From positions 1-49,796 of the IMG/VR virus record IMGVR_UViG_3300023284_001200: a stretch of DNA of 49,796 bases. One strand, 5' to 3'. Source of the DNA: a virus. The notes under the pieces were generated by a model. That model had not been told where the DNA came from, made no database searches, and worked only from the letters and a program-made list of their open reading frames with translations. Below are positions 1 through 49,796 of the stretch, one piece after another. A program made the translations under genes and the position numbers. The number at the start of each line of letters is the position of its first letter. Within the stretch, counting starts at the first letter, position 1.

Positions 1-30
1 GGTAATGAAGTTGTGGAGGAATCATTTTGA
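1..30 (+). CDS. C-terminal end of an upstream gene (partial)
   Basis: The first reading frame is open from the window edge and ends at TGA 28-30, giving a nine-residue tail ending VVEESF. Its stop overlaps the TTG start of the next small ORF (TTGA), the same coupling seen again at 125-128. Too short to identify; called only because of the overlap pattern and the GGAGG ribosome site inside its end. Confidence 0.3.
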   Translation, partial: GNEVVEESF

Positions 31-128
31 GTATCGGAACAACCCTCTGCCCCAACGCAGAACTACGTTCCTCTCGTGTATTTGGTTCCTCCAATATGAA
101 CATTGACTCACCGGGGCGGGCCATTTGA
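27..128 (+). CDS. Small hypothetical protein (33 aa, TTG start)
   Basis: A short ORF starts with TTG at 27 behind a perfect GGAGG Shine-Dalgarno at 15-19, seven bases away. It encodes about 33 residues beginning MSIGTTLCPN, with no recognisable domain. Its TGA at 126-128 overlaps the TTG start of the next gene at 125, so the two are probably translationally coupled. Function unknown. The case rests on the ribosome site and the TTGA overlaps at both ends. Confidence 0.45.
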   Translation: MSIGTTLCPNAELRSSRVFGSSNMNIDSPGRAI

Positions 129-409
129 CAAAAGATTCCTCTATTGACAAACCGTGTTCACTCGTTTTCATCGAATGGGAAGATAGCCGTCAACCAGTGC
201 CGGCCTGGGCGTATCTAAGCGACTTTGAGAGCCCAACTATTGTTAAATGCGCATCTGTCGGTTGGCTAATTCATGATGGAGAAGATGTGAAGACATTGGC
301 TCCCAACATGGGTGATTTGGGTGAAGATGATGTCCAAGTTTCGGGTGTCATTCGAATTCCGACGCGGAGTATCCTACGCGTAGTAAATTTAAAGCAGCCA
401 AGTGGTTGA
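125..409 (+). CDS. Conserved small phage protein, unknown function (94 aa)
   Basis: A 94-residue soluble protein with a TTG start overlapping the stop of the preceding small ORF. Its core, with WEDSRQPVPAW near the start, SVGWLIHDG and a late IPTRSIL stretch, matches from memory a small conserved hypothetical family found in many proteobacterial phages. No catalytic motif, signal peptide or membrane segment is visible. It is probably a short cytoplasmic beta-rich early accessory protein. Function is unknown; that it is a real gene is fairly secure because of the family resemblance. Confidence 0.7.
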   Translation: MTKDSSIDKPCSLVFIEWEDSRQPVPAWAYLSDFESPTIVKCASVGWLIHDGEDVKTLAPNMGDLGEDDVQVSGVIRIPTRSILRVVNLKQPSG

Positions 410-445
410 CCATATTGACTCATTACCACTATTTGACACGAGCCA

Positions 446-474
446 TTTACTTTTTCCGCACAATTTGGTATAAG
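446..474 (+). promoter_or_regulatory. Possible sigma70-type promoter
   Basis: TTTACT at 446-451 and TATAAG at 469-474 are separated by 17 bases. Each differs modestly from consensus. The position just upstream of a 250-base non-coding stretch with strong inverted repeats makes it a plausible start for a leader transcript. Confidence 0.35.
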
Positions 475-510
475 AACGAATCACAGTCACACGTATGACA
501 GTGATTGCGC

Positions 511-516
511 TATAAT
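511..516 (+). promoter_or_regulatory. Consensus -10 hexamer (TATAAT) without a clear -35
   Basis: A perfect TATAAT lies between two copies of GATTGCGC (503-510 and 521-528). No good -35 box sits 16-18 bases upstream. If used, transcription would start around 523, right at the foot of the 520-609 hairpin. Confidence 0.3.
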
Positions 517-519
517 GTG

Positions 520-609
520 AGATTGCGCCAAGGCCGCTTGTGAGTGAAGACTCCGTTTTCTTGGGATGGATTTCTGGGGTATTTGTTTATAAGTGGGCAG
601 GCGCAATCT
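520..609 (+). ncRNA. Candidate structured RNA closed by a 10-bp stem
   Basis: A perfect 10-base inverted repeat, AGATTGCGCC at 520-529 and GGCGCAATCT at 600-609, encloses 70 bases. An inner pairing ACTCC/GGGGT is also possible. A TATAAT lies just upstream, so the RNA could be the 5' end of a transcript. No ORF is visible inside. The family is not recognised; it could be a leader or a small RNA. Confidence 0.4.
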
Positions 610-621
610 TATTTATCGGTT

Positions 622-758
622 CGGTGAGGTGTTCCCGTTAAAACGGATCAGGATCAGTGTCCGTGATTGGAAACTTTTAAGGGACCAATTACCCGACGTT
701 GTTAGCGTTCCGAAACGCAAGCGGTAAATAGCCTCACCGGCTGGCCAGGGAGAAAATT
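622..758 (+). ncRNA. Structured 5' leader element, copy C (upstream of the 759 gene)
   Basis: CGGTGAGG (622-629) pairs perfectly with CCTCACCG (732-739). Inside are local hairpins: CCGTT/AACGG near 635-645, ATTGG/CCAAT at about 665-688, and GCGTT/AACGC near 705-718. The closing stem is followed on its inner side by TGTT (630-633) and AG (730-731), the same internal loop as in the two elements at 3178-3410. Downstream, an AGGG-N8-ATG ribosome site follows as in those elements. This suggests one RNA family upstream of small genes. Role unknown. Confidence 0.45.
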
Positions 759-1229
759 ATGGCACTAAAAATGCCTGTATACGAAATTTGTCCTAGATGT
801 GGAAAAGAATCTGCTCACAGAGAAGGCAATCGTATTTTTTATCATCACAGTTTTTGTGGGAAGGAAGTTGGGCCACCAGATCCACCGAGAGTTTACAATA
901 TTAATCATGTTATTTGGATTCCAAAAGAAGAAACACCAGGAGAAAAAGCTATGATACCGAAAGAGTTTCAAAGTTGGTTTGCCGGTTTTTGTGAAGGGAT
1001 GGGTGATCCAGGAGTTACACCTACTTTGTCCCAATGGAAAGAGATTATGGATAAAGTTGAACTCATGGACACTGGAGATGAAATGACTACACCGGCAAAA
1101 TCTGGGACTGATGTTCTTCAGGAAGGAATGGAAGCGGCTGGAGCGAAAAGGGAACCAGAAAAGAAATTAAATCGACCGATTCCTGTTAGTCCGTACCCGG
1201 ATGATGAGGTTGCTGACAAGGGGCATTGA
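759..1229 (+). CDS. Zn-finger protein with C-terminal phage helical domain (156 aa)
   Basis: The ATG at 759 follows an AGGGAG ribosome site. The N-terminus carries a probable zinc-binding cluster: C-x2-C at residues 11-14, HH at about 29-30 and C at 33. Residues about 68-100 (FQSWFAGFCEGMG and following) resemble a short helical module common in small phage proteins, from memory often written F-x-W-F-x-G-F. The C-terminal third is low-complexity and charged, ending in an acidic/proline stretch. No enzyme motif is seen. It may bind nucleic acid or protein; that is inference. It is preceded by a structured leader, so its translation may be regulated. Confidence 0.7.
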   Translation: MALKMPVYEICPRCGKESAHREGNRIFYHHSFCGKEVGPPDPPRVYNINHVIWIPKEETPGEKAMIPKEFQSWFAGFCEGMGDPGVTPTLSQWKEIMDKVELMDTGDEMTTPAKSGTDVLQEGMEAAGAKREPEKKLNRPIPVSPYPDDEVADKGH

Positions 1230-1268
1230 GACGGTATATTAGTTTCTTTTTGGAAAAGTGACTGAGTT

Positions 1269-1358
1269 TTGACCGATCACCGGGTGGGCCTGGGTCCAAT
1301 TCTTGTCACCATCGCCATAATTGCGATTCTTTTGGCGGCAGTCCTGCTATTGACATAA
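1269..1358 (+). CDS. Possible 29-aa single-span membrane peptide
   Basis: A TTG-started ORF (alternative GTG at 1284) encodes a short polar N-terminus followed by about 19 hydrophobic residues (ILVTIAIIAILLAAVLLL), a typical single transmembrane segment. A weak GGAAAAG lies 11 bases upstream of the TTG. It ends just before the 1362-1391 stem-loop. Small membrane peptides are common in phage early regions, but the start is uncertain and no homologue can be named. Confidence 0.35.
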   Translation: MTDHRVGLGPILVTIAIIAILLAAVLLLT

Positions 1359-1361
1359 AAA

Positions 1362-1391
1362 AGGCCCCTCTACCGGGAGGAAAAGGGGCCT
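1362..1391 (-). terminator. Rho-independent terminator acting on leftward transcription
   Basis: AGGCCCC (1362-1368) pairs with GGGGCCT (1385-1391). The uridine tract belongs to the minus-strand transcript: six T residues follow the stem when read leftward, while nothing similar follows it rightward. It would therefore stop antisense transcription entering the left accessory genes. Confidence 0.6.
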
Positions 1392-1562
1392 GATCAGTGG
1401 GGTGTGCATAATGAAGGGAAAAAACCGGGCCTTTTGCAGTCGTAGGGGGATGACACAGCAAAAGCATCGGGGGTATGATGATTCCGGCTTCCCATCTGTA
1501 TATGGCACGATAAATCTATAGCAAATTGACTTTTCATTGTAAATAGGTTTTATTTTTCAACT
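1392..1562 (+). other. Intergenic stretch between terminator and Zn-ribbon gene
   Basis: No convincing gene is visible. Two tiny ORFs (ATG at 1411 and near 1450, 13 and 23 codons) lack good spacing to ribosome sites and are not called. The right end holds the promoter described at 1526-1554. Confidence 0.3.
1526..1554 (+). promoter_or_regulatory. Probable promoter for the 1563-3109 operon
   Basis: TTGACT at 1526-1531 and TTTATT at 1549-1554 have a 17-base spacer. Transcription would begin about where the 1563 gene starts, and that gene has no Shine-Dalgarno, so its mRNA could be leaderless. Confidence 0.4.
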
Positions 1563-1901
1563 ATGAGCAATGTAATTTCCTTTCCAAAAGCCGAACCTGA
1601 AGAAGAATATGATCCACATCTTCAAGGATATGCCATCTGTATTGCATGTCGGCACGAATGGATGGCTGTCGTTCCAGTCGGCACTGTCAATATTATTTGT
1701 CCTTCCTGCAATTTGAAACGTGGTCAAATGTTGAATCCGGCTGAAGTTGATACGGGTTTTATTTTGGAATGTAATAGTTGTCATTCGTCTCATTATCAAA
1801 TTATTTGTAGCATGGATAAACTTCCACTCGGTGTTGTGTGCGTGGGATGCGGCTCTATTAATAATTTTATCGGCACATCGGAAGGACCATCAGCAGCATG
1901 A
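1563..1901 (+). CDS. Double zinc-ribbon protein (112 aa)
   Basis: The protein holds four C-x2-C knuckles: CIAC and CPSC in the first half, CNSC and CVGC in the second. This predicts two zinc ribbons or one long treble structure. The N-terminus MSNVISFPK is typical of small regulators and phage proteins of Proteobacteria. No Shine-Dalgarno precedes ATG 1563. The last residues (EGPSAA) are encoded by the ribosome-binding region of the next gene, whose ATG overlaps the stop as ATGA. The same peptide ends the next protein for the same reason. Likely a nucleic-acid or protein adaptor; exact function unknown. Confidence 0.75.
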   Translation: MSNVISFPKAEPEEEYDPHLQGYAICIACRHEWMAVVPVGTVNIICPSCNLKRGQMLNPAEVDTGFILECNSCHSSHYQIICSMDKLPLGVVCVGCGSINNFIGTSEGPSAA

Positions 1902-2146
1902 CAGGTGATATAGTTGATTTTACGGGCACGACTATATTGGATAGTGACCCAGATCGTATATTAGATGCAGCAAAGACTGAACTTGATACTGTTATCATTA
2001 TTGGTGAAGCTAAGGATGGAAGTCTTTGGGTATCAAGTAGTACATCGGATAAAACATTAACTATATATTTAATAGAGACAGCAAAGTTTGAACTTTTGTC
2101 AATTGATATGAAAGATCGGAATTCAGAAGGACCATCGGCAACATGA
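1898..2146 (+). CDS. Conserved small phage protein (82 aa)
   Basis: ATG 1898 overlaps the previous stop (ATGA); AAGGA lies 11 bases upstream. The layout, an N-terminal VDFTGTT, then DPDRILDAAK, then VIIIGEAKDGSLWVSSS and a C-terminal helical part, matches from memory a small conserved hypothetical family in phages of Gram-negative bacteria. No active-site motif is visible. Its C-terminal EGPSAT repeats the tail of the previous protein because both tails encode the next gene's ribosome site. Soluble and cytoplasmic; function unknown. Confidence 0.75.
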   Translation: MTGDIVDFTGTTILDSDPDRILDAAKTELDTVIIIGEAKDGSLWVSSSTSDKTLTIYLIETAKFELLSIDMKDRNSEGPSAT

Positions 2147-2469
2147 AAATTTCAAGACGTAAATTTTTCAGTAAATCTTTTAGATTCTTAGCAGCTTCCA
2201 TTCCAGCGATTATTGGAGTGGTAGCAGTTCGTAATTTGGATATTCCTTATCCCAAAGCACCACCTTATTTTGCTAAAATAGGTGAAACCAAAACTTTTGG
2301 TTGGTATCCGCTGGATACTGATGCTGATGTAATACTTGATGGGATTACTGAAGTTGATTGCGTCAAAGGATATGCACATCAAATAGTTTATGATAGCAAA
2401 GGAGCGCCTACAGGTGAACAACGACTCATTCATGGAAACTTTAAATTAGTAAAAATGACAATATCATGA
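2143..2469 (+). CDS. Tat-signal protein 1 of 3, unknown function (108 aa)
   Basis: The first gene of a tandem triplet. The N-terminus MKISRRKFF followed by about 16 hydrophobic residues is a twin-arginine signal (S-R-R-x-F-F plus h-region), implying folded export across the inner membrane or anchoring there. No clear AxA cleavage site is seen, so it may stay as a membrane anchor. The mature part (about residues 32-108) contains PYPKAPPYFAKIG, a FGWYPLD segment and DCVKGYAH. It matches no enzyme I recognise. It is nearly identical to the next gene over the first 45 residues. Start and stop overlap neighbours as ATGA. Confidence 0.8.
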   Translation: MKISRRKFFSKSFRFLAASIPAIIGVVAVRNLDIPYPKAPPYFAKIGETKTFGWYPLDTDADVILDGITEVDCVKGYAHQIVYDSKGAPTGEQRLIHGNFKLVKMTIS

Positions 2470-2768
2470 AAATTTCCAGACGCAAATTTTTTAATAAATC
2501 TCTTAGATTCTTAGCAATGCCTATTTCGGCAATTATTGGAATAGCAACAGTTCGTAATCTAGATATTCCCTATCCCAAAGCACCACCTTATTTTGCCAAG
2601 GTCGGTGAAGGGAATTGGTATGGATGGCAACCTTATGATTGTGACACAGGTAAAAAACTTGATCGTATTGCTGAAATTGATTGCGTTAAGGGGTATGCTC
2701 ACGAACTTCAAAAAGATGGATCTCAACGAATCATTTTAGGGAATTTTAAACTGGTGAAAATCTCATGA
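2466..2768 (+). CDS. Tat-signal protein 2 of 3, unknown function (100 aa)
   Basis: A tandem paralogue of the preceding gene: MKISRRKFF, a hydrophobic stretch, then RNLDIPYPKAPPYFAKVG almost unchanged. The middle has diverged (YGWQPYDCDTGKKL) while DCVKGYAHEL and the closing GNFKLVK are kept. It is eight residues shorter because of a gap near the C-terminus. The twin-arginine motif with hydrophobic region predicts Tat targeting. The start overlaps the previous stop as ATGA, so the triplet is probably translated as a coupled set. Function unknown; duplication followed by divergence is inferred from the alignment. Confidence 0.8.
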   Translation: MKISRRKFFNKSLRFLAMPISAIIGIATVRNLDIPYPKAPPYFAKVGEGNWYGWQPYDCDTGKKLDRIAEIDCVKGYAHELQKDGSQRIILGNFKLVKIS

Positions 2769-3109
2769 AGATTTCAAGACGCCATTTCTTTTTATCATTT
2801 CTAGCCGTGCCTTTTGTTGGCATGTTAGGTTTTATTGGTAAAAAATATACAATTGCAATGTATGCGAATAGATCGGAAATTAATACGGGAAGACAAATCG
2901 GTTGGTATTATATTGATTCAAATAGGTGGGTTTTTAGTAAAGATTTTAAAGAAGCCACATCTGTTTGGTATGATCTACACGGAATAACCGAGGCCATGAA
3001 AAGTCCTGATCATTCATGCTGGCAAGATATTCCACGGGAGTATCTTCCGTTTTATGATATCAGATGTGTTCCCGATGAAAGATTTGAGGAATTGATTAAT
3101 GGCGTATAG
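2765..3109 (+). CDS. Tat-signal protein 3 of 3, unknown function (114 aa)
   Basis: A third, more diverged member. MKISRRHFF plus a hydrophobic stretch (LSFLAVPFVGMLGFIG) again gives a twin-arginine signal. The QIGWYYID segment aligns with FGWYPLD and YGWQPYD of the first two copies, and DLHGITEA aligns with DGITEVD of copy 1. The C-terminal half is new, with C and W residues (DHSCWQDIPREYLPF). The last ten bases of the gene are also the start of the tRNA gene, so the stop codon TAG lies within the tRNA acceptor/D-arm region. Function unknown. Confidence 0.75.
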   Translation: MKISRRHFFLSFLAVPFVGMLGFIGKKYTIAMYANRSEINTGRQIGWYYIDSNRWVFSKDFKEATSVWYDLHGITEAMKSPDHSCWQDIPREYLPFYDIRCVPDERFEELINGV

Positions 3110-3174
3110 CTCAGTGGTAGAGCAATCGGCATATAACCGATAGGTCAGGGGTTCAATTCCCTTTGCGCCTACCA
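3100..3174 (+). tRNA. tRNA-Ile-like (anticodon UAU), CCA encoded
   Basis: A full cloverleaf can be drawn: acceptor 3101-3106 with 3164-3169, D-stem GCTC/GAGC (3109-3112/3120-3123), anticodon stem ATCGG/CCGAT (3125-3129/3137-3141), T-arm with loop TTCAATT, discriminator A and encoded CCA (3172-3174). The seven-base anticodon loop CATATAA puts UAU at 34-36, reading AUA (Ile). Position 33 is A instead of the near-universal U. Position 1-72 would be a U-U mismatch. The gene overlaps the end of the upstream CDS by ten bases. AUA codons occur in the phage genes, fitting a codon-supply role if the RNA is active. Confidence 0.75.
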
Positions 3175-3177
3175 ATA

Positions 3178-3301
3178 GCGTCTGCGGAGTGTTGTGATAT
3201 TTTAACAACCAACTTGAAAAAGGATAGTTGCGATTCACAATGTGCTTGACACACACATACATACATACACAGCGAATCACAAATCACAGCTCCGTAGACG
3301 C
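3178..3301 (+). ncRNA. Structured RNA element, copy A
   Basis: A 12-bp closing stem pairs 3178-3189 with 3290-3301. A TGTT/AG internal loop follows (3190-3193 and 3288-3289), then a 5-bp stem GTGAT/ATCAC (3194-3198/3283-3287) and ATTTTAA. The interior holds CAACT/AGTTG (3210-3214/3226-3230) and GATTC/GAATC hairpins and a short ACAT-rich run. Copy B, 27 bases downstream, has the same architecture with compensatory base changes in the closing stem. An AGGA-N8 ribosome-site-like stretch follows (3307-3318), but the start codon position reads ATT. Confidence 0.7.
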
Positions 3302-3327
3302 TTGTCAGGATAAAAATTATTGGAATA

Positions 3328-3410
3328 GTACCTACGGGGTGTTGTGAGATTTTAATACGATTGGCAAATTGTACCTTAGTACGCAGACTAAATCACAGCT
3401 CCGTAGGTGC
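3328..3410 (+). ncRNA. Structured RNA element, copy B (upstream of 3428 ORF)
   Basis: The 12-bp closing stem pairs 3328-3339 with 3399-3410. The TGTT/AG internal loop and ATTTTAA of copy A are conserved, and a 4-bp GTGA/TCAC stem continues it. A GTAC-CTTA-GTAC hairpin lies inside at 3371-3382. Compared with copy A, two pairs change on both sides (G-C to A-U, U-A to C-G) and three more keep pairing through G-U. The element is followed by AGGA, eight bases, then ATG 3428. It probably acts as a leader controlling that ORF, or is a processed RNA. Confidence 0.7.
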
Positions 3411-3427
3411 TTGTTAGGACAAAGATT

Positions 3428-3526
3428 ATGAAATTCTTTCTTGGTGTTGTAGGTGGTGCGATATTGGTCATTGGGCTGATTATGATCGCTCTTTGGTTCT
3501 ATTTTCAGTACACGGCGATGATGTGA
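3428..3526 (+). CDS. Small single-span membrane peptide (32 aa)
   Basis: ATG 3428 follows AGGA (3416-3419) by eight bases. The peptide MKFFLGVVGG continues as one hydrophobic helix of about 20 residues and ends with a polar tail (YFQYTAMM). Its TGA shares one base with the ATG of the next gene (TGATG), indicating coupled translation. It lies directly after structured element B, so it may be the regulated product. No homologue can be named. Confidence 0.6.
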   Translation: MKFFLGVVGGAILVIGLIMIALWFYFQYTAMM

Positions 3527-3966
3527 TGGCTACTTTGACTGATATATCTTTAGTCACACCTAAATTGCGGAAAACAATAGAAAAATATCACGAATGGTTC
3601 AGATCACCGAGTCCATGGTTCGATGTAATAAAAATGGAGAATTCAAAGGTGACAGCATCTGTATTTAGGAAAAAAGCTGCAAAAAAGGTCAAATCGGCGT
3701 CCAAATCGGTCTCTAAGTCCAAAAAACCTGTCAAAAAGGCAAAACCTACGCAATCCGTCAGTAAACGTACAATTCGGACAAAACCAGCAAAATTTGAATA
3801 TTGGTATGACCCTGAGAGGGGAAACAAATGGTTTTGGGTATTAAAAGCCTCAAATGGGCACGTTGTGGCACGTTCATGGGGTTTTGATAGTGAAAAAGAG
3901 CTAATATCTTATGTTAACGCCCTGAAAAAACATACTGGTCGGGCAAAAGTCAGCCAACGGACGTAA
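3526..3966 (+). CDS. Lys-rich protein with YegP/DUF1508-like C-terminal domain (146 aa)
   Basis: Start chosen at ATG 3526 because it overlaps the upstream stop (TGATG); an in-frame TTG at 3493 would run through the upstream ORF. Residues 1-55 form a small N-terminal region. Residues about 58-90 are a run of Lys/Ser (KKAAKKVKSASKS and following) likely to bind nucleic acid. The C-terminal 50 residues, with WYDPERGNKWFWVLKASNG and a later ARSWGF, resemble the DUF1508/YegP fold: an F-x-W-x-L-K-A-x-N-G-x-x-I/V pattern followed by S-x-G-(Y/F). Role unknown; the YegP-like assignment is moderate. Confidence 0.7.
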   Translation: MATLTDISLVTPKLRKTIEKYHEWFRSPSPWFDVIKMENSKVTASVFRKKAAKKVKSASKSVSKSKKPVKKAKPTQSVSKRTIRTKPAKFEYWYDPERGNKWFWVLKASNGHVVARSWGFDSEKELISYVNALKKHTGRAKVSQRT

Positions 3967-3968
3967 TC

Positions 3969-4073
3969 ATAGTTGGATTCTGGAAAAGATGGAGGTTACA
4001 CTATCGTATCCTGCGGAATCGTAGGGTGGGATGGTATCAAGCTGCCATAGAAGCTTGGAAATTGGCAAAATAA
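3969..4073 (+). CDS. Possible small basic W-rich ORF with non-standard start
   Basis: A frame open from about 3930 to TAA 4071-4073 encodes GFWKRWRLHYRILRNRR followed by VGWYQAAIEAWKLAK. This aromatic/basic pattern resembles tiny phage proteins seen elsewhere, but no ATG, GTG or TTG precedes the conserved part; ATA 3969 or GTG 4026 (15 aa) would be the start. It may be a decayed gene. Low confidence. Confidence 0.25.
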   Translation: MVGFWKRWRLHYRILRNRRVGWYQAAIEAWKLAK

Positions 4074-4089
4074 AAATATGGAGTGACAA

Positions 4090-4584
4090 ATGTTTAATAT
4101 TTTTAGATCAAAAGAAGAAATTGATTTGAAAAGATGTATGCCTAGTGAAATAAAATCTGATCCACCTGAAATCATGGTAATTAAGCCGCCGAAGGTGCCT
4201 TTATTTAAAATTGGTGAATTTAAAGCTGCAAGTGGATTGAAGTTAGATTGGAAGGTTGAATGCGATATTTTAACTGAAGATGATTGGATATGGGCGGCAA
4301 GACATATATCCAGAAAATTTGCTTTTCATAGTGTGTTTTCCATATCAACTGGGGGCGACAAATTTATGTTCGCTCTAGATTGTTACACAAGACCTGAAGA
4401 TAGTCGTACACGAATCATTTGTGATGATGTTTTGACAACAGGTCGATCCATGGAGGCCAAGAGGCAAGAACTTTTAATTAATGATCCGTTACTTTGTGAA
4501 GACGATATTCAGGGTGTTGTTCTGTTTCAACGTCGGCCTGGTTTGGTTGACTGGATTTATCCGATTTGGAGGATGTGGGATTGA
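4090..4584 (+). CDS. Phosphoribosyltransferase-like protein (164 aa)
   Basis: ATG 4090 has GGAG six bases upstream. Residues 109-120, IICDDVLTTGRS, are the PRPP-binding loop of type I phosphoribosyltransferases (two Asp followed by TTG-x-S). STGG near residues 86-89 could be the pyrophosphate loop. Overall size suits an orotate-PRTase-like fold. The substrate base cannot be inferred from sequence. The family transfers ribose-5-phosphate from PRPP to a base, so a role in nucleotide or NAD-precursor salvage is possible. It overlaps the region of the next gene's start. Fold is fairly secure; substrate is unknown. Confidence 0.75.
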   Translation: MFNIFRSKEEIDLKRCMPSEIKSDPPEIMVIKPPKVPLFKIGEFKAASGLKLDWKVECDILTEDDWIWAARHISRKFAFHSVFSISTGGDKFMFALDCYTRPEDSRTRIICDDVLTTGRSMEAKRQELLINDPLLCEDDIQGVVLFQRRPGLVDWIYPIWRMWD

Positions 4585-4889
4585 TTGAAGTTATTGGTAC
4601 AAGTGTTGAGAGCGTTGAAGCGGTTCAAGATGGTGAGCCAGGAACGTTCTTTATAAATGTAAGTAATCCTGATAAAATTAGTATGGTTCTTCAATGTCCA
4701 TGCGGATGTAAAGATGTATCTCAAATATCTTTACACCAACAATCAAATAATACGAAAGGTTGGTATTGGGATGGAATTATCAGAAAACCAACTTTATCAC
4801 CTAGTCTCCATAAACAGACCGAAAGATCAGATGGAAAACTGATTGATCATTGGCATGGCTGGTTGAAGCAAGGTATTTGGAGAGAATGA
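4581..4889 (+). CDS. DUF6527-like protein (102 aa)
   Basis: TTG 4581 is chosen because GGAGG (4568-4572) lies eight bases upstream; its frame overlaps the previous stop. The protein has NPDKISMVLQCPCGC in the middle and KPTLSPS with HWHGWLKQGIW at the end, the pattern I recall for DUF6527. The CPCGC cluster suggests metal binding, and the conserved Ser and His could be catalytic. From memory, DUF6527 genes also occur beside bacterial ubiquitin-like conjugation genes; that cannot be checked here and no such partner is visible. Function in the phage is unknown. Confidence 0.7.
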   Translation: MIEVIGTSVESVEAVQDGEPGTFFINVSNPDKISMVLQCPCGCKDVSQISLHQQSNNTKGWYWDGIIRKPTLSPSLHKQTERSDGKLIDHWHGWLKQGIWRE

Positions 4890-4892
4890 ATA

Positions 4893-5087
4893 ATGTCGTG
4901 CAAGTATATCAGCCGTAAAAGGATTGGTCCGACTTCACGGAAAAAATCATTTATGATTCTTGTTGATCAATGTCCATGTGGTCGGATTAAACCTGTTGAA
5001 GAAGTAACATGGTTACAATATGTTTGGATAATGGCTCTCAATAGAACTATTGAAAAATGTTACACTAAACCTAAATTTATCGCATGA
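4893..5087 (+). CDS. Small Cys-containing protein (64 aa), unknown
   Basis: A short basic protein with an N-terminal RKRIGPTSRKK segment and a CPCG motif at about residues 27-30. It starts four bases after the DUF6527-like gene and its stop overlaps the terminase start as ATGA, so it sits in a tight operon between accessory and packaging genes. There is no terminase small subunit signature (no helix-turn-helix pattern is evident). Function unknown. Confidence 0.6.
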   Translation: MSCKYISRKRIGPTSRKKSFMILVDQCPCGRIKPVEEVTWLQYVWIMALNRTIEKCYTKPKFIA

Positions 5088-6673
5088 ATAACCTTGCTGA
5101 GATACTTTTTGAAGAAGGATTCAAAATCGGTACGCCGATTGACACACGACTTGTGGGAATTGGTCCTAAAGAGAGGCATGAGTGGCGACTTGTCATTTCA
5201 GATGACGCAGGCGGCACGACTTGGGTTCCTTATCGAATCAATTTAGAAACAGGTTTGGAAACGATTCCGGCTTGGATGTCCCTTCCAGGGTCGCAGACAA
5301 CTTTTCTCAAATGTCCAATCTTTGAAGCTATTTATGAAGGCACACGCGGCCCTGGTAAAACACTCACCCTATTGATGGATTTTCTTGCCGATGTAAATCA
5401 GGGATGGGGATCTGCATGGAGAGGTGTTCTATTCAGAAAACAGTTTGGTGACTTAGATGATGTTGTTCTTAAAATTGAAGAGTGGTTTCCTAAAATTCAA
5501 CCGGGTTTTCGATTTTTGAGATCTAAATCTGAATATAGAGCTGAATGGCCGACCGGCGAAGCTTTATTGCTACGTCATATGAAAGATGAAAACGATTACA
5601 GCGAATATCATGGTCATGAGTATCCTTGGATTGGTTGGGAGGAATTAACTGAGTGGGCCGATGATAAGGCTTACAAATTAATGTTCTCTTGTTCGCGTCC
5701 GATCAAGCAGGGTATTCGATGTCGGGTTCGGTCTACGTGTAACCCTTACGGCGTCGGTCATAACTGGGTTAAGAAAAGATTCAAATTACCTTCACATAGG
5801 CACAAAGTGATTCGGATTCCAGGTGAATTGCCACGGGTATCGGTCCATGGTGCGTTATACGAAAATTTTCTTCTTGAACATGCAGATCCAACTTACCGGA
5901 CAAAAATTAGACAAGCAGCAAAAAACTTGGCGCAGAGGGAGGCATGGGAAAAAGCTGATTGGGATATCACTTCAGGCGGCATGATTGATGATTTGTGGAA
6001 TCCAGAAATTCATGTGTTACCGACATTTCCGGTTATGAGCATTCCACGGGGTTGGACTATTACACGATCTTATGATCATGGCCAATCTAGTCCGTTTAGT
6101 GTTGGTTGGTGGCTGGAATCGAATGGTGAGCCTGTCATGCATGACAATCGGCTCATAGGCAACGTTCGTGGTGACTTGATTCTTTGGGCTGAGTGGTATG
6201 GCACTACAGGCAACGAAAATGAAGGTTTGAGGATGTCAGCCCGCAAAATTGCCCAAGGAATCAAGGATCGGGAGCATGATTTCGGTATAGAAGGCCGTGT
6301 TCAACCTGGACCAGCAGACACAGAAATATACAATAAACGGCATGATACAGATGGTTATTCTCCTGCCGATGACATGGAAAAGGTTGGTATTTATTGGGAA
6401 TGGGCCGATAAATCCCAAGGTTCACGGAAACGTGGCTGGGAAATGTTTCGCACTTTTCTTGAAAACGCTATACCGAATCGGGATGGAAGTCGGGAAAAAC
6501 CTGGACTTTTCATTTGTGATCGGTGTAGACATTGGTTGGATTTATGTCCACCATTACCTAGGGATGAACAAGATCCAGACGATGTTCCCAAAAAATATGA
6601 GGATCATGCGGCAGACATGACCCGATATCGTGTAAGCTGGGAACTACCAACGATGTGGCGTAGAAGCTTTTAA
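5084..6673 (+). CDS. terL: Terminase large subunit
   Basis: The motor and nuclease that package DNA into the prohead through the portal. Walker A is YEGTRGPGKT (84-93). The Walker B-like PWIGWEEL (181-188) ends in the catalytic Glu pair. STCNP (217-221) is the coupling motif. The C-terminal RNase H-like nuclease domain begins around RSYDHGQSSPF, with the first acidic residue in SYDHG, a second near GPADTE, and the late EDHAADMTRYRV typical of large terminases. At 529 residues it is of normal length. The start overlaps the upstream stop. The portal gene follows after 45 bases. Identity is secure. Confidence 0.95.
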   Translation: MNNLAEILFEEGFKIGTPIDTRLVGIGPKERHEWRLVISDDAGGTTWVPYRINLETGLETIPAWMSLPGSQTTFLKCPIFEAIYEGTRGPGKTLTLLMDFLADVNQGWGSAWRGVLFRKQFGDLDDVVLKIEEWFPKIQPGFRFLRSKSEYRAEWPTGEALLLRHMKDENDYSEYHGHEYPWIGWEELTEWADDKAYKLMFSCSRPIKQGIRCRVRSTCNPYGVGHNWVKKRFKLPSHRHKVIRIPGELPRVSVHGALYENFLLEHADPTYRTKIRQAAKNLAQREAWEKADWDITSGGMIDDLWNPEIHVLPTFPVMSIPRGWTITRSYDHGQSSPFSVGWWLESNGEPVMHDNRLIGNVRGDLILWAEWYGTTGNENEGLRMSARKIAQGIKDREHDFGIEGRVQPGPADTEIYNKRHDTDGYSPADDMEKVGIYWEWADKSQGSRKRGWEMFRTFLENAIPNRDGSREKPGLFICDRCRHWLDLCPPLPRDEQDPDDVPKKYEDHAADMTRYRVSWELPTMWRRSF

Positions 6674-6718
6674 CTATAGGAAAATCCGCCCGCTTATGCC
6701 CGTTTTGGGAGATGGCCC

Positions 6719-8215
6719 TTGAGCGACGATAAAGATCCGGCTTCCCCAGCCACAACATCCAATGCTTATGATGCAATGATTCCGACATGGGCCATGATTT
6801 CGACTCTTTTGGGTGGGACGGAATCTATGCGCTTGGCGGGTGAAGTTTATTTGCCCCGTCATGAGGAAGAGTCAACAAAAAATTATGATCGTCGTATACA
6901 ACAAGCAACTCTATTTAATATGCTTGAATTGACACTGGACGCATTGGTTGGTAAACCTTTTTCCGATCTTATTAAATTTAAGGAAGGTTCTCCTGAAGAG
7001 ATTGTAGATTTAGCTGAAGATATTGATCTTCAAAGTAACAATTTAACTACATTTGGTCGCCAATGGTTTCGTGAAGGTTTAGCTAAAGGGTTTGCCCACG
7101 TTTTCATCGACATGCCTACTATGACTGAAGAAGAATCGGAAAATAGAACACGAGCTGATGATAATAAGGAAAACAGGCGTCCATTTTGGCAATTAGTTAC
7201 ACCTGAAAATTTGATATTTGCTAGTTCCGAAGTGATTGAAGGGGTTGAAGTTCTTACCCATATTCGTATTCAAGAATTTGAAACAATAAGAGTTGGATTT
7301 GCTGAAATTGTAAAGGAACGGATTCGTGTTGTAGAACGTGTAGAAGACGGGCAAATTGTTTGGGCACTTTGGGAAAAACAAGAAAAAAAGAATCCAAATG
7401 ATAAAGATGATTGGAGGGTAATTGATAGTGGTAATATGGATATTGACGTTATTCCTTTAGTTACTTTTTATGCTAATCGAAAAGGATTAATGATCAGTAA
7501 ACCACCTCTTGAAGATTTAGCTCATTTGAATATTCGTTATTGGCAGTCGAATTCTGATCAAATTAATGTGTTGACTGTGGCCCGATTTCCAATGTTAGCC
7601 GTGTCAGGTGCGACCGATGCTACTGGGGATTCAATGGCTATCGGTCCTAAACAGTTGATGGGTACGAAAGATCCAAATGGCAAATTTTATTATGTCGAAC
7701 ACACAGGTAAAGCTATTTCATCAGGTCGTGATGATTTAACTGATCTTGAAGATAGAATGTCATCTTATGGCGCAGAATTTTTGCGTCGGCGTCCTGGGAA
7801 TCAAACAGCTACAGCTCGTGCTTTGGATTCAGCGGAATCTACGAGTCCGCTTCAGGATCACACAATTCGATTTACTGATTCCGTTAATACGGCTTTGAAT
7901 ATTACTGCTAAATGGATGGATCTTGAGAGTGGTGGTGAAGTTGAAATTGCACTTGATTTTGGTCCTGAAGAAGTAGCAGATATAGATCTTCGTACTTTAA
8001 ATGAAGCACGGCGCAACAGGGATCTTTCTCGTGATGCGTATCTTAAAGAGCTTCAACGTCGTGGTGTATTACCTGATGATTTTAACTTTGAAGCTGATAT
8101 TAAGATATTAATAGATGAGACTGTAGTTATTAGTCCATTTGCGACAGGTCAGAATGTCATGTTAGGAGATGAGAACTCTTTAGCAAATAAAGGAAAAAGT
8201 GAGGAAGACTCATGA
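6719..8215 (+). CDS. Portal protein (DUF4055 family)
   Basis: The dodecameric portal at the capsid vertex for DNA entry and tail attachment. TTG 6719 follows GGGAG (6707-6711) by seven bases. The 498 residues include TLDALVGKPFSDLIKF, REGLAKGFAHVFIDMP and a long helical centre, and a C-terminal QTATARALDSAESTSPLQ segment, features I associate with DUF4055 portals. Position directly after the terminase supports it. The acidic C-terminal tail is probably disordered. Its stop overlaps the next gene as ATGA. Confidence 0.9.
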   Translation: MSDDKDPASPATTSNAYDAMIPTWAMISTLLGGTESMRLAGEVYLPRHEEESTKNYDRRIQQATLFNMLELTLDALVGKPFSDLIKFKEGSPEEIVDLAEDIDLQSNNLTTFGRQWFREGLAKGFAHVFIDMPTMTEEESENRTRADDNKENRRPFWQLVTPENLIFASSEVIEGVEVLTHIRIQEFETIRVGFAEIVKERIRVVERVEDGQIVWALWEKQEKKNPNDKDDWRVIDSGNMDIDVIPLVTFYANRKGLMISKPPLEDLAHLNIRYWQSNSDQINVLTVARFPMLAVSGATDATGDSMAIGPKQLMGTKDPNGKFYYVEHTGKAISSGRDDLTDLEDRMSSYGAEFLRRRPGNQTATARALDSAESTSPLQDHTIRFTDSVNTALNITAKWMDLESGGEVEIALDFGPEEVADIDLRTLNEARRNRDLSRDAYLKELQRRGVLPDDFNFEADIKILIDETVVISPFATGQNVMLGDENSLANKGKSEEDS

Positions 8216-8400
8216 CTGAACTTTTTTTGATATATGTTGGTGGGGTTATTGCTTTTGGTCTTAAGGTTTTGCGGGATCGAAGTTATAGTCTTTCTGGTAT
8301 GAAGCAAAAAGATTGGGCTGCTTTAGGTGCTGCTTTTTTATGGCTGGTTGTTCCCTTGAAAGATTTTGCTGGTTGGATTAAATCAAAAATTCCGGGGTAA
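8212..8400 (+). CDS. Small membrane protein in the head module (62 aa)
   Basis: Two hydrophobic segments are visible: residues 3-18 (LFLIYVGGVIAFGLKV) and about 36-55 (ALGAAFLWLVVPLKDFAGW), joined by a basic loop. It overlaps the portal gene as ATGA. Small membrane proteins in this position occur in other phages, but the role (holin-like, membrane anchor or other) is unknown. It is distant from the lysis cassette at 35-37 kb, so a holin role is only a possibility. Confidence 0.65.
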   Translation: MTELFLIYVGGVIAFGLKVLRDRSYSLSGMKQKDWAALGAAFLWLVVPLKDFAGWIKSKIPG

Positions 8401-8403
8401 GTT

Positions 8404-8505
8404 GTGGCAGTACATAGAAAGAGAAAGACTCGTAAAAAAGATCGTAAGCGAAGGAAGCGGCGGCAAAAGAAAATGTCGGCTTCTGCGCGTTTAAATGGTA
8501 AGTGA
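8404..8505 (+). CDS. Very basic mini-protein (33 aa)
   Basis: A GTG-started ORF directly after the previous stop, with GGGGTAAG just upstream, encodes a peptide in which about half of the residues are Lys or Arg (RKRKTRKKDRKRRKRRQKK). The end overlaps the beginning of the next gene's frame. Such composition suits DNA or RNA binding. Two more short basic ORFs lie in the head region (14297 and 14777). No named family. Confidence 0.5.
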   Translation: MAVHRKRKTRKKDRKRRKRRQKKMSASARLNGK

Positions 8506-8513
8506 TATTTGTA

Positions 8514-9044
8514 ATGGCTTTGGGTAGTTCTACGGCTGTAGCTAAAAGAAAACGTGAACTCTTTCTTGAGCATTTGAGAAAGACTGGTCATATTAGTGAT
8601 TCAGCTAAACATGCTGGATATTCTACTTCAAGTAAGTTACATGAACTTAGACGGCAAGATGAGGATTTTGCACGCCAATGGGATGAAGCTGTTGATGTTG
8701 CCGTTAGTGATGTTCTTGAAAGTACAGCTTGGGATAGAGCAGTTGATGGTGTCAAAAAGGGTATTTATTATCAAGGAGAGCGAGTTGATACAGAGAAAAT
8801 ATATAGTGATCAACTTCTTATGTTTTTACTTAAAGCTAATAGGCCCAAGAAGTATCGTGAAACTATGAATGTACATGGAGAAATTACGGGTACATTCGGT
8901 GTTGCGGTACTTCCTATGGTCGTTTCGGAATCAGAATGGGAAAAGGAAGCACGTCAGCTTCATAAAGATTTGAATGCTGCACCTGAGAAAATTATTGAAC
9001 ATAGTGATGTTGATGAAAAAACATCTACTTTGAAAAGGGCATGA
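8514..9044 (+). CDS. Terminase small subunit-like DNA-binding protein (176 aa)
   Basis: Start at ATG 8514 is preferred over GTG 8502 but neither has a good ribosome site. The N-terminal half, RELFLEHLRKTGHISDSAKHAG, is a homeodomain-like helix-turn-helix. It is followed by FARQWDEAVDVAVSDVLES, DRAVDGVKKGIYYQGERV and YSDQLLMFLLKANRPKKYRE. From memory this order is typical of small-terminase-like or recombination-associated phage proteins of Gram-negative bacteria. It probably recognises packaging DNA for TerL. Location after the portal rather than before terL is unusual. Function is likely but not certain. Confidence 0.7.
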   Translation: MALGSSTAVAKRKRELFLEHLRKTGHISDSAKHAGYSTSSKLHELRRQDEDFARQWDEAVDVAVSDVLESTAWDRAVDGVKKGIYYQGERVDTEKIYSDQLLMFLLKANRPKKYRETMNVHGEITGTFGVAVLPMVVSESEWEKEARQLHKDLNAAPEKIIEHSDVDEKTSTLKRA

Positions 9045-9247
9045 ATCCACTTATAAAAGTTATGCCTAGATGGCAAAAAGATTTTCTTTTTCATCTTGGA
9101 AAAGGAAAGCCAGTATCTGTTGCTGCGCGTTTGAGTAAAGTTGGTTTAGATAAATTGAATTATTATCGGGATACCGATCCTGAATTTGCAAAACAATGGG
9201 CTGAATTGGAAAATAAGAATTTACCTACTCAACCTTTACAATGGTGA
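9041..9247 (+). CDS. Second short HTH protein related to the 8514 product (68 aa)
   Basis: The segment WQKDFLFHLGKGKPVSVAA with RLSKVGLDKLNYYRDTDPEF aligns with the helix-turn-helix portion of the preceding protein (F-L-x-x-L-x-K-x-G-x-I/V-x-x-A-A/S-x-x-x-G, then D-x-x-F-A-x-Q-W). It looks like a duplication of the DNA-binding domain without the C-terminal part. ATGA overlap with the upstream gene. It may assist or compete with the small terminase-like protein. Function is inferred only. Confidence 0.65.
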   Translation: MNPLIKVMPRWQKDFLFHLGKGKPVSVAARLSKVGLDKLNYYRDTDPEFAKQWAELENKNLPTQPLQW

Positions 9248-9258
9248 GGAATATTGAA

Positions 9259-9462
9259 ATGTCTGAAGAAGATTTCATTAAAAGGCTTGAGAGGCTTGAA
9301 GAACAGGTTGCTGCTAATAAAGTTTCTATTGCTAATTTAAATGCGATTATTAACGAATTAAGATCTGATGTTGTTGAAGAGGAAGATGAAGTAGAAGAGT
9401 TAAATCCTGACGAATTACAACAAGAAAATAATGTAGATGAACCTTATGAACCAGAAAATTAA
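9259..9462 (+). CDS. Acidic coiled-coil protein (67 aa)
   Basis: ATG 9259 has GAGGA (9246-9250) eight bases upstream; an in-frame ATG at 9241 overlaps the preceding stop. Residues about 5-38 show heptads (FIKRLERLEEQVAANKV), predicting a coiled coil. The C-terminal third is strongly acidic (VEEEDEVEE and following) and likely disordered. It might be a small scaffold or adaptor between head proteins. No family recognised. Confidence 0.6.
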   Translation: MSEEDFIKRLERLEEQVAANKVSIANLNAIINELRSDVVEEEDEVEELNPDELQQENNVDEPYEPEN

Positions 9463-9473
9463 GGATGTAAATT

Positions 9474-10613
9474 ATGCCACCTAAAGGAATAGATCCAGAC
9501 GTTTTAGAATATGTTGATCCAAAGTTTACTGCTATTGATACTAAACTTGATACAATTCTTACAGAATTATCAGGTCTTAAAACTGATATAGTTGCGTTAC
9601 ATAATCGTGTTACCACTTTGGAAGCTGTTTCTCCAGGGAGTGGTACACCAGGGACGCCTTTAGAAGAACAAGTGTCTAATAATGCAGCACTACTTATTGA
9701 CCATGAAAATAGAGTTACGATTTTAGAGAGTGGTGTTATTATAGATCCTCCTGTTGTTACTGATCCTCCTGCTACTGATCCTCCAAGTGATTTCGATTTG
9801 ATGGGTGCGGTTGCTGCGTCATCCCATGGTGATTTAATTAATGTTCCGGCTGGAACATATATCGTTGGCCAGATGTTTATTGGTCATAATTTGAACATTG
9901 TTGGTGATGGTACAGTCACTTTGAAACCATCAGGTCCATTGTCAAAGGGTTTCTTTGCAACCAGCCGAGGTGCCGATGTTTATTTTGAAAACATAGTTTT
10001 CATGGATGCTAGAAATTCGGATAACAATGGAGCCGGTATTAGACATCAGGGGCATAATCTTATTGCCGTTAATTGTGGTTTTGTTCGATGTCAGGATGGT
10101 ATTTTATCAGCTAACGATGATGGATCACAAACAGGTTTCAACAGATTGGTCAATTGTGTATTTGATGGTTGCGGTTGGTCAGATGGTCGTGCTCATGGAA
10201 TGTACTTTAATGAATGCGATGAACTTGTTCTTGAAAATGTCATTGTAAAGAATACTGATACGGGTCATGATGTTAAATCACTTGCCAAGGTAACTAGGAT
10301 TACAGGTTCTAGTTTAGGACTTGGTAGTCTTAATAGTTATAATATTGATTGCTCTTGGGGTGGTGATTTGATTGTTGTTGATACCGATTTGATCCAAATA
10401 TCGTATCCGGCTGGTAATCATACAATGGTGAATTATGATACAAGTCGTGGCGGTCCCGAAGGAAATGTTTCTTTTACAGGTGGATCAATTAATAATGATC
10501 AAGATCCTGGCACTTTCTTTAGAACACCTACATCGGTTGTGGCTCAGTTGTCGGGTGTTACAATTAATAATAATGCCAATAGTTGGACACTAGGACCAGT
10601 TAATCAATCATAA
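9474..10613 (+). CDS. Beta-helix virion protein with coiled-coil N-terminus (379 aa)
   Basis: The N-terminus (about 15-75) is a coiled coil that should trimerise. A proline-rich linker (PPVVTDPPATDPPSD) follows. Residues 105-379 have the irregular repeats of a right-handed parallel beta-helix: VPAGTYIVGQMF, NLNIVGDGTVTL, VYFENIVFMDA, LIAVNCGFVRCQDG, RLVNCVFDGCG, LVLENVIVKNT. This fold is typical of tailspikes, polysaccharide lyases and decoration proteins. Catalytic residues cannot be assigned. Its place between portal and scaffold genes rather than near the tail tip is unusual. It could be a head fibre or a capsid-attached depolymerase. Confidence 0.75.
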   Translation: MPPKGIDPDVLEYVDPKFTAIDTKLDTILTELSGLKTDIVALHNRVTTLEAVSPGSGTPGTPLEEQVSNNAALLIDHENRVTILESGVIIDPPVVTDPPATDPPSDFDLMGAVAASSHGDLINVPAGTYIVGQMFIGHNLNIVGDGTVTLKPSGPLSKGFFATSRGADVYFENIVFMDARNSDNNGAGIRHQGHNLIAVNCGFVRCQDGILSANDDGSQTGFNRLVNCVFDGCGWSDGRAHGMYFNECDELVLENVIVKNTDTGHDVKSLAKVTRITGSSLGLGSLNSYNIDCSWGGDLIVVDTDLIQISYPAGNHTMVNYDTSRGGPEGNVSFTGGSINNDQDPGTFFRTPTSVVAQLSGVTINNNANSWTLGPVNQS

Positions 10614-10645
10614 TAAAAAGAAAAAAAAACTAAGGAGAAAATATC

Positions 10646-11497
10646 ATGTCAACTTTTTTCAACTTTCAAGATAATGGCACTATCGACAGTTTAGATCCAG
10701 TGCCTGAACAATATCGTGGTCTTTATATTGAAGGCCAAGGTGATCATGTTGGTAAGCATGTTCTTATGGATAATCCGGCTGTGAGATCTTTAACTGATGC
10801 TTATGTAGGTACGCATAAATCTTTAGAACAAGTTCGTGCTGATAAGAAATCAGTAAGTGATGAAAATGCTGAACGTCGGCTCTCATCTAGTGCATACGAA
10901 GGTCTTTTGGAAATCCATGGTTTAGATGAAGAAAATCGAAATCCAGATGGCTTAAAGACATTTATTACTGATCTTTTGGATAAGATAAAAGGTGGGGATG
11001 AGCTTAAAATTAATGTCGAAAAGATTAATCAGGCTGCGGATAAACGTGTTCAAGAAGCTAAAGATGCATCATCCAAAGAACTAGAGGGTATGAGAGGTAC
11101 TCTTGAAAAATTTCTAGTTGGCGATGTCGCTAAAGGAGCAATTGCCGAAGCTAAAGGCTCTATAGATTTATTACTTCCTCTTGTTAAAGAGAAATGTAAG
11201 GTTATTAGAGATGGTGAAGAATATGTTGTTCGGGTTCTAGATACTCAGGGTGACGCTCGGGCTGATGGTGCTGGTGGTTGGATGACAGTTGCGGGTTTGA
11301 TTGCAGAGATGAAGAATACTGAATCTCTTGCTCGTGCATTTGAAAGTGAAACCAAAGGCGGATCGGATTCTAAACCAGGAACAATGAATACAGGTAAGCC
11401 TGGAGAGAAGGCTGCTGAATTGTCTCCGGTGCAAAAGATTGCTCAAGGGATTGGTAAGGGCCAATTCATTGGTGCAGGAAATCGGCACGCAGGGTAA
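10646..11497 (+). CDS. Capsid assembly scaffolding protein (283 aa)
   Basis: AAGGAG upstream supports ATG 10646. The N-terminal VPEQYRGLYIE and the charged helical middle (residues 85-185, many K/E/D heptads) match scaffold proteins that fill the prohead and are lost on maturation. The C-terminal part is flexible with Gly/Ser-rich sequence, then a basic tail (IAQGIGKGQFIGAGNRHAG), the end usually contacting the capsid protein. It lies directly before the major capsid gene. No prohead protease was recognised in the window, so removal may be non-proteolytic. Confidence 0.8.
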   Translation: MSTFFNFQDNGTIDSLDPVPEQYRGLYIEGQGDHVGKHVLMDNPAVRSLTDAYVGTHKSLEQVRADKKSVSDENAERRLSSSAYEGLLEIHGLDEENRNPDGLKTFITDLLDKIKGGDELKINVEKINQAADKRVQEAKDASSKELEGMRGTLEKFLVGDVAKGAIAEAKGSIDLLLPLVKEKCKVIRDGEEYVVRVLDTQGDARADGAGGWMTVAGLIAEMKNTESLARAFESETKGGSDSKPGTMNTGKPGEKAAELSPVQKIAQGIGKGQFIGAGNRHAG

Positions 11498-11715
11498 TGT
11501 TCTTGACAAAGTAATTTTTTGGTTTAAAGGTAGGAAACATAGGAATTTATATACGGTACGCTTCCTTTGGGGATGTGATATCCCTTTTGGGTGCGTGAGG
11601 TTAGATCCTCCACATGTGATTTGTGACGGGTCGGCTGAAGGTGATGTGATATCCGCCTCTAACCGGCAGTTTTTAGCTTAATTACGTCCAGATCTATACA
11701 TGAAGGAGGGCCATA
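11498..11715 (+). promoter_or_regulatory. Structured leader of the major capsid gene
   Basis: A 218-base gap without a gene. Helix I: ACGCTTCC (11558-11565) pairs with GGGTGCGT (11589-11596) with one mismatch, enclosing GGGAT/ATCCC (11570-11574/11580-11584). Helix II: GGTTAGA (11599-11605) pairs with TCTAACC (11658-11664). GATGTGATATCC occurs twice, at 11572-11583 and 11643-11654. TTGACA near 11508-11513 lacks a good -10. The gap ends with an AAGGAGG ribosome site about ten bases before ATG 11716. It probably contributes to high or regulated capsid translation. Confidence 0.45.
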
Positions 11716-12687
11716 ATGGCTACCGTAACCCTTGCTGAATCAGCAAAACTTGCACAAAATGAGTTAGTGGCTGGCGTGATCGAAAATATCATCACGGTCA
11801 ACCGCTTTTTTGAAGTTCTGCCGTTTGACGGGATTGAAGGCAACGCTCTAGCATACAATAGAGAAAATGCTCTGGGTCCGGTCGCTTTGACAGGTGTTGG
11901 TGACACTGATGGCGTGATTGGGTCAGATGCTACTGCTGGTCCAAACTTGGCCGAAAGACAGGCTGCTAAGGACGCCGCAACTTTCACGCAAATCACCTCA
12001 AGTCTTACGACTATCATGGGTGATGCCGAAGTTAACGGTCTTATTCAAGCCACCCGATCTGGGGATGGTAATGACCAGACCGCTATTCAAATTGCTTCCA
12101 AATCCAAATCTACCGGCCGAAAATATCAAGACATTTTAATTACAGGTGATGGTACTGGATTTAGTTTTCCGGGCCTTATTTCTTTGTGTGCGGCAGGTCA
12201 ATTCGTGGCAACAGGAGCCAATGGTGGCATCCTAAGTTTTGCCTTTTTGGATGAATTGCTTGATTTGGTTGTCGATAAAGACGGCATTGTTGATTACATG
12301 CTTATGCATCGTAGAACTATTCGTAGTTTCTACGCTCTGTTGCGCGCCCTGGGTGGGGCTAGTATCGGAGATGTAATCCGGCTTCCAAGCGGTACAGAGA
12401 TTCCAGCCTATCGTGGTGTTGGTATTTTCCGAAACGATTATCTTCCAATTAACCAAGTGAAAGGTTCTGGTTCTAATCAGACGACTATTTTTGCTGGTAC
12501 ATTGGATGACGGATCACGTCAGCATGGGCTTTCAGGTCTTACTGCGGCAGAAGAATCCGGCATTAGCGTCATTGATGTTGGCACTTCCGAGACTAAGGAT
12601 GAGCGCATTTGGCGTGTCCGGTGGTATTCCGGGTTGGCATTGTTCTCCGAGTTAGGTCTTGCTTGCGCAGACGGTATCACAGATTAA
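11716..12687 (+). CDS. Major capsid protein (HK97 fold)
   Basis: The protein has the N-terminal helix (LAESAKLAQNELVAGVIENII), an E-loop-like region around residues 40-75, and P-domain features typical of HK97-type capsids of this gene order: RTIRSFYALLRALGG and PAYRGVGIFRNDYLP, with ERIWRVRWYSGLALFSELGLA near the end. Length (323 residues) suits the family. The strong AAGGAGG site, its long leader, more C-ending codons than neighbouring genes and the downstream stem-loop all fit very high expression. Portal, scaffold and neck genes flank it. Confidence 0.9.
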   Translation: MATVTLAESAKLAQNELVAGVIENIITVNRFFEVLPFDGIEGNALAYNRENALGPVALTGVGDTDGVIGSDATAGPNLAERQAAKDAATFTQITSSLTTIMGDAEVNGLIQATRSGDGNDQTAIQIASKSKSTGRKYQDILITGDGTGFSFPGLISLCAAGQFVATGANGGILSFAFLDELLDLVVDKDGIVDYMLMHRRTIRSFYALLRALGGASIGDVIRLPSGTEIPAYRGVGIFRNDYLPINQVKGSGSNQTTIFAGTLDDGSRQHGLSGLTAAEESGISVIDVGTSETKDERIWRVRWYSGLALFSELGLACADGITD

Positions 12688-12697
12688 TGTCGGGCTT

Positions 12698-12722
12698 GGG
12701 GGGCTTTGGCCCCCCTTCTTGC
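12698..12722 (+). terminator. Strong stem-loop terminator after the capsid gene
   Basis: Six G (12698-12703) pair with six C (12710-12715), plus one inner C-G pair and a TTTG loop. TTCTTGC follows, a weak uridine tract. Partial termination or mRNA 3'-end protection is likely. Confidence 0.6.
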
Positions 12723-12755
12723 TTTGTCATTATCGTTTGATAAGGAGAACTTATT

Positions 12756-13619
12756 ATGCCTGCTTTTTTAGTTGAACTTCCTGCCGAAGAACCAGGACAA
12801 TCATCGGTAAATGGGGCCAATAAAATGGTCATCTTTGCTAGTAATAGTGCAGATGCATTAGCGGCTGCTCAAGGTCAATTTAGTGGTGATCCAAATGCCA
12901 TGTGGGCTGGAGCAACGGCTACACAAATTATATCAGCTCCATCACTTGTTCCACATTCAGGATACATTCTTAGAATCGTTGTGGAGGATGCATCTCCAGT
13001 TATTGATAAAACAGCAAAACTGGTTTCAACTGCCACGTTGTTGGATGGTGGAATTGCTGTTGCAGAGCAGCCAACGATTGTAGCTGGCGGAACTGGGTAT
13101 AGTGACAATGATATTTTGACCGTTGTTGGTGGCACGGTAGCTACTGGCGGACGTGCGGCAACAATGCGTGTTGTTGCTCAAACGGCTGGCGTTATTGATG
13201 CCGGTGGTGTCGATATTGTCGATCCGGGTGATTATGCTGTTGCGCCAACTCCGTTAGTGGCAAATGCTGTGACGGGCGGTGGTGGTTCTGGTGCAACTAT
13301 GACTTTAGTTCTTTCGACTGCTGGATATGAAACTCTTATAGGTCGAATTGTCACGTTGCTTAATCAAGACGCTCAAATTGCCGGTGCTGCTATAGATATG
13401 AGTGAAGGTGGCACGGGTGTTCGATTACTTACAATTTCGTCTGTAGGTGATGCCCTTGGTGATTTGAAAGTCGTTGAGTTTATGGGTGGTGAAGGCGGAA
13501 TTAATATCCCCGGTCTTCTCAGTACAGTGGTTGATGAAGGTATTGCTGCTGCGGTGCTTACAATTGCCATACCAGCATCACCAATTATTATTCCAACAGT
13601 AACTCCAGTACAAGGATAA
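12756..13619 (+). CDS. Virion structural protein, probable head decoration (287 aa)
   Basis: AAGGAG ribosome site. A low-complexity Ala/Gly/Val/Thr-rich protein with beta-repeat-like segments: PTIVAGGTGYSDNDILTVVGG with a matching VDIVDPGDYAVAPTPLV is the 'G-T-G-Y-x-x-x-D-x-L' motif often seen in phage decoration or fibre proteins. It lies immediately after the major capsid and is followed by another stem-loop, as expected for an abundant virion protein. A head decoration or auxiliary capsid protein is the best guess; no catalytic motif is present. Confidence 0.6.
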   Translation: MPAFLVELPAEEPGQSSVNGANKMVIFASNSADALAAAQGQFSGDPNAMWAGATATQIISAPSLVPHSGYILRIVVEDASPVIDKTAKLVSTATLLDGGIAVAEQPTIVAGGTGYSDNDILTVVGGTVATGGRAATMRVVAQTAGVIDAGGVDIVDPGDYAVAPTPLVANAVTGGGGSGATMTLVLSTAGYETLIGRIVTLLNQDAQIAGAAIDMSEGGTGVRLLTISSVGDALGDLKVVEFMGGEGGINIPGLLSTVVDEGIAAAVLTIAIPASPIIIPTVTPVQG

Positions 13620-13633
13620 GTATATAAAAGTGG

Positions 13634-13651
13634 GGCGGTTATAGAACCGCC
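13634..13651 (+). promoter_or_regulatory. Intercistronic stem-loop after the 12756 gene
   Basis: GGCGGTT (13634-13640) pairs with AACCGCC (13645-13651) around an ATAG loop. An A-rich rather than T-rich tract follows, so it is not a normal intrinsic terminator; mRNA stabilisation or processing is more likely. Confidence 0.5.
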
Positions 13652-13679
13652 TCACAAAAATAAAAATGGAGAAATGATG

Positions 13680-14297
13680 ATGACACAACTTATGCAACGG
13701 GAATTTTTTCTTTTTGGTGCTAATAAAGGCAAAACTATGAATATTGGCACTCATGAATTTTTTAGTGGTAGATGTTTGGTTCAAACTTCTGCTGAATCAA
13801 TGGGCCACATTGCAAATTATTTAAAATCATATAGTGCTTTTCCTAAAGGTAGCCCCGAATACGATGAAGCTATAAAGAAGGAAGAGGAAAATGGCATTCG
13901 GAGTGAGGTTGACAAGAGTGACGGCCAGGGGACGCCAGAAGAAGTTCCGAGTACAGATGAGTCGTCCGGCGAAGGGGCTTCCACGGAAGAAGCAGATGAC
14001 AGCCCATCAGATGCTGATACCCCACAAGGGGAAGAGGGGGTTCGTACCGAAGGGGACGGACACGAAGACTCCGGGATTCCCAACCAGCCGGTCCAGCCGG
14101 ATACGGGGCTTTTAGATGTAGAATTGAAAAGAGCTGTTATGGCTCTTGACCCAGACAATAATGCACATTGGACGGCAGACGGTCTTCCCCATTTGACGAT
14201 TATTGAGGAAGCATACGGATCAACAGGAATAACCAGGCAAGATGTTGAAATTGCTGCGCCAGGATGGAATCGTGAGAAAGCAAAATTGGCAACTTAA
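13680..14297 (+). CDS. Virion-region protein with acidic linker and small C-terminal domain (205 aa)
   Basis: Three ATGs are in frame at 13674-13682; ATG 13680 is eight bases from GGAG. Residues 1-60 form an N-terminal domain (FFLFGANKGKTMNIGTHEFF). Residues about 72-143 are acidic, Ser/Thr/Pro/Gly-rich and presumably disordered; their codons are clearly richer in G+C than the flanks. The last 50 residues (ALDPDNNAHWTADGLPHLT with APGWNREKA) match a small domain that I recall from Mu-like and other phage head-region proteins. Role unknown, possibly a neck or capsid accessory protein. Confidence 0.65.
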   Translation: MTQLMQREFFLFGANKGKTMNIGTHEFFSGRCLVQTSAESMGHIANYLKSYSAFPKGSPEYDEAIKKEEENGIRSEVDKSDGQGTPEEVPSTDESSGEGASTEEADDSPSDADTPQGEEGVRTEGDGHEDSGIPNQPVQPDTGLLDVELKRAVMALDPDNNAHWTADGLPHLTIIEEAYGSTGITRQDVEIAAPGWNREKAKLAT

Positions 14298-14449
14298 TGG
14301 CTGCTAAACGAAAATCTGCACGACAAGTTCGTTTTTTATTTTCGAAAGGTAGTCCTCTTTCAAAAGGTCAAAAAGGTAAACTTGTGTCAGAGCTTCGAAG
14401 TGGCAAAGTAAAGATCACTAAAAGAAAACGCCGTAAACGAAGGAGATAA
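14297..14449 (+). CDS. Basic mini-protein (50 aa)
   Basis: ATG 14297 overlaps the upstream stop (TAATG). The 50 residues start MAAKRKSARQVRF and end in KITKRKRRKRRR, giving a very high positive charge. The middle (LFSKGSPLSKGQKGKLVSEL) could be a short helical hairpin. Its composition suits nucleic-acid binding, for instance with packaged DNA, but no family is recognised. Similar short basic ORFs are at 8404 and 14777. Confidence 0.6.
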   Translation: MAAKRKSARQVRFLFSKGSPLSKGQKGKLVSELRSGKVKITKRKRRKRRR

Positions 14450-14451
14450 TT

Positions 14452-14742
14452 ATGGCTGAAGGATTACATCTTGTAGAAAAGACTACTGGTCCTGGTAACC
14501 AACTTATTAATAATGTGTCTGCTGTCATTATCAATTCTGATGATGGTAAAACCACAGCACAGATTATTGCTGATGCTGTTGCTCTTTGTAATTCACTTCA
14601 TTTAAGTCCAGATGCGGGTGATCCATATCCAACTGGATATTTTGATACTGTAAATTTGGTCAGTGATTTAGTTACCTCTGGGGATTTTAGAACAGACCAG
14701 GATGGAATTATTTTCAACACCATTGGCGTTACCAAAACTTAA
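14452..14742 (+). CDS. Small virion-region protein (96 aa), unknown
   Basis: AGGAGATAATT upstream gives a good ribosome site. The sequence (LVEKTTGPGNQLINNVSAVIIN, then an Ala-rich helix around DDGKTTAQIIADAVALCNSL) is short and soluble with no recognised motif. It lies among head-completion genes and follows a basic mini-protein by two bases. A role in the capsid or neck is guessed from position only. Confidence 0.6.
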   Translation: MAEGLHLVEKTTGPGNQLINNVSAVIINSDDGKTTAQIIADAVALCNSLHLSPDAGDPYPTGYFDTVNLVSDLVTSGDFRTDQDGIIFNTIGVTKT

Positions 14743-14776
14743 TACTTGGTAAAACTTTTAACCGATGGAGGTGTAA

Positions 14777-14947
14777 ATGTCTGCTCATGGTAACGTGTTA
14801 ATGGCTGGGATGGCTATGATGAGAATGTCCCGCAAACGTGGCAACGTGAATGGACGAAAGAATGTTCAAAGTCGAGCCCGGAGGCAAGGATCACCTCATA
14901 AAGTGTCGAAAGCTTCTATAAAAGGACCAGATAAAGGTGAAGGTTAA
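14777..14947 (+). CDS. Basic mini-protein with Met-rich start (56 aa)
   Basis: ATG 14777 follows GGAGG by seven bases. It begins MSAHGNVLMAGMAMMRMSRK, so is Met-rich, then basic (RKNVQSRARRQGSPHK). The last base of its stop directly abuts the next ATG (TAA ATG). Like 8404 and 14297 it is a short basic ORF inserted between virion genes. No family is recognised. Confidence 0.55.
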   Translation: MSAHGNVLMAGMAMMRMSRKRGNVNGRKNVQSRARRQGSPHKVSKASIKGPDKGEG

Positions 14948-15592
14948 ATGGCATTCGTCGCTGAAGATGGATCGGGATTGCCTAATTCCAATGCCTACGT
15001 CACTGTAGCTTTTGTAGATGGACACCATTTGGATCGTGGTAATTCGAAATGGGAAGATTTGGCAATTGAAGAAAAACAATTTTCCATTATTCGTGCTACT
15101 GACTACATTGACAAGCGTTTTGGAAGACGGTTCCGAGGCGAACGGCAATCCAAAGATCAGGCTTTGGAATGGCCGCGTTTGAGTGCGTTTGATAATGACG
15201 GCTTTTTGTTAGGTGGTGTTGATGATATTCCCCGTGCTTTACAGAAGGCTACTGCTGAATATGCGCTCAGAGCAGCTATAAATGGTGTTTTAGCACCAGA
15301 TCCTGCTTTACCTTCTCCAGCTCAAAGTTTTGAAACTGGTGCAGCCGATCAGGATGCATCAACCGTAATCACGGGTGAAGTTAGTCGCACTCGTGAGGTA
15401 GTTGGGCCTGTTGAAGAAGAGAAGTGGTACGAAACTAGGTCTCAAGTTATTGGTAAAAACTTAGCGGCAGGAGCTAAGGGGATTCAATCGGGACTTATTA
15501 ATGATTTTGTCATTCCAGAATATCCAGAGGCGGATTTATGGATTGAAGAAATATTGGAATCTTCAATGGTTACTCAACTTGCTAGAGCTTAA
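14948..15592 (+). CDS. Head-tail connector / DnaT-like family protein (214 aa)
   Basis: The N-terminus (FVAEDGSGLPNSNAYVTVAFV) is the typical start of phage proteins that Pfam calls putative DnaT-like ssDNA-binding. The helical centre (IIRATDYIDKRFGRRFRG with QALEWPR) matches head-tail adaptor proteins that bind under the portal. Residues 110-150 are acidic and loop-rich. The DnaT name reflects a family label and not a shown replication role; in this context neck adaptor is more likely. Confidence 0.8.
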   Translation: MAFVAEDGSGLPNSNAYVTVAFVDGHHLDRGNSKWEDLAIEEKQFSIIRATDYIDKRFGRRFRGERQSKDQALEWPRLSAFDNDGFLLGGVDDIPRALQKATAEYALRAAINGVLAPDPALPSPAQSFETGAADQDASTVITGEVSRTREVVGPVEEEKWYETRSQVIGKNLAAGAKGIQSGLINDFVIPEYPEADLWIEEILESSMVTQLARA

Positions 15593-15594
15593 AA

Positions 15595-16062
15595 ATGGCG
15601 ATTGATGTTACAATCTGGGTAATGACAGTTACAAAGACGCATACACTACCTTCAGCGAAGGAGGGTGGGCGGTGGCGACGGTTTGAGCCGGTTGAAGCAT
15701 TTCCTTGGAATGGTTTGCAATCAGTACATCCAAAGATGTCTCATATTCATCTTATGAATATATCTTCTGGACCAACTCCTGCTGAAGAACGGCAAACTTT
15801 TCTGAGAGTTAAAAGATTTTTTGAAGAACGTCATGTGGATAATACTGATCCTAATAAGATGGTTGCACGTCGTAAATTTGTTTTTTCTGAGGCTGACATG
15901 TCAGCAAGAGACATCTTCAATCTTGACGATCAAGATTATGCAGGAAATTCTGATGCTGGGCATATTACGATGCAATGGGCAGATGTATTTGGATCTATGC
16001 GAGTGCGTGATGATAATGTTCGCACTACTACTCGGCAACCAAATGCTGGAGATGTGCTGTAA
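15595..16062 (+). CDS. Virion-region protein (155 aa), unknown
   Basis: It starts two bases after the connector gene and its stop overlaps the next start (TAATG). The protein is soluble, with a mixed alpha/beta pattern (GRWRRFEPVEAFPWNGLQSV, later FLRVKRFFEERHVDNTDPNKM). Arg and Asp are frequent near the C-terminus. No conserved motif is recognised. The position between a neck adaptor and beta-rich structural genes suggests a virion component. Confidence 0.55.
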   Translation: MAIDVTIWVMTVTKTHTLPSAKEGGRWRRFEPVEAFPWNGLQSVHPKMSHIHLMNISSGPTPAEERQTFLRVKRFFEERHVDNTDPNKMVARRKFVFSEADMSARDIFNLDDQDYAGNSDAGHITMQWADVFGSMRVRDDNVRTTTRQPNAGDVL

Positions 16063-17807
16063 TGGCGATTGTTACTCGCTTTATAGATACAGCTTCAACG
16101 TCTGGTGGCGATGGGACTACGCAATCTCATACAGGTGATAATCGCGCTTATCCGTCGATGAATTCTTGGGAAGCAGGAGAGGATACTGATCTTGTTACTG
16201 ATGGTGATAGCCATGTTGTTAATTGTGCTGGATCTACAAATGATACAACTGCTGTTGATATTTTTGGATGGGTAACTGGCGTAAGCAACGATATCACTAT
16301 TCAAGGAGATGAGACTGCTCCTGATAGTGATGGACGAGGCTTTGGCAATTCCTTTAACACAAGTTTTTATGTGTTTGATAGTAATGTTGTGCAAACTAGA
16401 TTGATGTTTGTGCGAGAAGATTTTGTCACTATACGAACAATTCAATTTGTGCAAAGCGCAAATGACTCTGGATCGAGAATAATTGAAACGTTTGACCAAA
16501 CTGCATCTAATAAAATTGTAATTGAAAAGTGTAGATTTAAGAAAACAGGTACAAGTGACCAAGGCCGACCTATTAGATGTTTAGATGATGACACACTTTT
16601 AGATGTTTTAGTTTGTACGTTTGAATGGCGCCAAGACACTGGCGATGATTGTATTAGTTGCGCGAATCTTCAAGGTTTGAATTGTTATAATTGTACTATT
16701 GAAGGGGGCAATGCTGGCATAGACTTGGCTAGTGGTATTACTGATGGAACATTTATTATTCGTAATAATGCTATCTTTAATATGCTTGATGCCGGACAAG
16801 ATATTAAAGATGAAACAGGAGGTGGGGCAACTGTTACAATTGAGAACAATGCCACCGACGATGAAGGGACTGCGGATGGCAACGTCGATATAAGTTCAGG
16901 AAGCGTTGAAGCGGATGAATGGGCTTTTGCTGTTAAAGATTATACCAATGGTGATTACACAATCATAGACGATGATAGTGTTCTTGTGGATGCGGGGACG
17001 GTAACTGGTGCTCCGGCTACTGACATTAACGACGTCGCTTACGGTTCGCAAGATATTGGTGCGTTTGCGCATGTGCAAAGTATTGCACCAGTCGTGCGGT
17101 CGATTAGTGCGATCGTAAAGCAAACAACTGGCTCACAACCTTTAATCTTAACACCTCCGGCAGGAATTGTTGATGGGGATTTATTGATTGCACTCGTAGT
17201 CCAAAATGCAGGTACTTTAGGGTGGTCGTCATCCGGTTGGACGGAGATTGATGAAACTGATAAAAGAGGTATTGTTGCCGGAATTTATTTTAAGAAAGCG
17301 GCATCTGAAAGCGGCAATTATACATTTAATAATAATACTGGCACAACAAATAGAAAAATTGGGCGTATTCTTTGTATCAAGACGGGTACATGGAAAGATA
17401 CTGGTACTTTATCGGAAGCAATTAATGTTGGTCCTACTGAAACAGATACGAGTGGTTCAACGGCAACATGCCCAAGTGAAACGACAACTGTGGATTTATG
17501 TCGGGTAATTCGTTTTGTTGCGGCCGATGGACGTGAAATGGCAGGTGGAACACCCCCAACCGATCAACATGATGTATGGAATGCTGATAGTGATACTTCG
17601 GGTGCTCAATGTTCGTTTGGCGGTGGGCATCGTATTCAATTGACGTTGGGTGCAACAGGAACAGTGTCATGGACATTAGCTGCCGCTGAAGGGCATATTC
17701 AATGGACAATTTGTATTGAACCAGCGGCAGCGGTTGGGGGGGCCACCATTAAACACACTCAATCTTTTAGGAGTGGGTATATAAAATGGCTGACAATACC
17801 CAATTAG
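16062..17807 (+). CDS. Beta-helix plus jelly-roll-like virion protein (581 aa)
   Basis: Residues about 45-335 show parallel beta-helix repeats (DITIQGDETAPDS, FVTIRTIQFVQSAND, KIVIEKCRFKKTG, LDVLVCTFEW, LNCYNCTIEGGNAGIDL) ending with YGSQDIGAFAHV, a common close of such helices. The second half (about 345-560) is a separate beta-rich domain (GDLLIALVVQNAGT, WSSSGWTEID) resembling carbohydrate-contacting modules. The stop lies 22 bases inside the next gene. It may decorate the virion surface or bind host glycans. Confidence 0.7.
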   Translation: MAIVTRFIDTASTSGGDGTTQSHTGDNRAYPSMNSWEAGEDTDLVTDGDSHVVNCAGSTNDTTAVDIFGWVTGVSNDITIQGDETAPDSDGRGFGNSFNTSFYVFDSNVVQTRLMFVREDFVTIRTIQFVQSANDSGSRIIETFDQTASNKIVIEKCRFKKTGTSDQGRPIRCLDDDTLLDVLVCTFEWRQDTGDDCISCANLQGLNCYNCTIEGGNAGIDLASGITDGTFIIRNNAIFNMLDAGQDIKDETGGGATVTIENNATDDEGTADGNVDISSGSVEADEWAFAVKDYTNGDYTIIDDDSVLVDAGTVTGAPATDINDVAYGSQDIGAFAHVQSIAPVVRSISAIVKQTTGSQPLILTPPAGIVDGDLLIALVVQNAGTLGWSSSGWTEIDETDKRGIVAGIYFKKAASESGNYTFNNNTGTTNRKIGRILCIKTGTWKDTGTLSEAINVGPTETDTSGSTATCPSETTTVDLCRVIRFVAADGREMAGGTPPTDQHDVWNADSDTSGAQCSFGGGHRIQLTLGATGTVSWTLAAAEGHIQWTICIEPAAAVGGATIKHTQSFRSGYIKWLTIPN

Positions 17808-18313
17808 AACTGGCGGCAGCCCCCCTTGGCGATATAATTGCTACGGATGATATTGGAGGTGTTAAACACCAGAGAGTTAAGATTCAATATGGTCCAGATG
17901 GAACGGCTATAGATGTTGGTGTAAGTACACCGCTTCCTGTTACGGAAGGATTGACAGCACCAAAAACATCGACGGCTACAACGGCTGCTGTGGCAGCAGG
18001 TGGGTCAACTGATTTAGATAGTGCTCAAATTGCATCAGGAGTTACAGGAAAATTACTTGCTATATTGATGACAGCCTCTATACCATTAAAAGGGGAATTA
18101 AAAACTGTTTTAAATGCTGCGGAAAGTGGGAATGTTATGGTTTTCTTTTCTAAAGCTGGTAACGGTGACTTAATTGTTTTACCAAATAAAGAATTTGTAA
18201 CTCAAGTTGAGAGTGCAACCGCTGGATTTGATGGCTTTCGTGTGACAGTGACTAATTTAGATAATTCTGAGGCAGCCGATGTGTATGTAACCTATTTTTA
18301 TGATGAGGAATGA
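17786..18313 (+). CDS. Virion protein with C-terminal module shared with the 18844 product (175 aa)
   Basis: AGGAG upstream of ATG 17786, which lies inside the end of the previous gene. The start (MADNTQLELAAAPLGDIIATD) and VKIQYGPDGTAIDVGVSTPLPV are frequent in phage structural proteins. The last 60 residues (GFDGFRVTVTNLDNSEAADVYV) are clearly homologous to the C-terminal end of the 559-residue protein two genes downstream. That module may be a multimerisation or capping domain. Virion role inferred from position and composition. Confidence 0.65.
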   Translation: MADNTQLELAAAPLGDIIATDDIGGVKHQRVKIQYGPDGTAIDVGVSTPLPVTEGLTAPKTSTATTAAVAAGGSTDLDSAQIASGVTGKLLAILMTASIPLKGELKTVLNAAESGNVMVFFSKAGNGDLIVLPNKEFVTQVESATAGFDGFRVTVTNLDNSEAADVYVTYFYDEE

Positions 18314-18315
18314 TG

Positions 18316-18609
18316 ATGGATTTTGTAGCAGGGATCAAAGACTTAAAAGATAAGATCCTATCAAATAAACAGAAACATATAGTTCAGATAAGTGAAGAGG
18401 ATCTTAGAAAATTTTTGGATCAACAACATATTCTTCAGGAGTATGCTAAGATATTTAAAATGCTTAATACTTCGTATACGTTGCTTATATCGAATATAAA
18501 AAATAAATATTCGATAGCTCAAGATGTAGAAATTGAAATTGAGAATCAGACAGGTAAAGTGTTTGTTATAGAGAACAAGGATGGAATAGATGGGCGATCT
18601 AATGCCTGA
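18316..18609 (+). CDS. Small helical protein (97 aa)
   Basis: Three consecutive ATGs at 18310, 18313 and 18316; the last is six bases from GAGGA. The protein is helical and charged (GIKDLKDKILSNKQKHIV, DLRKFLDQQHILQEYAKIFKM) with no Cys and no motif. Its last 20 bases overlap the next gene. It may be a chaperone or coiled-coil partner of the neighbouring beta-rich structural proteins; unknown. Confidence 0.55.
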   Translation: MDFVAGIKDLKDKILSNKQKHIVQISEEDLRKFLDQQHILQEYAKIFKMLNTSYTLLISNIKNKYSIAQDVEIEIENQTGKVFVIENKDGIDGRSNA

Positions 18610-18841
18610 TTATCATGTTGAACAACAAAAAATGATTGTTCAAGTCGCTTCTCTTAAAGCTAATAAAGAGCGGGCAAAACTGGAATTAATGGAAGTGGAA
18701 AGCCGAAAAAAACAGATTCATATCAATTTAAAAGCAGCAGATGTGGGCATAAAAGAGGCTGAAGAAAAACTTTTTAGTCTTGAAAAAGAGCATGGGCAAC
18801 CAGTCGAAATTGAAACAGAAGTTAAGAGTGAAGGAGAATAG
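18590..18841 (+). CDS. Coiled-coil protein (83 aa)
   Basis: ATG 18590 has AAGGA eight bases upstream. Residues 8-68 form a long charged helix with heptad periodicity (EQQKMIVQVASLKANKERAK and onward), predicting a coiled coil. The C-terminus is acidic. It pairs with the preceding helical gene between two related virion proteins. Possibly an assembly factor; function unknown. Confidence 0.6.
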   Translation: MGDLMPDYHVEQQKMIVQVASLKANKERAKLELMEVESRKKQIHINLKAADVGIKEAEEKLFSLEKEHGQPVEIETEVKSEGE

Positions 18842-18843
18842 TT

Positions 18844-20523
18844 ATGGGTGATCTTCGTACAAGGACTGCGACAAAAATTGTAGATCCGACGACAGATGCC
18901 AATGCTGTTAGTGTTAGTGCCGCAGGTAATTTAGCAGTTGAGGTTGCGTTAGCTTTGCCAACTGGTGCTAACACTATTGGTACGGTTAATACGACTGCTC
19001 AAGAAACAGATGATGTTGCTATTGCTGTGGGTGGTGCTCTTGTTCCAATAGGTTTTGCATTTGATGATGTATCGCCGGTTGTAGTTGAAGAGGGAGATGC
19101 AGGTTATGCTCGTATGTCTGCTAATCGTAACATTTACACGACTCTTCGTGATGCAGCAGGTGCTGAACGTGGTGCCAATATTACGGCAGCAAATGAACTT
19201 AATGTGATTGCAACAGCCCAACCTGGCGTCGATCTTGGTGACGTAGATGTACTTTCAGTTATTCCAGGGGTAGGCGCTACAAATCTTGGTAAAGCTGAAG
19301 ATGCAGCAAGTGCTAATGGAGATGTTGGTGTTGCTGTTATGACAATTCAAGATGCTGTTCTTTCGGCTCTCCCAGGCTCTATTGATGGGGATTATACACA
19401 ACTTCGTGTTAATGCCAACGGTGCTTTATGGGTTGAAACAGTGGGAGCCCAAGGTGGTACATCAGCGGTTGATGATGCGCTATTTACAACGGGTACAGAT
19501 AGTTACACGCCTGTTGGTGGTATTCTTGATGAAACGACACCAAATAATTTGGAAGAAAATGATGGTGGTATTGTTCGTATGACTGCCAATCGTGCATTTC
19601 ATACTGTTCTTCGAGATGGTGCAGGTAATGAACGAAGTGTTAACGTTACAGCATCAAATGAACTAAATGTTATTGCTTCAGCTCAACCCGGTGTCGATAT
19701 TGGTGATGTAGATATTCTTTCACTTCCGACATCCCCAGATACGAAAGCTGAAGATGCTATCTTTGCTGCGGCATCTAAAGTTTTTCCAATGGGTGCTCAA
19801 TTTGATGATGCAGCTATTAACGCCATGGATGAAGATGATATTGGTGCTCCCCGTATGTCGGCTAATCGTAATCTATATGGTACGATTCGAGATGCTGCGG
19901 GAGCTGAACGGGGTGTCAATGTTACGGCTGCAAATGAATTGAATGTTTTAGCGTCAGCGCAGCCTGGTGTTGATATTGGTGATGTCACCATTTTAGATTT
20001 TGCAGCGGCATTAACCGATGCTGATGATGATATCGTTGCTTCAGCTCAAACGTCATTGCGTATCATTAATTTAAACTATGGTTTTGATGGTACTCAGTGG
20101 GAGCGTATTCAAACAGACGCTGGCGGTGCAATGGATGTTAATGTTGTAGCTGGTGGTGGTGAATCGTTACCAACAAGTCCTGTTAGAACGACAGGTAATT
20201 CAACGAATACGGCAGCAGGTAGTGCTTTTACTCAGGATGGTCCATCTGCGGACGGTACGACTACAAAGGTTCGTGGTTTTGATTGTTCCGCTTCAGTTCC
20301 AATTAAAGTAGAATTGCAAACTGCGGCAGATGGTGTGGGTACTACAGTTTTGACACAATTTGCTAGGGCTGGTGAACCTTTAATATTTAGGTCTCCACAT
20401 CGTAATTTTTATTCACAAGCTCATCCGTCTAATGCTGGTTTCGATGGGTGGAGAATAGTTTCTACCAATTTGGATAATAGTGAAGCGGCTGATCTTTATG
20501 TGACGCTGTATACTGAAGACTAA
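18844..20523 (+). CDS. Repeat-containing virion protein (559 aa)
   Basis: AAGGAG precedes ATG 18844. Three copies of an 80-90 residue repeat are visible at about 55-138, 207-295 and 302-386. Each contains (A/T)NRxxxTxLRDxAGxER, NVTAxNELNVIAxAQPGVD and GDVDxLS. The final 110 residues (from about 450) are homologous to the C-terminus of the 17786 product (AGFDGWRI, TNLDNSEAADLYV). It is acidic and Ala/Val-rich, as in surface fibres. It is followed by a strong terminator, marking the end of a transcriptional block. Probably a fibre or decoration protein. Confidence 0.7.
   Translation: MGDLRTRTATKIVDPTTDANAVSVSAAGNLAVEVALALPTGANTIGTVNTTAQETDDVAIAVGGALVPIGFAFDDVSPVVVEEGDAGYARMSANRNIYTTLRDAAGAERGANITAANELNVIATAQPGVDLGDVDVLSVIPGVGATNLGKAEDAASANGDVGVAVMTIQDAVLSALPGSIDGDYTQLRVNANGALWVETVGAQGGTSAVDDALFTTGTDSYTPVGGILDETTPNNLEENDGGIVRMTANRAFHTVLRDGAGNERSVNVTASNELNVIASAQPGVDIGDVDILSLPTSPDTKAEDAIFAAASKVFPMGAQFDDAAINAMDEDDIGAPRMSANRNLYGTIRDAAGAERGVNVTAANELNVLASAQPGVDIGDVTILDFAAALTDADDDIVASAQTSLRIINLNYGFDGTQWERIQTDAGGAMDVNVVAGGGESLPTSPVRTTGNSTNTAAGSAFTQDGPSADGTTTKVRGFDCSASVPIKVELQTAADGVGTTVLTQFARAGEPLIFRSPHRNFYSQAHPSNAGFDGWRIVSTNLDNSEAADLYVTLYTED
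19006..20001 (+). repeat. Three diverged in-frame repeats in the 18844 gene
   Basis: Approximate units 19006-19257, 19462-19728 and 19747-20001. The protein repeats are well conserved (QPGVD-(L/I)-GDV in all three), while DNA is diverged at many third positions, so the duplication is old and under protein-level selection. Confidence 0.7.
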
Positions 20524-20531
20524 TATTTGTG

Positions 20532-20560
20532 GCCCCGTCTTCGGGCGGGGCTTCTTTTTC
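20532..20560 (+). terminator. Intrinsic terminator after the 18844 gene
   Basis: GCCCCG (20532-20537) pairs with CGGGGC (20546-20551); TTCTTTTTC follows at once. This is a textbook rightward intrinsic terminator, nine bases after the stop codon. Confidence 0.8.
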
Positions 20561-20571
20561 TGGAGAATATA

Positions 20572-21084
20572 ATGGGTGATGTATCCGGTAATGCTCCGCA
20601 AAAAATAGAGGGATCTGCTGCACACGACGTTGCCGTTAGTGGCAATCCTCTTTTGCAAGGGTTGGAAGCTCGACAGACTTTGCCGACAGCCGTAGCTAAT
20701 GCTGACGCCGTTAGATCTATGGGTGATGATTTGGGTAGACCAATTATTTACCCATTTGCTCCAAGAGACCGAATTATTCAGAATAGGATCGTTTTAACAA
20801 GTACAACTGAGACAACTTTAATTGCAGCATTGGCCAGCATATTTAGAGATCTTATTTATATCGGAATTTCAAATGATAGTGCAACATTGACTAGAGTGGA
20901 TTTCAGGGATTCTACGGCTGGAACTATTAGATTTTCAATGGCTGCTGCTGCAAGCGGCGGTGGTGCATCATTGACGTTACCTGTACCATTGTTACAAGCA
21001 ACGGTAAATAATAATTGGACTGCGCAATTATCTGTGGCTGTGACATCTGTTTATCTTACGGCTTTAGCTATTGAGAATAATTAA
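20572..21084 (+). CDS. Virion-region protein (170 aa), unknown
   Basis: The start at ATG 20572 is preferred (TGGAGA nine bases upstream); an in-frame GTG at 20527 would translate through the terminator. The protein is beta-rich: RDRIIQNRIVLTSTTETTLI, RDLIYIGISNDSATLTRVDF, and a Gly/Ala segment (AAAASGGGASLTLPV). It resembles phage virion proteins with a jelly-roll-like C-terminal part. No motif allows a function. Its stop overlaps the next start (TAATG). Confidence 0.6.
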   Translation: MGDVSGNAPQKIEGSAAHDVAVSGNPLLQGLEARQTLPTAVANADAVRSMGDDLGRPIIYPFAPRDRIIQNRIVLTSTTETTLIAALASIFRDLIYIGISNDSATLTRVDFRDSTAGTIRFSMAAAASGGGASLTLPVPLLQATVNNNWTAQLSVAVTSVYLTALAIENN

Positions 21085-21278
21085 TGTTACTTTGGCTACG
21101 AAATATACGGTTTAAAGGTGGTATTCTTGCAACTAAGGTACTTCGAAAGTTGCCTGCAATCTTGGTACAAGATAAAGCTCTTTCCATAATTGTATGTGAT
21201 CAAGCTTTGTCGATTAATATACAAGATCAAGCATTGAGTATAATTCTTCCAGCGGACGATAGTTTGTCAGTACCATGA
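21084..21278 (+). CDS. Small protein with tandem nonapeptide repeats (64 aa)
   Basis: After a basic start (MLLWLRNIRFKGG) come repeats VQDKALSII, VCDQALSIN and IQDQALSII, then a degenerate ADDSLSV. The nine-residue period with alternating hydrophobic residues suits stacked beta strands. Similar short repeat proteins occur in phage structural regions. It is coupled to both neighbours by overlaps of start and stop. Role unknown. Confidence 0.6.
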   Translation: MLLWLRNIRFKGGILATKVLRKLPAILVQDKALSIIVCDQALSINIQDQALSIILPADDSLSVP

Positions 21279-21643
21279 CTGAATTTACAGATACCGATAA
21301 AAGTCACGAATTACGATATGGCCGTGGAGATAGTTTCACGAGTGAGTTCATAATTAAGGATAATGCTGAAGTTGTTATTGATATTACTGGGTTTTCTTTT
21401 AAATTGACTGTCAATACAGTCAAAAATCCAGAATTAGGAACACCAACGGGATCTGAGAAATTTAGTTTAACAGGAATTATTCCAACAGGAACAGATGGTA
21501 AAGTTCAATTTACTCCTACAGTTTCTAATACAAATATAACTCCTGAAACGTATTGGTATGATATTCAGATGACGGATGGAAGTGGAGCAATTCGAACTAT
21601 ATTAAAAGCTCATTTTGTAATTGTACAGGATATTACCAAGTAG
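21275..21643 (+). CDS. Baseplate-upper-protein-like / Ig-like structural protein (122 aa)
   Basis: A beta-sandwich-like protein: YGRGDSFTSEFIIKDNAEVV, ITGFSFKLTVNT, KVQFTPTVSNT, and WYDIQMTDGSGAIRTILKA. The order resembles the N-terminal domain of BppU-type tail proteins and related Ig-like modules of phage structural proteins. No membrane or catalytic features. Directly followed by a head-closure-like gene without spacing. The family assignment is tentative. Confidence 0.6.
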   Translation: MTEFTDTDKSHELRYGRGDSFTSEFIIKDNAEVVIDITGFSFKLTVNTVKNPELGTPTGSEKFSLTGIIPTGTDGKVQFTPTVSNTNITPETYWYDIQMTDGSGAIRTILKAHFVIVQDITK

Positions 21644-22015
21644 ATGGTTGATTATGTAAAAATGGCAGCAACAGCTAAACGACTCATTAATAAGAATGGT
21701 CGTAGCGTTACGCTTACGAAAAAAGATAGAACGGCGGCTAATTCGTCTAAACCGTGGAGAGGACCAGGAACATCAGATATAACGGTGAAAAACGTAAAGG
21801 CGGTTATTGTACCTTTTGATACTGAAGATGTTGATAATCAATTAGTAAGGAGAGGTGATTCACGGGCCTATGTAGCAGCAAGTGATACAGATCCAAATTT
21901 GATTGAAGATTTTGATGATTTATTGGATGGAACAGATAAATGGAAAATTATTGACGTGTCTATTATTAATCCTGGCGATAAACGTATAGTTTATGATATG
22001 CAGTTGAGAAAATAA
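21644..22015 (+). CDS. Head-tail joining (head closure) protein (123 aa)
   Basis: Size, position before the tail terminator, and sequence (AAAKRLI-like start, GRSVTLTKKDRTAANSSKPW, VKAVIVPFD, KWKIIDVSIINPGDKRIVYDM) match the head-closure (Hc1/gpFII-like) family: a small beta-barrel that closes the connector after packaging. ATG immediately follows the preceding stop and its own stop overlaps the next ATG as TAATG. The assignment combines pattern and gene order. Confidence 0.7.
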   Translation: MVDYVKMAATAKRLINKNGRSVTLTKKDRTAANSSKPWRGPGTSDITVKNVKAVIVPFDTEDVDNQLVRRGDSRAYVAASDTDPNLIEDFDDLLDGTDKWKIIDVSIINPGDKRIVYDMQLRK

Positions 22016-22446
22016 TGCCATTGACATCACATGCGGCGGCAAGGGACGCTATTGGAACGAAGTTGAAGACGGCATGGGACGCTCAGACACCTCCTGTTCC
22101 TTTGATGCTGTATGACGATGTTAAAGGTGATGTACCAAAAGATGGAATATCTTGGGCACGAGTGCAAGTAAGACACAACGAGTCCAATCAAGTTACTTTA
22201 GGTGAAGTTGCAGGTAGAAGGTTTAGAAGATTTGGCATTGTGTTGGTTCAAATATTCACTCCATTTGGCGATGGACTTGATGCTGCCGATGCTTTTGCTA
22301 AAGTAGCGAATGACGCATTCGAAGGTGAGGAAACATCCCCCGATGAAGTCATTTTTAGAAATGTCCGTGTAAATGAGATAGGACAAAGTGGAGATTGGTT
22401 CCAAACCGATGTTTTAGCTGATTTCGAATGGGATCAGGTAAAATAA
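22015..22446 (+). CDS. Tail terminator protein (143 aa)
   Basis: The sequence starts with a helix (AARDAIGTKLKTAWD), then WARVQVRHNESNQVTLGEV, RRFRRFGIVLVQIFTP, GLDAADAFAKVANDAFEG and WFQTDVLADFEWD. This follows the tail-terminator (gpU-like, DUF4128) layout: a hexameric ring that stops tail polymerisation and joins the tail to the head. Position between head closure and tail tube genes supports it. Confidence 0.8.
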   Translation: MPLTSHAAARDAIGTKLKTAWDAQTPPVPLMLYDDVKGDVPKDGISWARVQVRHNESNQVTLGEVAGRRFRRFGIVLVQIFTPFGDGLDAADAFAKVANDAFEGEETSPDEVIFRNVRVNEIGQSGDWFQTDVLADFEWDQVK

Positions 22447-22470
22447 GTTTAACATAGAGAGGCTAAGATC

Positions 22471-24006
22471 ATGGCTACTGTTCAAAAAATTGACTCTAAT
22501 GTAACGGGTCTTAGGTTTGCCGAAGAATTAACGATTGGAGTTCTTCCGGGTAGCCCTGTATGGGAGCCTTTGGAACCTAATAGTTATGACAATTTTGGTG
22601 GTGAAATCACGACTATTGCTCGTAATCCCATTAACGATTCAAGACAGAGGTTAAAAGGTGTAACCACTGATTTGGATGCTAGTGGAGGCTTTAATTCTGA
22701 TTTAACCCAGAGTAATCTTCAAGATATTCTTCAAGGGTTTTTCTTTGCAGATTTGAGACGCAAAGGTGAAGAAAATCCAACATCAGTGACCGTTCAGGCT
22801 GGTGATGATACTTATGAAATGGCCAGTACAACAGGCTTTAAGGTTGGTGACATTATTTTGGCATCAGGTTTTACAAATGCTGCCAATAATGGAGTTAAGA
22901 ATATAACGGCTGTGGTTGCTGACACTACTATTGCTGTTACAGAAGTTTTGGTCACTGAAGGATCACCCCCAGCCGCTGCTATAGTTGTTGTCGTTGGTCT
23001 TCAGGCAGGAGCTGGTGATATTGATGTTGACATCACGGGTAATTTTGCCACTTACACTTCAACTACTCTTGACTTTACGACACTTGGTCTGCTTGCGGGT
23101 GAATGGATCTTTGTAGGTGGTGATTTAGCGGCTGAAGCTTTTACAACGGCTGCAAATAATGGATTTAAACGTATTCGATCCATTGCTACCAATGCATTGG
23201 TTGTTGATAAATCTACTGTTACTATGGTTACAGAGTCATCGACAACTGAAACAATTCAATTGTTCTTTGGTCGCGTTCTTAGAAATGAAGCCGCAACTCT
23301 TATTAAACGTCGTACATACCAATTGGAAAGAACACTCGGTGCGCCTGATGATGCTTTACCTGCTGAAATACAAGCTGAATATATTGAAGGTGCCGTGCCG
23401 GGTGAGTTTTCTATGAATTTTGCTACGGCTGATAAGGTTACTGTTGATTTGAGTTTTATAGGTATTGATAATACTCAAATTGATGGCCCAACTGCATTGA
23501 AATCTGGTACACGACCAGTGTTAGTGTCCGAAGATGCATTCAATACTTCAAGTGATTTTAATCGTTTGAAAATGAATGTTGTGAGTACCACAGTAGAAAC
23601 ACCTACAGCTTTGTTTGCATTCCTTACGGAGTTCACATTGACAATAAATAATAATTTGTCTCCAAATAAAGCAATCTCAAAATTGGGTGCTTTTGAAGTG
23701 ACAGCAGGTCAATTCAATGTTGAAGGATCAGCTACAGCTTATTTTGCTGATGTGGCCGCCGTTCAATCTGTTCGTAACAATTCCGATGTGACTTTAGATT
23801 TTGCGGTAGCAAAAGGTGCTGCGGGATCTAAAAAAGGAATTGCTGTGGATGTTCCATTAATATCTCTTGGTGATGCTAGATTGGATGTGACACAAGATGC
23901 ACCAATTACATTGCCGTTAATAATTCCGGCGGCAAAAGATCCGTTATTCGCCCATACTTTACTACTGGTTTTCTTTGATCATTTGCCGGATGCTTCTGAT
24001 ACCTAA
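22471..24006 (+). CDS. Major tail tube protein with inserted domains (511 aa)
   Basis: The tube-fold ends are visible: start GLRFAEELTIGVLPGSPVW with a following RNPINDSRQRLKGVTTDLD, and the C-terminal RNNSDVTLDFAVAKGAAG, PLISLGDARLDV. Between about 100 and 265 lie two successive beta modules (VTVQAGDDTYEMASTTGFKV with FTNAANNG, and FTTAANNGFKRIRSI), probably surface-exposed Ig-like insertions. The family normally has about 300 residues, so 511 reflects these insertions. It is followed by a stem-loop and by the tail chaperone genes. Assignment is strong from fold pattern and order. Confidence 0.8.
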   Translation: MATVQKIDSNVTGLRFAEELTIGVLPGSPVWEPLEPNSYDNFGGEITTIARNPINDSRQRLKGVTTDLDASGGFNSDLTQSNLQDILQGFFFADLRRKGEENPTSVTVQAGDDTYEMASTTGFKVGDIILASGFTNAANNGVKNITAVVADTTIAVTEVLVTEGSPPAAAIVVVVGLQAGAGDIDVDITGNFATYTSTTLDFTTLGLLAGEWIFVGGDLAAEAFTTAANNGFKRIRSIATNALVVDKSTVTMVTESSTTETIQLFFGRVLRNEAATLIKRRTYQLERTLGAPDDALPAEIQAEYIEGAVPGEFSMNFATADKVTVDLSFIGIDNTQIDGPTALKSGTRPVLVSEDAFNTSSDFNRLKMNVVSTTVETPTALFAFLTEFTLTINNNLSPNKAISKLGAFEVTAGQFNVEGSATAYFADVAAVQSVRNNSDVTLDFAVAKGAAGSKKGIAVDVPLISLGDARLDVTQDAPITLPLIIPAAKDPLFAHTLLLVFFDHLPDASDT

Positions 24007-24025
24007 AAGTAGTTAAGTGGAGTTT

Positions 24026-24050
24026 TGGCGGGTCTCCATAAAACCCGCCA
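24026..24050 (+). promoter_or_regulatory. Stem-loop after the tail tube gene
   Basis: TGGCGGGT (24026-24033) pairs with ACCCGCCA (24043-24050) around a nine-base loop. No uridine tract follows. Similar loops follow other expected high-copy virion genes, suggesting 3'-end stabilisation or partial termination. Confidence 0.5.
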
Positions 24051-24080
24051 CTAATAACAATAAGAAAAGGAAATGAGAAG

Positions 24081-24536
24081 ATGACTGAAACATCCAAAAA
24101 AGAAGTAACATCTGAAGAAACGCTTAAAAGAAAATCAATCTATGATCTCTTTGAGACAAGTAAAGAGAAGGAGAGTAAAGGTGTTACCATAGTTTATAAA
24201 GATTATGGTGAATTCACAATTGCAAGATCTGGCCGTGCTAATAGTAGATATCAAAAACGGTTTTTAGCAGCTCTGAAACCTCATAGACATCAAATGGACA
24301 TGGGCGCTTTGGATGAAGAGGTTGCTACTGATCTACTCATTAAAGTCTTTGCAGAGACGATTGTTCTTGGATGGAAAAATGTTTATGGCAAGGATGGTAA
24401 TGAGATCAAATTTAATACTGCAAATTGTATAAAAGTGCTTACGGATCTTCCTGACCTTTTTGATAAGCTTAGAGAAGAATCTGATGCTTTTGCTAATTTC
24501 AGAGCAGCGGAATTGGATTTTGACGTAAAAAACTGA
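24081..24536 (+). CDS. Tail assembly chaperone, short form (151 aa)
   Basis: The zero-frame product of the tail chaperone locus (G analogue). It has a charged N-terminus, a middle part (VTIVYKDYGEFTIARSGRAN) and helices (DEEVATDLLIKVFAETIVLGW, NCIKVLTDLPDLFDKLREES) typical of phage chaperones that coat the tape measure. It ends in codons GTA AAA AAC TGA; A-AAA-AAC at 24527-24533 is a canonical slippery heptamer, so a fraction of ribosomes makes the longer form. Position between tube and tape measure is diagnostic. Confidence 0.85.
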   Translation: MTETSKKEVTSEETLKRKSIYDLFETSKEKESKGVTIVYKDYGEFTIARSGRANSRYQKRFLAALKPHRHQMDMGALDEEVATDLLIKVFAETIVLGWKNVYGKDGNEIKFNTANCIKVLTDLPDLFDKLREESDAFANFRAAELDFDVKN

Positions 24537-24862
24537 CAGAGGTCTTGCTGTACCAATTAGAGCAAGGCCCTGTAGAACAAAAAATTCTGGAGCAATGTTA
24601 CAGACATAATTTACCTATTCCAGAGAAGATAAAAAATGCTCCAGAAATATTGCCTGGTCTTCAGTTTTATTATACGGCGTTTTATGATTTGGGTTCATGT
24701 CGTATGGGGGGTATGTCTGAAGGTGAGATTCCATGGGTGGCTGTAAAATCATATGCCGAATGGTACGAATTAGATGAATTTGAGTTTTATGATTTTTGGA
24801 AAGCTATAAAACAAATGGATATGGTTTACTTAAATTATAGAGCTAGTAAGAGAAAAAAATAA
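24081..24862 (+). CDS. Tail assembly chaperone, -1 frameshift fusion (about 260 aa)
   Basis: A -1 shift on A-AAA-AAC (24527-24533) joins codons 24081-24533 with the frame beginning CTG at 24533 and ending at 24862, as in lambda gpGT. The 109-residue extension contains YQLEQGPVEQKILEQCY, ALPIPEKI-like helices, FYYTAFYDLGSCRMGGMS and WVAVKSYAEWYELDEFEFYDFWKA. It has no good independent start; TTG 24545 lacks a ribosome site. A stem-loop seven bases downstream supports shifting. Confidence 0.8.
24527..24569 (+). other. Programmed -1 ribosomal frameshift site
   Basis: The heptamer A-AAA-AAC at 24527-24533 is in phase with the zero frame and followed directly by TGA. Seven bases later a nine-pair stem starts: GGTCTTGCT (24541-24549) with AGCAAGGCC (24561-24569), one G-U pair, loop of 11. 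Heptamer type, spacer and stem all fit established -1 frameshift signals. Confidence 0.85.
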
Positions 24863-25362
24863 TGGGTACACATCCATTTGATCAGATGCCAAGAGTATTG
24901 AACACACGAGCTGAACAGATTCGTGGTAATGCAAAATCTATCGTTCAGCTTGCGGCTAGAGTTATTGACAGAGGTCTTGTTGTTGAAACTCCTGTTGATA
25001 CAGGTCGTGCCAGATCCAATTGGGTAACTACGTTGGATGTACCGTTTGAAGGTACGATTCCTGCTTATGCGCCTGGTAATAAATTAGGAAAAGTCGAACG
25101 CGCAAATGCAACTGCCGCTATTGGACAAGCTAGACGTGTTATTAAGACGTATAATCCTAAGAAAAACAAATCAATTTTTATATCCAATAGTGTAAAAGAC
25201 CCAGTTACAGGGTTCGGCTATATAGGATTATTAAATACGGGTACTCATTCTACACAAACTGCTGCTCTATTTGTTCAAAGAGCCATTGCAGCAGGGATTG
25301 AAGCTATTCGTGGTCGTAAATTAATAGGTAAGGAAACTACTTTACGTTTCCGTGGTAACTGA
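24862..25362 (+). CDS. Tail completion / HK97 gp10-like protein (166 aa)
   Basis: The motif VETPVDTGRARSNWVTTLDVP is the signature of HK97 gp10-like proteins that complete the neck or tail. A GFGYIGLLNTGTHSTQTAALF segment and basic C-terminus follow. The start overlaps the chaperone stop (TAATG) and the stop overlaps the tape measure start (TGATG). In many phages this gene precedes the tail terminator; here it sits between chaperone and tape measure. Confidence 0.75.
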   Translation: MGTHPFDQMPRVLNTRAEQIRGNAKSIVQLAARVIDRGLVVETPVDTGRARSNWVTTLDVPFEGTIPAYAPGNKLGKVERANATAAIGQARRVIKTYNPKKNKSIFISNSVKDPVTGFGYIGLLNTGTHSTQTAALFVQRAIAAGIEAIRGRKLIGKETTLRFRGN

Positions 25363-28300
25363 TGGCTACTGAACGATTTATTATTGAGGTTGAAGGTCGT
25401 GGAATTCGTAAAGTTCAACGCGACATTGCTAGAATTGGAGGTGCATCTCAAGCTACCCGTAAGTCCTTAGCTTTTATGCGTGCTGGTCTGGTTGCTGTGG
25501 CGTCAACTGTGGTAATAGCTCGTTTTGTTGCACTACTTGATACATTTCAAAATATTCAGAATAGGTTGAGAATCGTTACTTCTGGAACATTGGAGTTGGC
25601 GCGGGCTACATCTAGTCTTGCTCAAATATCAAATGAGACTAGATCCTCTTTTGAAGCTACAGCCATCATCTATCAACGAGCAGCAGAAGCAACAAGACGG
25701 CTGGGTATAGATACTGAAACGACTTTACAATTTATTAAATCATTAAATCAAGCGGTCGTGTTATCTGGGTCTACGGCTGAATCGGCAAAGCAAGGTCTTA
25801 TTCAATTTAGCCAAGGTTTATCATCGGGAACATTACGTGGTGATGAATTGAGATCAGTTTTAGAAACTTTGCCGGTTGTTGCTGATGTCATTGCGGAGAA
25901 AATGGAACGTGCCCTTGGCGTCAGAGTTACGAGAGGTACGTTACGTGAATTAGCGGCTGAAGGTAAACTTGTTCCCAGACTTATTATTGAAGCATTTACT
26001 GAAGCCGCTGATAAATTAGAAGAACGATTTGGTAAAACGATACCCACTATAAGTCAAACGTTTGAAAAATTGAAAACCCAAGTTATTTTATTTACAGGAG
26101 TATTTGATGAAACGGCAGGTATTACAGATACAATTATTGGTGGTCTTAATTCTTTTTCAAATACGATAGATTTTTTGAAAAGAAATATATCAGGCTTAGT
26201 AACATCATTAGAAATATTGGGTAGAGCATTTTTGGCTATATTTATAGGAAGGGTAGCAGAGAATATCCGGTTAAGAGCAGTTGCTTTTCTTGAACTTAGA
26301 GCGGCTATTGCTGCTGGAAATGCGGTCGCTTTAAATAGTATAAGTATAAGTATTGAAAAAGCCCGTACTGCATCGGTCGAAGCAACTGCACTTGCAAGAA
26401 CTAATAGGGTTATACTTCAACGACGTATCTCTGAACTTGCATTAGTAAAAACGGAACAAGCATCTCTTGCAAGTAAAGAGGCTCGATTAGTTGCAGAATT
26501 ACGATTGCAAAAAAGTCTTGCGCTTTCTACAGGTCGTGTAGCTATGGAGGCTAATATTGAAAGAGCATTAACTGCTACACGTACAGCTTTGACAGCGGCG
26601 ACCACAACAGCAACTGCTGCTGAAGCAAAGTTACATATAGCAAGAAGCCTTGTCACTACATCGACTATTGTGGCTACAGCAGCTACTGGAAAATTAACAT
26701 TGGCTATGGCTGCTGGAACTATTGCCGCCAGAGTGTTCGCTGGTGCAATGACGCTTTTAAGAAAAGCTTTTCTTTTTATTGGAGGTATTCCAGGTTTAAT
26801 TTTTATTGCATTAGGGGCACTTTTATTTTTTAGAAATAGAATAAATGATGTCACGGAAGAAGTTGATAAACAAGCAGAAACATTTGAAGAACTTAATACT
26901 AGGTTAGAAAGTAGTATTGGCCTTAGTGAAAGATTAACTTCAGTCGTTTTAAAAGAAGCAGATGCGTTTAAAGAGGTTAATAAACAATTAATTAGGAATT
27001 TAGAATTACAAAGGGATCGTCTTGCTACACAACTTGAAACTCAGAGAATAGCTATAAATGAGGCTAAAAGATTACAAGCGGCGGTAGGTGTAGGGGGTAC
27101 ACAATTACCTGGATTTGATCCAGCTCTTACACTTCCATCAATTGCAGGTGAATTGGAAATTGCTGCTGCACAAGCAAAGTTTAGTGATACTGCTGAAGCT
27201 TTGGATAAACTTATCTCTAGGATATTGAAGTTAAAAGCTCAAAATGATGAATTAACTGCAAGTCAAAAAACAATTAATGAAGGTTTCGAAGAAGTAGCAA
27301 GTAAAGAATTTATAAAACGATTTAATAAAGCTCTTGATGCCGTTAGAGGTTTAACTGATTCACTTAGCCCTGCGGCTGATGCATTAAGTCGCTTCCGTAA
27401 AGCTCAAGAAGTTTTAAGTGAAGCTCAAGAATTAGGCATCATCACAGAAGAACAAGTGATTGAGACAAAACGTCGTCTTGGTCGTGAAATTATTGGTGTT
27501 GGAAATGATGTTGTTGAATTTGCAGAAAAACAAAATCTTTTACAACAAGCTTTTGCCGCCAACAGTATTAGCGCAAGGGAATTTAAAGAAGAAATTCGTA
27601 AAATTAAAATTGAATTATTGGATACAAGTACCAAAGCGGTGGATGGTTTTGTACGTGGTATTCTTAGAATTAAGGATGCTGCAAATGATTTGGCTACTCT
27701 TGCTGAAGATACAGTCGTTGGTGCTTTTAATAGTATGGAAGACGCGCTCGTTGATTTCTTTACAACAGGTGAAATTGGTTTCAAACAACTTGTTGATAGT
27801 ATTTTCAGAGACATTACGAAACTTGCCGTTCGGGACGCCATTACGGGACCATTAACAAAAGCTTTATTTCCAGAGAAAGAAGGCGGTCAGATTGGTGGCC
27901 TTGGTGGTTTAATTCAGAAAATTTTTGGAGGTGGTGCAGCAACTAAAGTAGAGGAAGCGGCAGCAGTTGAGACGAATCAACTTCTTATTACCGCAACCAA
28001 AATGGATGAAGCTGCTAACAAACAAGTTCAAGCTGCTAATAAAGAACAAGCCGTTGTAGAATTATTTGGTGTTGCAGTACAAGATTTCGTTGCAGGAGCT
28101 GGTGAGTTTGCTTTTGCGGCCAGAGGGGGTGCTACATTTACTCCTGCGCGTGATGCGGCTGGTAATATAATCTCTGGAGGTACTCTTGGAGGAGTCGGGC
28201 AAACGGTTACGAATACATTTGAAGGTGCCGCTGGTGTAATAGATGAGGCATCGGCACAAGGAGCCGTTAATGTGGCCGTTGAAGCCGATACAATTAGTAC

Positions 28301-28814
28301 GATGGGTGGCATCGTTGATGAAATGGGATCTGTTGTACAAAATTTTGGGGCTTCTCTTGTAGCGGCTCAAGGGGTTCCAACGAACGCATTAATAGGTAGT
28401 GTGATAACTCAAGGAGTACAAAGTATTGCAGGTGCATTTTCAAGTGGTGGAGCACTTGACATAAGTAAAATATTCGGTGGGGGTGGGGGGGCACTTCCTG
28501 GTTTCGGAGCTGTTAGTGGTGTAACAGGAGGTGGTTTAGGTCTTCTTGAGGGCATTCCGTTACTTGGTGCTCAAAGAGGTGCATCGTTTGATGTTGGAGG
28601 TCGTGGTGGTGTTGATAGCAATCTTGTTGCATTCAGAGCGTCTAGAGGTGAACACGTTGAGGTAACGCCCAGAGGTGAACGTGGTGGTCGGCCAATATCA
28701 GTTCATTTTAATTTCCCAGTGGGAACCGATGTCAATAGTTTCCGTAGATCGGAAGGTCAAATTGGTTCACGTATATCAAGATCAATAGATAGGGCTACTA
28801 GGAGAAATAGCTAA
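25362..28814 (+). CDS. Tape measure protein (1150 aa)
   Basis: It sets tail length and travels into the host envelope. N-terminal helices (residues 1-65) lead into a conserved tape-measure domain at about 75-225 (TRSSFEATAIIYQRAAEATR, GLSSGTLRGDELRSVLETLP). Two to three hydrophobic segments (near residues 32-50, 283-300 and 468-490) could insert into membrane. Long Ala-rich and charged helices fill 300-750, and the C-terminal 300 residues are Gly-rich with a basic end (RGERGGRPISVHFNFPVG). At 1.5 Angstrom per residue, 1150 residues predict a tail of about 170 nm, an estimate only. Confidence 0.9.
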   Translation: MATERFIIEVEGRGIRKVQRDIARIGGASQATRKSLAFMRAGLVAVASTVVIARFVALLDTFQNIQNRLRIVTSGTLELARATSSLAQISNETRSSFEATAIIYQRAAEATRRLGIDTETTLQFIKSLNQAVVLSGSTAESAKQGLIQFSQGLSSGTLRGDELRSVLETLPVVADVIAEKMERALGVRVTRGTLRELAAEGKLVPRLIIEAFTEAADKLEERFGKTIPTISQTFEKLKTQVILFTGVFDETAGITDTIIGGLNSFSNTIDFLKRNISGLVTSLEILGRAFLAIFIGRVAENIRLRAVAFLELRAAIAAGNAVALNSISISIEKARTASVEATALARTNRVILQRRISELALVKTEQASLASKEARLVAELRLQKSLALSTGRVAMEANIERALTATRTALTAATTTATAAEAKLHIARSLVTTSTIVATAATGKLTLAMAAGTIAARVFAGAMTLLRKAFLFIGGIPGLIFIALGALLFFRNRINDVTEEVDKQAETFEELNTRLESSIGLSERLTSVVLKEADAFKEVNKQLIRNLELQRDRLATQLETQRIAINEAKRLQAAVGVGGTQLPGFDPALTLPSIAGELEIAAAQAKFSDTAEALDKLISRILKLKAQNDELTASQKTINEGFEEVASKEFIKRFNKALDAVRGLTDSLSPAADALSRFRKAQEVLSEAQELGIITEEQVIETKRRLGREIIGVGNDVVEFAEKQNLLQQAFAANSISAREFKEEIRKIKIELLDTSTKAVDGFVRGILRIKDAANDLATLAEDTVVGAFNSMEDALVDFFTTGEIGFKQLVDSIFRDITKLAVRDAITGPLTKALFPEKEGGQIGGLGGLIQKIFGGGAATKVEEAAAVETNQLLITATKMDEAANKQVQAANKEQAVVELFGVAVQDFVAGAGEFAFAARGGATFTPARDAAGNIISGGTLGGVGQTVTNTFEGAAGVIDEASAQGAVNVAVEADTISTMGGIVDEMGSVVQNFGASLVAAQGVPTNALIGSVITQGVQSIAGAFSSGGALDISKIFGGGGGALPGFGAVSGVTGGGLGLLEGIPLLGAQRGASFDVGGRGGVDSNLVAFRASRGEHVEVTPRGERGGRPISVHFNFPVGTDVNSFRRSEGQIGSRISRSIDRATRRNS

Positions 28815-29458
28815 TGGCTTTCGTTGATGTGCGATTGCCGGAAGATGTGGAACGTGGGGCTCAAGGTGGCCCCCAATTTAGTACAACTATATTCCCTTCA
28901 AGTTCCGGCCATGAAAAAAGAAATGAAAATTGGGCTGATACCCGTGGCGCCTGGGATGTTGGGTATGGTATTCAAACTAAGAGTGATTTTGATAATACTA
29001 TAGATTTTTTTTACGCAAGGCATGGTCGCGCTATCGGTTTTCGATTTAAAGATTGGACTGATTTTGAAATTATCGCGACGGGTGGTCAACAAATTGGTTT
29101 AGGTGATGATTCAACAACTATTTTTCAAGCCTTAAAAACATACACTTCTGGCGGTGCTACATATAGTCGTGATCTGAAAAAACTTGTCACTGGTACGGTC
29201 AAAGTTTATTTAGAAACTGTTTTGCAAACTGTTCCTGGTCAAGTGTCGTTTGATGTTGATACCGGACTTATAACTTTTGTTACAGCTCCATTATCTACTA
29301 CTGGGTCAGGCCCCGGTGGTGAACAGATTGTTGGCTTAGAAACTGAATTTGATGTGCCGGTTAGATTTGACACGGATCATCTTCAATTAGCTGCTGAAAC
29401 ATTCGATGCAGCCGCTATTCCACAAATACCAATTTTAGAGATTCGAGACATTGCCTAA
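28814..29458 (+). CDS. Distal tail protein-like, DUF2460 family (214 aa)
   Basis: The start FVDVRLPEDVERGAQGGPQF with FSTTIFPSSSGHEKRNENW and FFYARHGRAIGFRFKDWTDF is the DUF2460 pattern (GTA gp12-like distal tail). It caps the tail tube end and holds the tip hub. The gene follows the tape measure directly, and DUF2163, NlpC/P60 and a J-like gene follow, the order known from the Rhodobacter gene-transfer-agent tail tip. Family call is secure. Confidence 0.85.
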   Translation: MAFVDVRLPEDVERGAQGGPQFSTTIFPSSSGHEKRNENWADTRGAWDVGYGIQTKSDFDNTIDFFYARHGRAIGFRFKDWTDFEIIATGGQQIGLGDDSTTIFQALKTYTSGGATYSRDLKKLVTGTVKVYLETVLQTVPGQVSFDVDTGLITFVTAPLSTTGSGPGGEQIVGLETEFDVPVRFDTDHLQLAAETFDAAAIPQIPILEIRDIA

Positions 29459-31079
29459 ATCTATTTCAGCAGGACTAGACACACATCTTGGTCTGGTCAC
29501 AACAACTCTGGCTACATGCTGGAGAATTACACGCACGGATAAAGTTGAATTTTTCTTTACGGACCACGATAAAAACATCCTTTTTGGTGGAAATACTTAT
29601 TTGGCATCAGCGGGCTACACCAGAACAGCTATTGAGAATGATAGCTCACTGAGTGTTGATAATTTAGATGTGATTGGTATTTTTGATAGTGCCAGCATAA
29701 CCGAAGCAGATGTTATTGCAGGCAAATTTGATTATGCAGAAATTAGAATCTTCGTTGTTAATTGGAACGACCTTACACAATTAGATTTAAAAATGCGTCG
29801 GGGTTGGTTCGGTGAAGTTATTGTAACTGAATCTGGATTTTTCAGAGCCGAACTAAGAGGATTGGCGCAAGCTTATTCTCAAAATATTTTAAAATTGTAC
29901 GCGCCGGAATGTCGAACAGATCTTGGAAGTAAATTAGAATGTAAAGTACCTCTTAATCCTTCAATAGTTGGTCGATTAACAGCTTATAGCATTGGTGATA
30001 ATGCTGTTGAAGCGGATTATGTTAGAGTTCCGACGGGATCTGAAAGTTCAAATATACCTATTACGAATCCAGGTTGGGATACTGGAGATTTAACAGGATG
30101 GACGACAAACTCTGGCACACCCGGTGCTGATACAGTTGAAGGTGATTTAATACCTCAATCCGGTTCTCATTTTTTAAGAGGAAATGCTGTAGAAGCTGCT
30201 TATGAGCTTGAACAGGTGGTTGACGTAAGTGGTGCTCCTTTTAATACGACAAAAATAGATAATGGTGAATATAGATTTGATTTTAATATTTATCGGGCAA
30301 ATGCGGCTACAGATGCAGATGACACTGGGTTAGTTACAATTGATTTTCTTGATACATCCAGTGTTCTTATTAAAAATGCGTACACAAGTCCCGATGAAGT
30401 CATTATTCCCTCTTCTACTTGGGTAAAAAGAGAGATTGAAAATGTTGCTGTTCCTGCAAATACTAGAAAAATTCGAATAAAGTTAGGAGGTACACGAAGT
30501 GGTTCAGGTCAAGTGATGGCTTCTTTCGATACATGTAACGGTGCTATGTATTTAGAAGGTTATACTGAATTTGAAAATCGAATTTATGAATGTACAACAT
30601 CTGGGGAAACAGCGTCAACTCAACCTGTTTATGATGAAACAGTAGGCAACACAACAACTGATGGGACAGTGGTATTTACGGCCCGTCAGGCTTGGACACG
30701 ACATGCAACAGTGGCCACAGTAACTGATCGGGCAATCTTTACTATCACAGTGACCGAAACAAGAGGGGTTGATGACTGGTTTAATTTAGGAGCTGTAATT
30801 TGGGAAACTGGAAATAATAAAGGCGCTGCTATGGAAGTAAGGGATTGGGTAGATTCAACTGATACCATAACTTTATTTTTAAAGATGCCTTTTAATATTC
30901 AAGTAGGAGATTTACTTAGATTATATCCAGGGTGTGACAAGCGTGCTGTTGAAGCATGTCGTGACAAATTTGTTATTGCTAGTTCCAAAGATTTTGCCAA
31001 TGGAAATATAAAAAACTTCCGTGGTGAACCGTATGTGCCAGGAATAGACAGTATATTGAATTATCCAAATGCCAAATAG
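29451..31079 (+). CDS. Tail hub protein, DUF2163 family with inserted carbohydrate-binding-like domain (542 aa)
   Basis: TTG 29451 overlaps the previous stop. The DUF2163 part is split: residues 1-190 (TLATCWRITRTDKVEFFFTDH, LKMRRGWFGEV, FRAELRGLAQAYSQ) and the last 60 (YPGCDKRAVEACRDKF with NFRGEPYVPG). Between them about 200 residues form a beta-jelly-roll-like domain (NPGWDTGDLTGWTTNSG, YRFDFNIYRANAAT, NTRKIRIKLGG), similar in pattern to carbohydrate-binding modules. GTA gp13-like hub proteins have about 300 residues, so this is a large insertion. It may contact host glycans. Confidence 0.8.
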   Translation: MPKSISAGLDTHLGLVTTTLATCWRITRTDKVEFFFTDHDKNILFGGNTYLASAGYTRTAIENDSSLSVDNLDVIGIFDSASITEADVIAGKFDYAEIRIFVVNWNDLTQLDLKMRRGWFGEVIVTESGFFRAELRGLAQAYSQNILKLYAPECRTDLGSKLECKVPLNPSIVGRLTAYSIGDNAVEADYVRVPTGSESSNIPITNPGWDTGDLTGWTTNSGTPGADTVEGDLIPQSGSHFLRGNAVEAAYELEQVVDVSGAPFNTTKIDNGEYRFDFNIYRANAATDADDTGLVTIDFLDTSSVLIKNAYTSPDEVIIPSSTWVKREIENVAVPANTRKIRIKLGGTRSGSGQVMASFDTCNGAMYLEGYTEFENRIYECTTSGETASTQPVYDETVGNTTTDGTVVFTARQAWTRHATVATVTDRAIFTITVTETRGVDDWFNLGAVIWETGNNKGAAMEVRDWVDSTDTITLFLKMPFNIQVGDLLRLYPGCDKRAVEACRDKFVIASSKDFANGNIKNFRGEPYVPGIDSILNYPNAK

Positions 31080-31494
31080 AGATGACATAATTGAGGAAGC
31101 CCGTTCCTGGCTTGATGTTAAATGGAGACATCAAGGTCGAACTCGTAATGGAGTTGATTGCGCTGGTATAGTTATATTGGTTGGTAATAAACTTGGTCTT
31201 ACTGACTATGACACTCATGATTATCAACCACGGACAAATGGTTTTGAATTTGTAAATCATTTTCGTAACAATATGGATGGTAAAAAAATTTCTGAGGCCC
31301 TCCCAGGTGATGTTCTTTTATTTAGAGATAAAGCATTTCCATGTCATTCAAGTATTTTATCTGATAAATATGGTTCACCTTTTATTATACATGCATACGC
31401 ACCTCTTCTTAGAGTTATTGAGGAACCTTTTTCCGAAGAATGGAGAAAGAAAGCTATATTCTGTTTCGCGTACAGGGGTATAGCCGATGGGTAG
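31069..31494 (+). CDS. NlpC/P60 cell-wall peptidase of the tail tip (141 aa)
   Basis: NGVDCAGIVI (Cys31) holds the catalytic cysteine, His93 (CHSSIL) the second catalytic residue and His108 (IIHAY) a probable third. The layout matches NlpC/P60 proteins that open peptidoglycan during DNA entry. The gene overlaps both flanking tail-tip genes, as usual in the DUF2460-DUF2163-NlpC-J set. Expected substrate: peptide cross-links such as D-Glu-DAP bonds, known for the family. Confidence 0.85.
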   Translation: MPNRDDIIEEARSWLDVKWRHQGRTRNGVDCAGIVILVGNKLGLTDYDTHDYQPRTNGFEFVNHFRNNMDGKKISEALPGDVLLFRDKAFPCHSSILSDKYGSPFIIHAYAPLLRVIEEPFSEEWRKKAIFCFAYRGIADG

Positions 31495-34400
31495 ATTAGT
31501 TGTTTCCGCAGCATTTTCCATTGGCCTTTCTTTTTTAGGCGTACCATCTTCTGTGGGATGGCTCATAGGATCGTTTATTGGACTTATTTTATTTCCACAA
31601 AAAGGTACTCAACAATTTGGGCCACGTCTTGGAGATTTAACAGTTACAGCATCTACTTACGGGCAACCTATTACTCTTGCGTTCGGAACAATACGAATCA
31701 ATGGAAATATTATTTGGTCCACAGGTCTTATTGAAGAAGAAAATGTTGAAAATTTTGGTGGTAAAGGTTTTTTAACTCCTTCAAATACGTTGACGACATA
31801 CACATATTTTTCATCGTTTGCTGTGGGTCTAGCTGAAGGACCAGCAGATGATCTACTTCGTATTTGGGCTGATGGAAAATTAATTTATGATAAGACAGGA
31901 AAAAATCTTGATGTTTCTGTACCTGAATTAGCATTTCGATTTTATAATGGATCGGAAACACAAGTTCCAGATACGGCTTATGAAGCTGATATTGTACTTG
32001 TAACAGGAAATTCTAATGCCACTCCTGCACATCGGGGTTTAGCTTATATTGTTTTTGAGCGTTTTGATTTGTCGAATTTTGCAAATCGTATTCCCAATAT
32101 CACTTGTGAAGTAACATTTCAAGCTGTTGATAGTTTTCCAATAGATCAAATGGTTTTTATTTCAGGTGGTTTGGATGAAACGCCTGCTACCCTGTGGTAT
32201 GATCCGGCGCACAATAGGATCTATTGGGAAGATCTTGTAGGACCAACTGAGGGTTTAAGTCAGGCAGATTCAATTACATTCACTGAAACTAGGGAACAAT
32301 TAGAAGCGGATATGTTCCCATCACCAAGTCGTACTCTCGGTAACTTTGTTACAACAACGCCAGATTCTATTGGATATATTTTCACTGGGGCTAGTGGAGC
32401 TAGTATTGTTCGGGTTGATCCAAATTCTTTGACGGAGGTTGATTTCTTCGGAACCAGTGGTGTTGGTTTGAATTTTACGTCAACTCTTTTTGGTAGTTTA
32501 GCCCCTGGATTTTCTTCTTGGGTTAGAGCCATAAGTCCGACACTTGGGGATGTATATTTTTTATTGTGCATTGGAGGCGGGACATCAGCGCCCATACATG
32601 TTGGAGTCGTTGAAGTAAATGGCATGAAATATGTTTGGGATAGTCAAACGGTTGTTCATGCTATTGAAAGCGATACTGAAATAGAAGGATCTGTTTTTGG
32701 TAAAACTACTAGCTCTATTGCAGAAGGGTGGGTTATTTCAAGGGTATCTCATACCTCACTTAATATTTGGAAAATAAAAGTTCAGCATAATGCAGGATTT
32801 GAAAATGGTGCTTCCATTGGTGTTCAACTTGATTTAATTGAAAATATTACCGCAACTACAATATTTACATTAGTAGATAATACGTCAACTACATTTCATA
32901 GCGGTGCTTCGACAGGGGGAACTCCTACATCATTTGTTGTCTACGATCAAACAGATGATTCATTATTGTTTAGAGTTGCACCCACTGATGATTCCACTAC
33001 ACAATATTTAGTTAAATGGAGAGAAGATGATGGTGTTCTTTGGGTATCTCTTTTACCCGCAACACCTGTTGGTGCAGGTATTGGTATAAATCAATCTATT
33101 CTTGAGCATGGAACATTTGCTTATTTAGATTCCAGTATTGTTCATACTTATAATACAGCTACAGGCGACGTTGTGATTACTGCTGGATCTAATTGGCCCA
33201 CAGTCTCTATGAGCAATACCGGCGTCGGCATGGTCTATGACAGTAATGGCGATGTTTTAATGTATCCTAATAATCCGCCTGCTGAAATGAATAGAGTTTA
33301 TTTGAATAGAAGAACTGGTCAGGGTGTCACTCTTGGTAGCATCATTACAAAAATTTCTGAAAAATCTAATTTAGTTAAAAAGGATTTAAATGTAACAGCG
33401 GCTACTGATTTGGTTCCGGGTTACGCTATTGCGGCTCAAGCAACTGGTCGTCAGATAATTGAACTTCTTACCTTAGTTTATTTCTTCGATTTAGTTGAAA
33501 GCGAATACTTTATGAAATTTGTTCTTCGTGGTCGGGCTGTTGATGGTACGATTCTTGAAAAAGATTTGGCTGTGTTGGATAATGATACTGGAGAATTTAT
33601 TAAAGAAAATAGAACACAAGAATTAGAATTGCCGGAAAGGTTCAATGTTGTTTATATGGACCCCAGTCTTGACTATCAACAAGGTACTCAATTCGCAAAG
33701 AGAAGTGTTGAGCCTGTTCCAACTATGTTTTCTAGAAATGAATTGGGTGTAAATATTCCGGCAGCTTTTAGTGCTCAATTTGCCAAGCGGGCAGCAGAGA
33801 AGGCTCTTTATTCAGCGTGGAAAGAAAGACTTAATTTTGATATTAAAACATCATGGAAATTTTTAAAACATGATCCAACCGATGTGTTGGATATCACTTT
33901 AGATAATGGAACAAACTTTAGATCCCGAATTGCAAAATTTGATGTTGGAGCCGATTTTTCTATAGATGTCAGTACCTTATCAGAAGAGACGGCACAATAC
34001 TCGTCAACTGTTCTTTCCGATGGTGGTCAAGGTGTTCCTGATCAGCAAATACCCAGTGCTATAGCAACTAAACTTCATTTAATGGATATGCCTTTTCTTC
34101 GGGATGAGGATGATGTTGGTCGTGGCACATCCCGTTTGCATTATGCGATGGCCGATTATGGTTCAAATTGGCCTGGAGCGGGCTTATGGAAATCCACGGA
34201 TGGATCTATCTACAATTTTGTTAGTCAATCTTTCAATGAGGTTACTTGGGGTACAACAAGTGACGTACTAGGTGACACATCAAATCCTTTTACAAATGAT
34301 GAAACAAATTCAGTCACAGTGTTCTTAACTACAGGTGCTGCTTTATCTTCAGTCACCCAACTTGCCATGGTCAACGGAGCCAATCCAGCCGTTCTTATTA

Positions 34401-35035
34401 ATTCAAGCGGTGCGATTGAGATTTTTCAATTTAGGGATGTTGTTGCAAATTCGAATGGCTCTTTTACTTTGAGTGGATTATTAAGAGGACGACGTGGAAC
34501 CGAAAGTTTCACAGGCGGGCACGCGGCAGGAGAGACTTTTGTCTTTTTGGCGACAACCACACTTAGATTTGTAGATATGGGATTAGGTGAAATTTTAGCT
34601 TCAAGATCATTTAAGGCTGTTACATTTGGTACACTTTTTGAGTCGGCTCCAGTTACAGCTATTATCAGTCAAGGTAGAGATTTAAAACCTTATGCGCCAG
34701 TGAATGCTACAGCAATTGAAGATGGTAGTAACAATATTGATTTTGCTTGGGAGCGTCGAACACGGGTTGGTGGTGAATTAAAAGATGGTGGTGGTACTGT
34801 TCCATTGTCTGAAGATATTGAAGAGTATGAACTTGAAATCTTAGATCAACCAAGTCCAGGTGAAACTGTTTTAAGAACATTTACAAGCATCACGTCACCA
34901 GTAAAAGAATATTTGAATGCAGATATTATAACTGATTTTGGTTCAGTTCCTGCAACGATTGATATTCGAATTTATCAAGTGAGTGCCCAGGTTGGTCGTG
35001 GATTCACTTTGGAACATAACTTAGACGTTCAATAA
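31487..35035 (+). CDS. Tail tip / host-specificity protein (J-like, 1182 aa)
   Basis: A hydrophobic N-terminus (residues 5-35, AAFSIGLSFLGV and onward) leads into GDLTVTASTYGQPITLAFG, YFSSFAVGLAEGPADDLLRIW and GLAYIVFERFDLSNFANRIPNI. These are the hallmarks of the J-like/phage-tail family. Middle beta-rich domains (250-600) vary, and the C-terminal 300 residues resemble the tail-tip hub (QFRDVVANSNGSFTLSGLLR). It forms the central fibre and probably contacts the host receptor. Overlaps the NlpC gene by eight bases. Confidence 0.85.
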   Translation: MGRLVVSAAFSIGLSFLGVPSSVGWLIGSFIGLILFPQKGTQQFGPRLGDLTVTASTYGQPITLAFGTIRINGNIIWSTGLIEEENVENFGGKGFLTPSNTLTTYTYFSSFAVGLAEGPADDLLRIWADGKLIYDKTGKNLDVSVPELAFRFYNGSETQVPDTAYEADIVLVTGNSNATPAHRGLAYIVFERFDLSNFANRIPNITCEVTFQAVDSFPIDQMVFISGGLDETPATLWYDPAHNRIYWEDLVGPTEGLSQADSITFTETREQLEADMFPSPSRTLGNFVTTTPDSIGYIFTGASGASIVRVDPNSLTEVDFFGTSGVGLNFTSTLFGSLAPGFSSWVRAISPTLGDVYFLLCIGGGTSAPIHVGVVEVNGMKYVWDSQTVVHAIESDTEIEGSVFGKTTSSIAEGWVISRVSHTSLNIWKIKVQHNAGFENGASIGVQLDLIENITATTIFTLVDNTSTTFHSGASTGGTPTSFVVYDQTDDSLLFRVAPTDDSTTQYLVKWREDDGVLWVSLLPATPVGAGIGINQSILEHGTFAYLDSSIVHTYNTATGDVVITAGSNWPTVSMSNTGVGMVYDSNGDVLMYPNNPPAEMNRVYLNRRTGQGVTLGSIITKISEKSNLVKKDLNVTAATDLVPGYAIAAQATGRQIIELLTLVYFFDLVESEYFMKFVLRGRAVDGTILEKDLAVLDNDTGEFIKENRTQELELPERFNVVYMDPSLDYQQGTQFAKRSVEPVPTMFSRNELGVNIPAAFSAQFAKRAAEKALYSAWKERLNFDIKTSWKFLKHDPTDVLDITLDNGTNFRSRIAKFDVGADFSIDVSTLSEETAQYSSTVLSDGGQGVPDQQIPSAIATKLHLMDMPFLRDEDDVGRGTSRLHYAMADYGSNWPGAGLWKSTDGSIYNFVSQSFNEVTWGTTSDVLGDTSNPFTNDETNSVTVFLTTGAALSSVTQLAMVNGANPAVLINSSGAIEIFQFRDVVANSNGSFTLSGLLRGRRGTESFTGGHAAGETFVFLATTTLRFVDMGLGEILASRSFKAVTFGTLFESAPVTAIISQGRDLKPYAPVNATAIEDGSNNIDFAWERRTRVGGELKDGGGTVPLSEDIEEYELEILDQPSPGETVLRTFTSITSPVKEYLNADIITDFGSVPATIDIRIYQVSAQVGRGFTLEHNLDVQ

Positions 35036-35046
35036 GGATAAAAATA

Positions 35047-35436
35047 ATGGTTGACACACCAAATCTTGAAATAACTGAAGTTGCTACTGGTCAAAATCAA
35101 AAGGAAGCAACGATTAACAATGCCATCAATGATCTTGAGAATGCATTAACAGACACTGTTGATATTGATGTTTCAGCGGGTGATGTCACAGTTACTGATG
35201 ATCAGGGTCATGACAATATAGTGCTTGATGTTATTAATGCTACCGCAGCAACCCGAATTATAACTGTGCCGCAGTTTAAAAGATTGTTTGTGGTTCATAG
35301 CGATAGTGGTAATACACAGAGTATCACTGTGCGACGTGGCACTACGGATATTACTGGGTTAACATCTGGTCAAACTAGAATTTTTTACACCGATGGCTCA
35401 GCTAATGGGCTAATAGCTGTAACCGCAGCCGCATGA
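35047..35436 (+). CDS. Small tail-associated protein (129 aa)
   Basis: AAGGATAAAAATAATG ribosome site. The start (TPNLEITEVATGQNQKEATIN) is typical of short phage proteins placed after the tip gene, and the rest is beta-rich (TRIITVPQFKRLFVVHSDSG, SITVRRGTTDITG). This pattern recurs in tail-fibre tip or shaft modules. The gene end overlaps the lysozyme region. Probably a virion tip component. Confidence 0.6.
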   Translation: MVDTPNLEITEVATGQNQKEATINNAINDLENALTDTVDIDVSAGDVTVTDDQGHDNIVLDVINATAATRIITVPQFKRLFVVHSDSGNTQSITVRRGTTDITGLTSGQTRIFYTDGSANGLIAVTAAA

Positions 35437-35444
35437 GGTTTGCT

Positions 35445-35945
35445 ATGGCTTTCAAGCGTCTTAAAAAATTATTCTTTGGTAAAAAGAAGAAGAAGCGGGA
35501 AATTCGAACGCATGATCAGGGTGTGAAATTTATTCAATCATTCGAAGCGTTGAAATTGAAAGCTTATAAGGACAGTGTAGGAGTGTGGACCATAGGTTGG
35601 GGACACACTAGAGATGTTGAAAAAGGCGATAGGATCACCGAAGAAGAAGCTGAAAAATTTATAGTAGAAGATATTAAAGTTGCAGAAGCTGATATCAATA
35701 GATTTGTTGAAGTAGAATTAAGTGAAAACGAATTCTCAGCTTTGACTTCTTGGGTTTTTAATTTAGGTGGCGGTAATTTAAAAACGTCCACCATGTTAAG
35801 ACGACTAAACGAAGGTAAGAAAAAAGAAGCCGCCAATGAAATGCTCCGATGGGACAAAGCAAAAGTTGATGGACGAATGATTACGCTTCGGGGGCTAACA
35901 CGTAGACGTGAAGCTGAACGGATAATGTTTCTTACGGAGGATTAA
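35445..35945 (+). CDS. T4-type lysozyme / endolysin, GH24 (166 aa)
   Basis: ATG 35445 is six bases from GAGG (35435-35438); ATG 35433 in the same frame overlaps the previous stop. Catalytic Glu34, Asp43 and Thr49 sit with T4 lysozyme spacing (E-8-D-5-T) in FIQSFEALKLKAYKDSVGV and TIGWGHT. It cleaves the N-acetylmuramic acid to N-acetylglucosamine bond. The N-terminus is very basic (KRLKKLFFGKKKKKRE) with no signal peptide, so release probably depends on a holin. Followed by membrane proteins of the lysis cassette. Confidence 0.9.
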   Translation: MAFKRLKKLFFGKKKKKREIRTHDQGVKFIQSFEALKLKAYKDSVGVWTIGWGHTRDVEKGDRITEEEAEKFIVEDIKVAEADINRFVEVELSENEFSALTSWVFNLGGGNLKTSTMLRRLNEGKKKEAANEMLRWDKAKVDGRMITLRGLTRRREAERIMFLTED

Positions 35946-35947
35946 TT

Positions 35948-36325
35948 ATGTCTAGTTGGTTAGAAGGTAAAGCTAAAAAGATTACGTTGTATGCTGGAGC
36001 TGCTGCCGCAGTTTTGGCTGCTGGTGCGGGGTGGGTTTCTCTGGGCGGTCCCACCCCCGCCCTCTCTACCGATATTGAACAAGTCGAAGAGAGAATTGAT
36101 GAAGACAAGGACTACGGTTTGGAAACTCGTAGCATAATTTATAACGATAAATGGTTGCACTATGATCAGCGTATTGACGATGTAAATGTGAAGCTCGAAC
36201 AGAATCCCGATGATGAAGGTTTACGCGCTCTCAAACGTGTTTTGACTGAACAAAAATTTGATATTGAAATGGAACAAAAATCTATTCGGGATGAAAAAGC
36301 CGTATTGAAAGGTAATCTTGAATGA
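35948..36325 (+). CDS. Membrane-anchored coiled-coil protein of the lysis region (125 aa)
   Basis: GGAGG lies before ATG 35948. Residues 12-32 (LYAGAAAAVLAAGAGWVSLGG) form one membrane segment. The remainder is a charged coiled coil (residues 40-125). It is not a classical holin, but its place between endolysin and other membrane genes suggests a lysis or regulatory partner. Its stop overlaps the next ATG (ATGA). Confidence 0.6.
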   Translation: MSSWLEGKAKKITLYAGAAAAVLAAGAGWVSLGGPTPALSTDIEQVEERIDEDKDYGLETRSIIYNDKWLHYDQRIDDVNVKLEQNPDDEGLRALKRVLTEQKFDIEMEQKSIRDEKAVLKGNLE

Positions 36326-36537
36326 GCAATCCAGATCGCCCCGGCGATAATTGGACTATGCGCCGTCGATGGCTATTTGTTGTCATGGTTTTTTGCATGG
36401 CCATCATCACTTATTGCGTCGGCTGGGCAGATGATTCAGAGGTGGCTGAGACCGCTGTATCCATGGGCTTCTTAACTTTAGGTGCTAGTATTAGCACGTA
36501 TGTCTTTGGTTCTGCTTGGGAGTTTATAAGTAAATGA
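36322..36537 (+). CDS. Probable holin, two membrane segments (71 aa)
   Basis: Two hydrophobic segments are present: residues 17-34 (LFVVMVFCMAIITYCVGW) and 46-65 (MGFLTLGASISTYVFGSAW), with a basic RRR before the first. Small size, a position between endolysin and spanins, and ATGA overlaps on both sides fit a class II-like holin that makes the inner-membrane lesion. The family is not named; call rests on topology and context. Confidence 0.6.
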   Translation: MSNPDRPGDNWTMRRRWLFVVMVFCMAIITYCVGWADDSEVAETAVSMGFLTLGASISTYVFGSAWEFISK

Positions 36538-36929
36538 TGGGACTTGGAATGATTAAGCCAGCAATATACTTGGGTATTATTGTCGTAATACTTGGTGCTA
36601 TCTGGAAGTATACTGACATGGTGAAAGAAGGTGTTCGGGCTGAAATGCTTGAGCAACACGTAGGCCAATTGACCGAAATCAATGCCGAATGGAAGGAATC
36701 TTTAGAGGGATTTCAGGACACTATTTCCCAGCTCTCAGAGGTTCAGAGAGACGCAAATTCGGAGACACGGAGGCTCAATGACATATTCGGAAAACACGAT
36801 CTCAGGGCGCTTGCTGAAGCCAAACCTGGCCTTATTGAAACTCGGATTAATGCTGGCACTCTTAATGCTTTCAGCGTGCTCGAATCGGTTACTCGGGGCA
36901 ATAGCACCGATACCGGAGAGGCCCCCTGA
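36534..36929 (+). CDS. Inner-membrane spanin (Rz-like, 131 aa)
   Basis: An N-terminal membrane anchor (residues 8-23, AIYLGIIVVILGAIWK) is followed by a periplasmic coiled coil (residues 30-95). The outer-membrane partner gene starts inside it in the +1 frame, the classic Rz/Rz1 nested arrangement. Together they fuse the inner and outer membranes in the last step of lysis. This pair shows that the host is Gram-negative. Confidence 0.8.
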   Translation: MMGLGMIKPAIYLGIIVVILGAIWKYTDMVKEGVRAEMLEQHVGQLTEINAEWKESLEGFQDTISQLSEVQRDANSETRRLNDIFGKHDLRALAEAKPGLIETRINAGTLNAFSVLESVTRGNSTDTGEAP

Positions 36930-37200
36930 GTTCATTGCGTTGCCATTGCCCGATCCGTATCAGGCAGCTTCATTTCAAGGTCAGCCTTTTGTCGTATTGA
37001 CTCCTGAAACGGTTCCTTTAAATGAAGAGTATGAGCCTGAACGAGAACAAATTTTTGAAGGAATCAATTGGGTATATTTTGGTATCACGCCAGAGAATTA
37101 TGAAGTGTTATCCCGTAATCAGGCAGAAGCTTTAAGATGGGTCAAGGAAGCGATGTGGCGTCTTCAATACTATGCTAAAGAAGATGTGTTTGATAAATAG
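36778..37200 (+). CDS. Outer-membrane spanin lipoprotein (Rz1-like, 140 aa)
   Basis: Read in the +1 frame relative to the inner spanin. A signal peptide with hydrophobic stretch (LALLKLGLMLALLML) ends in the lipobox LSAC with Cys34. After it come Pro-rich residues (PIPERPPEFIALPLPDP), as usual for Rz1. The C-terminal 90 residues extend past the inner-spanin gene and are longer than in lambda Rz1. The exact start may be a later ATG near 36850. Strong functional call from lipobox and nesting. Confidence 0.8.
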   Translation: MTYSENTISGRLLKPNLALLKLGLMLALLMLSACSNRLLGAIAPIPERPPEFIALPLPDPYQAASFQGQPFVVLTPETVPLNEEYEPEREQIFEGINWVYFGITPENYEVLSRNQAEALRWVKEAMWRLQYYAKEDVFDK

Positions 37201-37221
37201 TGAAGAAATAGGATACCTGTT

Positions 37222-37578
37222 ATGGAACTTGATTATATAGTTCTTGGTGGAATCTCTACATTAATAATTAGAGAAATACATAGATTTTTTAAAGAAAGGG
37301 ATCAAACAATTATCTGGCGAAAAATTGATGAATTATATGGTTGGCATAAAGAATATGATGATTTGGGAATTGATAAAAAAGTAATGGATTTATGGGATTG
37401 GCATAGTGTTGTGGATGAAGAAGGTGTAAAAATTTGGTATGTACGTAAAAGTTTGGAAACAAGTATCGAAAAATTGGCCGATAATATTAGCAAAATGACT
37501 GAGATTTTAACAATTATGCATCAACAACAAAGTGCTATTACAGAACATCTTAAAAATATTAATAAAACATCAAGTTAA
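37222..37578 (+). CDS. Membrane-anchored helical protein at the end of the rightward unit (118 aa)
   Basis: The N-terminus (residues 3-18, LDYIVLGGISTLIIRE) is weakly hydrophobic and may anchor the protein. The centre contains WDWHSVVDEEGVKIWYVRKS and the C-terminal part is a coiled-coil-like helix. From memory this W-H-x-x-x-D-x-x-G-V-x-x-W-Y-V-R pattern recurs in small phage proteins near lysis genes. It ends one base before the convergent leftward gene. Function unknown. Confidence 0.6.
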   Translation: MELDYIVLGGISTLIIREIHRFFKERDQTIIWRKIDELYGWHKEYDDLGIDKKVMDLWDWHSVVDEEGVKIWYVRKSLETSIEKLADNISKMTEILTIMHQQQSAITEHLKNINKTSS

Positions 37579-37579
37579 A

Positions 37580-37870
37580 TTATACTCTTAAAATAAACTT
37601 TCCCATTCTAAAGCCACCTGCATCTCTGGTGTTAATTGCTCTGTAATTCTTTATAGATTTTTCATCTACTTGTTGAATGTAAACTATTTCATCTATGATA
37701 TCCAAAGCATTAGCATATATTTCCGCGTGACATTCATTTTTGGTCATTAAAGTTACCAGTTCATGGAGAGAATTAGTCAGTAGTAGGAGTTTTCCCACTG
37801 GACTGTTAGCTGTTTGGATATCTGGTCCTATAAATCCATCTCTGACTAAATTAGCTTCCATGATCAACAT
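37580..37870 (-). CDS. Small protein, unknown (96 aa)
   Basis: The last gene of the leftward unit. A mostly helical protein (SPVGKLLLLTNSLHELVTLM, NALDIIDEIVYIQQV) with no motif. The ATG at 37870 lies within the end of the upstream gene; ATG 37861 is an alternative. The stop codon is separated from the convergent rightward stop by one base. Function unknown. Confidence 0.6.
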   Translation of the reverse strand: MLIMEANLVRDGFIGPDIQTANSPVGKLLLLTNSLHELVTLMTKNECHAEIYANALDIIDEIVYIQQVDEKSIKNYRAINTRDAGGFRMGKFILRV

Positions 37871-38150
37871 CCAGTCTATCTAATTCTTTTTCATATTTGT
37901 CGATAGCTTTTTCAAATTCTATTTCTATTGCTTTAACAAGTTCTTTATTAAGCGCCGTAGTGAGTGGATGTCTATGTCTATCAATGGCCCATAATTCATC
38001 GTCACCCATTGAATCAGAGTGATGAATACTAATTCTTAATTGTTTATGTTTGTCATCATCTAGGTGTTGTAAGGAAAATACACCTCTAGCCAAGGCATCT
38101 CGTTCTCTTAATAAATTATCTATGTGACTCAATTGTTGTCTAGTTAACAT
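37851..38150 (-). CDS. Helical charged protein (99 aa), unknown
   Basis: AAGGA seven bases before the ATG. It contains helices (SHIDNLLRERDALARGVFSL, ALNKELVKAIEIEFEKAIDK) and a His-rich central stretch (RISIHHSDSMGDD). No family recognised. It precedes the preceding small gene in the leftward operon with a 20-base overlap. Confidence 0.6.
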   Translation of the reverse strand: MLTRQQLSHIDNLLRERDALARGVFSLQHLDDDKHKQLRISIHHSDSMGDDELWAIDRHRHPLTTALNKELVKAIEIEFEKAIDKYEKELDRLDVDHGS

Positions 38151-38162
38151 AATTCAATCCTT

Positions 38163-38588
38163 TCAATATGACTCACTTAAAAATTTGGTTAAATCTTCAT
38201 AGTCGTTTGTTACTAAATCAACCATCCGGTACATCAATTCGGGCTCTCCATCGCTCAATAATATGGCTGTTCGCTTACCCATTCCGATTGCGTAACCCAG
38301 TTCAAGGTGAGCTGATCGACCGCACGGCATAACAAGTACACAAGCATCGCATTCTTTAAGAGCTTTGAAGTCTTGATGAAAACCCATGTCGGCAATGGGA
38401 TGATTTAGTTTTTCTTTGAATTGTTCTGGAGTCCATTCTTGCCAATTAGGATCTATATCCGACCATTGAAAAGGTCCGTTTGTGGGATGTTTAAAATCAT
38501 AAACCAAATGTTTTTCAATAATTCTTAAAGCTTTTACAATATGTTCTTGTTGTGCATTTCTCCAAGATGACGCTACATATATTTTCAT
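38163..38588 (-). CDS. Nucleoside deoxyribosyltransferase-fold protein A (141 aa)
   Basis: GGGAG before ATG 38588. The pattern MKIYVASSWRNAQQ, then CDACVLVMPCGRSAHLELGY with AIGMGKRTAILLSDG is the fold of nucleoside 2-deoxyribosyltransferase-like enzymes: the S-x-W-R-N start binds substrate and the conserved Glu in HLELGYA is the catalytic acid. Such enzymes cleave or exchange bases of deoxynucleosides or nucleotides. Neighbouring RNR supports a role in nucleotide metabolism. Exact substrate unknown. Confidence 0.75.
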   Translation of the reverse strand: MKIYVASSWRNAQQEHIVKALRIIEKHLVYDFKHPTNGPFQWSDIDPNWQEWTPEQFKEKLNHPIADMGFHQDFKALKECDACVLVMPCGRSAHLELGYAIGMGKRTAILLSDGEPELMYRMVDLVTNDYEDLTKFLSESY

Positions 38589-38589
38589 C

Positions 38590-38922
38590 TTATAATCTCC
38601 CTGCTAAACCTAATTGTCTAATTTCTGTAGTCATGTTTTTTTCCAAGAAGAATTGTAAAGCATTGTTCATTCCTCTGGACATTCCAAGATCAGTGTAAAA
38701 CGCAATAAGATCGGCATGTTTTGCCCATGCAAAACCCGCATCAATTCCTAACTGTCTTTCTTCTGGAATAGTGTCATCAAGAATATTTTCCTGTGTATAT
38801 AAGAGATGTGATGCTATAGGAGCTTCACCACGTTTTAATGAATCTGCCATGCACCAACGCGCATATAAAAGATTACGATCAACATCACCCGCGTATGGAC
38901 TTTCTATAACGACCAATTTCAT
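38590..38922 (-). CDS. Nucleoside deoxyribosyltransferase-fold protein B (110 aa)
   Basis: ATG 38922 overlaps the RNR stop (TGATG); GTG 38931 would also be possible. ESPYAGDVDRNLLYARWCM and PIASHLLYTQENILDDTIPE with FYTDLGMSRGMNNAL match the small DUF7768/DUF4406-like relatives of deoxyribosyltransferases. Lies between RNR and another fold relative. May modify a deoxynucleotide or base. Function inferred only. Confidence 0.7.
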   Translation of the reverse strand: MKLVVIESPYAGDVDRNLLYARWCMADSLKRGEAPIASHLLYTQENILDDTIPEERQLGIDAGFAWAKHADLIAFYTDLGMSRGMNNALQFFLEKNMTTEIRQLGLAGRL

Positions 38923-41267
38923 CAGTCGCACTCCGAGTAGTCACAAGAAGTGCATTTTGCACAGCCCTCTTGATGAATTAAAGTTCGTTTCTCACACTTA
39001 GGACATAGCTCACCAGTTACAAAACTATGTTCAACATAGTTCTTTATATCCTCTTCTTGTGGCAATGTTGTTATGTCACCTTCCTCAAGGTAACCGATAT
39101 CCAAAAGAAAAATATTTAAAGTTTGGCCAATTAGAGCTACAAGACTTGGTACGTGTTCTTTATTAATCCAATGAGCATCGCCTGATGGAGAATGAATCTT
39201 CTCCAATTCTTCAATCATAAATCGAATGTCACCACCCCGTCTAAAAACGGCTGATGTAATTCTGGTCAAAGCTTGCAAAAATTCAGAGTGTTTAACAGAC
39301 TGGCTATTGATAAACATTTCAAATGGAATTTTCTTGCCATCTTTTTCCATCCAATTAAATGTAATATAATATTTGTCATTACCCCATCGAACTTTATAAG
39401 TACGACCTTTCAATTGATCGGGTCGGGGCATCTTTGTAGGTCCAATTGGAGAGATAATATGTTTATTTTTCTTTTCAATTTCTTTGAGAACAGCACCCCG
39501 ACCCGATTCTGGATTAGGCCGATACGTTGTGCAACCTTTTAGTCCCATATCATAAGCATCTTTGTAAACATTCTTAAATTCTTCAAACGGTATATCTGCC
39601 GGACAATTAATTGTTTTTGATACGGATGCATCAATATGAATTTGACATGCCCCTTGTACAGCCAAATGATCTGCAACAGTCAAATCTTGCGCCGTTACCA
39701 TATAGTCTGGAAGTTTTTCAGGAGTGTGCAATACTGCTTTACTTGGATCTATGTGTGAAGGTAAAAACCTTTTCATATATTCTTGATAACCATAATCCCG
39801 AACAATAAATGGTTTGTCAATATCTTTCACATATCGTTCACATTCCCACATGAAAGTCGGCTCAAGACCTGAACTAACATTTCCATAATAAAGAGATGTC
39901 GTACCTGTAGGTGCAATGGTCAGCAACACCCCATTACGAATTCCATATTGTGCAATTCCTTCTGTTATTCCTGGGGGAAGACGTTCGATAAATTTTGATT
40001 CAAGGTATTTTGTTTTTTTAAATGCTGGAAAAGGACCACGTTCTTTAGCTAACTCAATAGACGCTGAATATGCTGCAATTTTAATATCCCCCATGACACG
40101 ATTGATAAAATCATAACAATCAGCATTATTTCCATACCGTATTTTCATAAATTGAAGAGCATTGGCAAGGCCGGTAATCCCAAGACCTGTTCGACGTTTT
40201 TGCATAGCTTCTTCTTTTTGAGCAGGAGTTGGATATTGTGATACGTCAAGCACATTATCCAAAAATCGAACAGCCATTTTTGTCGTATCAATTAATGAAT
40301 CATAATCGAATTCAGGATTGGTAAATGGTTCAACTACAAACTTGGCAAGATTTATTGCGCCAAGGTTACACGCCCCATTTGGCGGCAAAGGTTGTTCACC
40401 ACAGGGATTTGTACATTGAATTTCTTCACAGTATTTAAGATTGTTTAGATCATTTACACGGTTGATAAAAATGACACCGGGTTCAGCATAATTATACGTT
40501 GATCGAATTATTTTTTCCCAGAGATCACGGGCACGAACTGTTTTATAAACATAAACTTTTTCACCCCCTGGTGCATAAATTATATCTTCACTTTTAATAT
40601 TTCCTGCTGGTGGGGCTTTGTGCCACAATTTCCATTCTCTATCATCTTTAATTGCTTCCATGAAAAGATCAGAAGTTAAAATTGACACATTAAAATTGGT
40701 TAATCTTCCCGGTTCTTTTTTAGCGTCAATGAATTCTTCAATGTCAGGATGCCAACAACCCAATGTGCCCATGAGAGCACCCCGGCGTCCCCCGGCTGAT
40801 ATAATTGTGCTGCACATGGCGTTTTGTTGATCCATAAATACAAGTGGACCCGCACTTATAGAACCTGTTCGACCAACCAAGGCCCCTCTGGGTCGCAATG
40901 GGGAGAAATCGGTGCCATTACCCCCACCCATTTGTAATGTAAAGGATGCATCTTTTAGAACATCCATAATGCCAACGCCTTTTTCAGAGGCTAAACTGTC
41001 TTCCATTTCTGGGCTTACAAAACAATTAATGAGAGTTACACGCTTACTTGTACCAGCACCAGCTTGAATACGACCGGCAGGACACCACTGGCGATCAATC
41101 ATTCTAACATAGGCTTCATGCATGGCATCTTGATCTTTATCTTTAGCATAAACACTATTTACAACTCGTTTAAAACTGGCCTCTATATTTTTTTCATTTT
41201 TATACCGATACTTGTCTTGCCAAACATGTTGGGTAATTTCTTGTTCAGTAATCATTACGTCATTCAT
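38922..41267 (-). CDS. nrdJ: Class II (adenosylcobalamin-dependent) ribonucleotide reductase (781 aa)
   Basis: Reduces ribonucleotides to deoxyribonucleotides; needs vitamin B12 and works with or without oxygen. NPCGEQ (287-292) has the thiyl-radical Cys289 and Glu291. The redox pair is Cys82 (INCFVSP) and Cys300, eleven residues after Cys289 as in known class II enzymes. GRTGSISAGPLVFM and IAPTGTTSLYYGNVSSGLEP are conserved. The C-terminus has a Zn-ribbon-like CPKC...CTSCDYSEC tail that could shuttle electrons. AAGGAAA precedes the ATG. No small subunit gene is next to it, consistent with class II. Confidence 0.9.
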   Translation of the reverse strand: MNDVMITEQEITQHVWQDKYRYKNEKNIEASFKRVVNSVYAKDKDQDAMHEAYVRMIDRQWCPAGRIQAGAGTSKRVTLINCFVSPEMEDSLASEKGVGIMDVLKDASFTLQMGGGNGTDFSPLRPRGALVGRTGSISAGPLVFMDQQNAMCSTIISAGGRRGALMGTLGCWHPDIEEFIDAKKEPGRLTNFNVSILTSDLFMEAIKDDREWKLWHKAPPAGNIKSEDIIYAPGGEKVYVYKTVRARDLWEKIIRSTYNYAEPGVIFINRVNDLNNLKYCEEIQCTNPCGEQPLPPNGACNLGAINLAKFVVEPFTNPEFDYDSLIDTTKMAVRFLDNVLDVSQYPTPAQKEEAMQKRRTGLGITGLANALQFMKIRYGNNADCYDFINRVMGDIKIAAYSASIELAKERGPFPAFKKTKYLESKFIERLPPGITEGIAQYGIRNGVLLTIAPTGTTSLYYGNVSSGLEPTFMWECERYVKDIDKPFIVRDYGYQEYMKRFLPSHIDPSKAVLHTPEKLPDYMVTAQDLTVADHLAVQGACQIHIDASVSKTINCPADIPFEEFKNVYKDAYDMGLKGCTTYRPNPESGRGAVLKEIEKKNKHIISPIGPTKMPRPDQLKGRTYKVRWGNDKYYITFNWMEKDGKKIPFEMFINSQSVKHSEFLQALTRITSAVFRRGGDIRFMIEELEKIHSPSGDAHWINKEHVPSLVALIGQTLNIFLLDIGYLEEGDITTLPQEEDIKNYVEHSFVTGELCPKCEKRTLIHQEGCAKCTSCDYSECD

Positions 41268-41701
41268 TTTTTATTTCCTTTATTACTTTTGGGCTTTTTT
41301 AAATCAATAATCCATGCTTCGATATTATCATATCTTGTTGTATAACCTTCTGTGTAAACATTATTGTCTGGATCAATTACAGCATATCCAGTACTATAAA
41401 ATAATCTGTCGTCAATACCTAAGTCACAAGGTATTACAGGGACCATTATGCTATTAAAAGGAACTTTTGCCCATCCTATAATTGGTCCAAGTTTATAAAT
41501 AATATCAATTTGTGAATCATAAAAAGATATACTCCATCCGGGGTGTGCTGGTATTATAGTTGCGTTATCGTTTTGAAAATTTTCATATTGATTTGAATCC
41601 AATTTCACAGTTTCATCATTTGTTAAATGAAGTATAACGTCACCATTATTTATCATTTCCATTTTAATTACATGTTGATAATTTATTTCAAATTTGATCA
41701 T
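41264..41701 (-). CDS. Hypothetical protein (145 aa)
   Basis: Starts at the stop region of the RuvC-like gene and ends in an ATGA overlap with RNR. Beta-rich N-terminus (KFEINYQHVIKMEMINNGD), then GPIIGWAKVPFNSIMVPVIP, and a basic Lys-rich end (KKPKSNKGNKK). No recognised family, signal or membrane segment. Placed between the resolvase and RNR, so a DNA metabolism role is a guess. Confidence 0.55.
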   Translation of the reverse strand: MIKFEINYQHVIKMEMINNGDVILHLTNDETVKLDSNQYENFQNDNATIIPAHPGWSISFYDSQIDIIYKLGPIIGWAKVPFNSIMVPVIPCDLGIDDRLFYSTGYAVIDPDNNVYTEGYTTRYDNIEAWIIDLKKPKSNKGNKK

Positions 41702-42180
41702 TATTTTTCTCTCATCAATTGATCATAACCATATTTAGCAATAAGTGCTGCTTCAGCAAGCCCATCATTCTTTTTAAGAGCAAATATTTCTGAATGACCT
41801 GGAAACAGTTCATTAGCCCGTATCAAAGATGCATCTTTTGATGCATTTAATCCCATAGTTCGTTTCCATTTGGTCGGTGTCACCATTGTTACAGGTGTAT
41901 CAGTCATTGCGACCATGGCCCTAAGACCACCAGCGACATAACCAAATTTAAACATGCTGGATACACCTTGTCCTGGTCGTGCGCCAACCTGTTCAATAAA
42001 AGCGTGATCAATGCCCCACAGATGGTACGCTGTGAATTGTCGGGTCAATTCAGCCCAGTTAACCTCACGGCCACGACCAGAAGCTTTGAGAGTGGGTATT
42101 CCTATGACTTCAAGTGTTGACCCGTCGTAGAGAGCAATACCACCACTAAGGCCAGGATCAATTCCTAGTATGTTGTTCAT
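41701..42180 (-). CDS. RuvC-like Holliday junction resolvase / nuclease (159 aa)
   Basis: RNase H fold nuclease. ILGIDPGLSGGIALYDG gives the first acidic residue Asp8, FIEQV the Glu63 and KKNDGLAEAALIA the Asp139, in the order of RuvC-type resolvases. PTKWKR in the middle contacts DNA in relatives. It would cut recombination or replication junctions and trim DNA before packaging. The stop overlaps the next gene, and the start overlaps the upstream gene. Confidence 0.85.
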   Translation of the reverse strand: MNNILGIDPGLSGGIALYDGSTLEVIGIPTLKASGRGREVNWAELTRQFTAYHLWGIDHAFIEQVGARPGQGVSSMFKFGYVAGGLRAMVAMTDTPVTMVTPTKWKRTMGLNASKDASLIRANELFPGHSEIFALKKNDGLAEAALIAKYGYDQLMREK

Positions 42181-42478
42181 TGGTTTTTATTTTCATTTCT
42201 TGTTCTAAATCTCTTGCCATTTCAGAAAGCTTTTTTGAAATTACATTAATAGGTATACCTTTGATTTCTTCCCAAGATACTATTGTTGACTGTTCTACAA
42301 GTTCAACTTTACCATTGTCGTGATTATATACAGTACGCATTCTTACAAGGAATCCCTCTTTTCTTAATGCCACATCACTTTCATAATTTGACCTAGATTG
42401 TAGGTCTTCCATATTTCGAACAGTTTCTTGCAACATTTGTAAAAGCGGATAAGCGGTTTCGTATAGAGGTAAAGTCAT
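42158..42478 (-). CDS. Hypothetical protein (106 aa)
   Basis: Helical N-terminus (LPLYETAYPLLQMLQETVRN) and mixed central part (FLVRMRTVYNHDNGKVELVE). Its C-terminal 20 bases overlap the RuvC-like gene start. Its ATG overlaps the upstream stop. No recognised family. In the replication operon, possibly an accessory subunit. Confidence 0.55.
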   Translation of the reverse strand: MTLPLYETAYPLLQMLQETVRNMEDLQSRSNYESDVALRKEGFLVRMRTVYNHDNGKVELVEQSTIVSWEEIKGIPINVISKKLSEMARDLEQEMKIKTNEQHTRN

Positions 42479-42789
42479 TTTTTCAACCTATCTATTTCAG
42501 TAATTATTTGCATGTGAACTCGTTTTATTGTTTCAAGAAGAACATCAGGATCAATGACACCTATATCGTTTAACCATAATACTGTTGTTTGCAACATTAA
42601 TTTATTATTACCAAAACCATGTTGCATTCTACAAGAGATACCATGATCAGTTACTATCATGACGCTTTTTAGTAAATCATTATCCTTTGTTAAGTCTTGT
42701 TGATAATAATTGGCGTGTTTTAAAATACAAAATAAAGTATCGGACACATGTAATGTCTCTTCAATCAATTTAGTTACAACGTCAGGCAT
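42475..42789 (-). CDS. Hypothetical helical protein (104 aa)
   Basis: The sequence is mostly helical (KLIEETLHVSDTLFCILKHA, DVLLETIKRVHMQIITEIDR). The TAATG overlap couples it to the polymerase gene immediately upstream. It has one Cys pair at distance but no zinc motif. A polymerase accessory role is only suggested by coupling. Confidence 0.55.
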   Translation of the reverse strand: MPDVVTKLIEETLHVSDTLFCILKHANYYQQDLTKDNDLLKSVMIVTDHGISCRMQHGFGNNKLMLQTTVLWLNDIGVIDPDVLLETIKRVHMQIITEIDRLKK

Positions 42790-44801
42790 TACATTTTTCT
42801 ATATATGGTTACTTCAGCGCCTTCAACGGCAATAGGACATCCCTCTGCCCATCTAGGTATAATTGACATTAATCTTAAAAATTCTTTCAAACTTCCAAAA
42901 GCTTTATCGACTTCAGATATAACTTCATCATGAATTGTTAAAACAATATAGTAAAGAAGTTCTTCAACACGGATCATTGCGTTAGCCATAATATCTCTTG
43001 CAATTGCTTGAATAATATTTTCAACAAATTTTCCACCATATGAAGCAGTGCGACCCCATGCGCCACCTCTTTTATTATCTCTACCTTCATAGGTTAGTTT
43101 TGTTAGCATTGCTTTATTTTGTTCTGTGTACCAAGGAGCGGGGACATCTTCAATTTTCGGCTTGTAGTACCAAAGTAATCTTTTATTTGGAAGTTCACAT
43201 GCTAACCATGGTCCAGCAGCATCTTCATAATAGTGAAATCCTATTTTCTTATAAAACCAGGAACCTTTAGTATTTACTGCATGTATAGCTGCACCTTCAA
43301 TACGACCCCATAATTCTTCAACATGTGGATGTTCATCTCTATAAATAGAAACAATAAGATTTGCTTCTTCTAATGTAATATCAACACCATAATCTTGTTT
43401 GGCTTGCATTTGAAATTTCGGTCCCCCCATTTGATAACCACAGCCAAGTTCTGTAATTTTTCCTAGTTGTCTTTCATTTGGATGATCTTTTGAATTTATG
43501 GGCCGTTTATATATTTTTTCAGCCATTACACAATAAATGTCAGGCCCTTTGCCTTGGTCCGATAAATGAACTTTCTCAAGTAACTCTTTTTCATCGGCTA
43601 ACCATAATAAAACCCGCGCTTCGATAGCTTTAAAATCTGCTATATAAAACTTTTTACCTGGACCGGCAATAAACATACTTCTAAGAGATGAAGAAATAGC
43701 CTCCATTGGACTATCATAAACAAGTTCTAGAGCCTTCTTGTCTTTCAATTTAATAATATCAATTAAACTATCTACATCTTTTATTGTACCTCTAGGAAAA
43801 TTATGTGGTTGAATTAAACGACCTGCCCATCGACCTGTTGATGCGCCATGGTATTGTAACAGTCCTCGGATACGGCCATCATCACACATGCAGTCCAACA
43901 TTTTGTCTAATTTTTTAACAGAGGATCGTCCAACCTCTCGTCTAATTTCTAAAACACGTTTAACTTTTGGCGGTATATCCGGTAGGTTTATATAGTATTC
44001 AACCATTTCCTTATCTAAACTTGTTACCTCAATACCTTGTTCTTTTATCCATTCCTTCATTGCTGGGAGTTTGGTTGCTTCGGTAACATCACTGTCCGTT
44101 ATGATGTATAATTCTTCATTTAGTTCATTAGATATACTTTCAGCAATATCTTTGGCGGCTTCAACAGCTTCTACATCAATTTGAACACCACGATTATTGA
44201 TAATTTGATCTAAAACAAACAATTTGTATTCAAGTGGGGGTAAATTACCTATAGTTCTATCTAAAAGATCTTCGGCATCAGTGTCTGTAATGTTGTAATC
44301 ATATAATTCTTCAAGTAAATCCCAATCCTGAACTCGTGTACGTTTGTCTTTCTTTGTAGGTTTACGTGGTTTACACAATTTCTGAATAAGATATTTACCA
44401 CGTTTATCTTTTTGAATCTCAAGATCAAGAACACCACCGACTTTATCTAGTGCCAAAGGAAGTGCCCGATATGCACATGTGGCCATGGTATCCATCCATC
44501 TATTAGCAACGGGGATATCAAGGCCCATACGTTTTATAAGGACATTATGCCAGATAGCATATTCAAATATGGCACCATGAGCTTTAATGATGCCTCCATT
44601 TTTTACATGCTTTATAATTTTTTCAGGAAATGGACGGGGTGGTGCCCATAATTCAGTTTTGCCGTTAAACTTATAGGCAAAACTTAAGACTTCCGTAGAC
44701 GGATGTTCTGAGTATTTATAAGCACCAACTTCCGTAACGTCCAACTCAGAGTACGTTTCGAAGTCTCCGGTCATATATGGCAATTCAAACGGGGTGGGCA
44801 T
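42789..44801 (-). CDS. DNA polymerase I-like (family A) with 3'-5' exonuclease (670 aa)
   Basis: The N-terminal exonuclease has GDFETYSELDVTEVGAYKY (Asp-x-Glu motif I). Polymerase motif A is KFYIADFKAIEARVLLWLA, with Asp and Glu of the active site. Motif B is KITELGCGYQMGG. Motif C is LTIHDEVISEV with the His-Asp-Glu triad. No 5'-3' nuclease domain is present. ATG 44801 (AGGG eight bases away) is preferred to GTG 44810. It replicates phage DNA, probably with the nearby SNF2 helicase and SSB. Confidence 0.9.
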   Translation of the reverse strand: MPTPFELPYMTGDFETYSELDVTEVGAYKYSEHPSTEVLSFAYKFNGKTELWAPPRPFPEKIIKHVKNGGIIKAHGAIFEYAIWHNVLIKRMGLDIPVANRWMDTMATCAYRALPLALDKVGGVLDLEIQKDKRGKYLIQKLCKPRKPTKKDKRTRVQDWDLLEELYDYNITDTDAEDLLDRTIGNLPPLEYKLFVLDQIINNRGVQIDVEAVEAAKDIAESISNELNEELYIITDSDVTEATKLPAMKEWIKEQGIEVTSLDKEMVEYYINLPDIPPKVKRVLEIRREVGRSSVKKLDKMLDCMCDDGRIRGLLQYHGASTGRWAGRLIQPHNFPRGTIKDVDSLIDIIKLKDKKALELVYDSPMEAISSSLRSMFIAGPGKKFYIADFKAIEARVLLWLADEKELLEKVHLSDQGKGPDIYCVMAEKIYKRPINSKDHPNERQLGKITELGCGYQMGGPKFQMQAKQDYGVDITLEEANLIVSIYRDEHPHVEELWGRIEGAAIHAVNTKGSWFYKKIGFHYYEDAAGPWLACELPNKRLLWYYKPKIEDVPAPWYTEQNKAMLTKLTYEGRDNKRGGAWGRTASYGGKFVENIIQAIARDIMANAMIRVEELLYYIVLTIHDEVISEVDKAFGSLKEFLRLMSIIPRWAEGCPIAVEGAEVTIYRKM

Positions 44802-44823
44802 TGGGAACACCCTAGATAGATTA

Positions 44824-44862
44824 GGAGAAGGAAATTAGGGAATCAAACCAACTTCCTTCTCC
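44824..44862 (-). promoter_or_regulatory. Stem-loop between SSB and polymerase genes
   Basis: GGAGAAGGAA (44824-44833) pairs perfectly with TTCCTTCTCC (44853-44862), loop of 19. No long uridine tract follows on the leftward transcript. Might attenuate expression of polymerase relative to the SSB. Confidence 0.4.
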
Positions 44863-44889
44863 CTATAAAGCTAATCAATCCTGAAATCC

Positions 44890-45588
44890 CTAAAAAGGAA
44901 TTTCATCATCAAGCCCTTCAGTCGGATCATGACTAGCTTCACCTTGATACCCACTAAAATCCTCCAAATCCATGATGGATTTACGACCAAGACGTTCCCC
45001 CTCTTCAATGAAAACGATACTTTGAAGATAGAAGGTCGTATATTTTGTTCCGCTCACTTCAAGTGGAACTATATTAATTCCGGCACGACAATAGTTACCA
45101 CCAACAAAAAGCTGGGCGGCATGTTTTTCACCAGTATCAGTTCTTGGAATGTTTTTACGTTTATCATTTTCTAAGAATTGTAATTGCGGCGGTTGTTTCA
45201 CTTTAGTTTTGGTGTTTATAATTTTTTTACCAACATAATTTTCACCACCTTCTTTTTCTTTCTTATCCATTTGAGCAGCAATATAATCGCCGTCTATAAC
45301 GGACCAGTTTTTATTCAAGTGAAAATGTTCTTTGATAGTAATATCGGGCCATTCAAGCTTAATAATATCACGTATAATATCATTGATATTTTTAAACTTG
45401 AGATTTCCATCTTCTCCACGAACTTTGAATTGAGAAAGATCGTCAGGATCAAAAATCATTTGAGCTTTGTACTCAAAGTCACCTTTAGGTATACCATCCT
45501 CTTTGTACTGAACGGCTTCGATAAGATGTGGATATGATAATCTGAATTTTGGAACCAGAATTTCAATGAAGTTTTTCTTGGCAGCCAT
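44890..45588 (-). CDS. ssDNA-binding protein, Enc34/DUF2815-like (232 aa)
   Basis: ATG 45588 is chosen because AGGAG lies upstream. The core (FIEILVPKFRLSYPHLIEAV, GDFEYKAQMIFDPDD) and a long OB-fold-like beta pattern fit the DUF2815/phage Enc34 SSB family. The C-terminus ends in DDEIPF, an acidic tail like bacterial SSB, which recruits partner enzymes. Its place beside polymerase and nuclease genes is consistent. Confidence 0.8.
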   Translation of the reverse strand: MAAKKNFIEILVPKFRLSYPHLIEAVQYKEDGIPKGDFEYKAQMIFDPDDLSQFKVRGEDGNLKFKNINDIIRDIIKLEWPDITIKEHFHLNKNWSVIDGDYIAAQMDKKEKEGGENYVGKKIINTKTKVKQPPQLQFLENDKRKNIPRTDTGEKHAAQLFVGGNYCRAGINIVPLEVSGTKYTTFYLQSIVFIEEGERLGRKSIMDLEDFSGYQGEASHDPTEGLDDEIPF

Positions 45589-45611
45589 TATTTTATCTCC
45601 TGATATACTAT

Positions 45612-45637
45612 GGTTCACTAGGATTTACTAGGATTTA
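45612..45637 (-). repeat. Short tandem repeat in the leader of the SSB gene
   Basis: A TAAATCCTAG-like unit occurs twice in tandem on the leftward strand, with a partial third, just after the DUF2800 stop. Could be slippage or an operator; too short to say more. Confidence 0.35.
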
Positions 45638-46822
45638 CTATGACTTCCCATGCTGTTCATCTTCAAGCTCAAGCATGGACTTAATAGGTTTCCTTCTATC
45701 TGATAATGCAACTAATGTCAAACCCCTTTCTGGCCGATCAGCCAGATCTTTAACTAAAGCTTTACCACCAATTAGCTTTTCAATATTTGGCGGTGACTTT
45801 ATTTTACGATCCTGGTAAGCATTATCGCCATATTCTTCTATAAGAGTTTTTTCTGCGCCGTCTATCCAGATTCTATCCGATTTCATTTTTACGATTTTGC
45901 GTCCAGGTATATCCTCTCCGCTCATTGCACGACTGAAAGCAACCTCTTTGACTTTTTTAAACCAGTCTTCAATAAGTTTTTCTTTATTTAGCATGGACCC
46001 CATTTCTTCGGAGGTCATATCTTCTGGTTCTATTTCGAAACCAAGTTCTATCAATTGAGCTTTTCGGGCTGGACATAATTCTCGTGCAGGACAAAAACGA
46101 CACCACTCTCCCACAGTTAGTATAGCTTTTTCAGTTTTACTTTCTTCAATCTTTTCTAAATATTCGTCAAACCATTTTCCAACTTTGATCGAATTAGTTG
46201 AATGTAATCTAATCAATCCGTCTGAATGTGGGATACGTGGTTGAACAATATATAAATCAACTGGATATTTGTATTCTTTGGTGTTGAATTCTTTTTGATT
46301 TTCTAATGCTAATCCAGCATATGTGTGATTTTGAAAACTATCGGGTTCAACAGACACACCTCTGCCATATTTAAAATCAGTAACACAGATGAGTATATCA
46401 GGAACTATAATAGTAGCATCAGATGTACCATATAATTCATCATTTCTTTTTGTTTCAAAAGTGGTTTCAACGTGAAGAATAGGTTCAACCCCATATTCTT
46501 TTCGATATTCTTCTACTTTATTTAAAACAAAATCGACATAGAGTTGAACCCCATCAGCCATCTCTTTATCGACAACAAATTTATAGTTCTCAACCTGAAC
46601 ACCTGTACCAATATATTCCCAAGCATCCTGATTATTATCCAAGCAGAGAGAAGCAATATGATGTGCCGCTGTACCTTCAGCAGCAGGCTCACTTGTTAGG
46701 CGTAAATTCTCAGGGACTTTCTTAATTTCATTAGGTGAACCTGTGCAATTATATGTACGGTCGGAACCTGATGCACCATAAATACTGTGTTCAACATCTT
46801 CAACCTTAATTATTTCTTCCAT
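45638..46822 (-). CDS. DUF2800 PD-(D/E)XK nuclease, Cas4/RecB-like (394 aa)
   Basis: The nuclease core has GTSDATIIVPDILICVTDFK: Asp and the Asp-x-Lys of the PD-(D/E)XK fold. The C-terminal WCRFCPARELCPA has three Cys (C-x2-C-x5-C) that, with another Cys, could bind an iron-sulphur cluster as in AddB or Cas4. DUF2800 proteins are phage nucleases associated with recombination. AAGGA precedes the ATG. Suggests end processing or recombination-dependent replication. Confidence 0.8.
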   Translation of the reverse strand: MEEIIKVEDVEHSIYGASGSDRTYNCTGSPNEIKKVPENLRLTSEPAAEGTAAHHIASLCLDNNQDAWEYIGTGVQVENYKFVVDKEMADGVQLYVDFVLNKVEEYRKEYGVEPILHVETTFETKRNDELYGTSDATIIVPDILICVTDFKYGRGVSVEPDSFQNHTYAGLALENQKEFNTKEYKYPVDLYIVQPRIPHSDGLIRLHSTNSIKVGKWFDEYLEKIEESKTEKAILTVGEWCRFCPARELCPARKAQLIELGFEIEPEDMTSEEMGSMLNKEKLIEDWFKKVKEVAFSRAMSGEDIPGRKIVKMKSDRIWIDGAEKTLIEEYGDNAYQDRKIKSPPNIEKLIGGKALVKDLADRPERGLTLVALSDRRKPIKSMLELEDEQHGKS

Positions 46823-46923
46823 GTTGATTCCTTAAAGGCGATGCAGGGCTGACTTGTAACCAGCCAGTATCTTTCAGCTACGAATACGAAATGTAAACGC
46901 ATTTAGATAGCTGCACCGTAAAT
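46823..46923 (-). promoter_or_regulatory. Structured leader of the DUF2800 gene
   Basis: On the leftward transcript: CAGCUA (46908-46913) with UAGCUG (46875-46880) encloses AAATG/CATTT; GGCTG/CAGCC lies at 46847-46851/46861-46865; and GUGCAG (46911-46916) could pair with CUGCAU (46841-46846). The first and the last pairings share bases 46911-46913 and exclude each other, as in attenuators or switches. No ORF is present. Confidence 0.35.
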
Positions 46924-47616
46924 TTAACCGCTGATTAGTTCAACCTGATCTATAACTTCCTGTCTTGATTCAGGCTTAACATCCTTAGCTCTAGTAGCAT
47001 CGAAACCAGATAAAATTTCTTTCATTTGCTTGACACTAATTTTTCCGCCACTAACAACGCCAGTGAACCAGTCTTTAAAATCCTGAAGCGGCATAACACC
47101 ATCACTTTCCTCTTCAGATTTAACTTCTTCATCAACACCAGCTTCAGCTTCGGTGTGCTTTTCAAGCGTTTCTTCACCGGGGACTTCATCAGCAGACGTT
47201 TCATCTTCAGACTGACCTGGAACTTCATCCATATCCTTCTTGGATTCTTTACCAGTTATTTTATCTTTATTCTTTGCCCCTGGTGGACGACCCCGACCAC
47301 GTTTGGCTGGTTCAGTTTCCTTTTCGGGTTCAATCGTTTTTTCAGGCTCTGATGTTTTTTCCTCTTTAGCTTTAGGTGTCTTTCCTGTAACTTTTTCTGC
47401 CTTGACAGTGATAGTTTGTACATCAGATCGTTTAATAAGATTTTCAAATCCAACTTTAATTATATCACGAGTATCTGTTACAAGCTGTTGACCAGCTTCC
47501 GCATGATTTTCCCCATCCTCAATTTGAGCTTTCATGGACACTTCTACTTCCATAGGCTCAAAATCCCGAATCTGGATTTTACGCACCATTCTGATTCCGA
47601 CCTCAAAAACTTTCAT
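46924..47616 (-). CDS. AT-hook protein (230 aa)
   Basis: GGAGG eight bases before ATG 47616. Residues 1-75 are an ordered domain (IRMVRKIQIRDFEPMEVEVS). KRGRGRPPGAKNKDK at about 105-119 is an AT-hook that binds the minor groove of AT-rich DNA. Acidic, low-complexity stretches follow. The last 55 residues (LQDFKDWFTGVVSGGKISVKQ) resemble the short helical module seen in the 759 product. It probably binds DNA during replication or recombination. Preceded by a perfect sigma70 promoter. Confidence 0.65.
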   Translation of the reverse strand: MKVFEVGIRMVRKIQIRDFEPMEVEVSMKAQIEDGENHAEAGQQLVTDTRDIIKVGFENLIKRSDVQTITVKAEKVTGKTPKAKEEKTSEPEKTIEPEKETEPAKRGRGRPPGAKNKDKITGKESKKDMDEVPGQSEDETSADEVPGEETLEKHTEAEAGVDEEVKSEEESDGVMPLQDFKDWFTGVVSGGKISVKQMKEILSGFDATRAKDVKPESRQEVIDQVELISG

Positions 47617-47643
47617 CTTTTATTCCTCCGATTTATAGAATCA

Positions 47644-47672
47644 ATTATAGCAAATTTTTAATCCTGTGTCAA
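47644..47672 (-). promoter_or_regulatory. Perfect consensus sigma70 promoter
   Basis: On the leftward strand, TTGACA (47672-47667) and TATAAT (47649-47644) are separated by exactly 17 bases. Both hexamers are perfect. Transcription would start near 47637, 21 bases before ATG 47616. It likely drives the AT-hook gene and the downstream replication operon. Confidence 0.85.
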
Positions 47673-47679
47673 GGATTAA

Positions 47680-48303
47680 TTATCCGATAGTAGCACCTGT
47701 AGAATCAGTTACAACCCATATTTGTCTAGCCTGAGTCATTGTGACCAAAGATTTATACAATTTCAATTCTTCCATTGTTGAATTCAATACTTTTAAACCA
47801 TCATCCATATTTATTTTATTGTTTTCCAATTGTCTCAACCTTTGGTCAAGTGTGGACGTAAATATATTTGGTTTATCATCTTCTCTAGAGATTCGATTTT
47901 TCAAATTAAGAAAATCATCCATCATGATTTTATTATTTTTTATTTGAACACTAAGTTCATCTATTTGTTTTGCAACTGCTTCTCTTAACTGTTTTATGAC
48001 ATCTATATCTTTTCGTTGTGCAAAACCGGCTTGTAACATTTGAGTAAAAGCCATTACTATTGTGGCCGTTACTTTTTCTTCGTGAGTATGCACAGCCTGT
48101 TCATTATACTCACCTGTTGCATCATAATGTTTCCGCATTTCTTCATCAGATAGAACTGTATAAGCTGTTCGTAACTTAGTGAAAGCTTCCTGACTACCCC
48201 CGGTATCAGGATGAGCACTTTTACTAAGAAAACGATAAGATCTTTTAATCTCAGCCTTGGTCGCATCTTTTTTAATACCAAGAATCTCATATAGGTTTTG
48301 CAC
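47680..48303 (-). CDS. J-domain (DnaJ-like) protein (207 aa)
   Basis: GTG start with GGGGGA six bases upstream, overlapping the upstream gene by 17 bases. LYEILGIKKDATKAEIKRSY and SKSAHPDTGGS (HPD at 31-33) form a J-domain that would stimulate the host DnaK ATPase. After about residue 70 a long helix/coiled coil follows. Phage J-proteins can remodel replication complexes or assist folding; the partner is unknown. Confidence 0.85.
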   Translation of the reverse strand: MQNLYEILGIKKDATKAEIKRSYRFLSKSAHPDTGGSQEAFTKLRTAYTVLSDEEMRKHYDATGEYNEQAVHTHEEKVTATIVMAFTQMLQAGFAQRKDIDVIKQLREAVAKQIDELSVQIKNNKIMMDDFLNLKNRISREDDKPNIFTSTLDQRLRQLENNKINMDDGLKVLNSTMEELKLYKSLVTMTQARQIWVVTDSTGATIG

Positions 48304-48844
48304 CAGCGTCCCCCGTTCGGAATCGGTCCCAATATTCTCTATTAACTAACAAAGCTTCTCCAATTCTAATATTGGAAGCTGATTCGTAAACATAGGTATA
48401 AAAAGATGGAGCTGGATCATATACATTGTCTGGGCCTTCAACATAAATCCAATGCATTCCTTTTTTAGCAGGGCCACCTTTATTTTCAACACCTATGATA
48501 CCACACCCCCCAACACGTAAATAATTAGTCAAATCATGAGACGTATATTCATGAATAGATTCCGAATGTACCCATCTCCACTCTTGTTTTGGCACATTTT
48601 GAAAATTATCCAACAATACAACAAGACGGCTTAATACTCCCATCTCATAACAAGCACGAGCCATTTCAATAGACATGACACCTATACGTTCAGGTTTTGG
48701 AACGCCAGAGAATTTGTCTGAAACGTTTCTCGGTAATAGCTTTGCTGTATCTTCGTATGATTTTCGAAGTGCCATACCTAACACCGCAATACCGGCGTCG
48801 AATGCGTCCCTTTGTTTGATGAACCAGTCCGGTTTTTCTATCAT
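48287..48844 (-). CDS. C39-like cysteine-peptidase-fold protein lacking the Cys (185 aa)
   Basis: ATG 48844 is selected because AGGAAG lies just upstream. IKQRDAFDAGIAVLGMALRK with SYEDTAKLLP matches the start of C39/papain-like domains (normally D-C-G), and GMHWIYVEGP with VYDPAP matches the His and Asp part. Residue 17 is Ala where the catalytic Cys is expected. The fold is predicted only from the pattern. Could be a pseudo-enzyme, an immunity factor or a protein with another role. Placed between J-domain and SNF2 genes. Confidence 0.55.
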   Translation of the reverse strand: MIEKPDWFIKQRDAFDAGIAVLGMALRKSYEDTAKLLPRNVSDKFSGVPKPERIGVMSIEMARACYEMGVLSRLVVLLDNFQNVPKQEWRWVHSESIHEYTSHDLTNYLRVGGCGIIGVENKGGPAKKGMHWIYVEGPDNVYDPAPSFYTYVYESASNIRIGEALLVNREYWDRFRTGDAGAKPI

Positions 48845-49028
48845 TTTTCTTCCTATAAAAATATTCTTTAGCTGCTCCAAATCGAATCTTATACTCTCCC
48901 AAACCTTGAAATTCTTCAATACCAGCTATGTACCAAGTTCTATTTGGTGCTTCTGGATGTCTTACGGTAATCATATCCATTGATTCACTATATTCATACT
49001 CAAAATCTAGTGGATTCAACTTAGGCAT
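48690..49028 (-). CDS. Small protein overlapping the C39-like gene (112 aa)
   Basis: ATG 49028 overlaps the helicase stop. The first 60 residues (LDFEYEYSESMDMITVRHPE, TWYIAGIEEFQGLGEYKIRF) look like a real domain. The last 50, very basic, are read from the C39-like gene in another frame. The overlap of 155 bases is unusual; a truncated gene or frameshift is possible. Function unknown. Confidence 0.4.
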   Translation of the reverse strand: MPKLNPLDFEYEYSESMDMITVRHPEAPNRTWYIAGIEEFQGLGEYKIRFGAAKEYFYRKKNDRKTGLVHQTKGRIRRRYCGVRYGTSKIIRRYSKAITEKRFRQILWRSKT

Positions 49029-49796
49029 ATTTTTTGTCCAATGTTTGATCAATGATTTCCAATTTATTAAACACTTTGGATAATATTTTTTCGTCAAGAC
49101 TACCTTGGACAATTAATAATTGGGCTAACACGTTATGTTTCTGTCCCCGTCGCCAACATCTTTTGGTGGGCTGTTCAATATCTTTTGGAACCCAACTTGG
49201 TTCAGAATGAACAACTCTATGACAAACGTCCTGTAAGCCATCAACACCTGTGCCACCTGATTCCAATTGTCCTGAAAATATTCTTATTTCTTTATTATTT
49301 CTAAAGTCTTGAACTGCTTTATCTTTTTGTATTGCTGGTACACCCCCATGACTTTCAACAAGTCCGTACTCTGATAAATTTTCTCTAAAGTGAGTCATAA
49401 CATTACGATGGTGAGAAAAAAGAACAATTTTCTCAATACCAACAATATCAAGTAAATACTTCATATATGTAACAACACTTGGTGCTTTAGCCTCTCCCAT
49501 TAGCCTTCTTAGTGTTGATATGTCCCCCCATAATTCAGGATCAGGATTTGTCAAATCACTGATGTCAAAATGTACCATTTTTTCTTTTTTGATAACATCC
49601 CGAATTCCTCCATTGCTTTCGATATACGACAATTCATAATTTAAGTCGGGCATATCATGCATAATGTCTTCATCTTTACGCCGTATCATAAAATTACATC
49701 TTAATCTGGCGTTTAATTCAGGTAAATTATTTGTACGTTCAATAACGTACCCCCAATCTGTTACAAATGTTGGATTATATCGGTAACAGAAATTAT
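49021..49796 (-). CDS. SNF2-like helicase C-terminal part (cut by window end)
   Basis: The frame is open to the window edge. NLPELNARLRCNFMIRRKDE followed by motifs IVLFSHHRNVM (IV), SGQLESGGTGVDGLQ (V) and QPTKRCWRRGQ (VI, with Arg fingers) are those of SNF2-type DNA translocases. An internal ATG at 49689 is not the real start. It would remodel or unwind DNA for replication or recombination. The N-terminal ATPase lobe lies outside the window. Confidence 0.85.
   Translation of the reverse strand, partial: NFCYRYNPTFVTDWGYVIERTNNLPELNARLRCNFMIRRKDEDIMHDMPDLNYELSYIESNGGIRDVIKKEKMVHFDISDLTNPDPELWGDISTLRRLMGEAKAPSVVTYMKYLLDIVGIEKIVLFSHHRNVMTHFRENLSEYGLVESHGGVPAIQKDKAVQDFRNNKEIRIFSGQLESGGTGVDGLQDVCHRVVHSEPSWVPKDIEQPTKRCWRRGQKHNVLAQLLIVQGSLDEKILSKVFNKLEIIDQTLDKKYA

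Follow-up and report, generated by a model that had tools for sequence, protein, structure and literature searches.

What kind of RNA is specified by two adjacent elements that share a long closing stem around different interiors, and what might such a pair do between a phage tRNA gene and a small open reading frame? The question is raised by the left end of a virus record of 49,796 bases (39.5% GC), the whole of which was analysed and is referred to here as the window. The phage is an uncultivated, Yuavirus-like siphophage, with a large terminase of 51-55% identity to Yuavirus-like and related phages and of at most 68% identity to relatives in IMG/VR, and its other genes include those of a portal, a major head protein, tail proteins, a DNA polymerase and a ribonucleotide reductase. 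The leftmost 5 kb, which includes the two elements, here called A and B, is almost without counterpart in 80 terminase relatives, among which the ORF 1563-1901 provides the sole match, a single and weak one.

This part of the genome holds small genes duplicated in tandem. At 2143-3109 on the plus strand, three paralogous ORFs follow each other, the products of which start with MKISRR.FF, a twin-arginine-like beginning; the first two proteins are 68% identical, and neither a Pfam family nor viral relatives were found for the group. Equally on the plus strand, a rod-like intergenic hairpin at 505-625 (-48.7 kcal/mol, z -5.8), with TATAAT at 511-516 just upstream of its main stem and without a match in Rfam, may be considered a second candidate structured RNA of the same phage. 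A strong stem, ATCGGGTCGGGG/CCCCGACCCGAT, was furthermore observed on the minus strand at 39400-39525 within the ribonucleotide reductase gene (z -4.4).

Architecture and setting of elements A and B

The initial annotation of this locus had described two adjacent elements by their sequence features, with which the letters agree; a tRNA-Ile gene ending at 3174 was absent from it, and the presence of this adjacent gene changes the interpretation of the elements. The gene occupies 3100-3174 on the plus strand, has the anticodon UAU and an encoded CCA, and was recognised by ARAGORN and by Rfam RF00005 at 61.7 bits. Element A starts 3 nt past its 3' end, at 3177. In the tRNA itself, U1·U72 is a mismatch, and the anticodon loop, CATATAA, has A at position 33 where U is usual; the Campylobacter phage tRNA most similar to it, annotated as tRNA-Met, reads CTCATAA in this loop.

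Counted from the first to the last base of the closing stem, element A spans 3177-3302 and element B 3327-3411, both on the plus strand and both supported by folding z-scores, by shared blocks and by the stem count. The order of parts is the same in the two copies: a 13-bp stem, a U·G pair, a 2-nt GU bulge, a 5-bp inner stem, the strand AUUUUAA, an apical part and a tail. The closing stem P1, an inverted repeat, pairs 3177-3189 with 3290-3302 in A and 3327-3339 with 3399-3411 in B. It had been given as 12 bp; the stem is present, and it is one pair longer in both copies, 13 bp, or 14 if the U·G pair is counted. Likewise, the letters of the supposed internal loop TGTT/AG are there, and they are better read as the U·G pair, the GU bulge (3191-3192 in A, 3341-3342 in B, from RNAfold and the alignment of the copies) and a U-A pair, which belongs to the inner stem P2, in which UGUGA (3193-3197; 3343-3347) pairs with UCACA (3284-3288; 3393-3397) according to RNAfold and the pair count. 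A near-continuous duplex of about 19-20 bp, some two helical turns, thus results in A and B alike (13 bp, U·G, bulge and 5 bp). Behind the 5' arm of P2 follows the AUUUUAA strand, at 3199-3205 in A and 3349-3355 in B, conserved in the alignment.

The apical parts differ, as had been noted. That of A (3206-3280) contains a CACA/TACA microsatellite and that of B (3356-3389) two hairpins predicted by RNAfold, and a comparison of the two interiors detected no similarity, the alignment score being equalled by shuffled sequences in 37% of trials. Taken singly, the apical hairpins fold no better than shuffled sequence (z -1.55 for A, -1.39 for B), and a conserved three-way junction of these hairpins, although predicted in both copies, was rejected as no better than shuffles. 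Similarity between the copies resides in two blocks, of 32 nt at 81% and of 40 nt at 88% identity. The second block includes the tail, a direct repeat, which in A (3303-3321) carries AGGA at 3307-3310 and ATT at 3319-3321 and in B (3412-3430) the Shine-Dalgarno sequence AGGA at 3416-3419 and ATG at 3428-3430; the arrangements AGGA-N8-ATT and AGGA-N8-ATG had been correctly recorded. A third copy of the element was not found in the window. Equally, an intrinsic terminator, that is a short-loop GC hairpin with a U run, was considered and discarded, as 3174-3430 contains no terminator-like site and the loops of the elements comprise tens of nucleotides. From ATT 3319, the place of the ATG of B, a frame is open through all of B (3319-3417, plus strand) and codes for 32 aa, the very length encoded by the ORF past B; this may be chance.

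The end of B lies 5 nt from the Shine-Dalgarno sequence of the first downstream gene, an ORF at 3428-3526 on the plus strand. Its 32-aa hydrophobic product, MKFFLGVVGGAILVIGLIMIALWFYFQYTAMM, reached no protein family above the cut-off and is a putative small membrane peptide. Its stop codon overlaps (TGATG) the start of a gene for a DUF1508 protein (3526-3966, plus strand; Pfam PF07411, E 9.5e-07). An ORF at 4090-4584 on the same strand carries a phosphoribosyltransferase-like motif, IICDDVLTTGRS, with Pfam PF00156 below its cut-off (E 0.008). In the fold of B by itself, the Shine-Dalgarno sequence is predicted to be unpaired; its exposure is not certain, because a weak pairing between the tails is predicted when A and B are folded together.

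Folding, covariation and duplication

Stems with 14 contiguous pairs including at least seven GC pairs occur in the whole window at A and B only, while in random sequence of equal dinucleotide frequencies 0.07 such stems per window are expected. A and B are not independent in this count, because duplication could have made the second from the first. Folding z-scores amount to -5.0/-5.2 for A and -3.8/-4.2 for B. The closing stems of the two copies differ at seven of 26 positions, and all 13 pairs are kept in both copies: two pairs changed on both sides and three by way of G·U, exactly as listed initially. The double changes, G-C to A-U and U-A to C-G, concern the third and fourth pair of the 12-bp stem as originally delimited. 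Read on the plus strand, which is also that of the flanking genes, each of the three imperfect pairs is G·U and none is A·C.

How much this pattern says about selection depends on the substitution model. In a neutral model, seven randomly placed substitutions keep all pairs in 4.9% of cases if only transitions are allowed, in 1.1% with 80% and in 0.1% with 50% transitions, so that the p value ranges from 0.05 to 0.001, set by the assumed transition bias. A control in which changes were dealt out by shuffling did as well as the real data in 137 of 500 shuffles, and such a control is powerless with two sequences. Covariation between two copies is weak as proof, since pairing is passed on when a stem is duplicated and a transition often leaves a G·U pair; the independent evidence is the changes after duplication. 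The initial wording, 'direct evidence of selection', was therefore too strong for two copies; that pairing was kept stands, and the evidence for selection on RNA structure, judged from two paralogous sequences, is moderate. Folding z-scores, pair counts and the rarity of the stem bear out the description of A and B as homologous structured RNAs whose outer stem has stayed paired, and the RNA structure of A and B is probably real. Like the neighbouring genes, the pair arose by tandem duplication, the core being retained and the interior exchanged.

Searches for homologues

No known RNA family had been recognised in the elements, and the covariance models of Rfam 15 agree: the tRNA alone reaches the threshold, and nothing relevant appears up to E 10. 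A loose double-pseudoknot descriptor for HDV-like ribozymes gave no match near 3175, and its matches elsewhere in the region stayed within the range of shuffles. With blastn, 3174-3530 gave nothing above chance among phages and plasmids, and the top matches of 3090-3530 were those of the tRNA. Exact and gapped patterns of the core were run over IMG/VR and GTDB genomes; among the matches listed and inspected none had the 13-bp outer stem, and these matches are chance ones without a stem. A covariance model, R1, was built from the two copies, as the initial annotation had suggested, and it recovers both of them together with, weakly, the reverse strand of B (18.4 bits, E 0.42). Applied to the loci of the 80 terminase relatives, to 30 whole records and to about 550 bacterial genomes, it detected no homologue, the large bacterial scans having been run with stricter filters with which weak matches could be lost. 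Neighbouring proteins used as bait found no relatives either. Diverged relatives of A and B may exist beyond these empty searches; as it stands, the pair is an orphan RNA element of a known general kind.

Long stems do follow some tRNA genes of related phages. Behind three of their minus-strand tRNAs (L019 7152-7226, L021 485-558 and L023 2592-2665), stems of 12-14 pairs start no more than 8 nt from the tRNA 3' end: in L019 the long stem CCGGTGGGTTGC/GCGACCCACCGG directly past a tRNA-Gly(GCC), and in L021 and L023 long stems after a tRNA-Cys, where the corresponding hairpins differ in sequence yet stay paired. Stems of at least 12 pairs follow 3 of 15 tRNAs of the relatives versus 2 of 80 random places (Fisher p 0.027), a comparison with a small sample that was devised after the cases had been seen and in which two of the three cases are corresponding genes. 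In a mixed sample of 19 phage tRNAs, no clear trend towards long-loop stems was apparent.

Possible roles and known systems

The most likely role, which can be proposed tentatively and by analogy, is that of a cis-acting processing or insulating structure of the RNase III type between the tRNA and the downstream mRNA. A and B would be tandem intercistronic RNAs on a plus-strand transcript, situated between tRNA-Ile and the two-gene unit of the 32-aa peptide and the DUF1508 protein, with tRNA, elements and downstream genes presumably co-transcribed. A host nuclease specific for double strands, RNase III for instance, would bind or cut the duplex; processing would free the 3' side of the tRNA and would create or protect the 5' end of an mRNA bearing the Shine-Dalgarno sequence past B, and maturation of the tRNA might thereby be separated from translation of the 32-aa ORF. 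RNase III cuts intercistronic stems of phages, as at the T7 sites and in the lambda N leader. With these A and B have in common a long duplex broken by no more than a small internal defect in an intergenic position upstream of a ribosome-binding site; they differ by a branched or enlarged apical part, by the tandem copies, by the conserved unpaired core and by the tRNA upstream. An interior that is free to change suits a duplex substrate. Also in favour are the positions of A right after the tRNA and of B right ahead of the Shine-Dalgarno sequence, the pairing retained through seven changes with its G·U pairs on the plus strand, the lack of a terminator-like site and the long stems past tRNA genes of related phages. 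On the other hand, the conserved bulge, AUUUUAA and the tail count against a plain duplex substrate, which needs none of them, and the association of stems with tRNAs in relatives consists of few and partly orthologous cases.

The same conserved parts, bulge, AUUUUAA and Shine-Dalgarno tail, might serve in recognition, and a cis-regulatory leader, riboswitch-like or a protein operator, is therefore the main rival, though an unlikely one. A ligand or a phage protein would alter translation of the 32-aa ORF, with bulge, AUUUUAA and tail as the recognition core, the apical hairpins as variable periphery and copy A as a second sensing unit or a duplicate without its gene. The core is 81-88% identical while the interiors share nothing, B ends 5 nt upstream of the Shine-Dalgarno sequence, and a tandem layout is known for some riboswitches, all of which would fit. 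Yet no Rfam family matches and the collections searched contain no homologue, whereas riboswitch classes are usually widespread; furthermore, the predicted apical hairpins are no better than shuffles, and B by itself shows no evident alternative fold in which the Shine-Dalgarno sequence would be hidden.

Two stable small RNAs of the phage, released from the tRNA transcript and trans-acting or structural, are an unlikely alternative for which phage T4 provides the template. There, tRNA-Arg is directly followed by rnaD and rnaC (species 2 and species 1 RNA) of 119 and 139 nt, the function of which is not known (PMC3014915). The layout here is the same, two tandem structured RNAs of similar length (about 85-126 nt) right after a phage tRNA, and closed ends would give stability. 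However, homology in sequence or structure with rnaC and rnaD is lacking, R1 with filters off giving only chance-level matches in the T4 region; the T4 annotation has no start codon with a Shine-Dalgarno sequence directly behind rnaD/rnaC, nor is a core shared between those two RNAs noted, and in the present elements a conserved tail that bears a Shine-Dalgarno sequence and a start codon speaks for a leader instead.

It is improbable that A and B are simply tandem copies of a palindrome that arose by chance or was once useful, and that they have no function now. The region is rich in tandem duplications, a copied stem inherits its pairing, and simulations restricted to transitions keep all pairs in 5% of cases; but even one such stem is expected just 0.07 times per window, the stem is still fully paired around interiors between which no similarity is left, every imperfect pair is a G·U if read on the strand to which the flanking genes belong, and there is no third copy in the window.

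Improbable as well is the more far-reaching proposal of a new phage RNA class with a GU-bulge/AUUUUAA core and variable arms, in which a tandem sensing or self-processing leader would tie tRNA maturation to translation of the membrane peptide. Theta ribozymes, minimal HDV-like ribozymes associated with tRNAs, cleave no more than 5 nt from the tRNA 3' end (PMC10879173), and a self-cleaving ribozyme at this place, theta/HDV-like or of a new motif and cutting at the tRNA 3' end, is very improbable: A does begin 3 nt from the tRNA, as theta ribozymes would, but B is not adjacent to any tRNA, no nested double pseudoknot is present at the expected start, the outer stem is far longer and no ribozyme family of Rfam matches up to E 10.

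For one phage without homologues, the claim of a recurrent RNA site at tRNA 3' ends would be too much, and the interest of the finding is modest unless homologues or transcript ends are shown. If the proposed processing or insulating role is true, however, A and B would be a clean case of a structured RNA between a phage tRNA and the gene of a small membrane protein. Together with rnaC and rnaD of T4, the theta ribozymes and the stems in related phages, the elements would suggest the 3' side of phage tRNAs as a recurrent place of structured RNAs, several of which have no assigned role.
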